NCBI GenBank assembly: GCA_028749205.1
Contig: JAQULR010000017.1
Coordinates: 1 to 34,442 of the forward strand
Origin: Acidobacteriota bacterium
GTDB taxonomy: Bacteria > Acidobacteriota > Aminicenantia > Aminicenantales > Saccharicenantaceae
DNA length: 34,442 nucleotides
Direction of reading: 5' to 3'
How positions within the stretch are numbered: position 1 is the stretch's first letter; each line of letters starts with the position of its first letter. Positions 1 to 34,442 of this stretch are shown piece by piece. A program made the position numbers and the translations under genes. Below the pieces are notes generated by a model. That model had not been told where the DNA came from and ran no database searches. It worked only from the letters and a program-made list of their open reading frames with translations.

Positions 1-1422
1 GGTCAACCAGTTAACCGTATTGAGAAACAAATTTCCGTTACCAGACAAATTGTAATATTTGTTAGTGATAAAATCCGAATCGCCAAAAACAGCTAATCTG
101 GCTTCCTCAGATGAAGGCAGCTCATTTTTTTCGGCCTCTAAAGTCTCTTCATTTTCACTTTCTTCTTCTGAGGAATTAACAATATCTTCAATTTTAATAC
201 TTCCAACCACCGCTAAAGAAATTGGACCAGGAAGATCTTGATCTGGGTCGAAAGAAACCTCGGTCTGGTCAAGCTGTCGCTCAGCCCAGGAATTAGGGCT
301 GGTTCTGGCAATAACATTAAGGGTTATTCCTTCAGGCCTGGTTTCAGACAATTCTACCGACCTGGCCAGGGGGAAGAAAGTGGCATAGCGGAAATTTTTG
401 GTAACGGCGTGGTCCTCATATTCTGTTACTACCGGCATAAAATAGTCCCCGCCCAGTAAGCGAGAAACCCGATCCACTACTAGATCATTTCCCAATCTTA
501 GGCCGAGATCAGCCAGGAAATTTTCCAGACCAGAAGTAGTTTCTGGATCAACCATAAAGAAAATTCTGCCTCCCTTCTTTAGAAAATCTTTCAGAGTTTC
601 CAATTCATTAGTAAGCAAGGATTTTTTGGGCCCCGGGACAATCAACAAGTCACAATCTTCTGGAAAATTGTCTGATAGGGCCAGAGTTAAGCTCTTAACT
701 TCATACCCAATCTTTTCCAGCTCTGTCCTGGCAAAGCTAAATCCTAAATCTTGGCTATCATCAATGGAACTTTCTCCATGACCTTCTAAAAAATAGATAA
801 TCTTTTTCTGGTCTCTGGTAACCTTAATCAGGGCATTAGTTAAATCTTCTTCGGAAGTGGTGGTTATTCTATTCTCTTTATCACCACATTCTAAAACTGT
901 AGTCCCATCTTGAGAGATTTCGTATTTCTTAACCAGTCCGGGATTTTTGTCCGGGTCAATGAATTCATACTTTATCTTGGGCGAATGATAGGCATAGATT
1001 TTTAGGAGATTCTCCATGGTTTGGCGGCCAACATTGCCTTCGCGAAAAAAGGCCTTGATAAAAACATCCTGTTTTAGGTTTTTAATTACGCTAACTGATT
1101 GTTCTGATAGGCTGTGGAGCTTAGCAGAGGTAAAATCCACCCGATAGCGATGTCTGGCTAAAAAGAAATTCAGAACCACTAGAATGCCCAGAACCAGGAT
1201 AATAATTAGAATCATATTGCTGGAATAGATAAAAGACCGGCGTTTTAAACCCTGCTTGAGGGCTGACAGATTAAGAAGTACATAAGCTATAATCGAAATC
1301 AGGCCGGCTGCCACTACGATCCAGGCAGCAGTCTGATATTGAGGCCAGACCAGCAGAATGACCAGTGCCAGGACTATCAGCCCAAGACCCAGATAGTTTA
1401 AGCTATTTTTAAACCAGGACAT
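1..1422 (-). CDS. GldG-family ABC transporter auxiliary protein (3' end outside window)
   Basis: This gene starts at an ATG at 1422 on the minus strand, 7 bases after a clear GGAGGT ribosome binding site, and stays open to the left edge, so 474 codons are visible and the C-terminus is missing. The N-terminus has about two to three membrane segments (residues ~12-50 and ~70-88). A long extracytoplasmic region follows, with the features of GldG / ABC-type uncharacterized transport proteins: FTSAKLHSLSEQS, an FLEGHGE segment and a DLLIVPGPKKSL segment. An acidic, Glu/Ser-rich linker lies near residues 395-415, ahead of a GDSDFITN motif. It follows the permease by 4 bases and so belongs to the ATPase-permease-auxiliary set. 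By analogy to GldA/F/G it should be a membrane component of an exporter; the substrate is unknown. The homology does not imply gliding, because such sets are widespread in non-gliders. Confidence 0.88.
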   Translation of the reverse strand, partial: MSWFKNSLNYLGLGLIVLALVILLVWPQYQTAAWIVVAAGLISIIAYVLLNLSALKQGLKRRSFIYSSNMILIIILVLGILVVLNFFLARHRYRVDFTSAKLHSLSEQSVSVIKNLKQDVFIKAFFREGNVGRQTMENLLKIYAYHSPKIKYEFIDPDKNPGLVKKYEISQDGTTVLECGDKENRITTTSEEDLTNALIKVTRDQKKIIYFLEGHGESSIDDSQDLGFSFARTELEKIGYEVKSLTLALSDNFPEDCDLLIVPGPKKSLLTNELETLKDFLKKGGRIFFMVDPETTSGLENFLADLGLRLGNDLVVDRVSRLLGGDYFMPVVTEYEDHAVTKNFRYATFFPLARSVELSETRPEGITLNVIARTSPNSWAERQLDQTEVSFDPDQDLPGPISLAVVGSIKIEDIVNSSEEESENEETLEAEKNELPSSEEARLAVFGDSDFITNKYYNLSGNGNLFLNTVNWLT

Positions 1423-1426
1423 TTTC

Positions 1427-2194
1427 TTACCTCCAGCGGCGAAATTGAATCACGGAGTGAGTTAGAAAAAGACCAAAAAAAGCAAAACTCAGATAATAGG
1501 ATAGATCGCTGGTATCAAAAACTCCTCTGGTCATATTGTCAAAGTGTTCAAAGAAAGAAAGATAGCTCAGAACATCCTGCCAGAGTCCTTGAGCTGAATA
1601 GGCTGCCCAGCTTAAAACCCAAAACAGCAGCAAAGTCCCGAAAGTCAAAACAGCGGAAACAATCTGGTTTTCGGTCAGGGCTGACCAAAAAACTCCCAGT
1701 CCTAAAAAGGCTGCCCCCAGCAGAAAAAGACCAAGATAACCTAAAAAGTAGGGGAGGGGTTCAGGATTTCCGTAAATGAAGGTCAAGATCGTGGGGATGG
1801 CGCTCAGGACCAGCATTGTCAGAAGTACGATCAGCGAAGCCAAGTATTTACCTAAGATTATTTGAGTGACTGAAATGGGAGAGGTCAGCAATAACTCTTC
1901 CGTTCCCATCTTTTTCTCCTCAGAGAAAAGCCGCATGGAAATAACCGGAAGCATCAGCAGCAAAACAATACTCAAATTATTGAAAAGAGGGGCGAAGACC
2001 ATTTGATTGATATTAACCTGCTGATAATAATAAGGATTCTGTAATATTTGAATAGCTACCATATTAAACCACGAAATCAAACTATAGAAAAAGAAGCCCG
2101 AGAGTAAGGTGAAGACAGCAATAACTACATAGGCAATGGGCGAAGTAAAATAGGAGAGCAGTTCTTTTTTGGTTATTGACCAGAGAGCCTTCAT
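1427..2194 (-). CDS. ABC-2 type transporter permease (GldF-like)
   Basis: A 255-residue integral membrane protein with about six hydrophobic segments, starting at residues ~17-40. It has the ABC-2 permease signature between the second and third segments: MRLFSEEKKMGTEELLLTSP, then VTQIILGKYLASL. This matches the GldF/NosY-like permease family, where such subunits form the membrane channel for an ATPase encoded next door. Its start codon overlaps the stop of the upstream ATPase gene by 4 bases (2191-2194), so the two are almost certainly translationally coupled. The GldG-family gene follows directly. The substrate cannot be read from the sequence. Confidence 0.9.
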   Translation of the reverse strand: MKALWSITKKELLSYFTSPIAYVVIAVFTLLSGFFFYSLISWFNMVAIQILQNPYYYQQVNINQMVFAPLFNNLSIVLLLMLPVISMRLFSEEKKMGTEELLLTSPISVTQIILGKYLASLIVLLTMLVLSAIPTILTFIYGNPEPLPYFLGYLGLFLLGAAFLGLGVFWSALTENQIVSAVLTFGTLLLFWVLSWAAYSAQGLWQDVLSYLSFFEHFDNMTRGVFDTSDLSYYLSFAFFGLFLTHSVIQFRRWR

Positions 2195-3117
2195 TGTTCC
2201 ATCCCTCCTGAGACAATTCTCAAATAAAGCTCCTCAATGTTCATGGCCACTGAACGCATTTCTTTTATCTCCAGATTATTATCAAGACAAGTCTTAATTA
2301 TTGGGGTTCTTAAATTCTGACCCCAGGGCCATTCTAATCTTATTTCTGAACCTTCAACCTCCACTTTTTTAATCTCGGGGAGCTGCTTGAACAAATCCTG
2401 AATCCCGGAATCAGTCCTATCGAGGCGGAGAAAAATGCCATCATTCTGACTAAAACTCTGGGCCAATTCATCCAGGGATCCTGAGGCCATCAATTTACCT
2501 TCGTTGATGATGACTACCCCATCACAAACTTCTTTAACCTCAGCCAGAATGTGAGTAGAAAGCATCACCGTATGTTCACCTTTAAAAGATTTTATTAGCT
2601 GGCGGATTTCTACGATTTGAGCCGGGTCTAAACCGATAGTCGGTTCATCCAGAATAATTACTTTCGGGTTGTGAATCAAGGCCTGGGCTATCCCCAGTCT
2701 TTGTTTGAAACCGCGGGAGATATTTTTAATTAACCTCCGCCTTACAGAATTAAGTCCAGTAATCTCAACTGCTCGGTTGACTGCTTCTTTCTTTTTTGGC
2801 CCGGGAACCTTTTTAATCTCAGCCACAAAACCCAAGTAAGAATCAACAGTCATTTCAGGGTAAAGAGGCACGTTTTCCGGGAGATAGCCTATGGATTGTT
2901 TAACCGCTTCAGCTTGCTCAAAGACATCATAACCGGCAACCGAGGCTCGGCCAGCGGTAGCTGGAAGATAGCCGGTCAGGATTCTCATGGTAGTAGTTTT
3001 CCCAGCCGCATTCGGGCCCAACAGGCCCCAGATCTTACCCTCTTCTACCTTGAAACTGAGATCTTTAACGGCCACCAGGTCGCCGTACTTTTTGGTAAGC
3101 TGTTCAGTCTCAATCAT
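2191..3117 (-). CDS. ABC transporter ATP-binding protein (GldA-like)
   Basis: A 308-residue nucleotide-binding subunit. Walker A is GPNAAGKTT (residues 34-42), the signature loop is ISRGFKQR, Walker B is VIILDEPTIGLD and the switch histidine is in LSTH. The C-terminal ~80 residues are the extension typical of ABC-2-type export ATPases (CcmA/NatA/GldA group). The ATG at 3117 has a strong AGGAGG about 7 bases upstream. The gene lies 35 bases downstream of argS on the same strand and overlaps the permease by 4 bases, so it is likely co-transcribed from the argS promoter. It would power the exporter formed with the two downstream proteins. Confidence 0.92.
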   Translation of the reverse strand: MIETEQLTKKYGDLVAVKDLSFKVEEGKIWGLLGPNAAGKTTTMRILTGYLPATAGRASVAGYDVFEQAEAVKQSIGYLPENVPLYPEMTVDSYLGFVAEIKKVPGPKKKEAVNRAVEITGLNSVRRRLIKNISRGFKQRLGIAQALIHNPKVIILDEPTIGLDPAQIVEIRQLIKSFKGEHTVMLSTHILAEVKEVCDGVVIINEGKLMASGSLDELAQSFSQNDGIFLRLDRTDSGIQDLFKQLPEIKKVEVEGSEIRLEWPWGQNLRTPIIKTCLDNNLEIKEMRSVAMNIEELYLRIVSGGMEQ

Positions 3118-3152
3118 CAGCTAACCTCCTTTAACTAATCAGAATTAAAAGA

Positions 3153-5090
3153 TCACATCTTTTCTGGGACTTGAATACCCATCAGGTCGAGAGCCTGACA
3201 GAGTCTTTCATGAACAAAATATATAGTCATTAGTCTAAGCGTTCTAAGCTTGGCATCTTTTTCTGCCAGAACCGGATAATGATGATAATAGCTGTTGAAT
3301 TTTTGACAAAGGTTGAAGGTAAATTTAGCCAGACCGCCAAATTCCAAACTGACAACCGATCTCAGGACTTCTTCATCCAGACCAGAGGCATAAATAACCA
3401 GCTCCCAGAAGTCTCGGGCTTCTGCTGTTTGCAGGCTGTTAAGATCAATTTTCTCCGGGTTAATATGATTGATAAAATCCTGGTAGGAGGCTTTAAACCT
3501 CTCTTCAAATTTCCGAAAAATGCTTCTAATTCTAACTGCCGTATACTGAAGGTAGGGCCCGGTCTCCCCTTCAAAATTCAAGGCTTCGTCAAAATCGAAA
3601 ACCAGCAGAGAGTTTCTGGCATATTTAAGCATAAAATAACGGACTGAGGCTGAGGCAATTTGCCGGGCAATTTTCTGTCGATTAGGCAATGGCAGCTCTG
3701 GATTTCTCTTATCAACTTCTCCCAAAGCTTTTTTTTCGAGTCGATCCAGCAGATCGTCGGCTCTGATTCCGAGACCTTTTCGGCCCGAGACTTCCAAAAA
3801 TGCCTTATCTTTATCCTCTGCTGAAAGCTCAGCCTTAATCTCTGCCAGGCTACCCGGCGATAAAGCAACCATTTCGTAAGAAAAATGAATGGATTTATCT
3901 GCTTGTTCCAGATAGCCAAGAGATTTCAAGCCTTGAACAACTATCTTCTGAAGGTAAGATTGCCTGACATCAATCACATTGTAAACTTTGCTGCCCGCTC
4001 CGAAATGAACCTGGTAAGGAGTAGGCTCAGCTGAGGAAATCCAGACTGTCCGACCATTTTCTTCAATAAAAGGTTCATAATAGAAATCCTGGCCCAGAAG
4101 GCCAAATTTCCACATCTGATAAGCAATATCCTTAGCGACATAGGTTACGGTACCATCAGACCTGACTATTATTTTTTCTTTTTCTGGATTATCATCTAAC
4201 TTCATGACCCAGCAGCCGGCCGATTCTCCTTCCTTAGAGAGTTGAACAGCCCCTCTTTTTTTAAGCTGCTCAAAAGCTTTTTCCCAGAACTTTAACCTGA
4301 GGATGCTGCTTTCACAGGGCAGGACATCATAACCGATATCCAATCTTTTCATGGTGGCTAAGTGGGCTCTGAGAATTCGGCGCGAGACCTGGTAAGCAAA
4401 GTCGGCTTCTGGAGAAAGGCCCTGCTCGATTTTCTTCAGAATGACAGATTTTCTGGCTTGAGCCTCTGGATTTTCGGCCAGATAACGAGATACCTTAGTA
4501 TAAAGATCCCAGCAGTAATAATCGAATTTCCCCGGAATTCTATCCAACTCAGACAGGCTCTTTTTCTCAAGTTCCATCAGTCCAAAAACCACCTCTACTA
4601 CCTGAACACCAGTATCATCTATATAGTTCTGGACTTCAACCTTTTCGCCTTTATAATGCAAGCATCGAACCAGGCTATCTCCAAGACAAGCATTTCGGAG
4701 ATGGCCCACATGGGCGGCCTTGTTAGGATTAATGTTGGTGTGCTCAACGATAATTTTCTGTTCTTCCGGTTCCAACCAGGTCTTTTTTAGATTAGAGAAT
4801 TTTTCTATAAAGAACTGTTTCCGGTCTAAATAAAGATTAATGTAGCCATTGCCGGCCACCTCAATCCGTTCAACTCCCTCCAGGTGAGCTAATAATTCAG
4901 CCAGCTTAGCGGCTATCGCCTGGGGATTAGTTTTTAGCTTTCTGGATAGAGGAAAGGCAATTGACATAGCCAAGTCGCCTAATTTCTGGTCAGGGGTTGA
5001 AGTCAGTTCTACCTCAGCTGGGCCAACAGGAAATTCAGGGCTGAGCCGAGCTATAATTTTTTCCTTAAGTTTTTTCTTTGTTCCAAACAT
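3153..5090 (-). CDS. argS: Arginine--tRNA ligase
   Basis: Class I aminoacyl-tRNA synthetase that charges tRNA-Arg. At 645 residues it is somewhat longer than the common 550-590. The HIGH-type motif appears as HVGH (residues 127-130) within NPNKAAHVGHLRNACLGDS, preceded by the ArgS-specific N-terminal domain. The segment IIVRSDGTVTYVAKDIAYQ is the usual ArgS core, GRKG stands where a KMSKS loop is weak or absent in this family, and the C-terminal DALR anticodon-binding domain ends in LCQALDLMGIQVPE. The start at 5090 has no Shine-Dalgarno sequence. Instead a perfect TATAAT ends 10 bases upstream, suggesting a leaderless message. The three ABC exporter genes follow on the same strand. Confidence 0.96.
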   Translation of the reverse strand: MFGTKKKLKEKIIARLSPEFPVGPAEVELTSTPDQKLGDLAMSIAFPLSRKLKTNPQAIAAKLAELLAHLEGVERIEVAGNGYINLYLDRKQFFIEKFSNLKKTWLEPEEQKIIVEHTNINPNKAAHVGHLRNACLGDSLVRCLHYKGEKVEVQNYIDDTGVQVVEVVFGLMELEKKSLSELDRIPGKFDYYCWDLYTKVSRYLAENPEAQARKSVILKKIEQGLSPEADFAYQVSRRILRAHLATMKRLDIGYDVLPCESSILRLKFWEKAFEQLKKRGAVQLSKEGESAGCWVMKLDDNPEKEKIIVRSDGTVTYVAKDIAYQMWKFGLLGQDFYYEPFIEENGRTVWISSAEPTPYQVHFGAGSKVYNVIDVRQSYLQKIVVQGLKSLGYLEQADKSIHFSYEMVALSPGSLAEIKAELSAEDKDKAFLEVSGRKGLGIRADDLLDRLEKKALGEVDKRNPELPLPNRQKIARQIASASVRYFMLKYARNSLLVFDFDEALNFEGETGPYLQYTAVRIRSIFRKFEERFKASYQDFINHINPEKIDLNSLQTAEARDFWELVIYASGLDEEVLRSVVSLEFGGLAKFTFNLCQKFNSYYHHYPVLAEKDAKLRTLRLMTIYFVHERLCQALDLMGIQVPEKM

Positions 5091-5100
5091 GGTGTTTGTA

Positions 5101-5128
5101 ATTATATCAAAAATTTACTGGCTAACAA
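5101..5128 (-). promoter_or_regulatory. Predicted sigma70-type promoter of argS, leaderless arrangement
   Basis: On the minus strand a TTGTTA (-35, 5123-5128) is followed by a 16-base spacer and a perfect TATAAT (-10, 5101-5106). Only 10 bases separate the -10 from the argS ATG at 5090, so transcription should start within a few bases of the start codon. No purine-rich ribosome binding site is present. Confidence 0.6.
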
Positions 5129-5142
5129 GTTAGAAACGAAAG

Positions 5143-5160
5143 GTGCTGTCCAACCAGCAC
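5143..5160. repeat. Perfect 6-bp hairpin or operator between argS and gcvT
   Basis: GTGCTG (5143-5148) and CAGCAC (5155-5160) form a perfect inverted repeat around a 6-base loop. It lies 15 bases upstream of the argS -35 box. It has no T-run on either side long enough for a terminator, so an operator or a chance palindrome is more likely. Confidence 0.3.
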
Positions 5161-5263
5161 TTGACATACTTTTTTGATTTTATCTCTCTAAAAAAAGAGG
5201 CTAAATTTAAGTCGATGACTGGTAGTCTTGCTACTTTTGCTAAAGGTCTATTGATCCATCTAC

Positions 5264-5293
5264 TTGAAAGCCTTCATAGATTTATGATATTAA
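5264..5293 (+). promoter_or_regulatory. Candidate promoter for the gcv-gly cluster
   Basis: TTGAAA (5264-5269), an 18-base spacer and TATTAA (5288-5293) form a plausible promoter about 120 bases ahead of gcvT. The sequence from 5287 to 5298 matches 12 of 12 bases with the region around the -10 of the LuxR-family gene's promoter at the right end of the window. The gap 5091-5413 holds this promoter, the argS promoter, the hairpin at 5143 and the repeat at 5313-5389; I see no glycine riboswitch. Confidence 0.4.
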
Positions 5294-5312
5294 TCTAAAT
5301 TGACTTAATTAA

Positions 5313-5389
5313 CCTGGATTATTCATAAAACTGAAGATGATTAGATATTTTCGATTTGCCGGGGGATAAGGGATTATGAATGATTCAGG
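5313..5389. repeat. 77-bp intergenic element with inverted-repeat ends (long copy 1)
   Basis: The left arm at 5313-5328 (CCTGGATTATTCATAA) and the right arm at 5374-5389 (TTATGAATGATTCAGG) are inverted repeats matching at 14 of 16 positions. They enclose about 45 bases containing GAAGATGATTAGATATTTTC. TTAATTAA abuts the left end. The element lies between the predicted gcvT promoter and the gcvT start, so it would be transcribed as part of the leader. Related ends occur at 25203-25330 and 34166-34252. Confidence 0.6.
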
Positions 5390-5413
5390 ACAATCTTATT
5401 GAAAGGAAGAAAT

Positions 5414-6508
5414 ATGAAAAAAACCAGATTGAATGCTGTTCATAAAGAGGCTGGTGCCAGGATGGTAGAATTTGCCGGTTTTGAGATGCCAATAGAATAT
5501 AAGGGTATCATTGACGAGCACCTGGCGGTAAGAACCAAGGCCGGCCTGTTTGATGTCAGTCATATGGGAGAAATAATAGTTGAAGGGCCAGAGGCTCTGG
5601 CCTGTCTCCAGTACCTGACCCCTAATGATGTAGCAAAGCTCTCTTCTGGAAAGATCCAGTATACTGCCCTAACCACATCTCAGGGAACTTTTGTCGATGA
5701 TCTATTGATATACTGTCTGTCAGTTCCTGATAAATATCTCCTGGTGGTTAATGCTGCTAACATCGACAAGGATTTTGCCTGGGTCAAAGAAAAGGCCACT
5801 CCTTTCCGGGTGGAAGTGTTCAATAGAAGTGATGAGCATTCTCAGTTAGCCCTCCAGGGCCCTTTGGCCAGAGAAATCCTCCAGCCTCTAACGGATATTG
5901 ACTTGAGCCAGATGAAACCCTTTACTTTTGCTTTTGGACAAGTGGCTAGTATTGAGTGCTTAGTTTCCAGAACTGGCTATACTGGTGAGGATGGGTTTGA
6001 GATCTACACCCTGGCTGAGAATCCAGAGATCATCTGGAAGGCTATCATGGCTGAAGGTGAGCCAAAAGGACTACTGCCAGTAGGCTTGGGAGCTCGAGAT
6101 ACCCTCCGTTTGGAAGCCAAACTGATGCTTTATGGCAATGACATCAGTGATAAAACCACGGTGCTGGAAGCTGACCTGAAGTGGATAGTTAAATTTCAGA
6201 AAGGAGATTTTATCGGGAAAGCGGCTCTGGAGAAGCAAGAACAAGAGGGTTTAAGAAGAAAGCTAATTGGGTTTGAAGTAATTGATAAAGGAATTGCCAG
6301 GCCTCACTACCCGGTTTTTATTAAGGGGGAACAGGTTTCTGAAATTTCTTCTGGAACTTTTGCCCCATATCTAAAAAAAGCTATCGGGCTGACTTATTTG
6401 CCGGTTGAGCATACGGAAATCGGGACTGAGTTTGAAATTGGCGTGAGAGACAGGAAACTTAAAGCCAGAGTTGTTCCGACTCCCTTTTATAAAAGGGAGA
6501 AGAAATAA
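5414..6508 (+). CDS. gcvT: Aminomethyltransferase, glycine cleavage system T protein
   Basis: The 364-residue T protein transfers the aminomethyl carbon from lipoylated H protein to tetrahydrofolate, releasing ammonia. Family landmarks are FDVSHMGEI near the N-terminus, the folate-domain stretches FVDDLLIY and RTGYTGEDGFEIY, and GLGARDTLRLEA before the C-terminal barrel. I place the start at the ATG at 5414, 3 to 7 bases after AAAGGAAG. An in-frame TTG at 5399 would add five residues but destroys the spacing to that site. It is the first gene of a same-strand run through gcvH, gcvPA, gcvPB, glyQ and glyS. The leader contains the palindromic element at 5313-5389. Confidence 0.97.
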   Translation: MKKTRLNAVHKEAGARMVEFAGFEMPIEYKGIIDEHLAVRTKAGLFDVSHMGEIIVEGPEALACLQYLTPNDVAKLSSGKIQYTALTTSQGTFVDDLLIYCLSVPDKYLLVVNAANIDKDFAWVKEKATPFRVEVFNRSDEHSQLALQGPLAREILQPLTDIDLSQMKPFTFAFGQVASIECLVSRTGYTGEDGFEIYTLAENPEIIWKAIMAEGEPKGLLPVGLGARDTLRLEAKLMLYGNDISDKTTVLEADLKWIVKFQKGDFIGKAALEKQEQEGLRRKLIGFEVIDKGIARPHYPVFIKGEQVSEISSGTFAPYLKKAIGLTYLPVEHTEIGTEFEIGVRDRKLKARVVPTPFYKREKK

Positions 6509-6542
6509 CCTGGAATTTATTAATTTAGAAAAGGAGGAATCG

Positions 6543-6929
6543 ATGTATCCTGCTAATCTTTATTACACCAAAGACCATGAATGGCTTAAGGTGGAGGGCG
6601 AAGAAGCTGTAGTCGGTATAACTGATTTTGCCCAGCAGCAGCTGGGAGATATCATCTATGCTGAGCTGCCCCCGGCGGGTAAAGATTTAGAAGCCCATCA
6701 AGTTCTGGGCAGTCTGGAATCAGTGAAATCAGTCTCTGATATTTATTGCCCGGTTTCAGGCGAAGTACTCGGAGTTAATTCAGAATTATCTCAGGCTCCT
6801 GACCTGATAAATAAAGATCCTTATGGCCAGGGCTGGCTTGTCAGATTGAAGCTCAAAGATAAGGCTGAGCTCGACGCCCTAATGAAAGCAGCAGACTACG
6901 AAAAATACCTGGAAGGGCTAGAGCACTAA
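6543..6929 (+). CDS. gcvH: Glycine cleavage system H protein
   Basis: The 128-residue lipoyl carrier shuttles the aminomethyl intermediate between P and T proteins. The lipoyl-lysine is predicted at K62 in GSLESVKSVSDIY, and the surrounding fold (DHEWLKVEGE, VGITDFAQQQLGDI, SGEVLGVNSEL, DPYGQGWLVRLK) is fully conserved. The ATG at 6543 follows AAAGGAGGA with proper spacing; reading further upstream would run into the end of gcvT. It lies 34 bases after gcvT. Confidence 0.97.
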   Translation: MYPANLYYTKDHEWLKVEGEEAVVGITDFAQQQLGDIIYAELPPAGKDLEAHQVLGSLESVKSVSDIYCPVSGEVLGVNSELSQAPDLINKDPYGQGWLVRLKLKDKAELDALMKAADYEKYLEGLEH

Positions 6930-6977
6930 GGCCTTAGGCTAAAGTCTACTAAGCCAACTGAAAACCGAGGGATAAGA

Positions 6978-8324
6978 ATGAGCTATATTCCTATAAGTGA
7001 CCAAGACAAGAAGGAAATGCTGGCAGCCATCGGGGTCAAGTCAATTGAGGAGCTTTTTAACTGCATCCCAGAAAGCATCAGGCTCAAGGGACTGCTGAAC
7101 CTACCAGGATCATTATCAGAGGCAGAAATTCTAGGATATTTTAAGGAGAAGGGAAATAAGAATTCGTACAACCGGTATCTATCTTTCTTAGGTGGCGGGG
7201 CCTATGACCATTATATTCCAACAGTTGTTGATTATCTGAGCTCGAGGGGAGAATTCATATCTCCCTACACTCCTTACCAGCCTGAAGTTAGCCAGGGAAC
7301 CCTCCAGACAATTTTTGAATTTCAGACACTTATCTGCCAATTGACTGACCTTGATATAGCCAATGCTTCTCTTTATGATGGAGCCACCGGAGCGGCCGAG
7401 GCCGTATTGATGGCCCAGCGGATTAAGAACAAAAAAAGGCTGCTCGTGGCCTCTAACCTAAATCCTCAGTATCGGCAGGTAATTTATACCTATACTAAAA
7501 ACTTGGGCTTAGAAGTAGTGGAGATACCATATGATGAGATGGGGCGGGTGGACCTAAAAGGACTGGAGTCAGCTTTCAACCCAGAAACTTCAGTTCTACT
7601 TTGCCAGTCTCCTAACTTTTTTGGAGTTATTGAAGACCTGAAGACTTTAGCTGATTTAAGCCATCGGCATGAGGCCCTTCTGGCTGTAGTGATTTCAGAA
7701 CCAATCTCTCTGGGCTTGCTGGAAGCTCCCGGTAAGCTGGGAGCTGATATTGTTACTGGAGAGGCCCAATCTTTTGGTCTGCCGCTTAGTTTTGGCGGTC
7801 CCTATCTTGGTTTTATGGCCAGTCAGAAAGAGTTTGTCCGTCAACTTCCCGGAAGAATTGCTGGCGAGACAATTGATGTTGAGGGGCGACGAGGTTTTGT
7901 TTTGACTCTTTCTACTCGTGAACAACACATCCGAAGAGAAAAAGCTACTTCTAATATTTGTACCAACCAGGCCCACTGTGCTCTTCGGGCCACCATTTAC
8001 TTAGAGACTCTCGGCCGACAGGGTCTAAGAAAATTAGCCTGGCTTAATTTGCAGAAAGCCGCTTATGCCTTAGAACAGCTTTTGGCTATACCAGGAGTAA
8101 GCAGAAAATTTAGCGGGCCGGTGTTTAATGAATTTGTTCTGGAATTTCCCGAGCCCTGGAAAAATCTAAGTCAGAAATTGGAGGATAAAGGGATTTTAGG
8201 AGGCCTAGCTTTGGGTAATGATTATCGGGGTCTTGACAACTGTGCCCTGATTACTGTTACCGAAAAACATACCCGGGAAAACATTGAAGCTTATGGGCAG
8301 GCTCTGAGGGAGGTTTTGAAATGA
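6978..8324 (+). CDS. gcvPA: Glycine dehydrogenase (decarboxylating) subunit 1
   Basis: The 448-residue N-terminal half of the split P protein, which decarboxylates glycine together with GcvPB. Recognisable segments are YIPISDQDKKEML at the start, FLGGGAYDHYIPTVV, FISPYTPYQPEVSQGTLQ, FEFQTLI...NASLYDGATGAAEA and REQHIRREKATSNICTNQA. It lacks the PLP lysine, as expected for this half. A GAGGGATAAG site precedes the ATG. The stop overlaps the gcvPB start by 4 bases (ATGA), so the two subunits are translationally coupled. Confidence 0.97.
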   Translation: MSYIPISDQDKKEMLAAIGVKSIEELFNCIPESIRLKGLLNLPGSLSEAEILGYFKEKGNKNSYNRYLSFLGGGAYDHYIPTVVDYLSSRGEFISPYTPYQPEVSQGTLQTIFEFQTLICQLTDLDIANASLYDGATGAAEAVLMAQRIKNKKRLLVASNLNPQYRQVIYTYTKNLGLEVVEIPYDEMGRVDLKGLESAFNPETSVLLCQSPNFFGVIEDLKTLADLSHRHEALLAVVISEPISLGLLEAPGKLGADIVTGEAQSFGLPLSFGGPYLGFMASQKEFVRQLPGRIAGETIDVEGRRGFVLTLSTREQHIRREKATSNICTNQAHCALRATIYLETLGRQGLRKLAWLNLQKAAYALEQLLAIPGVSRKFSGPVFNEFVLEFPEPWKNLSQKLEDKGILGGLALGNDYRGLDNCALITVTEKHTRENIEAYGQALREVLK

Positions 8325-9778
8325 TCAACGTCATCCGTGAACCCCTAATCTTTGAAATTAGCTCTCCTGGAAAAACTGCTATCAAGCTACCAGAACTTGA
8401 TGTTCCAGAAAAGAGCGATCTTCTGGCAGAGGTTCCTCTGAGGGCGGATATAGAAGGCTTTCCGGAGGTATCAGAAACTGAAGTTACCCGTCATTTTACC
8501 AGGTTATCTCAGATGAACTACTGTGTTGATTTTGGTTTTTATCCTTTAGGTTCCTGTACCATGAAGTACAATCCTAAAATAAACGAAAAGATTGCTGGAA
8601 TGGATTGTTATACCAATGTTCATCCACTGGCTTCAGAAAAACTGACCCAGGGCAACCTGGAGTTGATGAAAATTCTGGAAAATCTACTTGGGGAAATTAC
8701 TGGCCTGGATGCAGTCAGTCTGCAACCGGCTGCTGGTGCCCATGGAGAATTGACCGGTATGATGCTAATCAGAGCTCACCATCTCAACAATGGTCATCCG
8801 AGGAAATATGTCCTTATCCCTGATTCGGCTCACGGGACCAATCCTTCTTCAGCCCATATCTGTGGCTATCAGGTTAAAGAAATCAAGTCAAATGAGAGGG
8901 GAACAATTTCCTTAGAGGACCTGGAAAAGGAAATGACTGAAGAGGTAGCGGCTCTGATGGTAACCAACCCCAACACCCTGGGTGTCTTTGAATCGGATAT
9001 CTGTCAGATCGCCGATCTGGTTCATGCTAAGGGGGGCTTGGTTTATATGGATGGAGCTAACCTGAACGCTCTAGCAGGAATTACCAGGCCAGGAGATATG
9101 AAGGTAGATGTGATGCATTTGAACCTTCATAAGACCTTTTCTACTCCTCATGGGGGTGGCGGCCCTGGTTCAGGTCCAGTGGCCGTTAAAAAAATTTTAG
9201 AGCCCTATTTGCCCGTGCCAGTAATTGAAGAGAAAGAAGGTAAGTATTTCTTTAATTATAACCGGCCTAAATCTATTGGCAAGGTCAAAAGTTTTTATGG
9301 GCAATTTCTGGTGATGCTCAAAGCTCTGAGCTACATTTTGGCTCTTGGCCCTGAAGGCCTTAGAGAAATGGCTGAAGTGGCTGTGCTAAATTCTAACTAC
9401 CTGCGTCGAAGCTTAGATAGTCTCTATCATCTTAAGTATGATTCTCCCACTCTCCATGAATGTGTCTTTTCTGATAAATATCAGCAAGAATTTGGAGTAT
9501 CCAACCTGGATATTTCCAAAAGACTTCTGGATTATGGCCTGCATCCACCCACCATGTCTTTCCCTCTAATAGTTCATGGGGCTTTGATGATCGAACCCAC
9601 CGAGACCGAGAGCCGCCGGGACCTGGACCTGTTTATAGGGGCCATGAAAGCTATTGACCGGGAAGCCAGGGAAAATCCTGAATTGCTGAAGGCGGCTCCC
9701 CACATAACTTATGTCCGGCGTCTGGATGAAGTTCAGGCTGCTCGCCATCCTGTCTTGCGCTGGGAAGAGAAAAAATAA
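8321..9778 (+). CDS. gcvPB: Glycine dehydrogenase (decarboxylating) subunit 2
   Basis: The 485-residue C-terminal half of the split P protein carries the pyridoxal phosphate site. The Schiff-base lysine is K271 in LNLHKTFSTPHGGGGPGSGP. Other conserved stretches are GFYPLGSCTMKYNPKINE, QPAAGAHGELTGMMLIRAHH, DSAHGTNPSSAHICGYQV and DGANLNALAGITRPGDMKVD. Split P proteins are typical of many anaerobes and deeply branching bacteria, while the fused form is usual in Proteobacteria. It overlaps gcvPA by 4 bases. No dihydrolipoamide dehydrogenase (L protein) or lipoate ligase gene is in the window. Confidence 0.97.
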   Translation: MINVIREPLIFEISSPGKTAIKLPELDVPEKSDLLAEVPLRADIEGFPEVSETEVTRHFTRLSQMNYCVDFGFYPLGSCTMKYNPKINEKIAGMDCYTNVHPLASEKLTQGNLELMKILENLLGEITGLDAVSLQPAAGAHGELTGMMLIRAHHLNNGHPRKYVLIPDSAHGTNPSSAHICGYQVKEIKSNERGTISLEDLEKEMTEEVAALMVTNPNTLGVFESDICQIADLVHAKGGLVYMDGANLNALAGITRPGDMKVDVMHLNLHKTFSTPHGGGGPGSGPVAVKKILEPYLPVPVIEEKEGKYFFNYNRPKSIGKVKSFYGQFLVMLKALSYILALGPEGLREMAEVAVLNSNYLRRSLDSLYHLKYDSPTLHECVFSDKYQQEFGVSNLDISKRLLDYGLHPPTMSFPLIVHGALMIEPTETESRRDLDLFIGAMKAIDREARENPELLKAAPHITYVRRLDEVQAARHPVLRWEEKK

Positions 9779-9838
9779 TTGTGATTAGGAGTTCCAAACT
9801 GATAAGCCAATTCAGGAAATCTAGTCTGGTGAAAAAAG

Positions 9839-10687
9839 ATGAGCTTACAAGGACTTTTCTTAAAACTGTATGATTTCTGGTCAAAACAGGGTTGTTATTT
9901 AGCGCCCACTTATGATCTGGAAGTCGGTGCTGGGACAATGACTCCGGATACTTTTTTCCGGGTTCTGGGCCGGCAACCCTGGAAAGTAGCTTATGTGCAG
10001 CCGGCCCGGCGGCCAGCGGACGGGCGTTACGGAGAAAACCCTCACCGAGTGCAAAAACACTTTCAGTTTCAGGTTATTGTCAAGCCATCACCTGATGACA
10101 TTCAAAGAATCTATTTGGACAGCTTAGGTTGTTTAGGGATAAATTTACGGGAACACGACCTAAGGTTTGATGAAGACGACTGGGAATCACCGACCATTGG
10201 TGCCTGGGGAGTTGGTTGGCAGGTGATGCTGGATGGGTTAGAAATAACCCAGTTTACTTATTTCCAACAGGCTGGGGGGCTGGAACTATTTCCGGTTTCA
10301 GTAGAAATCACTTATGGTCTGGAAAGACTGGAAATGTTCCTGGAGGAGAAAGATAATATTTATGATCTGCAATGGTCAGAAGAAGTCAGCTATCGCCAGC
10401 TTCGCTATCAGGAAGAAAAAGAATTTTCGGTATACAATTTTGAACAGGCCAGTATCAAAATGTTACAGAGCCTCTTCAAGGAAACCGAAAATGAAGCCCA
10501 GCGTCTGATCAACTTAAACCTCCTGCTGCCAGCTTATGATCATTGCTTAAAATGCTCCCATCTTTTTAACCTTCTTGATTCCCGGGGTGCTATTAGCGTT
10601 ACGGAAAGAGTCAAACTCATCGGTCAAATCAGAACTTTGGTTAACCAGATTGCCAGAAAGTATCTCGAACCGACAGGAGAAAGCTGA
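9839..10687 (+). CDS. glyQ: Glycine--tRNA ligase alpha subunit
   Basis: The 282-residue catalytic alpha subunit of the heterotetrameric bacterial glycyl-tRNA synthetase. Conserved stretches run from FWSKQGCYLAPTYDLEVGAG through PWKVAYVQPARRPADGRYGE, HFQFQVIVKPSP, LGINLREHDLRFDEDDWESP and GWQVMLDGLEITQFTYFQQ. The ATG at 9839 has only a weak ribosome binding site (GGTGAAAAAAG), and 60 bases separate it from gcvPB. The stop and the next start share one base (TGATG), so GlyS is coupled. Its position directly behind the gcv genes places glycine use in protein synthesis next to glycine breakdown. Confidence 0.97.
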   Translation: MSLQGLFLKLYDFWSKQGCYLAPTYDLEVGAGTMTPDTFFRVLGRQPWKVAYVQPARRPADGRYGENPHRVQKHFQFQVIVKPSPDDIQRIYLDSLGCLGINLREHDLRFDEDDWESPTIGAWGVGWQVMLDGLEITQFTYFQQAGGLELFPVSVEITYGLERLEMFLEEKDNIYDLQWSEEVSYRQLRYQEEKEFSVYNFEQASIKMLQSLFKETENEAQRLINLNLLLPAYDHCLKCSHLFNLLDSRGAISVTERVKLIGQIRTLVNQIARKYLEPTGES

Positions 10688-12759
10688 TGGAATTTTTGCT
10701 GGAAATAATGACTGAGGAAATGCCTGCCTCCCACCTGAGAAGCGCTCTAAGCCAGCTTCGAGAAAAATTTACTGAGCAATTTAAGATAGCCCGGGTTGGA
10801 GTTCACAGCTTAAAGACTCTGGGAACCTGCCGGCGTCTGGTGGTGCTGGCTGATATAGAGGCTAACCAGCCTGATGAAGAAGAGTTAATTACTGGCCCTC
10901 CAAAACAAGTAGCCATCCAGGCCGATGGTCAGTATAGTTCAGCCGCTCTCGGCTTTGCTAAGTCTCAGGGAGTAGCGGTTGACAGCTTAGAAGTTGTCAA
11001 GACTTCAAAGGGTGAGTATCTGGGTTTTAAGAGGCTAAAAAAAGGCAAGTCAACCGAAGAGATCTTAACTGAAATATTTCCAGATATTTTGCGGTCTTTA
11101 AGCTTTCCCAGGAGCATGCGCTGGGCGGAAAAGAATTTCAGGTTTTCCAGACCAATAAAAAACCTTCTTTGCCTATTCAATAGCCGGGTGGTCGGGCTGG
11201 AATTTGAAGGCCTTAAATCAGGCAATCTTACCTATGGGCATTTCATTCATTCCCCTAATAAGCTTAAAGTTAGAAACTTTGAGGAATATTATCAGCTGCT
11301 CAAGGAGAATTCTGTTCTGGTGGACCAGGAAGAAAGAAGACGATCGATTCTTCAGCAATTCCAGGCAAAACTGGCTGAGCTTAAAGCAGAAGTTTATTCA
11401 GATGAAGGTTTGCTGGAAAGGTTACTCTGGAACATAGAGTGCCCGTTGGTCATCATGGGCAATTTTCCGCAAAGATTTTTGGAATTGCCGATTGAAGTTC
11501 TTTCAACTGCTATGAGGGAGGGACAAAAGTTATTTTCAGTGGTTAAAGGGAAAAAACAATTGCCTTATTTTCTTGGCTTGGCTGATGCTCCGGCTGACCC
11601 CAAAGATTTTATTGCTTCTGGAAATGAAAGAGTGCTTAAAGCCCGCCTGGAGGACGCCAGGTTTTTCTGGGAAAATGACCTGAGAGTGCCGTTGGCTGAA
11701 AGAGCCAGTAAGCTTGACCGGGTACTTTTTCATGAAAAGTTGGGAAGCTATGGAGATAAGCAGGAAAGACTGAAAAAATTGGTGTCTTATTTAGCAGATC
11801 GGTTGGAGTTCCGGGGTCAAAAAAAGGACCTGGTGGAAACAGCCGGGCTTTGTAAAGCTGACCTCCTGACTGAGATGGTTAGAGAATTCCCCGAGCTTCA
11901 AGGAAAAATGGGTGGACTCTACGCTCGGGAACAAGGTTATTCCGAAATAGTCTGTCAGGCTATCTATGAACATTATCTTCCAGCCGGGCTTGATGACCCT
12001 GTTCCGGTTTCTACCGCCGGTGCTATCCTCTCTATAGCTGACAAGATTGACACTATAGTTGGGGTATTTGGAACAGGGGCTAACATTAGTGGCTCCAGTG
12101 ATCCCTTTGGTTTAAGGCGGAATACCCTGGGCATTTGTAAGATTATTCTGGAAAAGAAATTCCATCTATCTCTTTATCGATTGCTGGACAAAGCGATTTC
12201 TCTGATAGGGGATAAGTTAACTATTTCAGCCAGTCAACTTAAAAAGACCTGTCTGGAATTTTTTGAAAGCCGGGTTTGGTTTATTTTTGAGAAGCAAGGA
12301 TATCGCTATGACTTGATCAAGGCGGCTTTGGGTCCAGGTTTTGAATATCTGGAAGAAATGGAAGCCAGGTTGAAGGCTCTCAATGAGCTCAGACATAGTA
12401 AAAATTTTGAGCCGTTTATTTTGATGGTAAAAAGAGTTAAGAATATTTTAAGAGAATCTCCTCGGGCCCGCCTTAATACCACCTGGCTAAAAGAAAAAGA
12501 AGAGAAAGAGCTTTATTCAGCTCTTAAGATTATAAAAAAGAATGTAGAAAACATGCTTTCCAAAGGTGAGTTTGCTGCCGCTCAGAAAATGATCTTTCGC
12601 CTTCAGCCTCCCCTAAACAATTTTTTTGATCGGGTTCTGGTAATGGTGGAAGATAAGAAAATAAGAAATAATCGCCTGGCTCTTCTGGCACAGATATTGG
12701 ATTTAACTGAGAATTTGGCTGATTACTCCCAAATAGTTATCGAAAGCGAAGACAAGTAA
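10687..12759 (+). CDS. glyS: Glycine--tRNA ligase beta subunit
   Basis: The 690-residue beta subunit binds tRNA-Gly and is required for activity of the alpha subunit. It begins with the family hallmark MEFLLEIMTEEMPASH. The middle holds LFHEKLGSYGDKQER and KADLLTEMVREFPELQGKMG, then HYLPAGLDDPVP, IADKIDTIVGVFGTG and SSDPFGLRRN, which form the HD-like core. The C-terminal DALR-like anticodon-binding part ends with NFFDRVLVMVEDKKIRNNRLALL. It is the last gene of the cluster. Downstream it converges with a PilZ gene after only 18 bases, where I see only a 5-bp stem (CTGAC/GTCAG, 12760-12781) and no good terminator. Confidence 0.97.
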   Translation: MEFLLEIMTEEMPASHLRSALSQLREKFTEQFKIARVGVHSLKTLGTCRRLVVLADIEANQPDEEELITGPPKQVAIQADGQYSSAALGFAKSQGVAVDSLEVVKTSKGEYLGFKRLKKGKSTEEILTEIFPDILRSLSFPRSMRWAEKNFRFSRPIKNLLCLFNSRVVGLEFEGLKSGNLTYGHFIHSPNKLKVRNFEEYYQLLKENSVLVDQEERRRSILQQFQAKLAELKAEVYSDEGLLERLLWNIECPLVIMGNFPQRFLELPIEVLSTAMREGQKLFSVVKGKKQLPYFLGLADAPADPKDFIASGNERVLKARLEDARFFWENDLRVPLAERASKLDRVLFHEKLGSYGDKQERLKKLVSYLADRLEFRGQKKDLVETAGLCKADLLTEMVREFPELQGKMGGLYAREQGYSEIVCQAIYEHYLPAGLDDPVPVSTAGAILSIADKIDTIVGVFGTGANISGSSDPFGLRRNTLGICKIILEKKFHLSLYRLLDKAISLIGDKLTISASQLKKTCLEFFESRVWFIFEKQGYRYDLIKAALGPGFEYLEEMEARLKALNELRHSKNFEPFILMVKRVKNILRESPRARLNTTWLKEKEEKELYSALKIIKKNVENMLSKGEFAAAQKMIFRLQPPLNNFFDRVLVMVEDKKIRNNRLALLAQILDLTENLADYSQIVIESEDK

Positions 12760-12777
12760 CTGACATCTTATTTCCGG

Positions 12778-13245
12778 TCAGGAATCTTCGATTTGGTATT
12801 CATCGGAAGCTTCGGGTCTGGCTTGGTCTGGTTCAGTGAATTTGTTTTCTAAGGCAATTATCTTGACTAGATTACCCGGGTAATTCTGACCTTTGTTTTT
12901 ACCGTATGGGTTGAACTGTACTCCGAGCTGATAAGGAAAGGCTTGGCTAGTGCCGGTTGAGACCCAACGAACTTCACCACTAAGAGTAAGGGTTGATCTT
13001 TCTCCAGGAATAGAAAGCTGGGTGAAGAGTTTAGTTCCTGTTTTTAGCTTTTCTCGGCTGGCGAAACGCATCCCGCCACGGCTGAGGTTAATCAGTGGGC
13101 AAAATTCTTCATCAAAATCATTTTTTCTGAAAATCAATCGCTTTTTTTTGTAGGAAACGGTAGCTCCCGGAATTGCAAACCTCTGACTCAATCGTTTTTC
13201 TTCCGGATAGATCTCTTGCTGCAGTCTTCCCTTTTCGTTAGACAT
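12778..13245 (-). CDS. PilZ domain protein
   Basis: A 155-residue soluble protein with one PilZ domain (~residues 17-120). Both c-di-GMP binding motifs are intact: RLSQR (RxxxR) and NLSRGG (D/NxSxxG). The C-terminal ~30 residues are acidic and low in complexity. Such proteins act as cyclic-di-GMP receptors, but the target is not shown by the sequence and no GGDEF or EAL gene lies in this window. The start has no ribosome binding site; the -10 box of a strong predicted promoter ends 9 bases upstream, so the message is probably leaderless. It stands alone, between the convergent glyS and a terminator that follows the TonB pair. Confidence 0.9.
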   Translation of the reverse strand: MSNEKGRLQQEIYPEEKRLSQRFAIPGATVSYKKKRLIFRKNDFDEEFCPLINLSRGGMRFASREKLKTGTKLFTQLSIPGERSTLTLSGEVRWVSTGTSQAFPYQLGVQFNPYGKNKGQNYPGNLVKIIALENKFTEPDQARPEASDEYQIEDS

Positions 13246-13254
13246 GCTAATAAT

Positions 13255-13283
13255 AATATATAGTAGCGATGGTCTTTTGTCAA
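13255..13283 (-). promoter_or_regulatory. Predicted promoter of the PilZ gene, leaderless arrangement
   Basis: Minus strand: a perfect TTGACA (-35, 13278-13283), a 17-base spacer and TATATT (-10, 13255-13260). The PilZ ATG at 13245 comes after only 9 more bases. The first two T's of the -35 box are the last T's of the upstream terminator's T-run. Confidence 0.7.
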
Positions 13284-13304
13284 AAAACCTGGACCTAACC
13301 CAGG
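13282..13304 (-). terminator. Intrinsic terminator of the TonB/secreted-protein pair
   Basis: Read on the minus strand, CCTGG (13304-13300), a 7-base loop and CCAGG (13292-13288) are followed at once by six T's (13287-13282). This lies 8 bases after the stop of the upstream secreted-protein gene. The stem is short, so efficiency is uncertain, but the position and T-run are right. Confidence 0.55.
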
Positions 13305-13312
13305 ATTAAAGT

Positions 13313-14371
13313 CTAATAGGGAAGAAATATAGCTTTTTCGGGTTTAAGCCTAACTGTTACCTCAGTTAGAATTTCTTGTTTTTCGGGATTGGCAAAAGAA
13401 AAATTTATTTCCGCTTTTTTGGTAAAGGTTGGTGGGGTTTTCTCTGGAGGCTTTTCTCGCCAATTTTTTATTAGGCCGGCTATAGCCGAAATAGCATCTA
13501 CTATGGACACTCCAGGACTAACATACTGGTCTTTCTGAGGTACTAGATAAGGTTTGGTTCCGGGGGGATTAGGTGAGGGGATGGTTATTTTGACCGGGAT
13601 TTTTTGTTGCAAGTATTTAATCGATTTGTAGATAAGGGTATCTCCAATATAAAAGGCCAGCTCGCCTTCAAGGTTTTTTACTGGAGCTGAATCCTGCCTC
13701 TGAACCAGCAACTCTTGATTTTTGAGGTTTCTTTTTTCTACCTTGAATTCCAGAACAAGTCTTTTTCTGATGGTAATATGGTTAGTTTTTAAAAAAATAT
13801 CAAGATTGAGTGAATAAGATCGGTCAAAATAAAAGGGCAGTGGAAGCTGAATAAAATGGAAGCCTCTCATCCAGAGCCCACCTTCTAAGGGATTACCATC
13901 TAACTGGATTTTGTAATAGGTATCAGTTGACAGGTCAAAACTAACCCTGAGAACCTCAGGAATAGTGCGGTCCTCAGCAGAAGCCGGCATTAAGAAATTG
14001 AAATTGGTAATCAGCGGATACTCCTGGCGCCATTTTCCCCAGTACTCAAGAGCCTGGTTAAAGACCCTGAAATCAAGGAAAGACAACAGGGGCTGACTAT
14101 CCCCGAATTCTTCAAAATAATCAATAAGAGCCTTTTTTTCTTCATCTGGCAGGTTGTTTTTAGAATAAATAAAAGGAAGAAGAGCCAGAGCTTCCTGGCG
14201 ATCCGCTGATTCCATCTCTTTAAGAGTAGTCTCCAAAAGGCTTAAGGCCTGTTTATAGTCATTTTCTTTTAGCATAAGGTTTAAGTCTGATTTCCAATCA
14301 GCTCTGAGGAAAACTGGTAGAATGATACAACCAAGGAACAATAGTCCAATAGGCCCGATTCTTTTAATCAT
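13313..14371 (-). CDS. Secreted protein of unknown function, partner of a TonB-like protein
   Basis: I do not recognise this 352-residue protein. It begins with a signal peptide (MIKRIGPIGLLFLGCIILPVF, likely cleaved near residue 24). An alpha-helical stretch follows (~25-110) with the look of TPR-type repeats (KQALSLLETTLKEM, QEALALLPFIY). The remainder is beta-rich and includes a proline-rich PSPNPPGTKPY segment and a PPEKTPPTF linker. Its start overlaps the end of the TonB-like gene by 8 bases, so the two are coupled and probably act together in the periplasm. A predicted terminator follows its stop. No enzymatic motif is visible. Confidence 0.72.
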   Translation of the reverse strand: MIKRIGPIGLLFLGCIILPVFLRADWKSDLNLMLKENDYKQALSLLETTLKEMESADRQEALALLPFIYSKNNLPDEEKKALIDYFEEFGDSQPLLSFLDFRVFNQALEYWGKWRQEYPLITNFNFLMPASAEDRTIPEVLRVSFDLSTDTYYKIQLDGNPLEGGLWMRGFHFIQLPLPFYFDRSYSLNLDIFLKTNHITIRKRLVLEFKVEKRNLKNQELLVQRQDSAPVKNLEGELAFYIGDTLIYKSIKYLQQKIPVKITIPSPNPPGTKPYLVPQKDQYVSPGVSIVDAISAIAGLIKNWREKPPEKTPPTFTKKAEINFSFANPEKQEILTEVTVRLKPEKAIFLPY

Positions 14372-15365
14372 GATAGGTAAACACTAAATAGAATTCTAGA
14401 CTCTTTCCAGGAAAATCTTCTGGCAATGGCGGGAAGGGAGAAGCAAGACGAACAGCAGTAGCCGCGGCTTGGTCCAGTACTTCACTGGAAGTAGAGGTGA
14501 CCATATCCAGTGAAAGTAGCTGACCTTCCCGATCAACAACCAGAATCATAGCGACGTTTTTGTTTTTTGGTAGGATAGCCAGTTGTGGTAATACCCATCT
14601 TGTCTGAATTATACTGACTACTTTTTCAGCCCAAGGCTTTATGTTATATCTATATCCGACTGGAATGTCAGAATCTACCGCTCCTGGAATTCCGGGCCGG
14701 ACTTGGCCAGTCTCAGAAAAACGAAGGCCTTTGCCCGGCTGTTCATAGGCCTTGGGAGCGGCATACTGATAGACATCAGATTTAAGTCCTGGAGGAACTG
14801 TCTCTTTTCCTTCCTCTGATTCTGGTTCAGGACTGACAAACAATTTGAGGCTGAAGTTGTATTTACCAGAAGTTGGACGAAGGCGCGATAGATTTATTCT
14901 GACCCCGGAAGATGTCTGAACCTCACTTGAACCAGAAGCTAAATAAGCATCAAGGTCAAAAGGAACAATTGGCTTTCCCGAACCAGGGCTTTCGGCTAAA
15001 GGCTGCCGACTTTCTGCTCCTGTTCCAGATGCTCCGGGCTCTCCAGGAACTCTTCTTAGCTGAGCTTGTCCACTTTCTCCGGGCCTGCCGGCCAGGTCTT
15101 CGGAAATCGGCGGCTCTTTAATAATCTCAGCCAAATCAGGTGGCATACTGACCTCAGGGTAGGTAGCGATGATTATATTTGTTTCCTTTTCAAAGGGCAG
15201 GATTTTAATGATAATTTTTGCCTGCCTCAAATAAAGTACCAGCAGAACATGCAGCAAAATGGCAATACTTAAACCAATAATCTTTGGTCTGGCTGCCTCC
15301 AGGTCAAAGCGTCCCTTCTTCCTTTTAAGATACAGGGTTAATGATTTAAATCTTATCTTTCTCAT
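14364..15365 (-). CDS. TonB/TolA-like energy transducer protein
   Basis: A 333-residue protein with a basic cytoplasmic N-terminus, one membrane segment (~28-46), a long Pro/Gly/Ser-rich periplasmic spacer (~50-215), and a C-terminal TonB-type domain. The latter is recognised from WAEKVVSIIQTRWVLP, MILVVDREGQLL and ATAVRLASPFPPLPEDF. In known systems TonB uses ExbB/ExbD to energise outer-membrane transport, but neither those genes nor a TonB-dependent receptor is nearby. Instead it is coupled to an unknown secreted protein. A perfect TATAAT lies 35 bases upstream. The gene could equally be a TolA-like or generic TonB-C-terminal protein. Confidence 0.82.
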   Translation of the reverse strand: MRKIRFKSLTLYLKRKKGRFDLEAARPKIIGLSIAILLHVLLVLYLRQAKIIIKILPFEKETNIIIATYPEVSMPPDLAEIIKEPPISEDLAGRPGESGQAQLRRVPGEPGASGTGAESRQPLAESPGSGKPIVPFDLDAYLASGSSEVQTSSGVRINLSRLRPTSGKYNFSLKLFVSPEPESEEGKETVPPGLKSDVYQYAAPKAYEQPGKGLRFSETGQVRPGIPGAVDSDIPVGYRYNIKPWAEKVVSIIQTRWVLPQLAILPKNKNVAMILVVDREGQLLSLDMVTSTSSEVLDQAAATAVRLASPFPPLPEDFPGKSLEFYLVFTYHD

Positions 15366-15557
15366 AAAATGACATCTTCGTTTTTACGATCAGAATACTT
15401 ATTATATAGAAAACTTGCCAGAAAGAGAAAGTTGCAGAACAGATTTCTATAACCGAAGTAGTTTCCGTGTAAATGGGCCGGTACCATTCATAAAATTTAT
15501 CAAGTCTTGAGAGATTAAACTGCTATTTATTGGAAAATCCTACGCTGTTAGGCTTTA
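15366..15557. other. 192-bp non-coding gap with the TonB-pair promoter
   Basis: A perfect minus-strand TATAAT is at 15401-15406, 35 bases before the TonB-like gene, with only a poor -35 (TTTCTC, 15425-15430). The gap also holds ATTCATAAAA (15486-15495), which matches the inner arm of the palindromic elements but lacks a matching right arm. A weak CCTA/TAGG hairpin lies just behind the stop of the upstream membrane protein gene. I see no coding sequence here. Confidence 0.4.
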
Positions 15558-17747
15558 TCAATAAGGCTGCTTAATTAGATAAGTTCTAATCATAATAAAG
15601 CCCAGGCAGAAAGAATTTATCACTAAAAGCAGGTTAAAAAGAAGTTCCAGACCAAGGATAGGTATAAAAATTGATGTGGCCAGCAAAGCCCCCAGAAAAG
15701 AGCCAAACAGGTCTAAAGAATAACCCAATCCATAGCGGGTCTTTTGGTTTAGATAAATAGCATTGCTGACAACAAACAGAAAACCGCCCAGCATACCCAT
15801 TATCAACAACAGGCTGTAGAAAACAGGTTCTGAAGCTGTTCTTAACGACAGCCGGGCCACCGCCAGGAGGATCACAAATCCTCCCTGGACTGCTGTCAGA
15901 TGCTTCAGGCTCAGAGCAGAAAATCTAGCTCGGGCCAGAGTTGAGCCAAGGAAGAGACCAAACATAAACATGGTAAAAAGGAGAGAAATCTTGCTGTAAA
16001 CCAGCCCGAGCCTGGACTGGAAAGTCAGAATTAAACCAACCTCAGCCACTAAAGTAGTAAAACCCATAACCGCCACCGGCAACATTAGGACGGCTCCAGT
16101 TTTTTTCCTACCTAAGGATAAAAATATTATAAGAGCCAAGAATAGCATAACAGGAAGATCAAACAGCCAGAATGGATTTTTCAAGCGATTCAGGGAACCT
16201 AATACCTGGCTTCCAGCTCCAGGAAATTGCTGACTCCAGATCAGCGTCTGATAAAAGTAGCTGATCGGGGCCCGGTCGCTATTCAGGCGAGGCTGACTGA
16301 CCGATTGAAGCCTGGACCTCAGATATTCCTTCTTGAATGGGTGAAGCCGGCTCTGGAGAAGCTCAGGGCGAAAATAGACTGTTTCCAGGTTGAGGTAAGT
16401 AAGCTTTTCCAGGAGGCTTGGGTTGGAGATATCAAGCTGGTTATTAGAAGCCAGAAAAATGTTATTGTCTCCAGGCACAATTTCTACTTCCTGAAAAATT
16501 GACTTTAAGGAGCTTAAAATGGAGGCTAGAAGTTGGGTTCTCTCGTCAGAAAGATAATTTTCTGATGAAGGCAGAAGGAAAGACAACACCCCATCAGGAG
16601 TTAATTTTTCCTTGGTCACGGAGAAAAAGTCAACTGTGTAAAACCGGTTAACCTGAGCGGTTACCGGCTCGGGAAGGTTACAGATAATCAAATCGTACCG
16701 GTCAGTGGTTTGCTGAAGAAATTTCCGGCCATCTTGGAGGTGAACAGTAACTCTGGGATCATCCAGGCAGGTCAATCTTCCAGCCAATACTTTTCGGGCT
16801 AAATCTATCAGGGCTGGATCCAATTCTACATAGTCAACTATAATCTCAGGATATTGCAGAACCTGATCGAGCGCTCCATTTAAGCCCCCACCGATGAGCA
16901 GCAGCTTTTTAGCCCCTGGCCTTTGGAGGACAGCAAAATGGATGGCCTCTTCGGCTGCGGCCGGGTCCGGAAAATTAAAGGCCAGCGAGCTATTACTATA
17001 AAATGAGACCTGCTCAGCCGAGCCCACCACTTGAAGCCTGGCATAAGGTGAATCCTTGGCTGCGATCAACTGGAATGGCTTCCAGTAAATTTTCTCAGCT
17101 GGCCAGTCAAAATTCCAGAGGCCGATTGCTAATATGAAACTGATAACCGTAATCAAAGCTTTATTCCGGTCAGCTAAAAAGCTAAGCATAATACCGGCCA
17201 GCCCAATGATTATTGCCGCTGCCTGCCAGCTGGAAAAAAGTGGAACCAGGAGCAGGTAAACCAATAGCCCCCCAGCAGCTGCCCCTAAAGATTCCAGCTG
17301 ATAGACGGCCATCAGGGAGCCTTTCAGCCAGAAGACATTGTAAACAAAAAGAACCCCGAGAGGCAGGCTGATAAGAAAAGCTATTAGCCAGGAAGTCAGC
17401 AGCACCGGTCCCGGTCCAATCATTTCAGCTGGCAGAACCCCGATGAAAAACCTGGAAAATCTAAGAATTATCAGTAAAACAGTAAAGATCAGAATAACGA
17501 CTGCATAGAACCAACCGGGATTGATGGCCCGAAAGAACTTCTTTTCTGCCAGCAGGCTGCCTAGACTTCCGCCCACCAACCAGAAGGCCAGGACGAATCC
17601 ATAAACCAGTTCATTGCCATAGAACCGGACCTCAAATTCTCGCAGGACTATGATCTGAAAGGAAGTAGCCAGAAACCCGAGCAAGAAAGGGAAGAGGTCC
17701 TTTTTCAGTTCCAGACTCCAGCGATAACCTGACCGCAATGTCGGCAT
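15558..17747 (-). CDS. Membrane protein with spermidine-synthase-like methyltransferase fold domain
   Basis: A 729-residue fusion: about six membrane segments at the N-terminus (residues ~20-215), a soluble Rossmann domain (~225-470) and another six or so segments at the C-terminus (~520-725). The soluble part resembles the spermine/spermidine synthase family (KKLLLIGGG at ~280-288, VELDP at 308-312, RVTVHLQDGRKF). However, the GGGDGG loop reads GGGLNGAL, and the catalytic Asp position reads Asn (YDLIICNLPEP, N357). True aminopropyl transfer is therefore doubtful. Similar fused membrane proteins are known in many bacteria without a settled role. Its start overlaps the upstream radical SAM gene by 43 bases, and no good ribosome binding site is visible, so translation may depend on coupling. 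Confidence 0.83.
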   Translation of the reverse strand: MPTLRSGYRWSLELKKDLFPFLLGFLATSFQIIVLREFEVRFYGNELVYGFVLAFWLVGGSLGSLLAEKKFFRAINPGWFYAVVILIFTVLLIILRFSRFFIGVLPAEMIGPGPVLLTSWLIAFLISLPLGVLFVYNVFWLKGSLMAVYQLESLGAAAGGLLVYLLLVPLFSSWQAAAIIIGLAGIMLSFLADRNKALITVISFILAIGLWNFDWPAEKIYWKPFQLIAAKDSPYARLQVVGSAEQVSFYSNSSLAFNFPDPAAAEEAIHFAVLQRPGAKKLLLIGGGLNGALDQVLQYPEIIVDYVELDPALIDLARKVLAGRLTCLDDPRVTVHLQDGRKFLQQTTDRYDLIICNLPEPVTAQVNRFYTVDFFSVTKEKLTPDGVLSFLLPSSENYLSDERTQLLASILSSLKSIFQEVEIVPGDNNIFLASNNQLDISNPSLLEKLTYLNLETVYFRPELLQSRLHPFKKEYLRSRLQSVSQPRLNSDRAPISYFYQTLIWSQQFPGAGSQVLGSLNRLKNPFWLFDLPVMLFLALIIFLSLGRKKTGAVLMLPVAVMGFTTLVAEVGLILTFQSRLGLVYSKISLLFTMFMFGLFLGSTLARARFSALSLKHLTAVQGGFVILLAVARLSLRTASEPVFYSLLLIMGMLGGFLFVVSNAIYLNQKTRYGLGYSLDLFGSFLGALLATSIFIPILGLELLFNLLLVINSFCLGFIMIRTYLIKQPY

Positions 17748-18832
17748 TTGTTCCGGCTCAATTCTTTTTTCCTGATAGCATAACCATATCGCTCAATGAT
17801 TAATTTACCACAGTTAGGACAATAAGTGTTTTCTCCAGGATGTCCTGGAACATTGCCCACATAAACGTAATGTAAGCCTTCAGTTAAAGCCACCTCCCGG
17901 AGGGCTTCTAAAGTAGAAACCGGAGTAGGTGGCAGGTTTTTGATTAGATACATCGGATGAAAGCGGGAAAAATGGAGTGGGTAGTCAGGACCGATTTCGT
18001 TCTTCAGCCAGCGGCACATTTCCCTGATTTCCTGGGGATTATCATTAAGACTGGGGATTACCAAGTAAACAATTTCCAGCCAGGTTTTTGACCGAGCAAT
18101 CTGTTTGATAGTTTCCAAAACTGGTTGAAGCTCTCCCCGAACATATTCAGTATAAAAGCTCTGATTAAAGGATTTCAAGTCAACTTTGATCGCTTCCACC
18201 ACCTCAATTAAATCGGCCAGAGGTTCAGGGTTAATGAAACCGGCTGTAACCACTACATTTTTAAGACCTTTTTTCCTGGCCAGAACACTACAATCATACA
18301 TATACTCAAAAAAAACCACTGGTTCAGTGTAGGTATAAGCAATGGCCGGACAACGGTATCGCTCGCAGGCCGCGATTAGGGCTTCGGGTGGTAGATTGAT
18401 ACTTTTGACTTGCTCTGGCCTCATCTGGGAAATTTCCCAGTTTTGACAGAATTTGCAGTGGAGGTTGCAGCCGGCTGTCGCCAGAGAGAAGGCCTCAGAG
18501 CCAGGGAGAAAATGGAAAAAGGGCTTTTTTTCTATCGGGTCTACATTCAAACTGGCCACCTGTCCGTAAACCAGAGTGTAGTATTTTCCGCCCTGATTTT
18601 CCCTAACTCCGCAGAACCCTCTTTCCCGGTCTCCTAATTGGCAGTAACGAGGGCAAAGGTTGCATCTGATTTCCCGGTCAGGCAGTTTTTGATAATACCT
18701 GGCTTCCACTCTGGAGAGCCCAGTAGAGGCGGGGTTAATAACCCTGAATAAATTCCCGGAAAGACTAACTCCTGGTAGCAGTAGACAACCACTAGTAGCT
18801 AAGGAACATTTCAAAAAATCTCTTCTATCCAT
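17705..18832 (-). CDS. amrS: AmmeMemoRadiSam-type radical SAM protein with Tat-like signal
   Basis: A 375-residue radical SAM protein related to pyruvate-formate-lyase-activating enzymes. The SAM-cluster cysteines are C122, C126 and C129 (AGCNLHCKFCQNWEIS). A preceding Cys-rich segment (CNLCPRYCQLGDRERGFCG, residues 57-75) is typical of the AmmeMemoRadiSam family. The C-terminus adds a zinc-ribbon-like pair (CPNC ... CRHC). The N-terminus, MDRRDFLKCSLATSGCLLLP, looks like a twin-arginine export signal, which is odd for an oxygen-sensitive enzyme using cytoplasmic SAM. The AMMECR1 and Memo partners are not next to it. The gene lies between DUF362 and the membrane methyltransferase-like gene, overlapping the latter by 43 bases. 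Confidence 0.9.
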   Translation of the reverse strand: MDRRDFLKCSLATSGCLLLPGVSLSGNLFRVINPASTGLSRVEARYYQKLPDREIRCNLCPRYCQLGDRERGFCGVRENQGGKYYTLVYGQVASLNVDPIEKKPFFHFLPGSEAFSLATAGCNLHCKFCQNWEISQMRPEQVKSINLPPEALIAACERYRCPAIAYTYTEPVVFFEYMYDCSVLARKKGLKNVVVTAGFINPEPLADLIEVVEAIKVDLKSFNQSFYTEYVRGELQPVLETIKQIARSKTWLEIVYLVIPSLNDNPQEIREMCRWLKNEIGPDYPLHFSRFHPMYLIKNLPPTPVSTLEALREVALTEGLHYVYVGNVPGHPGENTYCPNCGKLIIERYGYAIRKKELSRNKCRHCGQVIAGVWN

Positions 18833-18840
18833 TGTCTTTT

Positions 18841-18870
18841 ATTAAACTGGATTATCTAAAAATAATCCAA
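18841..18870 (-). promoter_or_regulatory. Hairpin and possible leaderless promoter before amrS
   Basis: A perfect 8-bp inverted repeat, TGGATTAT (18848-18855) and ATAATCCA (18862-18869), has a 6-base loop and lies in the 64-bp gap between DUF362 and amrS. It resembles the end of the longer palindromic elements. On the minus strand it overlaps TTGGAT (-35, 18865-18870), an 18-base spacer and TTTAAT (-10, 18841-18846), 8 bases before the amrS ATG. No Shine-Dalgarno sequence is present. It could be a promoter, a processing hairpin or just a repeat remnant. Confidence 0.4.
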
Positions 18871-18896
18871 CAGAATCTTGGTTGCTCTCCTTTATT

Positions 18897-19793
18897 TTAT
18901 ATTTCTTCCTCTATTATCTCTATATTTTCCAACTGGGCTTGACCCAGGTTCATTTTTTCGGCAGTGAATAAATAGCCTGGCTGTCGGTTTTCTTCTTTAA
19001 GCGAGGGTAAACCTTTTTCAGCCCGCAGGTCTTCAATTATCTTCCAGCCAACGGCATCAGCAGCTACCGGGTCAGTACTGAAGACCAGCTTTCGGCTATC
19101 AGCTAACCACTGAGGATGGTAGGATGGGCCGCGATGATACTGGACTCTCAGAGCGTCCAGAATTGTCAATCGATGCTTTTTTCTAATGTAATCAATTTCG
19201 AAAAGCTCAGCTACATAGGGGTTACAATTATAATCATGATATTTGTTAGGGTTATGAATAGCTCCGAAGTAATTTTTCATCCCGGCAGTTACTCCAGCCA
19301 GACCATGGTCTTTTAAAATAGCTAAACTGATACTGGAGCTTATTAGCTCAGCCTGAATTCTGGAAAACAGGCTACCTATGTTGCGATTCACAGTTGGCTC
19401 TTTGAGATAGCCAAGATTACGGCTATCAGTTGCCAGAATCTTCAGACTTCCGCCGGTAGTTGACAATTTATAACCAGCATCTTGAAGTTCTTCGCTGGTT
19501 CTATCCCAGAGGATGACATTTTCTTCCTGTTTAAGGGTTTGCCCCAGCCAGAGCCCTAAAGTCAGAGAAGTCTCCGGTCGGGTGCTCAAAGCCCGGCGGC
19601 CGATAGTATTAATTTTTATGCCGATAGTTTCATCTGTCCGAAACCAGTGGGTCAGAGCTTCTTCAGCCTGGCTGGCTCCGGTCAGAGTCTTGAACCCCTT
19701 TTTATACATAGCCAGGATTATTCCTGCCTCCGGGCGGTTATTATCTTTAAAAACTGAGCCAGCCGTTATTATTACCACTTTCGATTTTTTCAT
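18897..19793 (-). CDS. DUF362 domain-containing protein
   Basis: A 298-residue protein of the DUF362 family. Diagnostic stretches are DETIGIKINTIGRRALSTRP, then LAILKDHGLAGVTAGMKNYF and GAIHNPNKYHDYNCNPYVAE, and a C-terminal FSTDPVAADAVGWKIIEDLR. Many DUF362 proteins carry a ferredoxin-type 4Fe-4S domain or an export signal; this one has neither and shows only one cysteine in the core. The biochemical role of the family is unknown. It is first in a minus-strand series with the radical SAM gene and the membrane methyltransferase-like gene, and is transcribed divergently from the DUF6599 gene. There is no ribosome binding site before the ATG. Confidence 0.85.
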   Translation of the reverse strand: MKKSKVVIITAGSVFKDNNRPEAGIILAMYKKGFKTLTGASQAEEALTHWFRTDETIGIKINTIGRRALSTRPETSLTLGLWLGQTLKQEENVILWDRTSEELQDAGYKLSTTGGSLKILATDSRNLGYLKEPTVNRNIGSLFSRIQAELISSSISLAILKDHGLAGVTAGMKNYFGAIHNPNKYHDYNCNPYVAELFEIDYIRKKHRLTILDALRVQYHRGPSYHPQWLADSRKLVFSTDPVAADAVGWKIIEDLRAEKGLPSLKEENRQPGYLFTAEKMNLGQAQLENIEIIEEEI

Positions 19794-19807
19794 TTTCGAT
19801 TAATTTT

Positions 19808-19836
19808 ATGATGGCCTTTAATTTCTGGCTTGTCAA
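19808..19836 (-). promoter_or_regulatory. Predicted promoter of the DUF362 series
   Basis: Minus strand: a perfect TTGACA (19831-19836), a 17-base spacer and CATCAT (19808-19813), a weak -10. The DUF362 ATG follows after 14 bases, so the leader would be only about 7 bases. Confidence 0.4.
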
Positions 19837-19856
19837 TAGAATCTGCTTGGCGTTTG

Positions 19857-19885
19857 TTGCATTTAGCACTTAAACCAGATATATT
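19857..19885 (+). promoter_or_regulatory. Candidate promoter of the DUF6599 gene
   Basis: TTGCAT (19857-19862), a 17-base spacer and TATATT (19880-19885) precede the DUF6599 start by 20 bases. The short leader still has room for the GGAGG at 19896-19900. Confidence 0.45.
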
Positions 19886-19905
19886 GATTTCAAGTGGAGG
19901 ACAAA

Positions 19906-20823
19906 ATGAAGAGGAAAAAGAAATTTTTAAATTATCCTCTTATTAACCTAATTTTTTTGCTGTTGGCTTTGCCGATTGTAACTTTGGCCGGTGGGCAAAA
20001 TCCACAGCTTCGAGCCCTGCTACCAGAAATTGCCGGCTGGCAGTTTATGGAACAGCCGCAGACTTATTCACCGGAGACCCTTTTTGAATACATCAACGGA
20101 GCCTCAGAAGCTTATCTCGGCTATAATTTTAAAGAATTGATTGTGGCTGACTACCAGAAAATCGGTACCGAAACTACCATCACCCTGGAAATCTATGATA
20201 TGGGTCAGCCGATTCAGGCTTTCGGGATTTTCAGTTTAGAGCGCTATCCGGAGAATCCAGCAATTGATATCGGGATTGCTGGTTATCTGGAGGGAGAAGT
20301 TTTGAATTTTGTTTCGGGCCGTTATTATATCAAGCTGTTATGTTATAACGGTGACCATCAAACCCCTGACTACCTGAAAATGTTTGCTCAGGGGGTAGAA
20401 GCCAGGATAGAAGAAAAAGCCGGGCTGCCGGAGATATTTAAGCTTTTTCCTGATCAGGGGAAAGTTAAGAATTCCGAAAAATTCATCATGAAAAATTTTA
20501 TGGGCTTTGATTTTTTGAGCAATGGTTATGTGGTCTCATATCGTGGAGATCAAGGGGAATTTGATGGTTTGATCATCGACTGCGGTTCTGAAGCAGAAGC
20601 TAAGCTCAGATTACAGAAAATTTTGGAGTTCTATGGCGGCGGCCAGAGTCCTTTGGTAAAAGAGGGTAGTAAATATCATCAGAAAAACCCTTATGGTCAG
20701 CACCTTATTTTGGCTCAGAATAGAGGTTATATTTATGGGTTTCATCGGATCTCTGACGAGTTGCTGCCGCTGGCCCTAAAGCTTTTTGAAGAGCTGGAGC
20801 AGAACTTAAGATCAAAAAAATAG
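19906..20823 (+). CDS. DUF6599-type secreted protein
   Basis: A 305-residue exported protein of unknown function. A basic N-terminus and hydrophobic core (residues ~10-28, ending in TLAGG) form a signal peptide. The mature part has features I associate with the DUF6599 family: LLPEIAGWQ, TLFEYINGASEAYLGYNFKE, and LEIYDMGQPIQAFGIFSLER. I chose the ATG at 19906 because GGAGG ends 5 bases before it; the in-frame GTG at 19894 lies upstream of that site. An AI-2E-family gene follows after 18 bases on the same strand. This family is frequent in Acidobacteriota and Aminicenantes, from memory, which supports the lineage guess. Confidence 0.82.
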   Translation: MKRKKKFLNYPLINLIFLLLALPIVTLAGGQNPQLRALLPEIAGWQFMEQPQTYSPETLFEYINGASEAYLGYNFKELIVADYQKIGTETTITLEIYDMGQPIQAFGIFSLERYPENPAIDIGIAGYLEGEVLNFVSGRYYIKLLCYNGDHQTPDYLKMFAQGVEARIEEKAGLPEIFKLFPDQGKVKNSEKFIMKNFMGFDFLSNGYVVSYRGDQGEFDGLIIDCGSEAEAKLRLQKILEFYGGGQSPLVKEGSKYHQKNPYGQHLILAQNRGYIYGFHRISDELLPLALKLFEELEQNLRSKK

Positions 20824-20841
20824 AAATAGGATAGAGGGTCA

Positions 20842-21861
20842 ATGGCTGAATCCAGAGCTACCAGAATTTCCCTGGTGATCATTGCTCTTTTCATTACTGG
20901 AGTCATTCTTAAGATTACCAAGCCAGTATTATTGCCTTTTCTGATAGCTCTTTTCATTTCCTATGCTATTTCGCCTCTTCTGGAATGGATGTTGCGGCTC
21001 AAAGTCCCAAAGGGACTGGCTATTACCCTGATACTCGTTTTGACTTTTTCTCTGGTTTATCTTTTAGGTTTACTTATCTATTCCAGCGGGAAATACTTTG
21101 TGGCCGAATTCCCCAGATATGTTGAGAGAATAGAGGCGTTATTTACAGAAATAAGCTCAGGTCTGCAGCGCTTGCCGTTCAAGGTCGATGTGCCCTCTCT
21201 GGTTTCCCAGATCAACATTGAAAGAATTACTAATTTCTTACTGGGGAGCCTGGGATCTTTTATCTCTTTCCTGGCTAATCTTTTCATCGTTTTTGTTTTT
21301 GTGATTTTTATTCTGGCTGGTAAAGGTAAATTATCATCCAAAGTGACTCTGGCCCTGGCTGAAGACAGAGCCCTCTACGTGAACCGGTTTGTGGTCGGTA
21401 TCAACCGGCAGATTCAGAAATACTTAGCTGTCAAGACGGTGGTCAGTATTTTAACCGGTGCTGTGACGGCCGGGATCCTGAGTGCTTTTGGAGTTGATTT
21501 TGCTCTGCTTATCGGCTTCCTGACTTTTATCCTGAATTTTATTCCCTCGATAGGTACTTATATTTCCGTAGCCATTGCGGTTTTGATGGCTTTTTTCCAG
21601 TTTGGAAATTCCCTGATACCCGTCTGGATTCTGATATTACTGACGATTATTGAGACAATAATAGGTAATTTCCTTGATCCGAGGCTGATGGGTAGAAGCT
21701 TAGACCTGAGTCCCTTATTGGTAATCTTTGCCCTTATTTTCTGGGGGTGGTTATGGGGCGTTATAGGGATGTTCTTGGCAGTTCCGCTTCTGGCGGTCAT
21801 AAAAATAGTTTTTGAAAATATACCTTCCCTGAAATTCCTGGCGGTTTTGATGAGTAAATAA
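20842..21861 (+). CDS. AI-2E family transporter (PerM/YdiK-like)
   Basis: A 339-residue integral membrane protein with about eight hydrophobic segments and the usual family layout: an N-terminal pair (ITKPVLLPFLIALFISYAIS), a central amphipathic region with ALAEDRALYVNRFVVGINRQ, and the conserved NFIPSIGTYIS and GNFLDPRLMGRSLDLSPLL. Despite the family name, most members are uncharacterised, and some are sodium/proton antiporters rather than autoinducer exporters. A GGATAGAGGG site precedes the ATG. It probably shares a transcript with the DUF6599 gene, and converges on the Cys-rich gene with 12 bases between. Confidence 0.9.
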   Translation: MAESRATRISLVIIALFITGVILKITKPVLLPFLIALFISYAISPLLEWMLRLKVPKGLAITLILVLTFSLVYLLGLLIYSSGKYFVAEFPRYVERIEALFTEISSGLQRLPFKVDVPSLVSQINIERITNFLLGSLGSFISFLANLFIVFVFVIFILAGKGKLSSKVTLALAEDRALYVNRFVVGINRQIQKYLAVKTVVSILTGAVTAGILSAFGVDFALLIGFLTFILNFIPSIGTYISVAIAVLMAFFQFGNSLIPVWILILLTIIETIIGNFLDPRLMGRSLDLSPLLVIFALIFWGWLWGVIGMFLAVPLLAVIKIVFENIPSLKFLAVLMSK

Positions 21862-21873
21862 AGACACCATAAG

Positions 21874-22494
21874 CTAAAGCAGCACTTGGGGATTGCCTGA
21901 TATTTTTTCCATCCGAGTGAGCAAGTCCTGAAGATAACCGTTCTCCTTTTGGCTGGTAATAAATTTCAGGATGTAAGCTTGCAGGATTGACATAGCTTTA
22001 ATCTTCTCTTCTGAACTGACAACAGAAAATTCTCCAGGAATGATAATTTTCTGCTCCCATCTGACTTTATCCAGGACCTCGAGCAAATGCCTGACGAGAG
22101 GGGTTGGCTGATCAGCCAGCTCGCCGGGGAGAATCAGGTGGCTCGGACTCCGCTGCAGTTCTTTTATCGCCTGGCCCAGGGTCTGATAAATAAGATTATC
22201 GTCGAGATTTTCTCCGCTTCTGATAAGATCAAACAGGCTGACTTCCAGGTGGAAAATCAGATTCTCCAGTTTTGACCATTGTTCTTCATTACCAGGTAAT
22301 TCCATCTGGCCAGCCTGCTTTCGGTTTAACTTTTCTTTTTTGTAATCCAGGTGTTTTAGGTAATATTTACAGGAAGGTAGACAGTTCTGGCCCTGTTCTA
22401 ACAATTGGCCGCAACACTGACTGCAAAGCTCAATCTTCAGAGTTGGGCAAGCTCTTTTGGCCTTTCTTTTCTGGCATTTCTGACAGAGTTTCAT
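21874..22494 (-). CDS. Cys-rich N-terminal zinc-binding-type protein of unknown function
   Basis: A 206-residue protein. Its first 42 residues hold eight cysteines (C4, C7, C16, C24, C27, C28, C38, C42), a CxxC-x8-C-x7-CxxCC-x9-CxxxC pattern that likely binds one or two zinc ions. The rest is mainly helical and charged, with no recognised catalytic motif. I recall similar Cys-rich starts in unannotated proteins of related phyla but cannot name the family. The start lies inside the 3' end of rnc (65-bp overlap in another frame), with no ribosome binding site, so expression probably depends on rnc translation. It is the last gene of the pyrR-pyrC-rnc series. Confidence 0.68.
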   Translation of the reverse strand: MKLCQKCQKRKAKRACPTLKIELCSQCCGQLLEQGQNCLPSCKYYLKHLDYKKEKLNRKQAGQMELPGNEEQWSKLENLIFHLEVSLFDLIRSGENLDDNLIYQTLGQAIKELQRSPSHLILPGELADQPTPLVRHLLEVLDKVRWEQKIIIPGEFSVVSSEEKIKAMSILQAYILKFITSQKENGYLQDLLTRMEKISGNPQVLL

Positions 22495-23245
22495 TATGGT
22501 GTTGCTCTTTTTTCTGATTGACGATAAAAGCTTCTTCGCTGAATATCTGGAACCTGGTTTTCATCAGTTTTTTTAGGGCTGCCTGAGCTGCCTTCTGCTC
22601 AGCACCCTTCTTGGATAAACCAGTGGCTCTGGCCAAAACCTTGGTTCCGGCCCAGACTTCGACTGTAAAGACTTTTTCATGGGCCGGCCCTTTTTCTCTG
22701 ACTGTCCTGTAGACAGGAGCTGGTAACTGTTGTTGATTAAAAAATTCCTGGAGGGCAGATTTGTAATTATTAATCGTAAAATTGTCCTTAGGTAATTTCT
22801 TAAAATACTTTTTGATTAAATTCTGTAGAATCTGCCGGCTGAGATCGAAGGTGGCGTCAAGATAAATAGCGCCCATGACTGCTTCAAAAACTCCCGCTAA
22901 AATACTCTTTTTCTTTCGACCATTATTTTTTTCTTCACCATGGCCCAGCAGGATCTCTTTATCCAGACCAATTCTTCTGGATAAGATAGAAAGAGAACTG
23001 GTGGAGACCAGGGCAGCCTTCAGTTTTGAGAGCTGGCCTTCACCCAGGCCGGGATAGGAATTGAAAAGGTAATCAGCTACCACCAGGCCGACAACTGAAT
23101 CGCCCAAAAACTCCAGAATTTCATTATCCCGAAACTTTTTTTCTGGATGTTCGTAGGCATAAGAACTATGGGTCAAGGCCTGGAGCAAAAGTTGTTGATT
23201 TTTGAATTTATAACCGAGCTTCTTTTCTATATTTGATAAAGCCAT
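22430..23245 (-). CDS. rnc: Ribonuclease III
   Basis: The 271-residue double-strand-specific endoribonuclease processes rRNA and structured mRNA. The catalytic signature NEILEFLGDSV (41-51) provides E42, E45 and D49. The second metal-binding segment reads ILAGVFEAVMGAIYLD (115-130): E121 is present, but the position usually held by Asp is Gly118. A double-stranded RNA binding domain follows (~155-230, ending in GLSKKGAEQKAAQAALKKL). The last ~40 residues are a charged tail that overlaps the next gene. There is no ribosome binding site; a -10-like GATAAA ends 8 bases upstream. Confidence 0.94.
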   Translation of the reverse strand: MALSNIEKKLGYKFKNQQLLLQALTHSSYAYEHPEKKFRDNEILEFLGDSVVGLVVADYLFNSYPGLGEGQLSKLKAALVSTSSLSILSRRIGLDKEILLGHGEEKNNGRKKKSILAGVFEAVMGAIYLDATFDLSRQILQNLIKKYFKKLPKDNFTINNYKSALQEFFNQQQLPAPVYRTVREKGPAHEKVFTVEVWAGTKVLARATGLSKKGAEQKAAQAALKKLMKTRFQIFSEEAFIVNQKKEQHHNETLSEMPEKKGQKSLPNSED

Positions 23246-23253
23246 GTTATTTT

Positions 23254-23281
23254 TTTATCAAAAAATGTCAGTTATTTTCAA
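23254..23281 (-). promoter_or_regulatory. Possible internal promoter for rnc
   Basis: Minus strand: TTGAAA (23276-23281), a 16-base spacer and GATAAA (23254-23259), overlapping the end of pyrC. The rnc ATG is 8 bases further on. The region is A/T-rich, so chance matches are easy. Confidence 0.3.
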
Positions 23282-24560
23282 CAAATGGATAAGCAACCCG
23301 ACCGGACACTATCGTCATAGCAACCGCACCCTGAAACTGGCAATTCAAGAAAGGAGTGTTCAGGCTTTTAGACTGAAAGGTTTCTCTGGAAAAGGTGGTT
23401 GTCGCCTTGAGGTTAAGTAGAGTCAGGTCAGCTTCAGCCCCGATTTTAATCTTACCCTTATTTTCCAGCTTTAGAATTCTGGCTGGAGCTGAACTCAAAG
23501 CCTCTACCAGCCGTTCTAAGGGGAGCTGGCCTGTTCTAACTAACTTATCCAGAATGGCGGGAACCGCAGTCTCTAAACCGTTTATCCCAAAAGGAGCCCT
23601 TTCCAGACCAAGGTTTTTTTCCTGTTCAGAATGAGGGGCGTGGTCAGTGGCTATGATTTCAATCAACCCCTCTTTCAGAGCTTTTCTCAGAGCTTGAAGG
23701 TCTTCTTCTGTTCTTAAGGGGGGGTTGACCTTATAAACTGGGTCCCTGCTCAAGAGCTGTTCTTCAGTCAGAAGCAGATGATGAGGGGTAACTTCAGCCG
23801 AGACCGGAATGTTTTTGGCTTTAGCCCAGGCTAATAATTCTATTGACCCCCGACTACTTAGATGGGCCAGATGAATCTGGAGTCCGTTGTCTCTGGCAAG
23901 AAGAATATCTCGGGCTACCATAATTTCTTCAGCCGCGGCCGGAATACCGGCTAAATTAAGGGCTTTGGAAACCCGGCCTTCGTTGATAACTCCATTTTTT
24001 GATAGAGTTTTTTCTTCACAGTGGTCTATGACCAGAGTTCCCAGCTTAGCTGCCCTGACCATGGCTTCTTTCATCAAGGCACTGTTGGAAACAGGCTGGC
24101 CATCATCAGAAAAGGCTACTGCCCCGGCGGCTTTTAGTTCGGCCATTGGGGTCAGCTCTAAACTCTGCTGACCTTTACTGACAGCAGCTATAGGCAGAAT
24201 CTTAACCGCAGCTTTCCCCTGGTCAGCCTTTTCCTGTATCAGTTTAAGGATCTCAGGCCGGTCAGCTACTGGTTTAGTATTAGGCATGCAACAGAGAGTA
24301 GTAAAACCACCCCGAGCTCCAGCCCGGCTGCCAGTAATTATTGTTTCTTTATGCTCAAACCCCGGTTCCCTTAAATGAACATGAAGGTCTATAAAGCCGG
24401 GAACCACAATTAAGCCTTTGGCCTCAATGATTTGGTCAGCGGCGGTTCCAATTTCTGGCTTAAACTCAGTTATTTTCCCATCAACCAGGAGCAAATCGAA
24501 AATCCCATCAATTTTCTGTTCTGGATCCAGTAGCCTGCCCTTTTTGAGAAGAAGTTTCAA
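23268..24560 (-). CDS. pyrC: Dihydroorotase
   Basis: The 430-residue class I dihydroorotase makes dihydroorotate from carbamoyl aspartate in pyrimidine synthesis. The zinc-binding HxH lies in GFIDLHVHLREPGFEHKETI. Further metal and substrate residues are in HLAHLSSRGS, SAEVTPHHL and IATDHAPHS. Translation starts at a TTG (24558-24560), supported by AAGGAGATATCAG directly upstream. It sits 21 bases after pyrR and 22 before rnc. Confidence 0.96.
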   Translation of the reverse strand: MKLLLKKGRLLDPEQKIDGIFDLLLVDGKITEFKPEIGTAADQIIEAKGLIVVPGFIDLHVHLREPGFEHKETIITGSRAGARGGFTTLCCMPNTKPVADRPEILKLIQEKADQGKAAVKILPIAAVSKGQQSLELTPMAELKAAGAVAFSDDGQPVSNSALMKEAMVRAAKLGTLVIDHCEEKTLSKNGVINEGRVSKALNLAGIPAAAEEIMVARDILLARDNGLQIHLAHLSSRGSIELLAWAKAKNIPVSAEVTPHHLLLTEEQLLSRDPVYKVNPPLRTEEDLQALRKALKEGLIEIIATDHAPHSEQEKNLGLERAPFGINGLETAVPAILDKLVRTGQLPLERLVEALSSAPARILKLENKGKIKIGAEADLTLLNLKATTTFSRETFQSKSLNTPFLNCQFQGAVAMTIVSGRVAYPFVENN

Positions 24561-24581
24561 CTGATATCTCCTTGAGCTTTT

Positions 24582-25145
24582 TTATTTTTTCTTTAATTTT
24601 CCTGGAGGTTCTGTTATCAAGACTTCATCCACTCCGTCTATTTCTTTTAACCGGACTTCAACTCTCTCTCTTCTAGAGGTAGGTAACAGACGCCCGACAT
24701 AATCGGGTCGAATGGGCAATTCTCTGTGGCCCCGATCGATCAGGACAGCTAATTGGATACTCCTGGGTCGTCCGAAATCAAAAATGGCTTCCATGGCGGC
24801 TCTGATAGTCCTTCCGGTAAATAAAACATCATCTACCAAAACAACATCGCGGCCATCCAGTTTTAGCTGGTTATTTGTCTTGGCTGAAGATTTTTTCCTA
24901 TGAGTCGGCTCAAGATCATCTCGATAAGGGGTTATATCAAGCTCTAAAAGAGGAATCTCCATTCCCTCGGCCTGTTTTAGGATCTCGGCTATTCTTTTTC
25001 CCAGGTAGATGCCCCCGGTTTTTATTCCTACCAGAATAATATTTTCTAAATTGCGGTTACGCTCGGCAATTTCAGTGGACATCCGGATTAGAGTCCGGCG
25101 GATTTTAGAATTATCCATCACCCTGGCCTTAACTTTGTATTTCAT
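24582..25145 (-). CDS. pyrR: PyrR: pyr regulatory protein / uracil phosphoribosyltransferase
   Basis: The 187-residue bifunctional PyrR has the PRPP-binding motif VVLVDDVLFTGRTIRAAM and the family signatures IRPDYVGRLLPTSRRERVEV and GIKTGGIYLGKRIAE. In Firmicutes PyrR binds the pyr mRNA leader to cause attenuation. Here I see no typical PyrR-binding loop or terminator/antiterminator pair upstream; the leader instead holds palindromic elements. A GAGGTGG site precedes the ATG. It heads pyrR-pyrC-rnc and the Cys-rich gene. Confidence 0.95.
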   Translation of the reverse strand: MKYKVKARVMDNSKIRRTLIRMSTEIAERNRNLENIILVGIKTGGIYLGKRIAEILKQAEGMEIPLLELDITPYRDDLEPTHRKKSSAKTNNQLKLDGRDVVLVDDVLFTGRTIRAAMEAIFDFGRPRSIQLAVLIDRGHRELPIRPDYVGRLLPTSRRERVEVRLKEIDGVDEVLITEPPGKLKKK

Positions 25146-25167
25146 CTGCCACCTCGCGTTTATTATC

Positions 25168-25192
25168 CTGGATTATTAAAAAAGTAATCCAG
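25168..25192. repeat. Hairpin of the CCTGGATTATT type in the pyrR leader
   Basis: CTGGATTA (25168-25175) and TAATCCAG (25185-25192) form a perfect 8-bp stem around a 9-base A/T loop, 22 bases upstream of the pyrR start. No T-run follows on the pyrR strand, so it does not look like a terminator. Its arms match the ends of the longer palindromic elements. Confidence 0.55.
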
Positions 25193-25202
25193 CTATTCTG
25201 CT

Positions 25203-25330
25203 CTATTCATAACCCGATGATTTATTCTCGAGGAAAATCTGCCACCGAACCGATTTAAGAAAATGCTATCATCTCCCGATCTTCTTATCAACGATAAATA
25301 ATCTCGAGATAGGTTTTCTTTTATGAATAG
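25203..25330. repeat. 128-bp intergenic element with perfect inverted-repeat ends (long copy 2)
   Basis: CTATTCATAA (25203-25212) and TTATGAATAG (25321-25330) are perfect inverted repeats. Read on the minus strand, the interior contains GAAGATCGGGAGATGATAGC, similar to the interior of the copy at 5313-5389 and to a segment near 31835-31865. The element fills most of the gap between ribF and pyrR (25146-25358), which has no gene. Confidence 0.5.
25263..25291 (-). promoter_or_regulatory. Possible pyrR promoter inside the repeat element
   Basis: Minus strand: TTGATA (25286-25291), a 17-base spacer and TAGCAT (25263-25268), both inside the 128-bp element. If used, the pyrR leader would be about 110 bases and contain the hairpin at 25168-25192. 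Confidence 0.35.
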
Positions 25331-25358
25331 TGCCGTTATGCAAAAATGTAATATTTAG

Positions 25359-26324
25359 CTAAAACGAACTAAATGTCAAGGGATTAACTCTGGCCTGTCC
25401 TGTTATCTGCTTAAAATATTTTTTAGCTCGCTCCACATCTCTGGTAATCTGACGTTGCAATTCAAGGGTTGAACCGAATTTTTTCTCAGGTCGTAATCTC
25501 TTTAGAAGATAAAGACTGGCCGACTGATGGTAAAACCGACCCGTCAAATCAAGTAGGTGGGCTTCTACTGTTGGCTGCTGCCCATTAAAAGTCGGACGGA
25601 ATCCAATATTGGTAACCGAGGGTATAATCCTGTCTCTGATGACTGCTAAACTTAGATAAACTCCAGAAGGCAAAATTTGATTTTCGGTCTTTAAATTGAT
25701 AGTAGGGAAACCTAATTGCTGTCCGATTCCCTGGCCCTTGATAATTTTGCCTGAAATTTCATATGGGTAGCCCAGCAACTCTGCGGCCTTATCTACTCTG
25801 CCCTTTTCCAACCAATGCCTGATCAAGCTGGAGCTAACCTGGTAACCGTCTTTCATTATTGGTTTTATTACTGAAACCCTAAAGTGATATTTTTGACCGA
25901 AAGCTTTTAGCTCTTTAACCCCACAGTGTCGCCGGTGACCAAAGCGAAAGTTCTGACCAACCACCACTTCTTTAATACCTAAACCTTGTTTCAGTATCTT
26001 TAGGGCAAATTCCTGGCCACTTAGTGAAGCCAGTTCTTGTTCAAATGAGAGAATCAGACAATAATCGATATTCAGAGCTTTGAAAAAGTGAAGTTTTTGC
26101 TTTTCAGTTTGGATCAGCTTGATGGCCCTGTCATTAAGAATTTGATCAGGATGTGGAGAGAAAGTCATAACCCCAGTCCGTAGGTGGTGCTGGCGAGACT
26201 TAGTTATCACTGTTCTAAGAATTTTCTGGTGCCCCAGGTGTAATCCATCAAAAATTCCGATAGCTACAATGGATTCTTGACTGATAGACTTGAGGGTAGG
26301 TGAAAGACGACGGAAAATCCTCAT
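25359..26324 (-). CDS. ribF: Bifunctional riboflavin kinase / FAD synthetase
   Basis: The 321-residue enzyme phosphorylates riboflavin to FMN and adenylates FMN to FAD. The N-terminal nucleotidyltransferase has IGIFDGLHLGHQKIL (residues ~22-36), TFSPHP and VVVGQNFRFGHRRHCG. The C-terminal riboflavin kinase has GKIIKGQGIGQQLGFPTINL, SGVYLSLAVIRD and TNIGFRPTFNGQQPTVEAHLL. It starts 5 bases after the DUF1844 gene, with no clear ribosome binding site of its own, so it is probably read by reinitiation. Confidence 0.96.
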   Translation of the reverse strand: MRIFRRLSPTLKSISQESIVAIGIFDGLHLGHQKILRTVITKSRQHHLRTGVMTFSPHPDQILNDRAIKLIQTEKQKLHFFKALNIDYCLILSFEQELASLSGQEFALKILKQGLGIKEVVVGQNFRFGHRRHCGVKELKAFGQKYHFRVSVIKPIMKDGYQVSSSLIRHWLEKGRVDKAAELLGYPYEISGKIIKGQGIGQQLGFPTINLKTENQILPSGVYLSLAVIRDRIIPSVTNIGFRPTFNGQQPTVEAHLLDLTGRFYHQSASLYLLKRLRPEKKFGSTLELQRQITRDVERAKKYFKQITGQARVNPLTFSSF

Positions 26325-26329
26325 TTAAC

Positions 26330-26632
26330 TCAGAGTTTGATAGTCTCAGTTTTTTTTAGGTAGTTGAGTTTCAGTTGGGACAGAATAGCTTCCAGTAGTT
26401 TATCTTCTTCCGGTTCCAGGTTGCCTTTGGTCCGGTCCCGGAGCAGGTCTAAAATGTCAATCAACCTTTTGGCATATTCTAGGTTGGTTTCCAACTGGTT
26501 GGTGTTAGGGTCTTCCAGCATTCCAAGTTTAATCAAAGCTTGGGTGTAAATTGGAAAGATTATTGAGCTAAAATCTAAGGGCGGTATAAATTCCTGAGCC
26601 ACACCAAATTTTGGTCCATTTTTGTCATCCAT
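26330..26632 (-). CDS. DUF1844 domain-containing protein
   Basis: A small 100-residue, mainly helical protein. The DUF1844 features are DFSSIIFPIYTQALIKLGML, then LETNLEYAKRLIDILDLLRD and RTKGNLEPEEDKLLEAILSQ. The family is widespread in Acidobacteriota, Deltaproteobacteria-like groups and Planctomycetes, with no known function. A GGAAGGCAGG site lies upstream of the ATG. ribF follows after 5 bases. Confidence 0.85.
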   Translation of the reverse strand: MDDKNGPKFGVAQEFIPPLDFSSIIFPIYTQALIKLGMLEDPNTNQLETNLEYAKRLIDILDLLRDRTKGNLEPEEDKLLEAILSQLKLNYLKKTETIKL

Positions 26633-26775
26633 TCTTATACCTGCCTTCCTTAACGTAGATTATTCAGGAATAATTTTTGGTCAACCTGCCCTCTTCTTCT
26701 AGTCCGCCTGGGGACATTCAGGGAACTACTATTTTTTATACCTAAGACAGGTTAACTTCTTAATCAATTTACTGA

Positions 26776-26804
26776 TTGAAAAAATAACCGCTTTAAGTTA
26801 ATTT
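26776..26804 (+). promoter_or_regulatory. Candidate mazG promoter
   Basis: TTGAAA (26776-26781), a 17-base spacer and TAATTT (26799-26804) precede mazG by about 50 bases. The -35 overlaps a TCAAT/ATTGA hairpin. The rest of the 225-base gap (26633-26857) holds a small palindrome (ATTATTC-AG-GAATAAT, near 26660) and no gene. Confidence 0.45.
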
Positions 26805-26857
26805 TTAAGCTTAAATCATAACTATTCTGCTAATAAAATTCAAGGGGAGGATTGAGA

Positions 26858-27649
26858 GTGAAAAAACTATCTCCAGCTGGACCAGGTTATCAAAAGCTGG
26901 TAGAGATCATTTCTAAATTGCGTTCTCCCGGAGGCTGCCCTTGGGATAGAGCCAGAACCAAGCAGGAAATTTTGAATTATTTTTTGGAAGAAGTATATGA
27001 AGCAGTGGAAGCTCTGAACTCAAATAATCCTGAGGCTGCTCGGGAAGAGTTGGGTGATGTTCTTATGGAAGTGGTTTTTCTGGCCAGGTTCTATGAGGAA
27101 GAAGGACTGTTCACTATGGCTGAGGTCTTAGAAGGAATCAACAGGAAAATGATTGAAAGGCATCCTCATGTTTTCAAGACTAAAGAAAAAACCACCGCCA
27201 AAGCTGTTCTTGATACCTGGCAGAAGAATAAGCAGAAAGAAAAAAACCGGGATTCTATTCTTGATGGCTTGCCGGCTTCAGCTCCGGCCCTGGTCTATGC
27301 TTTTCTTTTGGGGCAGAGAGCTGCGGCCTGCGGTTTTGACTGGCCGAGTCCAATGGAAGCTTTAAAAAAAGTCAAAGAGGAGATAATTGAACTGGAAAAA
27401 TCCCTCCAATCAAGGGACCAGCAGCAGGTGGCGGAAGAATTCGGAGATGTGCTGTTTTCCCTGGTCAATGTCTGCCGGCTTCTGGGCTTAAACCCGGAAA
27501 TTGTCCTGCGTCAGGCTAATAAGAAATTTGACAGGCGCTTCAGGCGTCTGGAAAAAGAAATAAAAAAAAGAAAATTAAAAATTCAAGAGTGCTCTCTGCA
27601 GGAACTGGATCAACTCTGGGAAGTAGTAAAAAAAGACAAAAAAGGATGA
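26858..27649 (+). CDS. mazG: Nucleoside triphosphate pyrophosphohydrolase MazG
   Basis: The 263-residue tandem-domain all-alpha NTP pyrophosphatase hydrolyses (d)NTPs to monophosphates and pyrophosphate. Both MazG repeats are visible. The first has SPGGCPWDRARTKQ, FLEEVYEAVEAL and REELGDVLMEVVFLA; the second has KVKEEIIELEKSL and EEFGDVLFSLVNVCR. I choose the GTG at 26858 because GGGGAGG ends 7 bases before it; the in-frame TTG at 26852 would abut the site. It stands alone and converges with prfB, 15 bases away. Confidence 0.93.
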   Translation: MKKLSPAGPGYQKLVEIISKLRSPGGCPWDRARTKQEILNYFLEEVYEAVEALNSNNPEAAREELGDVLMEVVFLARFYEEEGLFTMAEVLEGINRKMIERHPHVFKTKEKTTAKAVLDTWQKNKQKEKNRDSILDGLPASAPALVYAFLLGQRAAACGFDWPSPMEALKKVKEEIIELEKSLQSRDQQQVAEEFGDVLFSLVNVCRLLGLNPEIVLRQANKKFDRRFRRLEKEIKKRKLKIQECSLQELDQLWEVVKKDKKG

Positions 27650-27664
27650 ACTGATTCTGACCGA

Positions 27665-28811
27665 CTATAGTTTCTGAGTCTCCTCAGTCAGCGTTTCTTT
27701 CTTTCGGAGCATCAAACTGGCTTTGATAAAATCGTCCAGGTCTCCGTCGAGAATCCGGTCTACATCTCCAGTTTCCAGCTTGGTTCTTAGGTCTTTTATC
27801 ATTTTATAGGGATGCAGGACATAGGAACGAATCTGGCTTCCCCAGGCAATCTCCGACTTCAGATCTTCTAACTTATCAATTTTTTCCTGCTTCTTCTTTT
27901 TTTCTATCTCATACAGTCTGGCTTTAAGCAGTTTTAAGGCTCGGGCCTTATTCTGGTGCTGGGAACGCTCGTTCTGGCACTGGACAACTATCCCGGTGGG
28001 TAAATGGGTGATTCTAACTGCCGAGTCCGTCCGATTAACATGCTGGCCGCCCTTACCTGAAGAGCGGTAGGTATCAATTTTAAGGTCTTCAGGATCGATT
28101 TCGATTTCTATATCTTCATCTATCTCCGGGTAAACAAAGACCGCGGCAAAAGAGGTATGACGGCGTTTATTGGCATCGAACGGGGAAATCCTGACTAAAC
28201 GATGAACTCCAGATTCCTGACTGAGCAGACCATAAGCATAATCTCCCTCGACCCTTATGGTGGCACTCTTTAAACCGGCCTCTTCTCCAGGCTGAAAATC
28301 TATTACCTCAGTCCTGAAGCCTTTTCTTTCGGCAAACCTTAAATACATTCTGAGAAGCATTTGAGCCCAGTCTTGGGATTCAGTTCCTCCGGCCCCAGGG
28401 TGGATAGTTAAAATGGCATTCCTGGGATCATCTTTATCAAAAAACAATGCTCGAAGCTCAGCTTCTTGTAAATCCTGCTGAAAGGTCTGAATGGCCAATC
28501 TCAGGTCATCCAGGACGTTCTCTCCCTCCTCGGCCAGTTCTAACAAAACCTCGATCTCTTCTTTTTTGTTCTGGAGACTGCGGTAAAAACCGAGGTCTCT
28601 TTCTAATTGTTTTTTTCTCTGCTGCAGATTTTGGAATTTTTTCTGATTATTCCAGATCCCAGAGCTGGACAATTGGGTGTTAATAGCCTCAAATTCCTTG
28701 GTTTTGTTATTCAGGTCAAAGAAAACCTCGGACTTCTTCTAATTTTTTAAAAAGCTGGCTAACTTTTTCCCGACTTTCGGTCAGTTTTTCTAAATTTTCA
28801 GTTTGGCTCAC
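27665..28811 (-). CDS. prfB: Peptide chain release factor 2, with programmed +1 frameshift
   Basis: RF2 releases peptides at UGA and UAA codons. Translation starts at a GTG (28809-28811) after a GAGGAT site and runs 31 codons to LEEVRGFL, where a UGA (28716-28718) follows CTT. A +1 slip on CUU-U continues in the other frame as DLNNKTKEFEAI and on to the main domain, giving about 381 residues. The main part has the stop-codon recognition motif SPF in VRISPFDANKRR and the hydrolysis motif GGQ in SSGKGGQHVNRTDSAV. Calling only the downstream frame from 28672 would lose the first ~46 residues. A good promoter lies about 105 bases upstream. Confidence 0.95.
28716..28730 (-). promoter_or_regulatory. 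prfB programmed frameshift site (CTT TGA C)
   Basis: On the minus strand CGAGG, T-rich spacing and CTT TGA C match the classic prfB recoding site. A Shine-Dalgarno-like purine run sits just before the slippery CTT, and UGA is in the zero frame. Low RF2 levels slow termination here and allow the +1 shift. The codons before and after both encode RF2-like sequence. Confidence 0.93.
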
Positions 28812-28915
28812 TTATTTTATCCTCACAAAAACTAATAAAATATTTTCCTGGGTCTCTATTTTCTCAGCAGCCATGATTGAAAATCTTGCGACCGGTTCAG
28901 TTTTACAAGCAGTGC

Positions 28916-28944
28916 AAGATAATAAAGAAAAAGCTCTTTGTCAA
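28916..28944 (-). promoter_or_regulatory. Predicted prfB promoter
   Basis: Minus strand: a perfect TTGACA (28939-28944), a 17-base spacer and TATCTT (28916-28921). The leader to the GTG start would be about 100 bases. The gap 28812-28995 has no convincing gene. Confidence 0.65.
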
Positions 28945-28995
28945 GCTTGCCTGCACCTCAGCCTTCAGGTAAAGATTTATAACAGGCCTTCCTGG

Positions 28996-29607
28996 CTATT
29001 GCCTGACGATAAAATAACCTGGGTCCCTGGCGCTCTGGCTGATTAGTTTATCAAGACTCTTTTGAGCCTCCTGGCGGCTGTTGAAGCCTCCGAGCCAAAC
29101 CCGGTAGAGAGGCCTTCGGTCTGTGGGAAAAGGTTCTTTGACCAGAGCACTATAGCCTTGTTTTTTGAATTTTTCAGCCTCCAGCCTAGCGCTCGACCGG
29201 TCGCTGAAGGCTCCAACCTGAATGAAATAATTCCCAGTGCTGGTCTGAGGGCTTGGGGCTGGTTTTTCAGTTACAGCTGAAGTTTTGGCTGGGGGACTGG
29301 CCTTGGGAGTTGTAGTATCTGGACTGGTTCTGGTAACTGGTGGAGTTTGAGCCTGAATTTCCTGTTTGGCTTCAGCCAAGGCTTGGTTTTCAGGAGCAGT
29401 TTTTTCTTCCTCAATTAAAACAGGCACCTGGGCACTAACCTTATCCTCTGTTTTTTGGGTAATCATCGACTTTAGCATCAAATCTGCCTGTTTTTTTCCT
29501 ACCTGGACTCCGAGGAAGAAAATGACAGCTCCCAGAATAATTATACCCAGAATTATAAACACCAAGGCTGATGAGGAAACCTGTATTTCTCTGTAATCTC
29601 TTACCAT
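28996..29607 (-). CDS. SPOR domain membrane protein
   Basis: A 203-residue single-pass protein with a short cytoplasmic start, a membrane segment (~13-34), a Pro/Thr/Ala-rich linker (~60-124) and a C-terminal SPOR domain (~125-203; NYFIQVGAFSDRSSARLEAE, YRVWLGGFNSRQEAQKSLDK). SPOR domains bind denuded peptidoglycan glycans at division sites, so a septal or envelope role is likely. It starts 8 bases after the slipin stop and shares the nfeD-slipin transcript. It is separated from prfB by that gene's promoter. Confidence 0.9.
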   Translation of the reverse strand: MVRDYREIQVSSSALVFIILGIIILGAVIFFLGVQVGKKQADLMLKSMITQKTEDKVSAQVPVLIEEEKTAPENQALAEAKQEIQAQTPPVTRTSPDTTTPKASPPAKTSAVTEKPAPSPQTSTGNYFIQVGAFSDRSSARLEAEKFKKQGYSALVKEPFPTDRRPLYRVWLGGFNSRQEAQKSLDKLISQSARDPGYFIVRQ

Positions 29608-29615
29608 TTAGGTTA

Positions 29616-30374
29616 TCACTTCTCTTTTGATTTTTCAGGAGAAAAAGCCTTGAGAATTTCCAAGGGTAACGGGAAGACGATAGTAGAATTCTTTTCAGTA
29701 GCTATTTCTGTCAGGGTACCCAAAAATCGGAGCATGATGGTTTGAGGATTTTGAGAAATAATCTCAGCCGCTTGAGCCAGTTTAGTAGCTGATTGATATT
29801 CGCCTTCGGCATGAATAATTTTAGACCTTCTTTCTCTTTCAGCTTCTGCCTGCCGGGCAATGGCTCTAACCATGGTTTCTGGGAGGTCAATGTGTTTTAT
29901 CTCGACTAATTGAACTTTAATGCCCCAAGGGTCAGTATGCTGATCAATAATTTCCTGTAAATGGGCATTGAGTTTTTCTCTTTCTGAAAGGAGTTCGTCG
30001 AGCTCTACCTGGCCCAGGACGCTACGGAGAGTAGTCTGGGAAAGCTGAGAGGTGGCGTAAAGATAATCCTGAACTTCCAGAATTGATTTTAGAGGATCGA
30101 TAACCCGGAAATAGAGAACCGCATTAACTTTAACAGAAACGTTGTCCCTGGTAATGACATCTTGAGGTGGGATATCCATGACTATCAGCCTTAAGCTGAC
30201 ACGTACCATCCGGTCAACAGGAGCAAAGACAAAAATTATTCCTGGACCTTTGGGTTTTGATAGGACCCGCCCCAAACGGAAAATTACCCCCCGCTCATAT
30301 TCTTTTAGTATCTTAATGCAATTTAAGAGATACAGAATAACGATGATACCAACAATAACCGGGAATGTAAGCAT
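29616..30374 (-). CDS. Slipin / stomatin-like SPFH protein
   Basis: A 252-residue membrane-associated protein with an N-terminal hydrophobic anchor (~1-17) and an SPFH domain. Diagnostic stretches are [49 protein letters not shown] and the coiled-coil [20 protein letters not shown]. Slipins pair with NfeD-family proteases in bacteria and archaea, exactly as here, where nfeD is 43 bases upstream. They probably form a membrane-quality complex. An AAGGAGG site precedes the start. Confidence 0.94.
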
Positions 30375-30417
30375 TTTATACCTCCTTTTTTCTAACCGAA
30401 CAGGCTGACTGTTTCCC

Positions 30418-31710
30418 TTAAATCTTTCTGACTTTTAAAGTCAGGTTATTTTTTACCTCAACAATCTCGACTCTATCTCCCTGATTAATAGGCATGTCAG
30501 AAACAGCCCGCCAGATTTCGCCATGAACAAAAACCTTTCCCTCCAGATCAAGAGAGGTCAGAGCTTTGCCAATCTCTCCTACCATTCCCTCTTTCCCGGT
30601 AAGAGTCTTTTTGGCATGAGCTTTAATCACCAAATAAACCAGAAAAATGAAAACTAGAGAAACCCCAATAACTACCGGAATAATATATCTCAGACTGAGG
30701 CTGAGCTCAGGGATTGGTGACTTGATTAGCATTATTGAACCTAAAAAAAGCGAAACTATCCCACCCATGGCTAAAGCTCCATAACTAGTAACTTTAATTT
30801 CTAAAACAAACATCACTGTTCCCAATATTATGAGTAGCAGACCGACGTAATTAACTGGTAGGATCTGGAAAGAAAACAGAGCTAAGAGCAGGCTGATTCC
30901 GCCAATAACTCCAGGGAAGATAGCTCCGGGGTTAGCAAACTCGAAATAGAGTCCCAGCAGGCCGAGCATCAACAAAATATAAGCCAGGTTGGGATCGGCT
31001 ATGGCCATTAGAAACTTATGTCTAAAAGTAAGTGGGATCTCAACTAACAGGGCATCTTTTAGATGCAGTTCTTCTAAACGACCATCAAACCTTTTTATTT
31101 GACGTCCATCGAGGCTTTCGATGAGCTCTGTCTCAGAGCCGGCTACCAGGTCAATAACCTTTCCTTTAAGAGCTTCTTGCTCCGTGTAGCTCAAGCTTTT
31201 GCGGACAGCGTCCTCAGCCATCTGAACGTTGCGGCCTCTTTTTTCAGCCAGAGTCCTGATATAAGCGGCCGCATCGTTAGTTATCTTTTCCTCCATGGTT
31301 TTATCTGGCTGACTTTCACCACCTGAGGTGCCCACGCTGACTGGATGAGCGGCTCCAGTGCTAGTTCCAGGAGCCATAGCAAAAACGTCGCAGGCAATTG
31401 AAATAAAAAAGCCTGCCGAGGCCGCTCGGGCTCCAGAAGGACTGACATAAGCAACAACAGGGACGGGAGAGTTGACAATGCCTTCGATTATTTCTCGCAT
31501 CGAGGAATCCAGGCCACCTGGAGTGTTTAGCTTAATTATTAGCAACTTAGCCTGTTCTTCATGAGCCTGATCAATAGCCTTAAGTATTATTTCAGCAGTT
31601 ACGGGGTGGATGGGGGCGTTGACAGTGATAGTAAAAATCTTGGCCTGAGCGCTTTCAGCAGCAGTCAGCAGGATAAGCAAACAGAGAACTACGGGGGCAA
31701 TCTTTTTCAT
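30418..31710 (-). CDS. NfeD-family membrane serine protease (ClpP-like)
   Basis: A 430-residue protein with a signal peptide ([20 protein letters not shown], cleaved around AQA-K), a ClpP-like protease domain with nucleophile S98 in [10 protein letters not shown] and likely base K142 in TMEEKITND, four to five membrane segments (~230-360) and a C-terminal NfeD OB-fold ([20 protein letters not shown]). In the archaeal homologue such enzymes cleave stomatin-like proteins, and slipin is the next gene. I choose the start at 31710: an earlier in-frame ATG at 31734 lies upstream of a perfect TATAAT and would put a non-signal segment in front of the signal peptide. Confidence 0.92.
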
Positions 31711-31719
31711 GGCAAATTC

Positions 31720-31748
31720 ATTATAGAAACTCATCTTGGCTAAGTCAA
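31720..31748 (-). promoter_or_regulatory. Predicted nfeD promoter, leaderless arrangement
   Basis: Minus strand: TTGACT (31743-31748), a 17-base spacer and a perfect TATAAT (31720-31725). Just 9 bases separate the -10 from the ATG at 31710 and no ribosome binding site is visible. This decides the nfeD start. Confidence 0.68.
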
Positions 31749-31755
31749 TTTATTC

Positions 31756-31783
31756 ACCTGGATTCTTCACAAATATTCCAGGT
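31756..31783. repeat. Palindrome ACCTGGAT...ATTCCAGGT near nfeD promoter
   Basis: ACCTGGA (31756-31762) and TCCAGGT (31777-31783) are a perfect 7-bp inverted repeat with a 14-base interior, flanked on the right by TTAA. It ends 8 bases from the nfeD -35 box and shares the CCTGGATT end motif with the longer elements. Further right, near 31835-31865, the gap holds a segment similar to the interior of the 25203-25330 element. The gap 31735-32019 has no gene. Confidence 0.5.
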
Positions 31784-31947
31784 TAAGCCTTTTATTCCCC
31801 TCCATCAAAGGAAAATTAGAATCATGAAACTATCTGAAAAAAATCTTATCACGTCCCGATTTTCATATCAAGGTGAATTTAAATTCTCAAAATATGTTCC
31901 TTTTTATTAATAGTAGAGGTTAATTTTTGTCAGTGGTCTTCCACAGC

Positions 31948-31976
31948 TTGACATTTTCTTTTTAATAAACTAATTT
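31948..31976 (+). promoter_or_regulatory. Predicted promoter of the HU/IHF gene
   Basis: A perfect TTGACA (31948-31953), a 17-base spacer and TAATTT (31971-31976) precede the gene; the leader carries the AAGGAG at about 32008-32013. Confidence 0.6.
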
Positions 31977-32019
31977 TAGTTTACTAATTTGATAACCGAA
32001 GTCGTTAAGGAGACTGCTG

Positions 32020-32307
32020 ATGATAAAAAGTGACCTGGTGAGTTTGCTGGAAAGACGAGCAAATTTCAGCCGGGCCAAAGCTGTGCTCACTGTCGAGACA
32101 GTGCTGGAAGCCATGAAAAAAGCCTTGTTGGCTGGTGAAAAGATAGAGATTAGAGGATTCGGCAGTTTCCGAGTAGTGCCCAAGAAATCAGGCTATGGCC
32201 GCGATATCAGAAGGAACCGCCAAATCCCCATCAGCGGCGGTCGCCGGGTTAAGTTTCGTCCTGGTCATGATTTCAAAAAACAGCTCCAACGGCAGTCTAT
32301 AGATTAA
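32020..32307 (+). CDS. HU/IHF family DNA-binding protein
   Basis: A 95-residue histone-like protein that bends and compacts DNA as a dimer. The IHF/HU features are MIKSDLVSLLERR, KKALLAGEKIEIRGFGSFRV and the flexible-arm region YGRDIRRNRQIPISGGRRVK followed by FRPGHDFKK. The RNRQIPI arm with Pro at its tip is the usual DNA-intercalating position (GRNPQTG in typical HU is diverged here to RRNRQIPI). An AAGGAG site lies 7 bases before the ATG. Whether it acts as HU or one IHF chain cannot be told from sequence. Confidence 0.94.
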   Translation: MIKSDLVSLLERRANFSRAKAVLTVETVLEAMKKALLAGEKIEIRGFGSFRVVPKKSGYGRDIRRNRQIPISGGRRVKFRPGHDFKKQLQRQSID

Positions 32308-32326
32308 GAAGAAAAATTCCAGCTAT

Positions 32327-32956
32327 TCAATTCAGAAGCTCTAATTTTTTTAAGATAAGGTCCTGGTGAAGACACAGATAAACCTGTTCAGTTTGCTCAA
32401 TGGTTTCAGCCAGAGATCCTGAAGTATCAATTAGGTAGTGAACCAAAGGAAATTTTTTTTCATCTGGCATCTGGGATCTGATTTTTTTTAGAGCCTGTTC
32501 TTTAGTAATACCATCACGCTGGCGTAGTCTTTCTAGCTGAATATCAGGAGAGCAATGGGTCAATATGATCCGGTCGTAAAAATCATAATAGCCTGATTCT
32601 ATAACCAGAGCTGCTTCGGTAACATAGATGTCATGGCTTCCATTTTTTTTCAACTGGTCGATTGTTTGTCTGACTTTTTCAAGAATTTTGGGGTGAGTTA
32701 GGTGATTTAAGTAGGTTCTTTCATCGTTATTACTGAAAATTATTTCAGCCAGCTTCTGGCGGTCGACCGAGGAGTCTTCTTTTAAGATTGATTTTCCAAA
32801 GTGGTTAACCAGCTGACTCCAAACTTGACCGCCAGGTGATAATAACTGATGGGCTATCAGGTCGGCATTTTGAACGAAACAACCCTTTTGCCTAAGAACT
32901 TTGGCTACAACCGATTTCCCAGTGGCAATTCCCCCGGTTAAGGCGACTATCAGCAC
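32327..32956 (-). CDS. coaE: Dephospho-CoA kinase
   Basis: The 209-residue enzyme phosphorylates the ribose 3'-hydroxyl of dephospho-CoA, the last step of CoA synthesis. The P-loop is GGIATGKS (residues ~8-15). Other family segments are QNADLIAHQLL, YLNHLTHPKI and RIILTHCSPDIQLERLRQRD. Translation starts at a GTG (32954-32956) preceded by CAGGAACTAAA. It is the last gene after the LuxR-type regulator and PilZ genes, 21 bases behind the latter. Confidence 0.94.
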   Translation of the reverse strand: MLIVALTGGIATGKSVVAKVLRQKGCFVQNADLIAHQLLSPGGQVWSQLVNHFGKSILKEDSSVDRQKLAEIIFSNNDERTYLNHLTHPKILEKVRQTIDQLKKNGSHDIYVTEAALVIESGYYDFYDRIILTHCSPDIQLERLRQRDGITKEQALKKIRSQMPDEKKFPLVHYLIDTSGSLAETIEQTEQVYLCLHQDLILKKLELLN

Positions 32957-32977
32957 TTTAGTTCCTGAAAAGACTGC

Positions 32978-33379
32978 TTAATCTTCCATCTGGAATCGAA
33001 AATCCTTTTTGAACCTAACAGCTACTCCCTGTTTTTGAGTTTTAGAACCCTTTTTTTCTAGTCTAACGGTTACCCCGTCCAGGCATAGTTTAATCTTCCT
33101 TCCTTCGGTAATTTCATCAGGAAGCTCAATAGTCAGATTAACCTTCGAGCCTACCACCAGGCTGCTGTCGAGGGTGAAGTAAGCCCCAGTTGAAGAAATA
33201 TTTTCCAGAACGGTCTCTTCCTTAAATTTAGACCCCTTCGGCAAAGGGCCTTCTATTTCAGCCGGGAGAGGCAGCTCAAATCTCCATTCTCGACGGCGGT
33301 TGATGTCTACTGGGGTTTCAGCCAGCTTTTTCTTTTTAGTTATTTTCTTTTCGGCCCTGGTTTTAGTTTTTTCAACCAT
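32978..33379 (-). CDS. PilZ domain protein
   Basis: A 133-residue protein with a Lys-rich N-terminal tail (~1-25) and one PilZ domain. Both binding motifs are present: RREWR (RxxxR) and ENISSTG (NxSxxG). The tail is unusually basic (KKITKKKK), which may mean nucleic-acid, membrane or protein contact. It lies 23 bases after a LuxR-type regulator with a similar Lys/Thr-rich start. A GAGGG site precedes the ATG. Confidence 0.88.
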   Translation of the reverse strand: MVEKTKTRAEKKITKKKKLAETPVDINRRREWRFELPLPAEIEGPLPKGSKFKEETVLENISSTGAYFTLDSSLVVGSKVNLTIELPDEITEGRKIKLCLDGVTVRLEKKGSKTQKQGVAVRFKKDFRFQMED

Positions 33380-33402
33380 GGTTTTCCCTCATTGCCTTTC
33401 TT

Positions 33403-34125
33403 TTAAAATAAAGCTGAGTTGATGGCATAGAGCGCCAGCTGCAAGCGGCTATGAGTATCAAGTTTGGCATAAATGCTCTTGATGTGAGAACGAACTGTAT
33501 TTTTACTGATAAACAGAATCTTGGCTATCTCTTCGTTGCTCTTGCCTTGGCCAATCAATCTAAGCACCTGAAATTCGGTCGGGGTTAGCTCGTCCAAAGT
33601 CTTTTCCTTCATATCGCGGCCGACGACAGAAATGATTCGGTCCATAATACTGGACATCTTGTCCCGGGGAAGCCAGATTTCCCCGTTTTTTACTACCCTG
33701 ATGGCTTCAGTCAGCTGATGGGCTGGATCATTGAGGTCGAAATAGCCCCGGGCCCCAGCGTTAATCAAGTTAATTATTTCTTCATGAGAGGGGATGTTAC
33801 CAAGGAGTAATAATTGGGTTTTAATCTGCGGTTTAATCAACTCTTTTATGGCTTTACAGATCTCTTTCAAATGGGGCAACTGCTCTAGGTGAGCAAACAT
33901 AATTACCTGTGGTTTCAGTTGCTTGATATCTTCCATAAAACTATCGATGGTACTTTTTTCTACCGCTAAGAGGTCAATTTTTTTATCAATCTCCAAGGCT
34001 TTAAGGATCCCAGTCAAAAGCAATTCTGATGGACAATAAATCAAGATACCGATTTTTTCCCGGCCGTCGGCAGGAGTTTTAGTTTTAATTTTAGCTTTGG
34101 TTGTAGAAATTTTCTTTTTTGGCAT
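33403..34125 (-). CDS. LuxR/GerE-type transcriptional regulator with degenerate receiver domain
   Basis: A 240-residue protein. The N-terminal tail (1-20) is Lys/Thr-rich. Residues ~24-150 keep the shape of a response-regulator receiver (KIGILIYCPSELLLTGILKA; GARGYF). The acidic pair is replaced (Y30-C31), the phospho-acceptor Asp is Ala78, the switch Thr is Gly109 and the Lys is absent. The C-terminal GerE helix-turn-helix (177-240; ELTPTEFQVLRLIGQGKSNE, ISKNTVRSHIKSIYAKL) is intact. It is probably a phosphorylation-independent DNA-binding protein, followed by PilZ and coaE genes. An AAGGGG site is upstream. Confidence 0.9.
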   Translation of the reverse strand: MPKKKISTTKAKIKTKTPADGREKIGILIYCPSELLLTGILKALEIDKKIDLLAVEKSTIDSFMEDIKQLKPQVIMFAHLEQLPHLKEICKAIKELIKPQIKTQLLLLGNIPSHEEIINLINAGARGYFDLNDPAHQLTEAIRVVKNGEIWLPRDKMSSIMDRIISVVGRDMKEKTLDELTPTEFQVLRLIGQGKSNEEIAKILFISKNTVRSHIKSIYAKLDTHSRLQLALYAINSALF

Positions 34126-34165
34126 ACCCTTTTACCCCTTGCCAAAAATTTTCATTCGTCATAAA

Positions 34166-34252
34166 CCTGAATTATTAACCTTCCCGGTCTCCCTTTTCTT
34201 CCCGATGTTACTCTATATTTTGGGACATCTTCAGCCAGCCTAATAATCCAGG
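34166..34252. repeat. 87-bp intergenic element with inverted-repeat ends (long copy 3)
   Basis: CCTGAATTATTA (34166-34177) and TAATAATCCAGG (34241-34252) are inverted repeats matching at 11 of 12 positions. The interior includes CCCGATGTTACTC and, on the minus strand, GGCTGAAGATG, similar to the interior of the 5313-5389 copy. It lies between the predicted promoter and the start of the LuxR-type gene, the same arrangement as before gcvT. Confidence 0.55.
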
Positions 34253-34261
34253 CTAATTAGA

Positions 34262-34290
34262 TTAATATTATAAAGCCAAAAGGCTGTCAA
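34262..34290 (-). promoter_or_regulatory. Predicted promoter of the LuxR-PilZ-coaE series
   Basis: Minus strand: a perfect TTGACA (34285-34290), a 17-base spacer containing the palindrome AGCC-TTTT-GGCT, and TATTAA (34262-34267). The leader would cross the repeat element and be about 130 bases. The remaining sequence to the right edge (34291-34442) shows no gene or clear signal. Confidence 0.55.
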
Positions 34291-34442
34291 GACTGAATCA
34301 TTTTTACCAGCTAAGATACTTTAACTTACATTAGTTCTTCTGAATAATCTGGATAAATTAAATATAATGATTGACTGACAGAAATATAAAGAGGCCCTCC
34401 TTGGTGATTGAGCCCGGAGTAACAGTTGATTAACTATAAACT

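Follow-up and report, generated by a model that had tools for sequence, protein, structure and literature searches.

We found that three adjacent minus-strand genes in the window (the whole stretch analysed, 34,442 nucleotides), which comes from an uncultured bacterium, probably encode the radical-SAM and membrane components of an AmmeMemoRadiSam system that is exported and has the membrane protein for a partner; judging from sequence, we assign this reading a probability of about 0.7. The genes, their parts and the divergent neighbour are as follows.

18897..19793, minus strand: DUF362 protein, 298 aa (PF04015, 58.6 bits, cut-off 24)
17705..18832, minus strand: AmrS-type radical SAM enzyme of the exported clade, 375 aa (TIGR04337, AmmeMemoSam_rS, 386 bits, cut-off 220)
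18713..18832, minus strand: N-terminal ~40 residues of AmrS, a twin-arginine signal (RRDFLK plus a hydrophobic stretch; RR invariant in 13 aligned relatives)
15558..17747, minus strand: MFS-like 14-helix membrane protein with an inserted SpeE-like domain, 729 aa (AF2, MFS structure match, internal repeat)
17112..17720, minus strand: TM1-TM7 of the membrane protein, residues 10-212 (AF2 helices, hydropathy)
16185..17072, minus strand: SpeE-like domain of the membrane protein, residues 226-521, predicted periplasmic (Foldseek, positive-inside rule)
15576..16175, minus strand: TM8-TM14 of the membrane protein, residues 525-724 (AF2 helices, hydropathy)
19894..20823, plus strand: DUF6599 protein with a signal-peptide-like N-terminus, divergent neighbour (PF20244, 161.9 bits)

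The ORF calls bore out the three genes and the spacing given in a preliminary description of this DNA, namely a gap of 64 bp between DUF362 and AmrS (18833-18896) and an overlap of 43 bp between the ORFs of AmrS and the membrane protein (17705-17747). This overlap was seen again in many relatives, and the ATG of the 729-aa ORF is a putative start. The order of DUF362, AmrS and membrane protein is a conserved unit and not a chance arrangement. Among 80 homologous loci retrieved by the membrane protein, 70 contained all three genes, with trio-bearing loci in Aminicenantes, Acidobacteria, Zixibacteria and Latescibacterota. Because the loci were ranked by similarity to the window, 58 of them were Aminicenantes-type; in the 22 others, AmrS was nearby in 19 and DUF362 in 15, and AmrS was near in 25 of 40 further loci from the same phylum, of which several sit on short contigs. 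The preliminary description would have abandoned its grouping had the trio rarely been adjacent in other genomes, which is not what we found, and its guess of a shared, membrane-linked pathway gains support from this conserved neighbourhood and from the co-occurrence with a Memo-AMMECR1 fusion described below.

The radical SAM protein had been called exported-looking, correctly so, since its N-terminus, MDRRDFLK, is a twin-arginine signal. We called signal peptides by pattern and hydropathy, with Tat assignment by pattern only, and found the Tat pattern in 86 of 94 linked AmrS (a set leaving out rows shorter than 300 aa and L052, L098 and L107, which had no match to the N-terminal Cys motif), whereas none of 20 unlinked second AmrS copies carried a signal. 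The eight without the pattern comprised four Omnitrophota proteins in which Sec-type signals replace Tat (L132, L140, L141 and L146), three RR variants ending in FC (L105, L110 and L118), and L046, which starts at a contig edge. The exported AmrS formed one clade with a support of 100/99 in a tree of 46 rows against 20, and the [4Fe-4S]-binding CxxxCxxC motif was kept in all 115 linked AmrS that reach 330 aa. The nearest solved relatives were radical SAM enzymes of the pyruvate formate-lyase activase type (3c8f); those activate a glycyl-radical enzyme, whereas AmrS has additional cysteine pairs at its two ends and a signal for export. A c-type haem motif, CXXCH, preceded the first Cys motif in 9 of the 94 AmrS (10 of 115 in the larger set), and a CcdA-like ORF was located between AmrS and the transporter in one Omnitrophota locus by Pfam (L132), with a similar ORF read by eye in another (L140). 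The cluster of the window itself showed neither a CcdA-like gene nor a CXXCH ahead of the first Cys motif of AmrS.

The Tat-like N-terminus might serve as a membrane anchor only, leaving the radical SAM chemistry in the cytoplasm. We know of no SAM in the periplasm, and Tat patterns may be over-predicted, both of which speak for an anchor; however, the Sec-type signals of the Omnitrophota AmrS, the CXXCH motifs, the signal peptides borne by the Memo-AMMECR1 partner and the predicted outward position of the SpeE-like domain make it improbable.

The preliminary description had noted the absence of AMMECR1 and Memo. This holds for the window, in which neither is present beside AmrS, but not for the genome (G000), where the search that it had proposed found both, as a Memo-AMMECR1 fusion that has a signal peptide and intact iron ligands (C19) and as stand-alone Memo (C21) and AMMECR1 (C61). 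The genome holds two AmmeMemoRadiSam sets, one signal-less, with AmrS, Memo and AMMECR1 separate, and one exported-looking, consisting of the Tat-signal AmrS of the window and the unlinked fusion; in far relatives, the fusion lies within the same cluster, beside AmrS and in several orientations. A hydrophobic signal starts all listed fused Memo-AMMECR1 proteins (L002, L183-L192) and is absent in 10 of 10 stand-alone Memo; exported Memo was present in 9 of 9 genomes from other phyla, fused in 8. The known AmmeMemoRadiSam system (TIGR04337; Memo, PF01875; AMMECR1, PF01871) has the same three domain families, cysteines and Memo metal ligands, but here all three bear export signals, Memo is fused to AMMECR1, the set is joined by an MFS-SpeE protein and, as a rule, by DUF362, and a separate signal-less set occurs in the same genomes. 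The preliminary description had overlooked this second set, the apparent export of the system as a whole, and the loss of most aminopropyltransferase residues in what it termed a spermidine synthase.

Of 41 genomes that encode the membrane protein, 39 also have the fusion, against 4 of the 78 genomes that lack that protein (Fisher p 2.4e-24, by a test that ignores shared ancestry). The 41 positive genomes are those in which the membrane-protein match also spans the membrane part, shorter matches being taken by eye as other spermidine-synthase-like proteins, and G098, with a fragment at a contig end, was scored as lacking the protein. G007, G046 and G102 had the fusion but no membrane protein, and G022 and G079 the reverse; G102 has a single AmrS only, of the short kind.

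Memo and AMMECR1 are conserved as far as humans. In the Memo alignment, the ligands H72 and H106 were present in 47 of 47 sequences and C250 in 45 of 47. We compared them with H49, H81 and C244 of human MEMO1, given in excerpts of PMC11081632, which calls the protein's primary molecular function unknown; AMMECR1 has been linked to a developmental disorder (PMC5502304).

The membrane protein had been described as a spermidine-synthase-like protein of the membrane; the fold bears this out, the catalytic residues do not. The AF2 model (pLDDT 90.2, pTM 0.89) matched MFS chains with Z 18.8-24.3, the best being 9w1r (Z 24.3 over 344 residues), and an internal repeat (probability 97.6, E 2.8e-12) gives two parallel six-helix repeats, whose positive loops are on the cytoplasmic side; in the model, the final helix (672-724) has the length to cross the membrane twice. 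The SpeE-like domain sits between TM7 and TM8 and was recognised by Foldseek (1uir_B, E 1.4e-13, TM 0.74 to target) and by PF01564 (Spermine_synth, 87.3 bits, residues 266-390). Both halves of the membrane protein obey the positive-inside rule with this domain outside (46/46 and 26/26 sequences), and the domain is accordingly predicted to lie on the periplasmic face of this MFS-like, transporter-like protein. Fused MFS/spermidine synthases (NF037959) and membrane SpeE (PRK03612) have the same fold on membrane helices, with weak profile matches to our protein; here, however, the soluble domain is inserted between two six-helix repeats and predicted to be periplasmic, the catalytic Asp is mostly replaced, and scores are under the family cut-offs.

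The protein missed the NCBIfam equivalog cut-offs for spermidine synthase (115.7 bits against 472 and 95.8 against 260). The Asp of GGGD and that of DxxD are the aminopropyl-transfer residues of SpeE; the former was absent in 72 of 72 rows and the latter present in only 8. Since these acids are mostly replaced, the protein is probably not a spermidine synthase, and we rejected spermidine synthesis as its function on this ground and on that of the missed cut-offs. The labels that NCBIfam and Pfam give the domain would fit a cytoplasmic SpeE-like domain in a fused MFS/spermidine synthase that makes a polyamine-like product, its link to AmrS being operon hitch-hiking; besides the residues and scores, the outward topology of both halves and the co-occurrence with the exported Memo-AMMECR1 fusion argue against this, and we consider it highly improbable.

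The domain retains the GxG loop and an acidic residue that should contact the ribose of the SAM nucleoside. R368 is present in 72 of 72 rows, T371 in 71 of 72, and E396, N397 and Y398 are mostly kept; such conservation near the old active site would suggest chemistry over mere binding. The system might thus be exported with MFS-SpeE as an enzyme that modifies an AmrS product, lipid-linked or exported, by methylation or another change, with SAM arriving via the membrane-spanning part. The SpeE fold would suit such an enzyme, but the aminopropyltransferase acids are mostly replaced and a periplasmic methyltransferase would need exported SAM too; we regard this reading as unlikely, though the strongest of the alternatives.

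The DUF362 model (pLDDT 93.9) has the fold of the LarA nickel-pincer racemases (6d6z, 5huq), with LarA chains at Z 13.8-15.9 and the next unrelated chain at 4.7. A single-protein search against solved structures and a profile search gave no match for DUF362, and direct profile comparison with LarA by hhalign fell below significance (probability 2.2). H163 and K173, invariant in 43 rows, have the spacing of LarA His174 and Lys184, whose roles, together with the placing of DUF362 and DUF2088 in Pfam clan CL0471, are given in excerpts of PMC11770544. DUF362 may be a nickel-pincer (NPN) enzyme, in which case the cassette would carry out LarA-like hydride transfer outside the cell. The fold, the His and Lys at LarA spacing, the presence of LarC and lack of a Lar_N match in the window genome, and LarA-like genes adjoining exported AmrS in five genomes are consistent with this, but the profile comparison gave no significant match, and the pincer binding is putative. 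Moreover, two genomes that are 99% complete and in which DUF362 is linked (G013 and G078) lack LarC, which shows no enrichment either (30 of 41 genomes with the membrane protein against 53 of 78 without, read by eye), so that nickel-pincer dependence is an improbable, weak rival. DUF362 is without a signal in the window and in most Aminicenantes, whereas relatives outside Aminicenantes usually have a Tat signal; a twin-arginine count of 14 of 62 Aminicenantes proteins (first 95 residues of mechanically called ORFs) is probably inflated, because of over-long ORF starts.

In the exported AmmeMemoRadiSam system that we favour, AmrS would be exported folded with its cluster and be active on the outer face of the inner membrane, where it would need SAM and electrons. 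The MFS-SpeE protein could pass SAM or a SAM-derived nucleoside over the membrane to AmrS; this step, suggested by the fold, is tentative, at odds well short of even. Electrons may reach AmrS by lineage-specific routes, such as the c-type haem motif or, in two Omnitrophota, the CcdA/DsbD-like protein. The Memo-AMMECR1 fusion would act after AmrS on the same substrate, and DUF362 would be a LarA-fold partner whose Aminicenantes form may stay cytoplasmic or ride out with AmrS. An exported, clustered version with a membrane partner points the substrate search to the cell envelope, and an envelope protein or a membrane lipid is the likeliest substrate.

If radical SAM enzymes do operate in the periplasm, the cell must bring both SAM and low-potential electrons to them, a problem that, to our knowledge, has not been posed before; nor, as far as we know, is radical chemistry of this kind expected outside the cell membrane. 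We put at a little short of even odds the reading in which a complete exported AmmeMemoRadiSam carries out radical-SAM chemistry outside the cytoplasm, served by a dedicated membrane transporter whose own outward-facing domain binds SAM; it would be the first radical SAM pathway in that location, and its transporter the first SAM exporter of this kind. No description of an exported AmmeMemoRadiSam or of an MFS-SpeE partner was found in the open-licence PMC literature, beyond which one may exist, for instance in a 2019 paper on Memo-AMMECR1 systems that is cited in excerpts of PMC7159879.

In most Aminicenantes loci, and also in L136, L149 and L152, the DUF6599 gene adjoins DUF362; counted by eye, it was present in 34 of the 41 genomes that have the membrane protein and in 22 of the 78 that do not. 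Its product is a possible partner or substrate, the role of substrate being set aside in view of the moderate association. Some 20-30 loci, almost all from Aminicenantes, have Hdr/Kor/FlpD genes immediately downstream of the membrane protein; as most far loci lack them, we took these genes as lineage context and not as part of the system.

The three minus-strand reading frames of the preliminary description were borne out at the positions it described:

18897-19793, minus strand, DUF362 protein (DUF362 family match, 58.6 bits)
17705-18832, minus strand, AmrS, a radical SAM protein (AmmeMemoSam_rS TIGR04337, 386 bits against a cut-off of 220)
15558-17747, minus strand, membrane protein of 729 aa with a spermine-synthase domain inside

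The N-terminus of AmrS, MDRRDFLK and then a hydrophobic stretch, fits a twin-arginine pattern. The closest named relatives of the window were Candidatus Aminicenantes and Candidatus Saccharicenans genomes; in the twelve nearest of them the membrane protein is 54-70% identical to that of the window. In the closest kin, the cassette is followed by genes for a TonB-C-terminal protein and for one of 352 aa that matches no Pfam family (window 13313-15365).

Among 119 genomes of the phylum searched at the protein level, 41 have the membrane protein, counting long homologues picked by eye. AmrS lay near it in 25 of 40 loci, the window's own excluded, and far relatives have a Memo-AMMECR1 fusion, with its own signal, next to these two genes or in the space separating them. 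From a scan of the GTDB collection, which yielded at least 533 relatives, 80 loci were kept; these were biased to the window's kin, 58 being of Aminicenantes type and 22 others, including Acidobacteria, Omnitrophota, Zixibacteria, Latescibacterota, Poribacteria and Gemmatimonadota. Among these 80, AmrS was near in 77 and DUF362 in 70, and all three genes, proposed earlier as one cassette, stood together in 70. The fusion was near in 12 of the 80. In about 20-30 loci, nearly all Aminicenantes, such as L128 (10248-16935), the membrane protein is followed by HdrC/HdrB-like, POR/Kor, HdrA-like and FlpD genes. One record titled Clostridiales (L089) has an Aminicenantes-like cassette and is probably a mislabelled metagenome bin.

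The usual partners of AmrS, AMMECR1 and Memo, had been described as absent, which is correct for the window but not for its genome, G000, which encodes both. AMMECR1 has two copies: that on C61 stands alone and has no signal peptide, and that on C19 (L002) closes a Memo-AMMECR1 fusion protein of 483 aa, which has a signal peptide. Besides this fused Memo there is a separate Memo on C21, and C58 gave a third, weaker Memo match; a second AmrS (339 aa) lacks a signal. The copies with and without signals thus make up two sets, one exported-looking and one signal-less, the latter spread over three contigs (AmrS on C18, L153; Memo on C21, L173; AMMECR1 on C61, L001). The fusion was found in 39 of the 41 genomes with the membrane protein versus 4 of the 78 without it (Fisher p 2.4e-24, kinship ignored), and one of these four (G098) has a membrane-protein fragment at a contig end. 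In other phyla, nine genomes traced from their loci all encoded an exported Memo, which was fused to AMMECR1 in eight. A Poribacteria locus (L198) has a stand-alone Memo with a lipoprotein-like signal.

These data are best explained by an AmmeMemoRadiSam system that works outside the cytoplasm and has an MFS-SpeE protein as its partner in the membrane; membership and gene linkage are established at the level of sequence and the extracytoplasmic location is predicted from several independent signs. The membrane protein may act as SAM supplier to the system, and the nature of the substrate can likewise only be inferred. We found no description of such a system in open-licence PMC papers.

Among the linked AmrS, the N-terminus was readable in 94, and 86 of these showed the Tat pattern; the other eight comprised four Omnitrophota proteins with Sec-type signals, three RR variants and one cut sequence. 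None of 20 unlinked second AmrS copies had a signal. When 46 exported AmrS and 20 without a signal were placed in one tree, with most of the N-termini trimmed off, the exported proteins formed one side of a branch (support 100/99). The fusion had a signal-peptide-like stretch wherever its start was clear, and 10 of 10 stand-alone Memo proteins had no such start; one Latescibacterota fusion (L199) lacks a signal, and an exported fused copy is also present in that genome. Outside Aminicenantes, 26 of 31 loci encode a DUF362 with a twin-arginine pattern; the window's DUF362 had none.

All 115 linked AmrS with a length of 330 aa or more kept the CxxxCxxC motif. In the exported fusions, H72 and H106 were invariant (47/47), C250 was retained in 45/47, and C361 of the AMMECR1 part was invariant. 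Based on motif and order rather than a computed alignment, H72, H106 and C250 are taken to correspond to H49, H81 and C244 of human MEMO1, iron-binding residues according to excerpts of PMC11081632.

An AlphaFold2 model of the membrane protein from 46 aligned sequences (pLDDT 90.2, pTM 0.89) placed a soluble domain (226-521) between two sets of seven helices, the last helix (672-724) being counted as two spans. The soluble domain matched spermidine synthases in structure and the helices matched MFS transporters, 9w1r with Z 24.3 and an rmsd of 3.7 over 344 residues. A comparison of the two halves showed them to be related (probability 97.6, E 2.8e-12), helices 1-6 matching 9-14. In both halves, the loops that would face inward with the soluble domain outside carried the Lys/Arg (46/46 and 26/26 sequences), a count favoured by the greater length of these loops. 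We compared 72 rows, from two alignments sharing the window row and some genomes, with solved spermidine synthases: the Asp after GGG was replaced in 72/72, the next catalytic Asp was kept in 8/72, the glycine loop and E308 were mostly kept, and R368 was invariant.

AlphaFold2 (pLDDT 93.9) and structure comparison place the modelled DUF362 in the LarA fold. Its H163 and K173, invariant in 43 rows, have the spacing of LarA His174 and Lys184, whose roles are given in excerpts of PMC11770544. A LarA-like gene lies beside exported AmrS in five genomes, four of these regions having been selected because the gene was already known there; L233 to L237 show the operon-like order Memo-AMMECR1, DUF362, AmrS, LarA. 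G000 encodes LarC (C26:29474-30592), and no LarA (Lar_N) was detected in this incomplete genome at E 1e-15. A nickel-pincer role of DUF362 is only a lead, because the DUF362 and LarA sequence profiles gave no significant match and LarC was not found in two near-complete genomes with linked DUF362.

CXXCH, the attachment site of c-type haem, occurred before the first cysteine pair in 9 of 94 linked AmrS. Between AmrS and the membrane protein, two Omnitrophota loci have an additional reading frame, a DsbD/CcdA-family membrane protein by Pfam in L132 (7321-8019) and CcdA/DsbD-like by eye in L140 (7318-7977), and L052 has a short membrane reading frame with, by eye, two histidines in its helices. 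Such membrane proteins, though in a minority of loci, would fit a need for electron delivery to an exported iron-sulphur enzyme.
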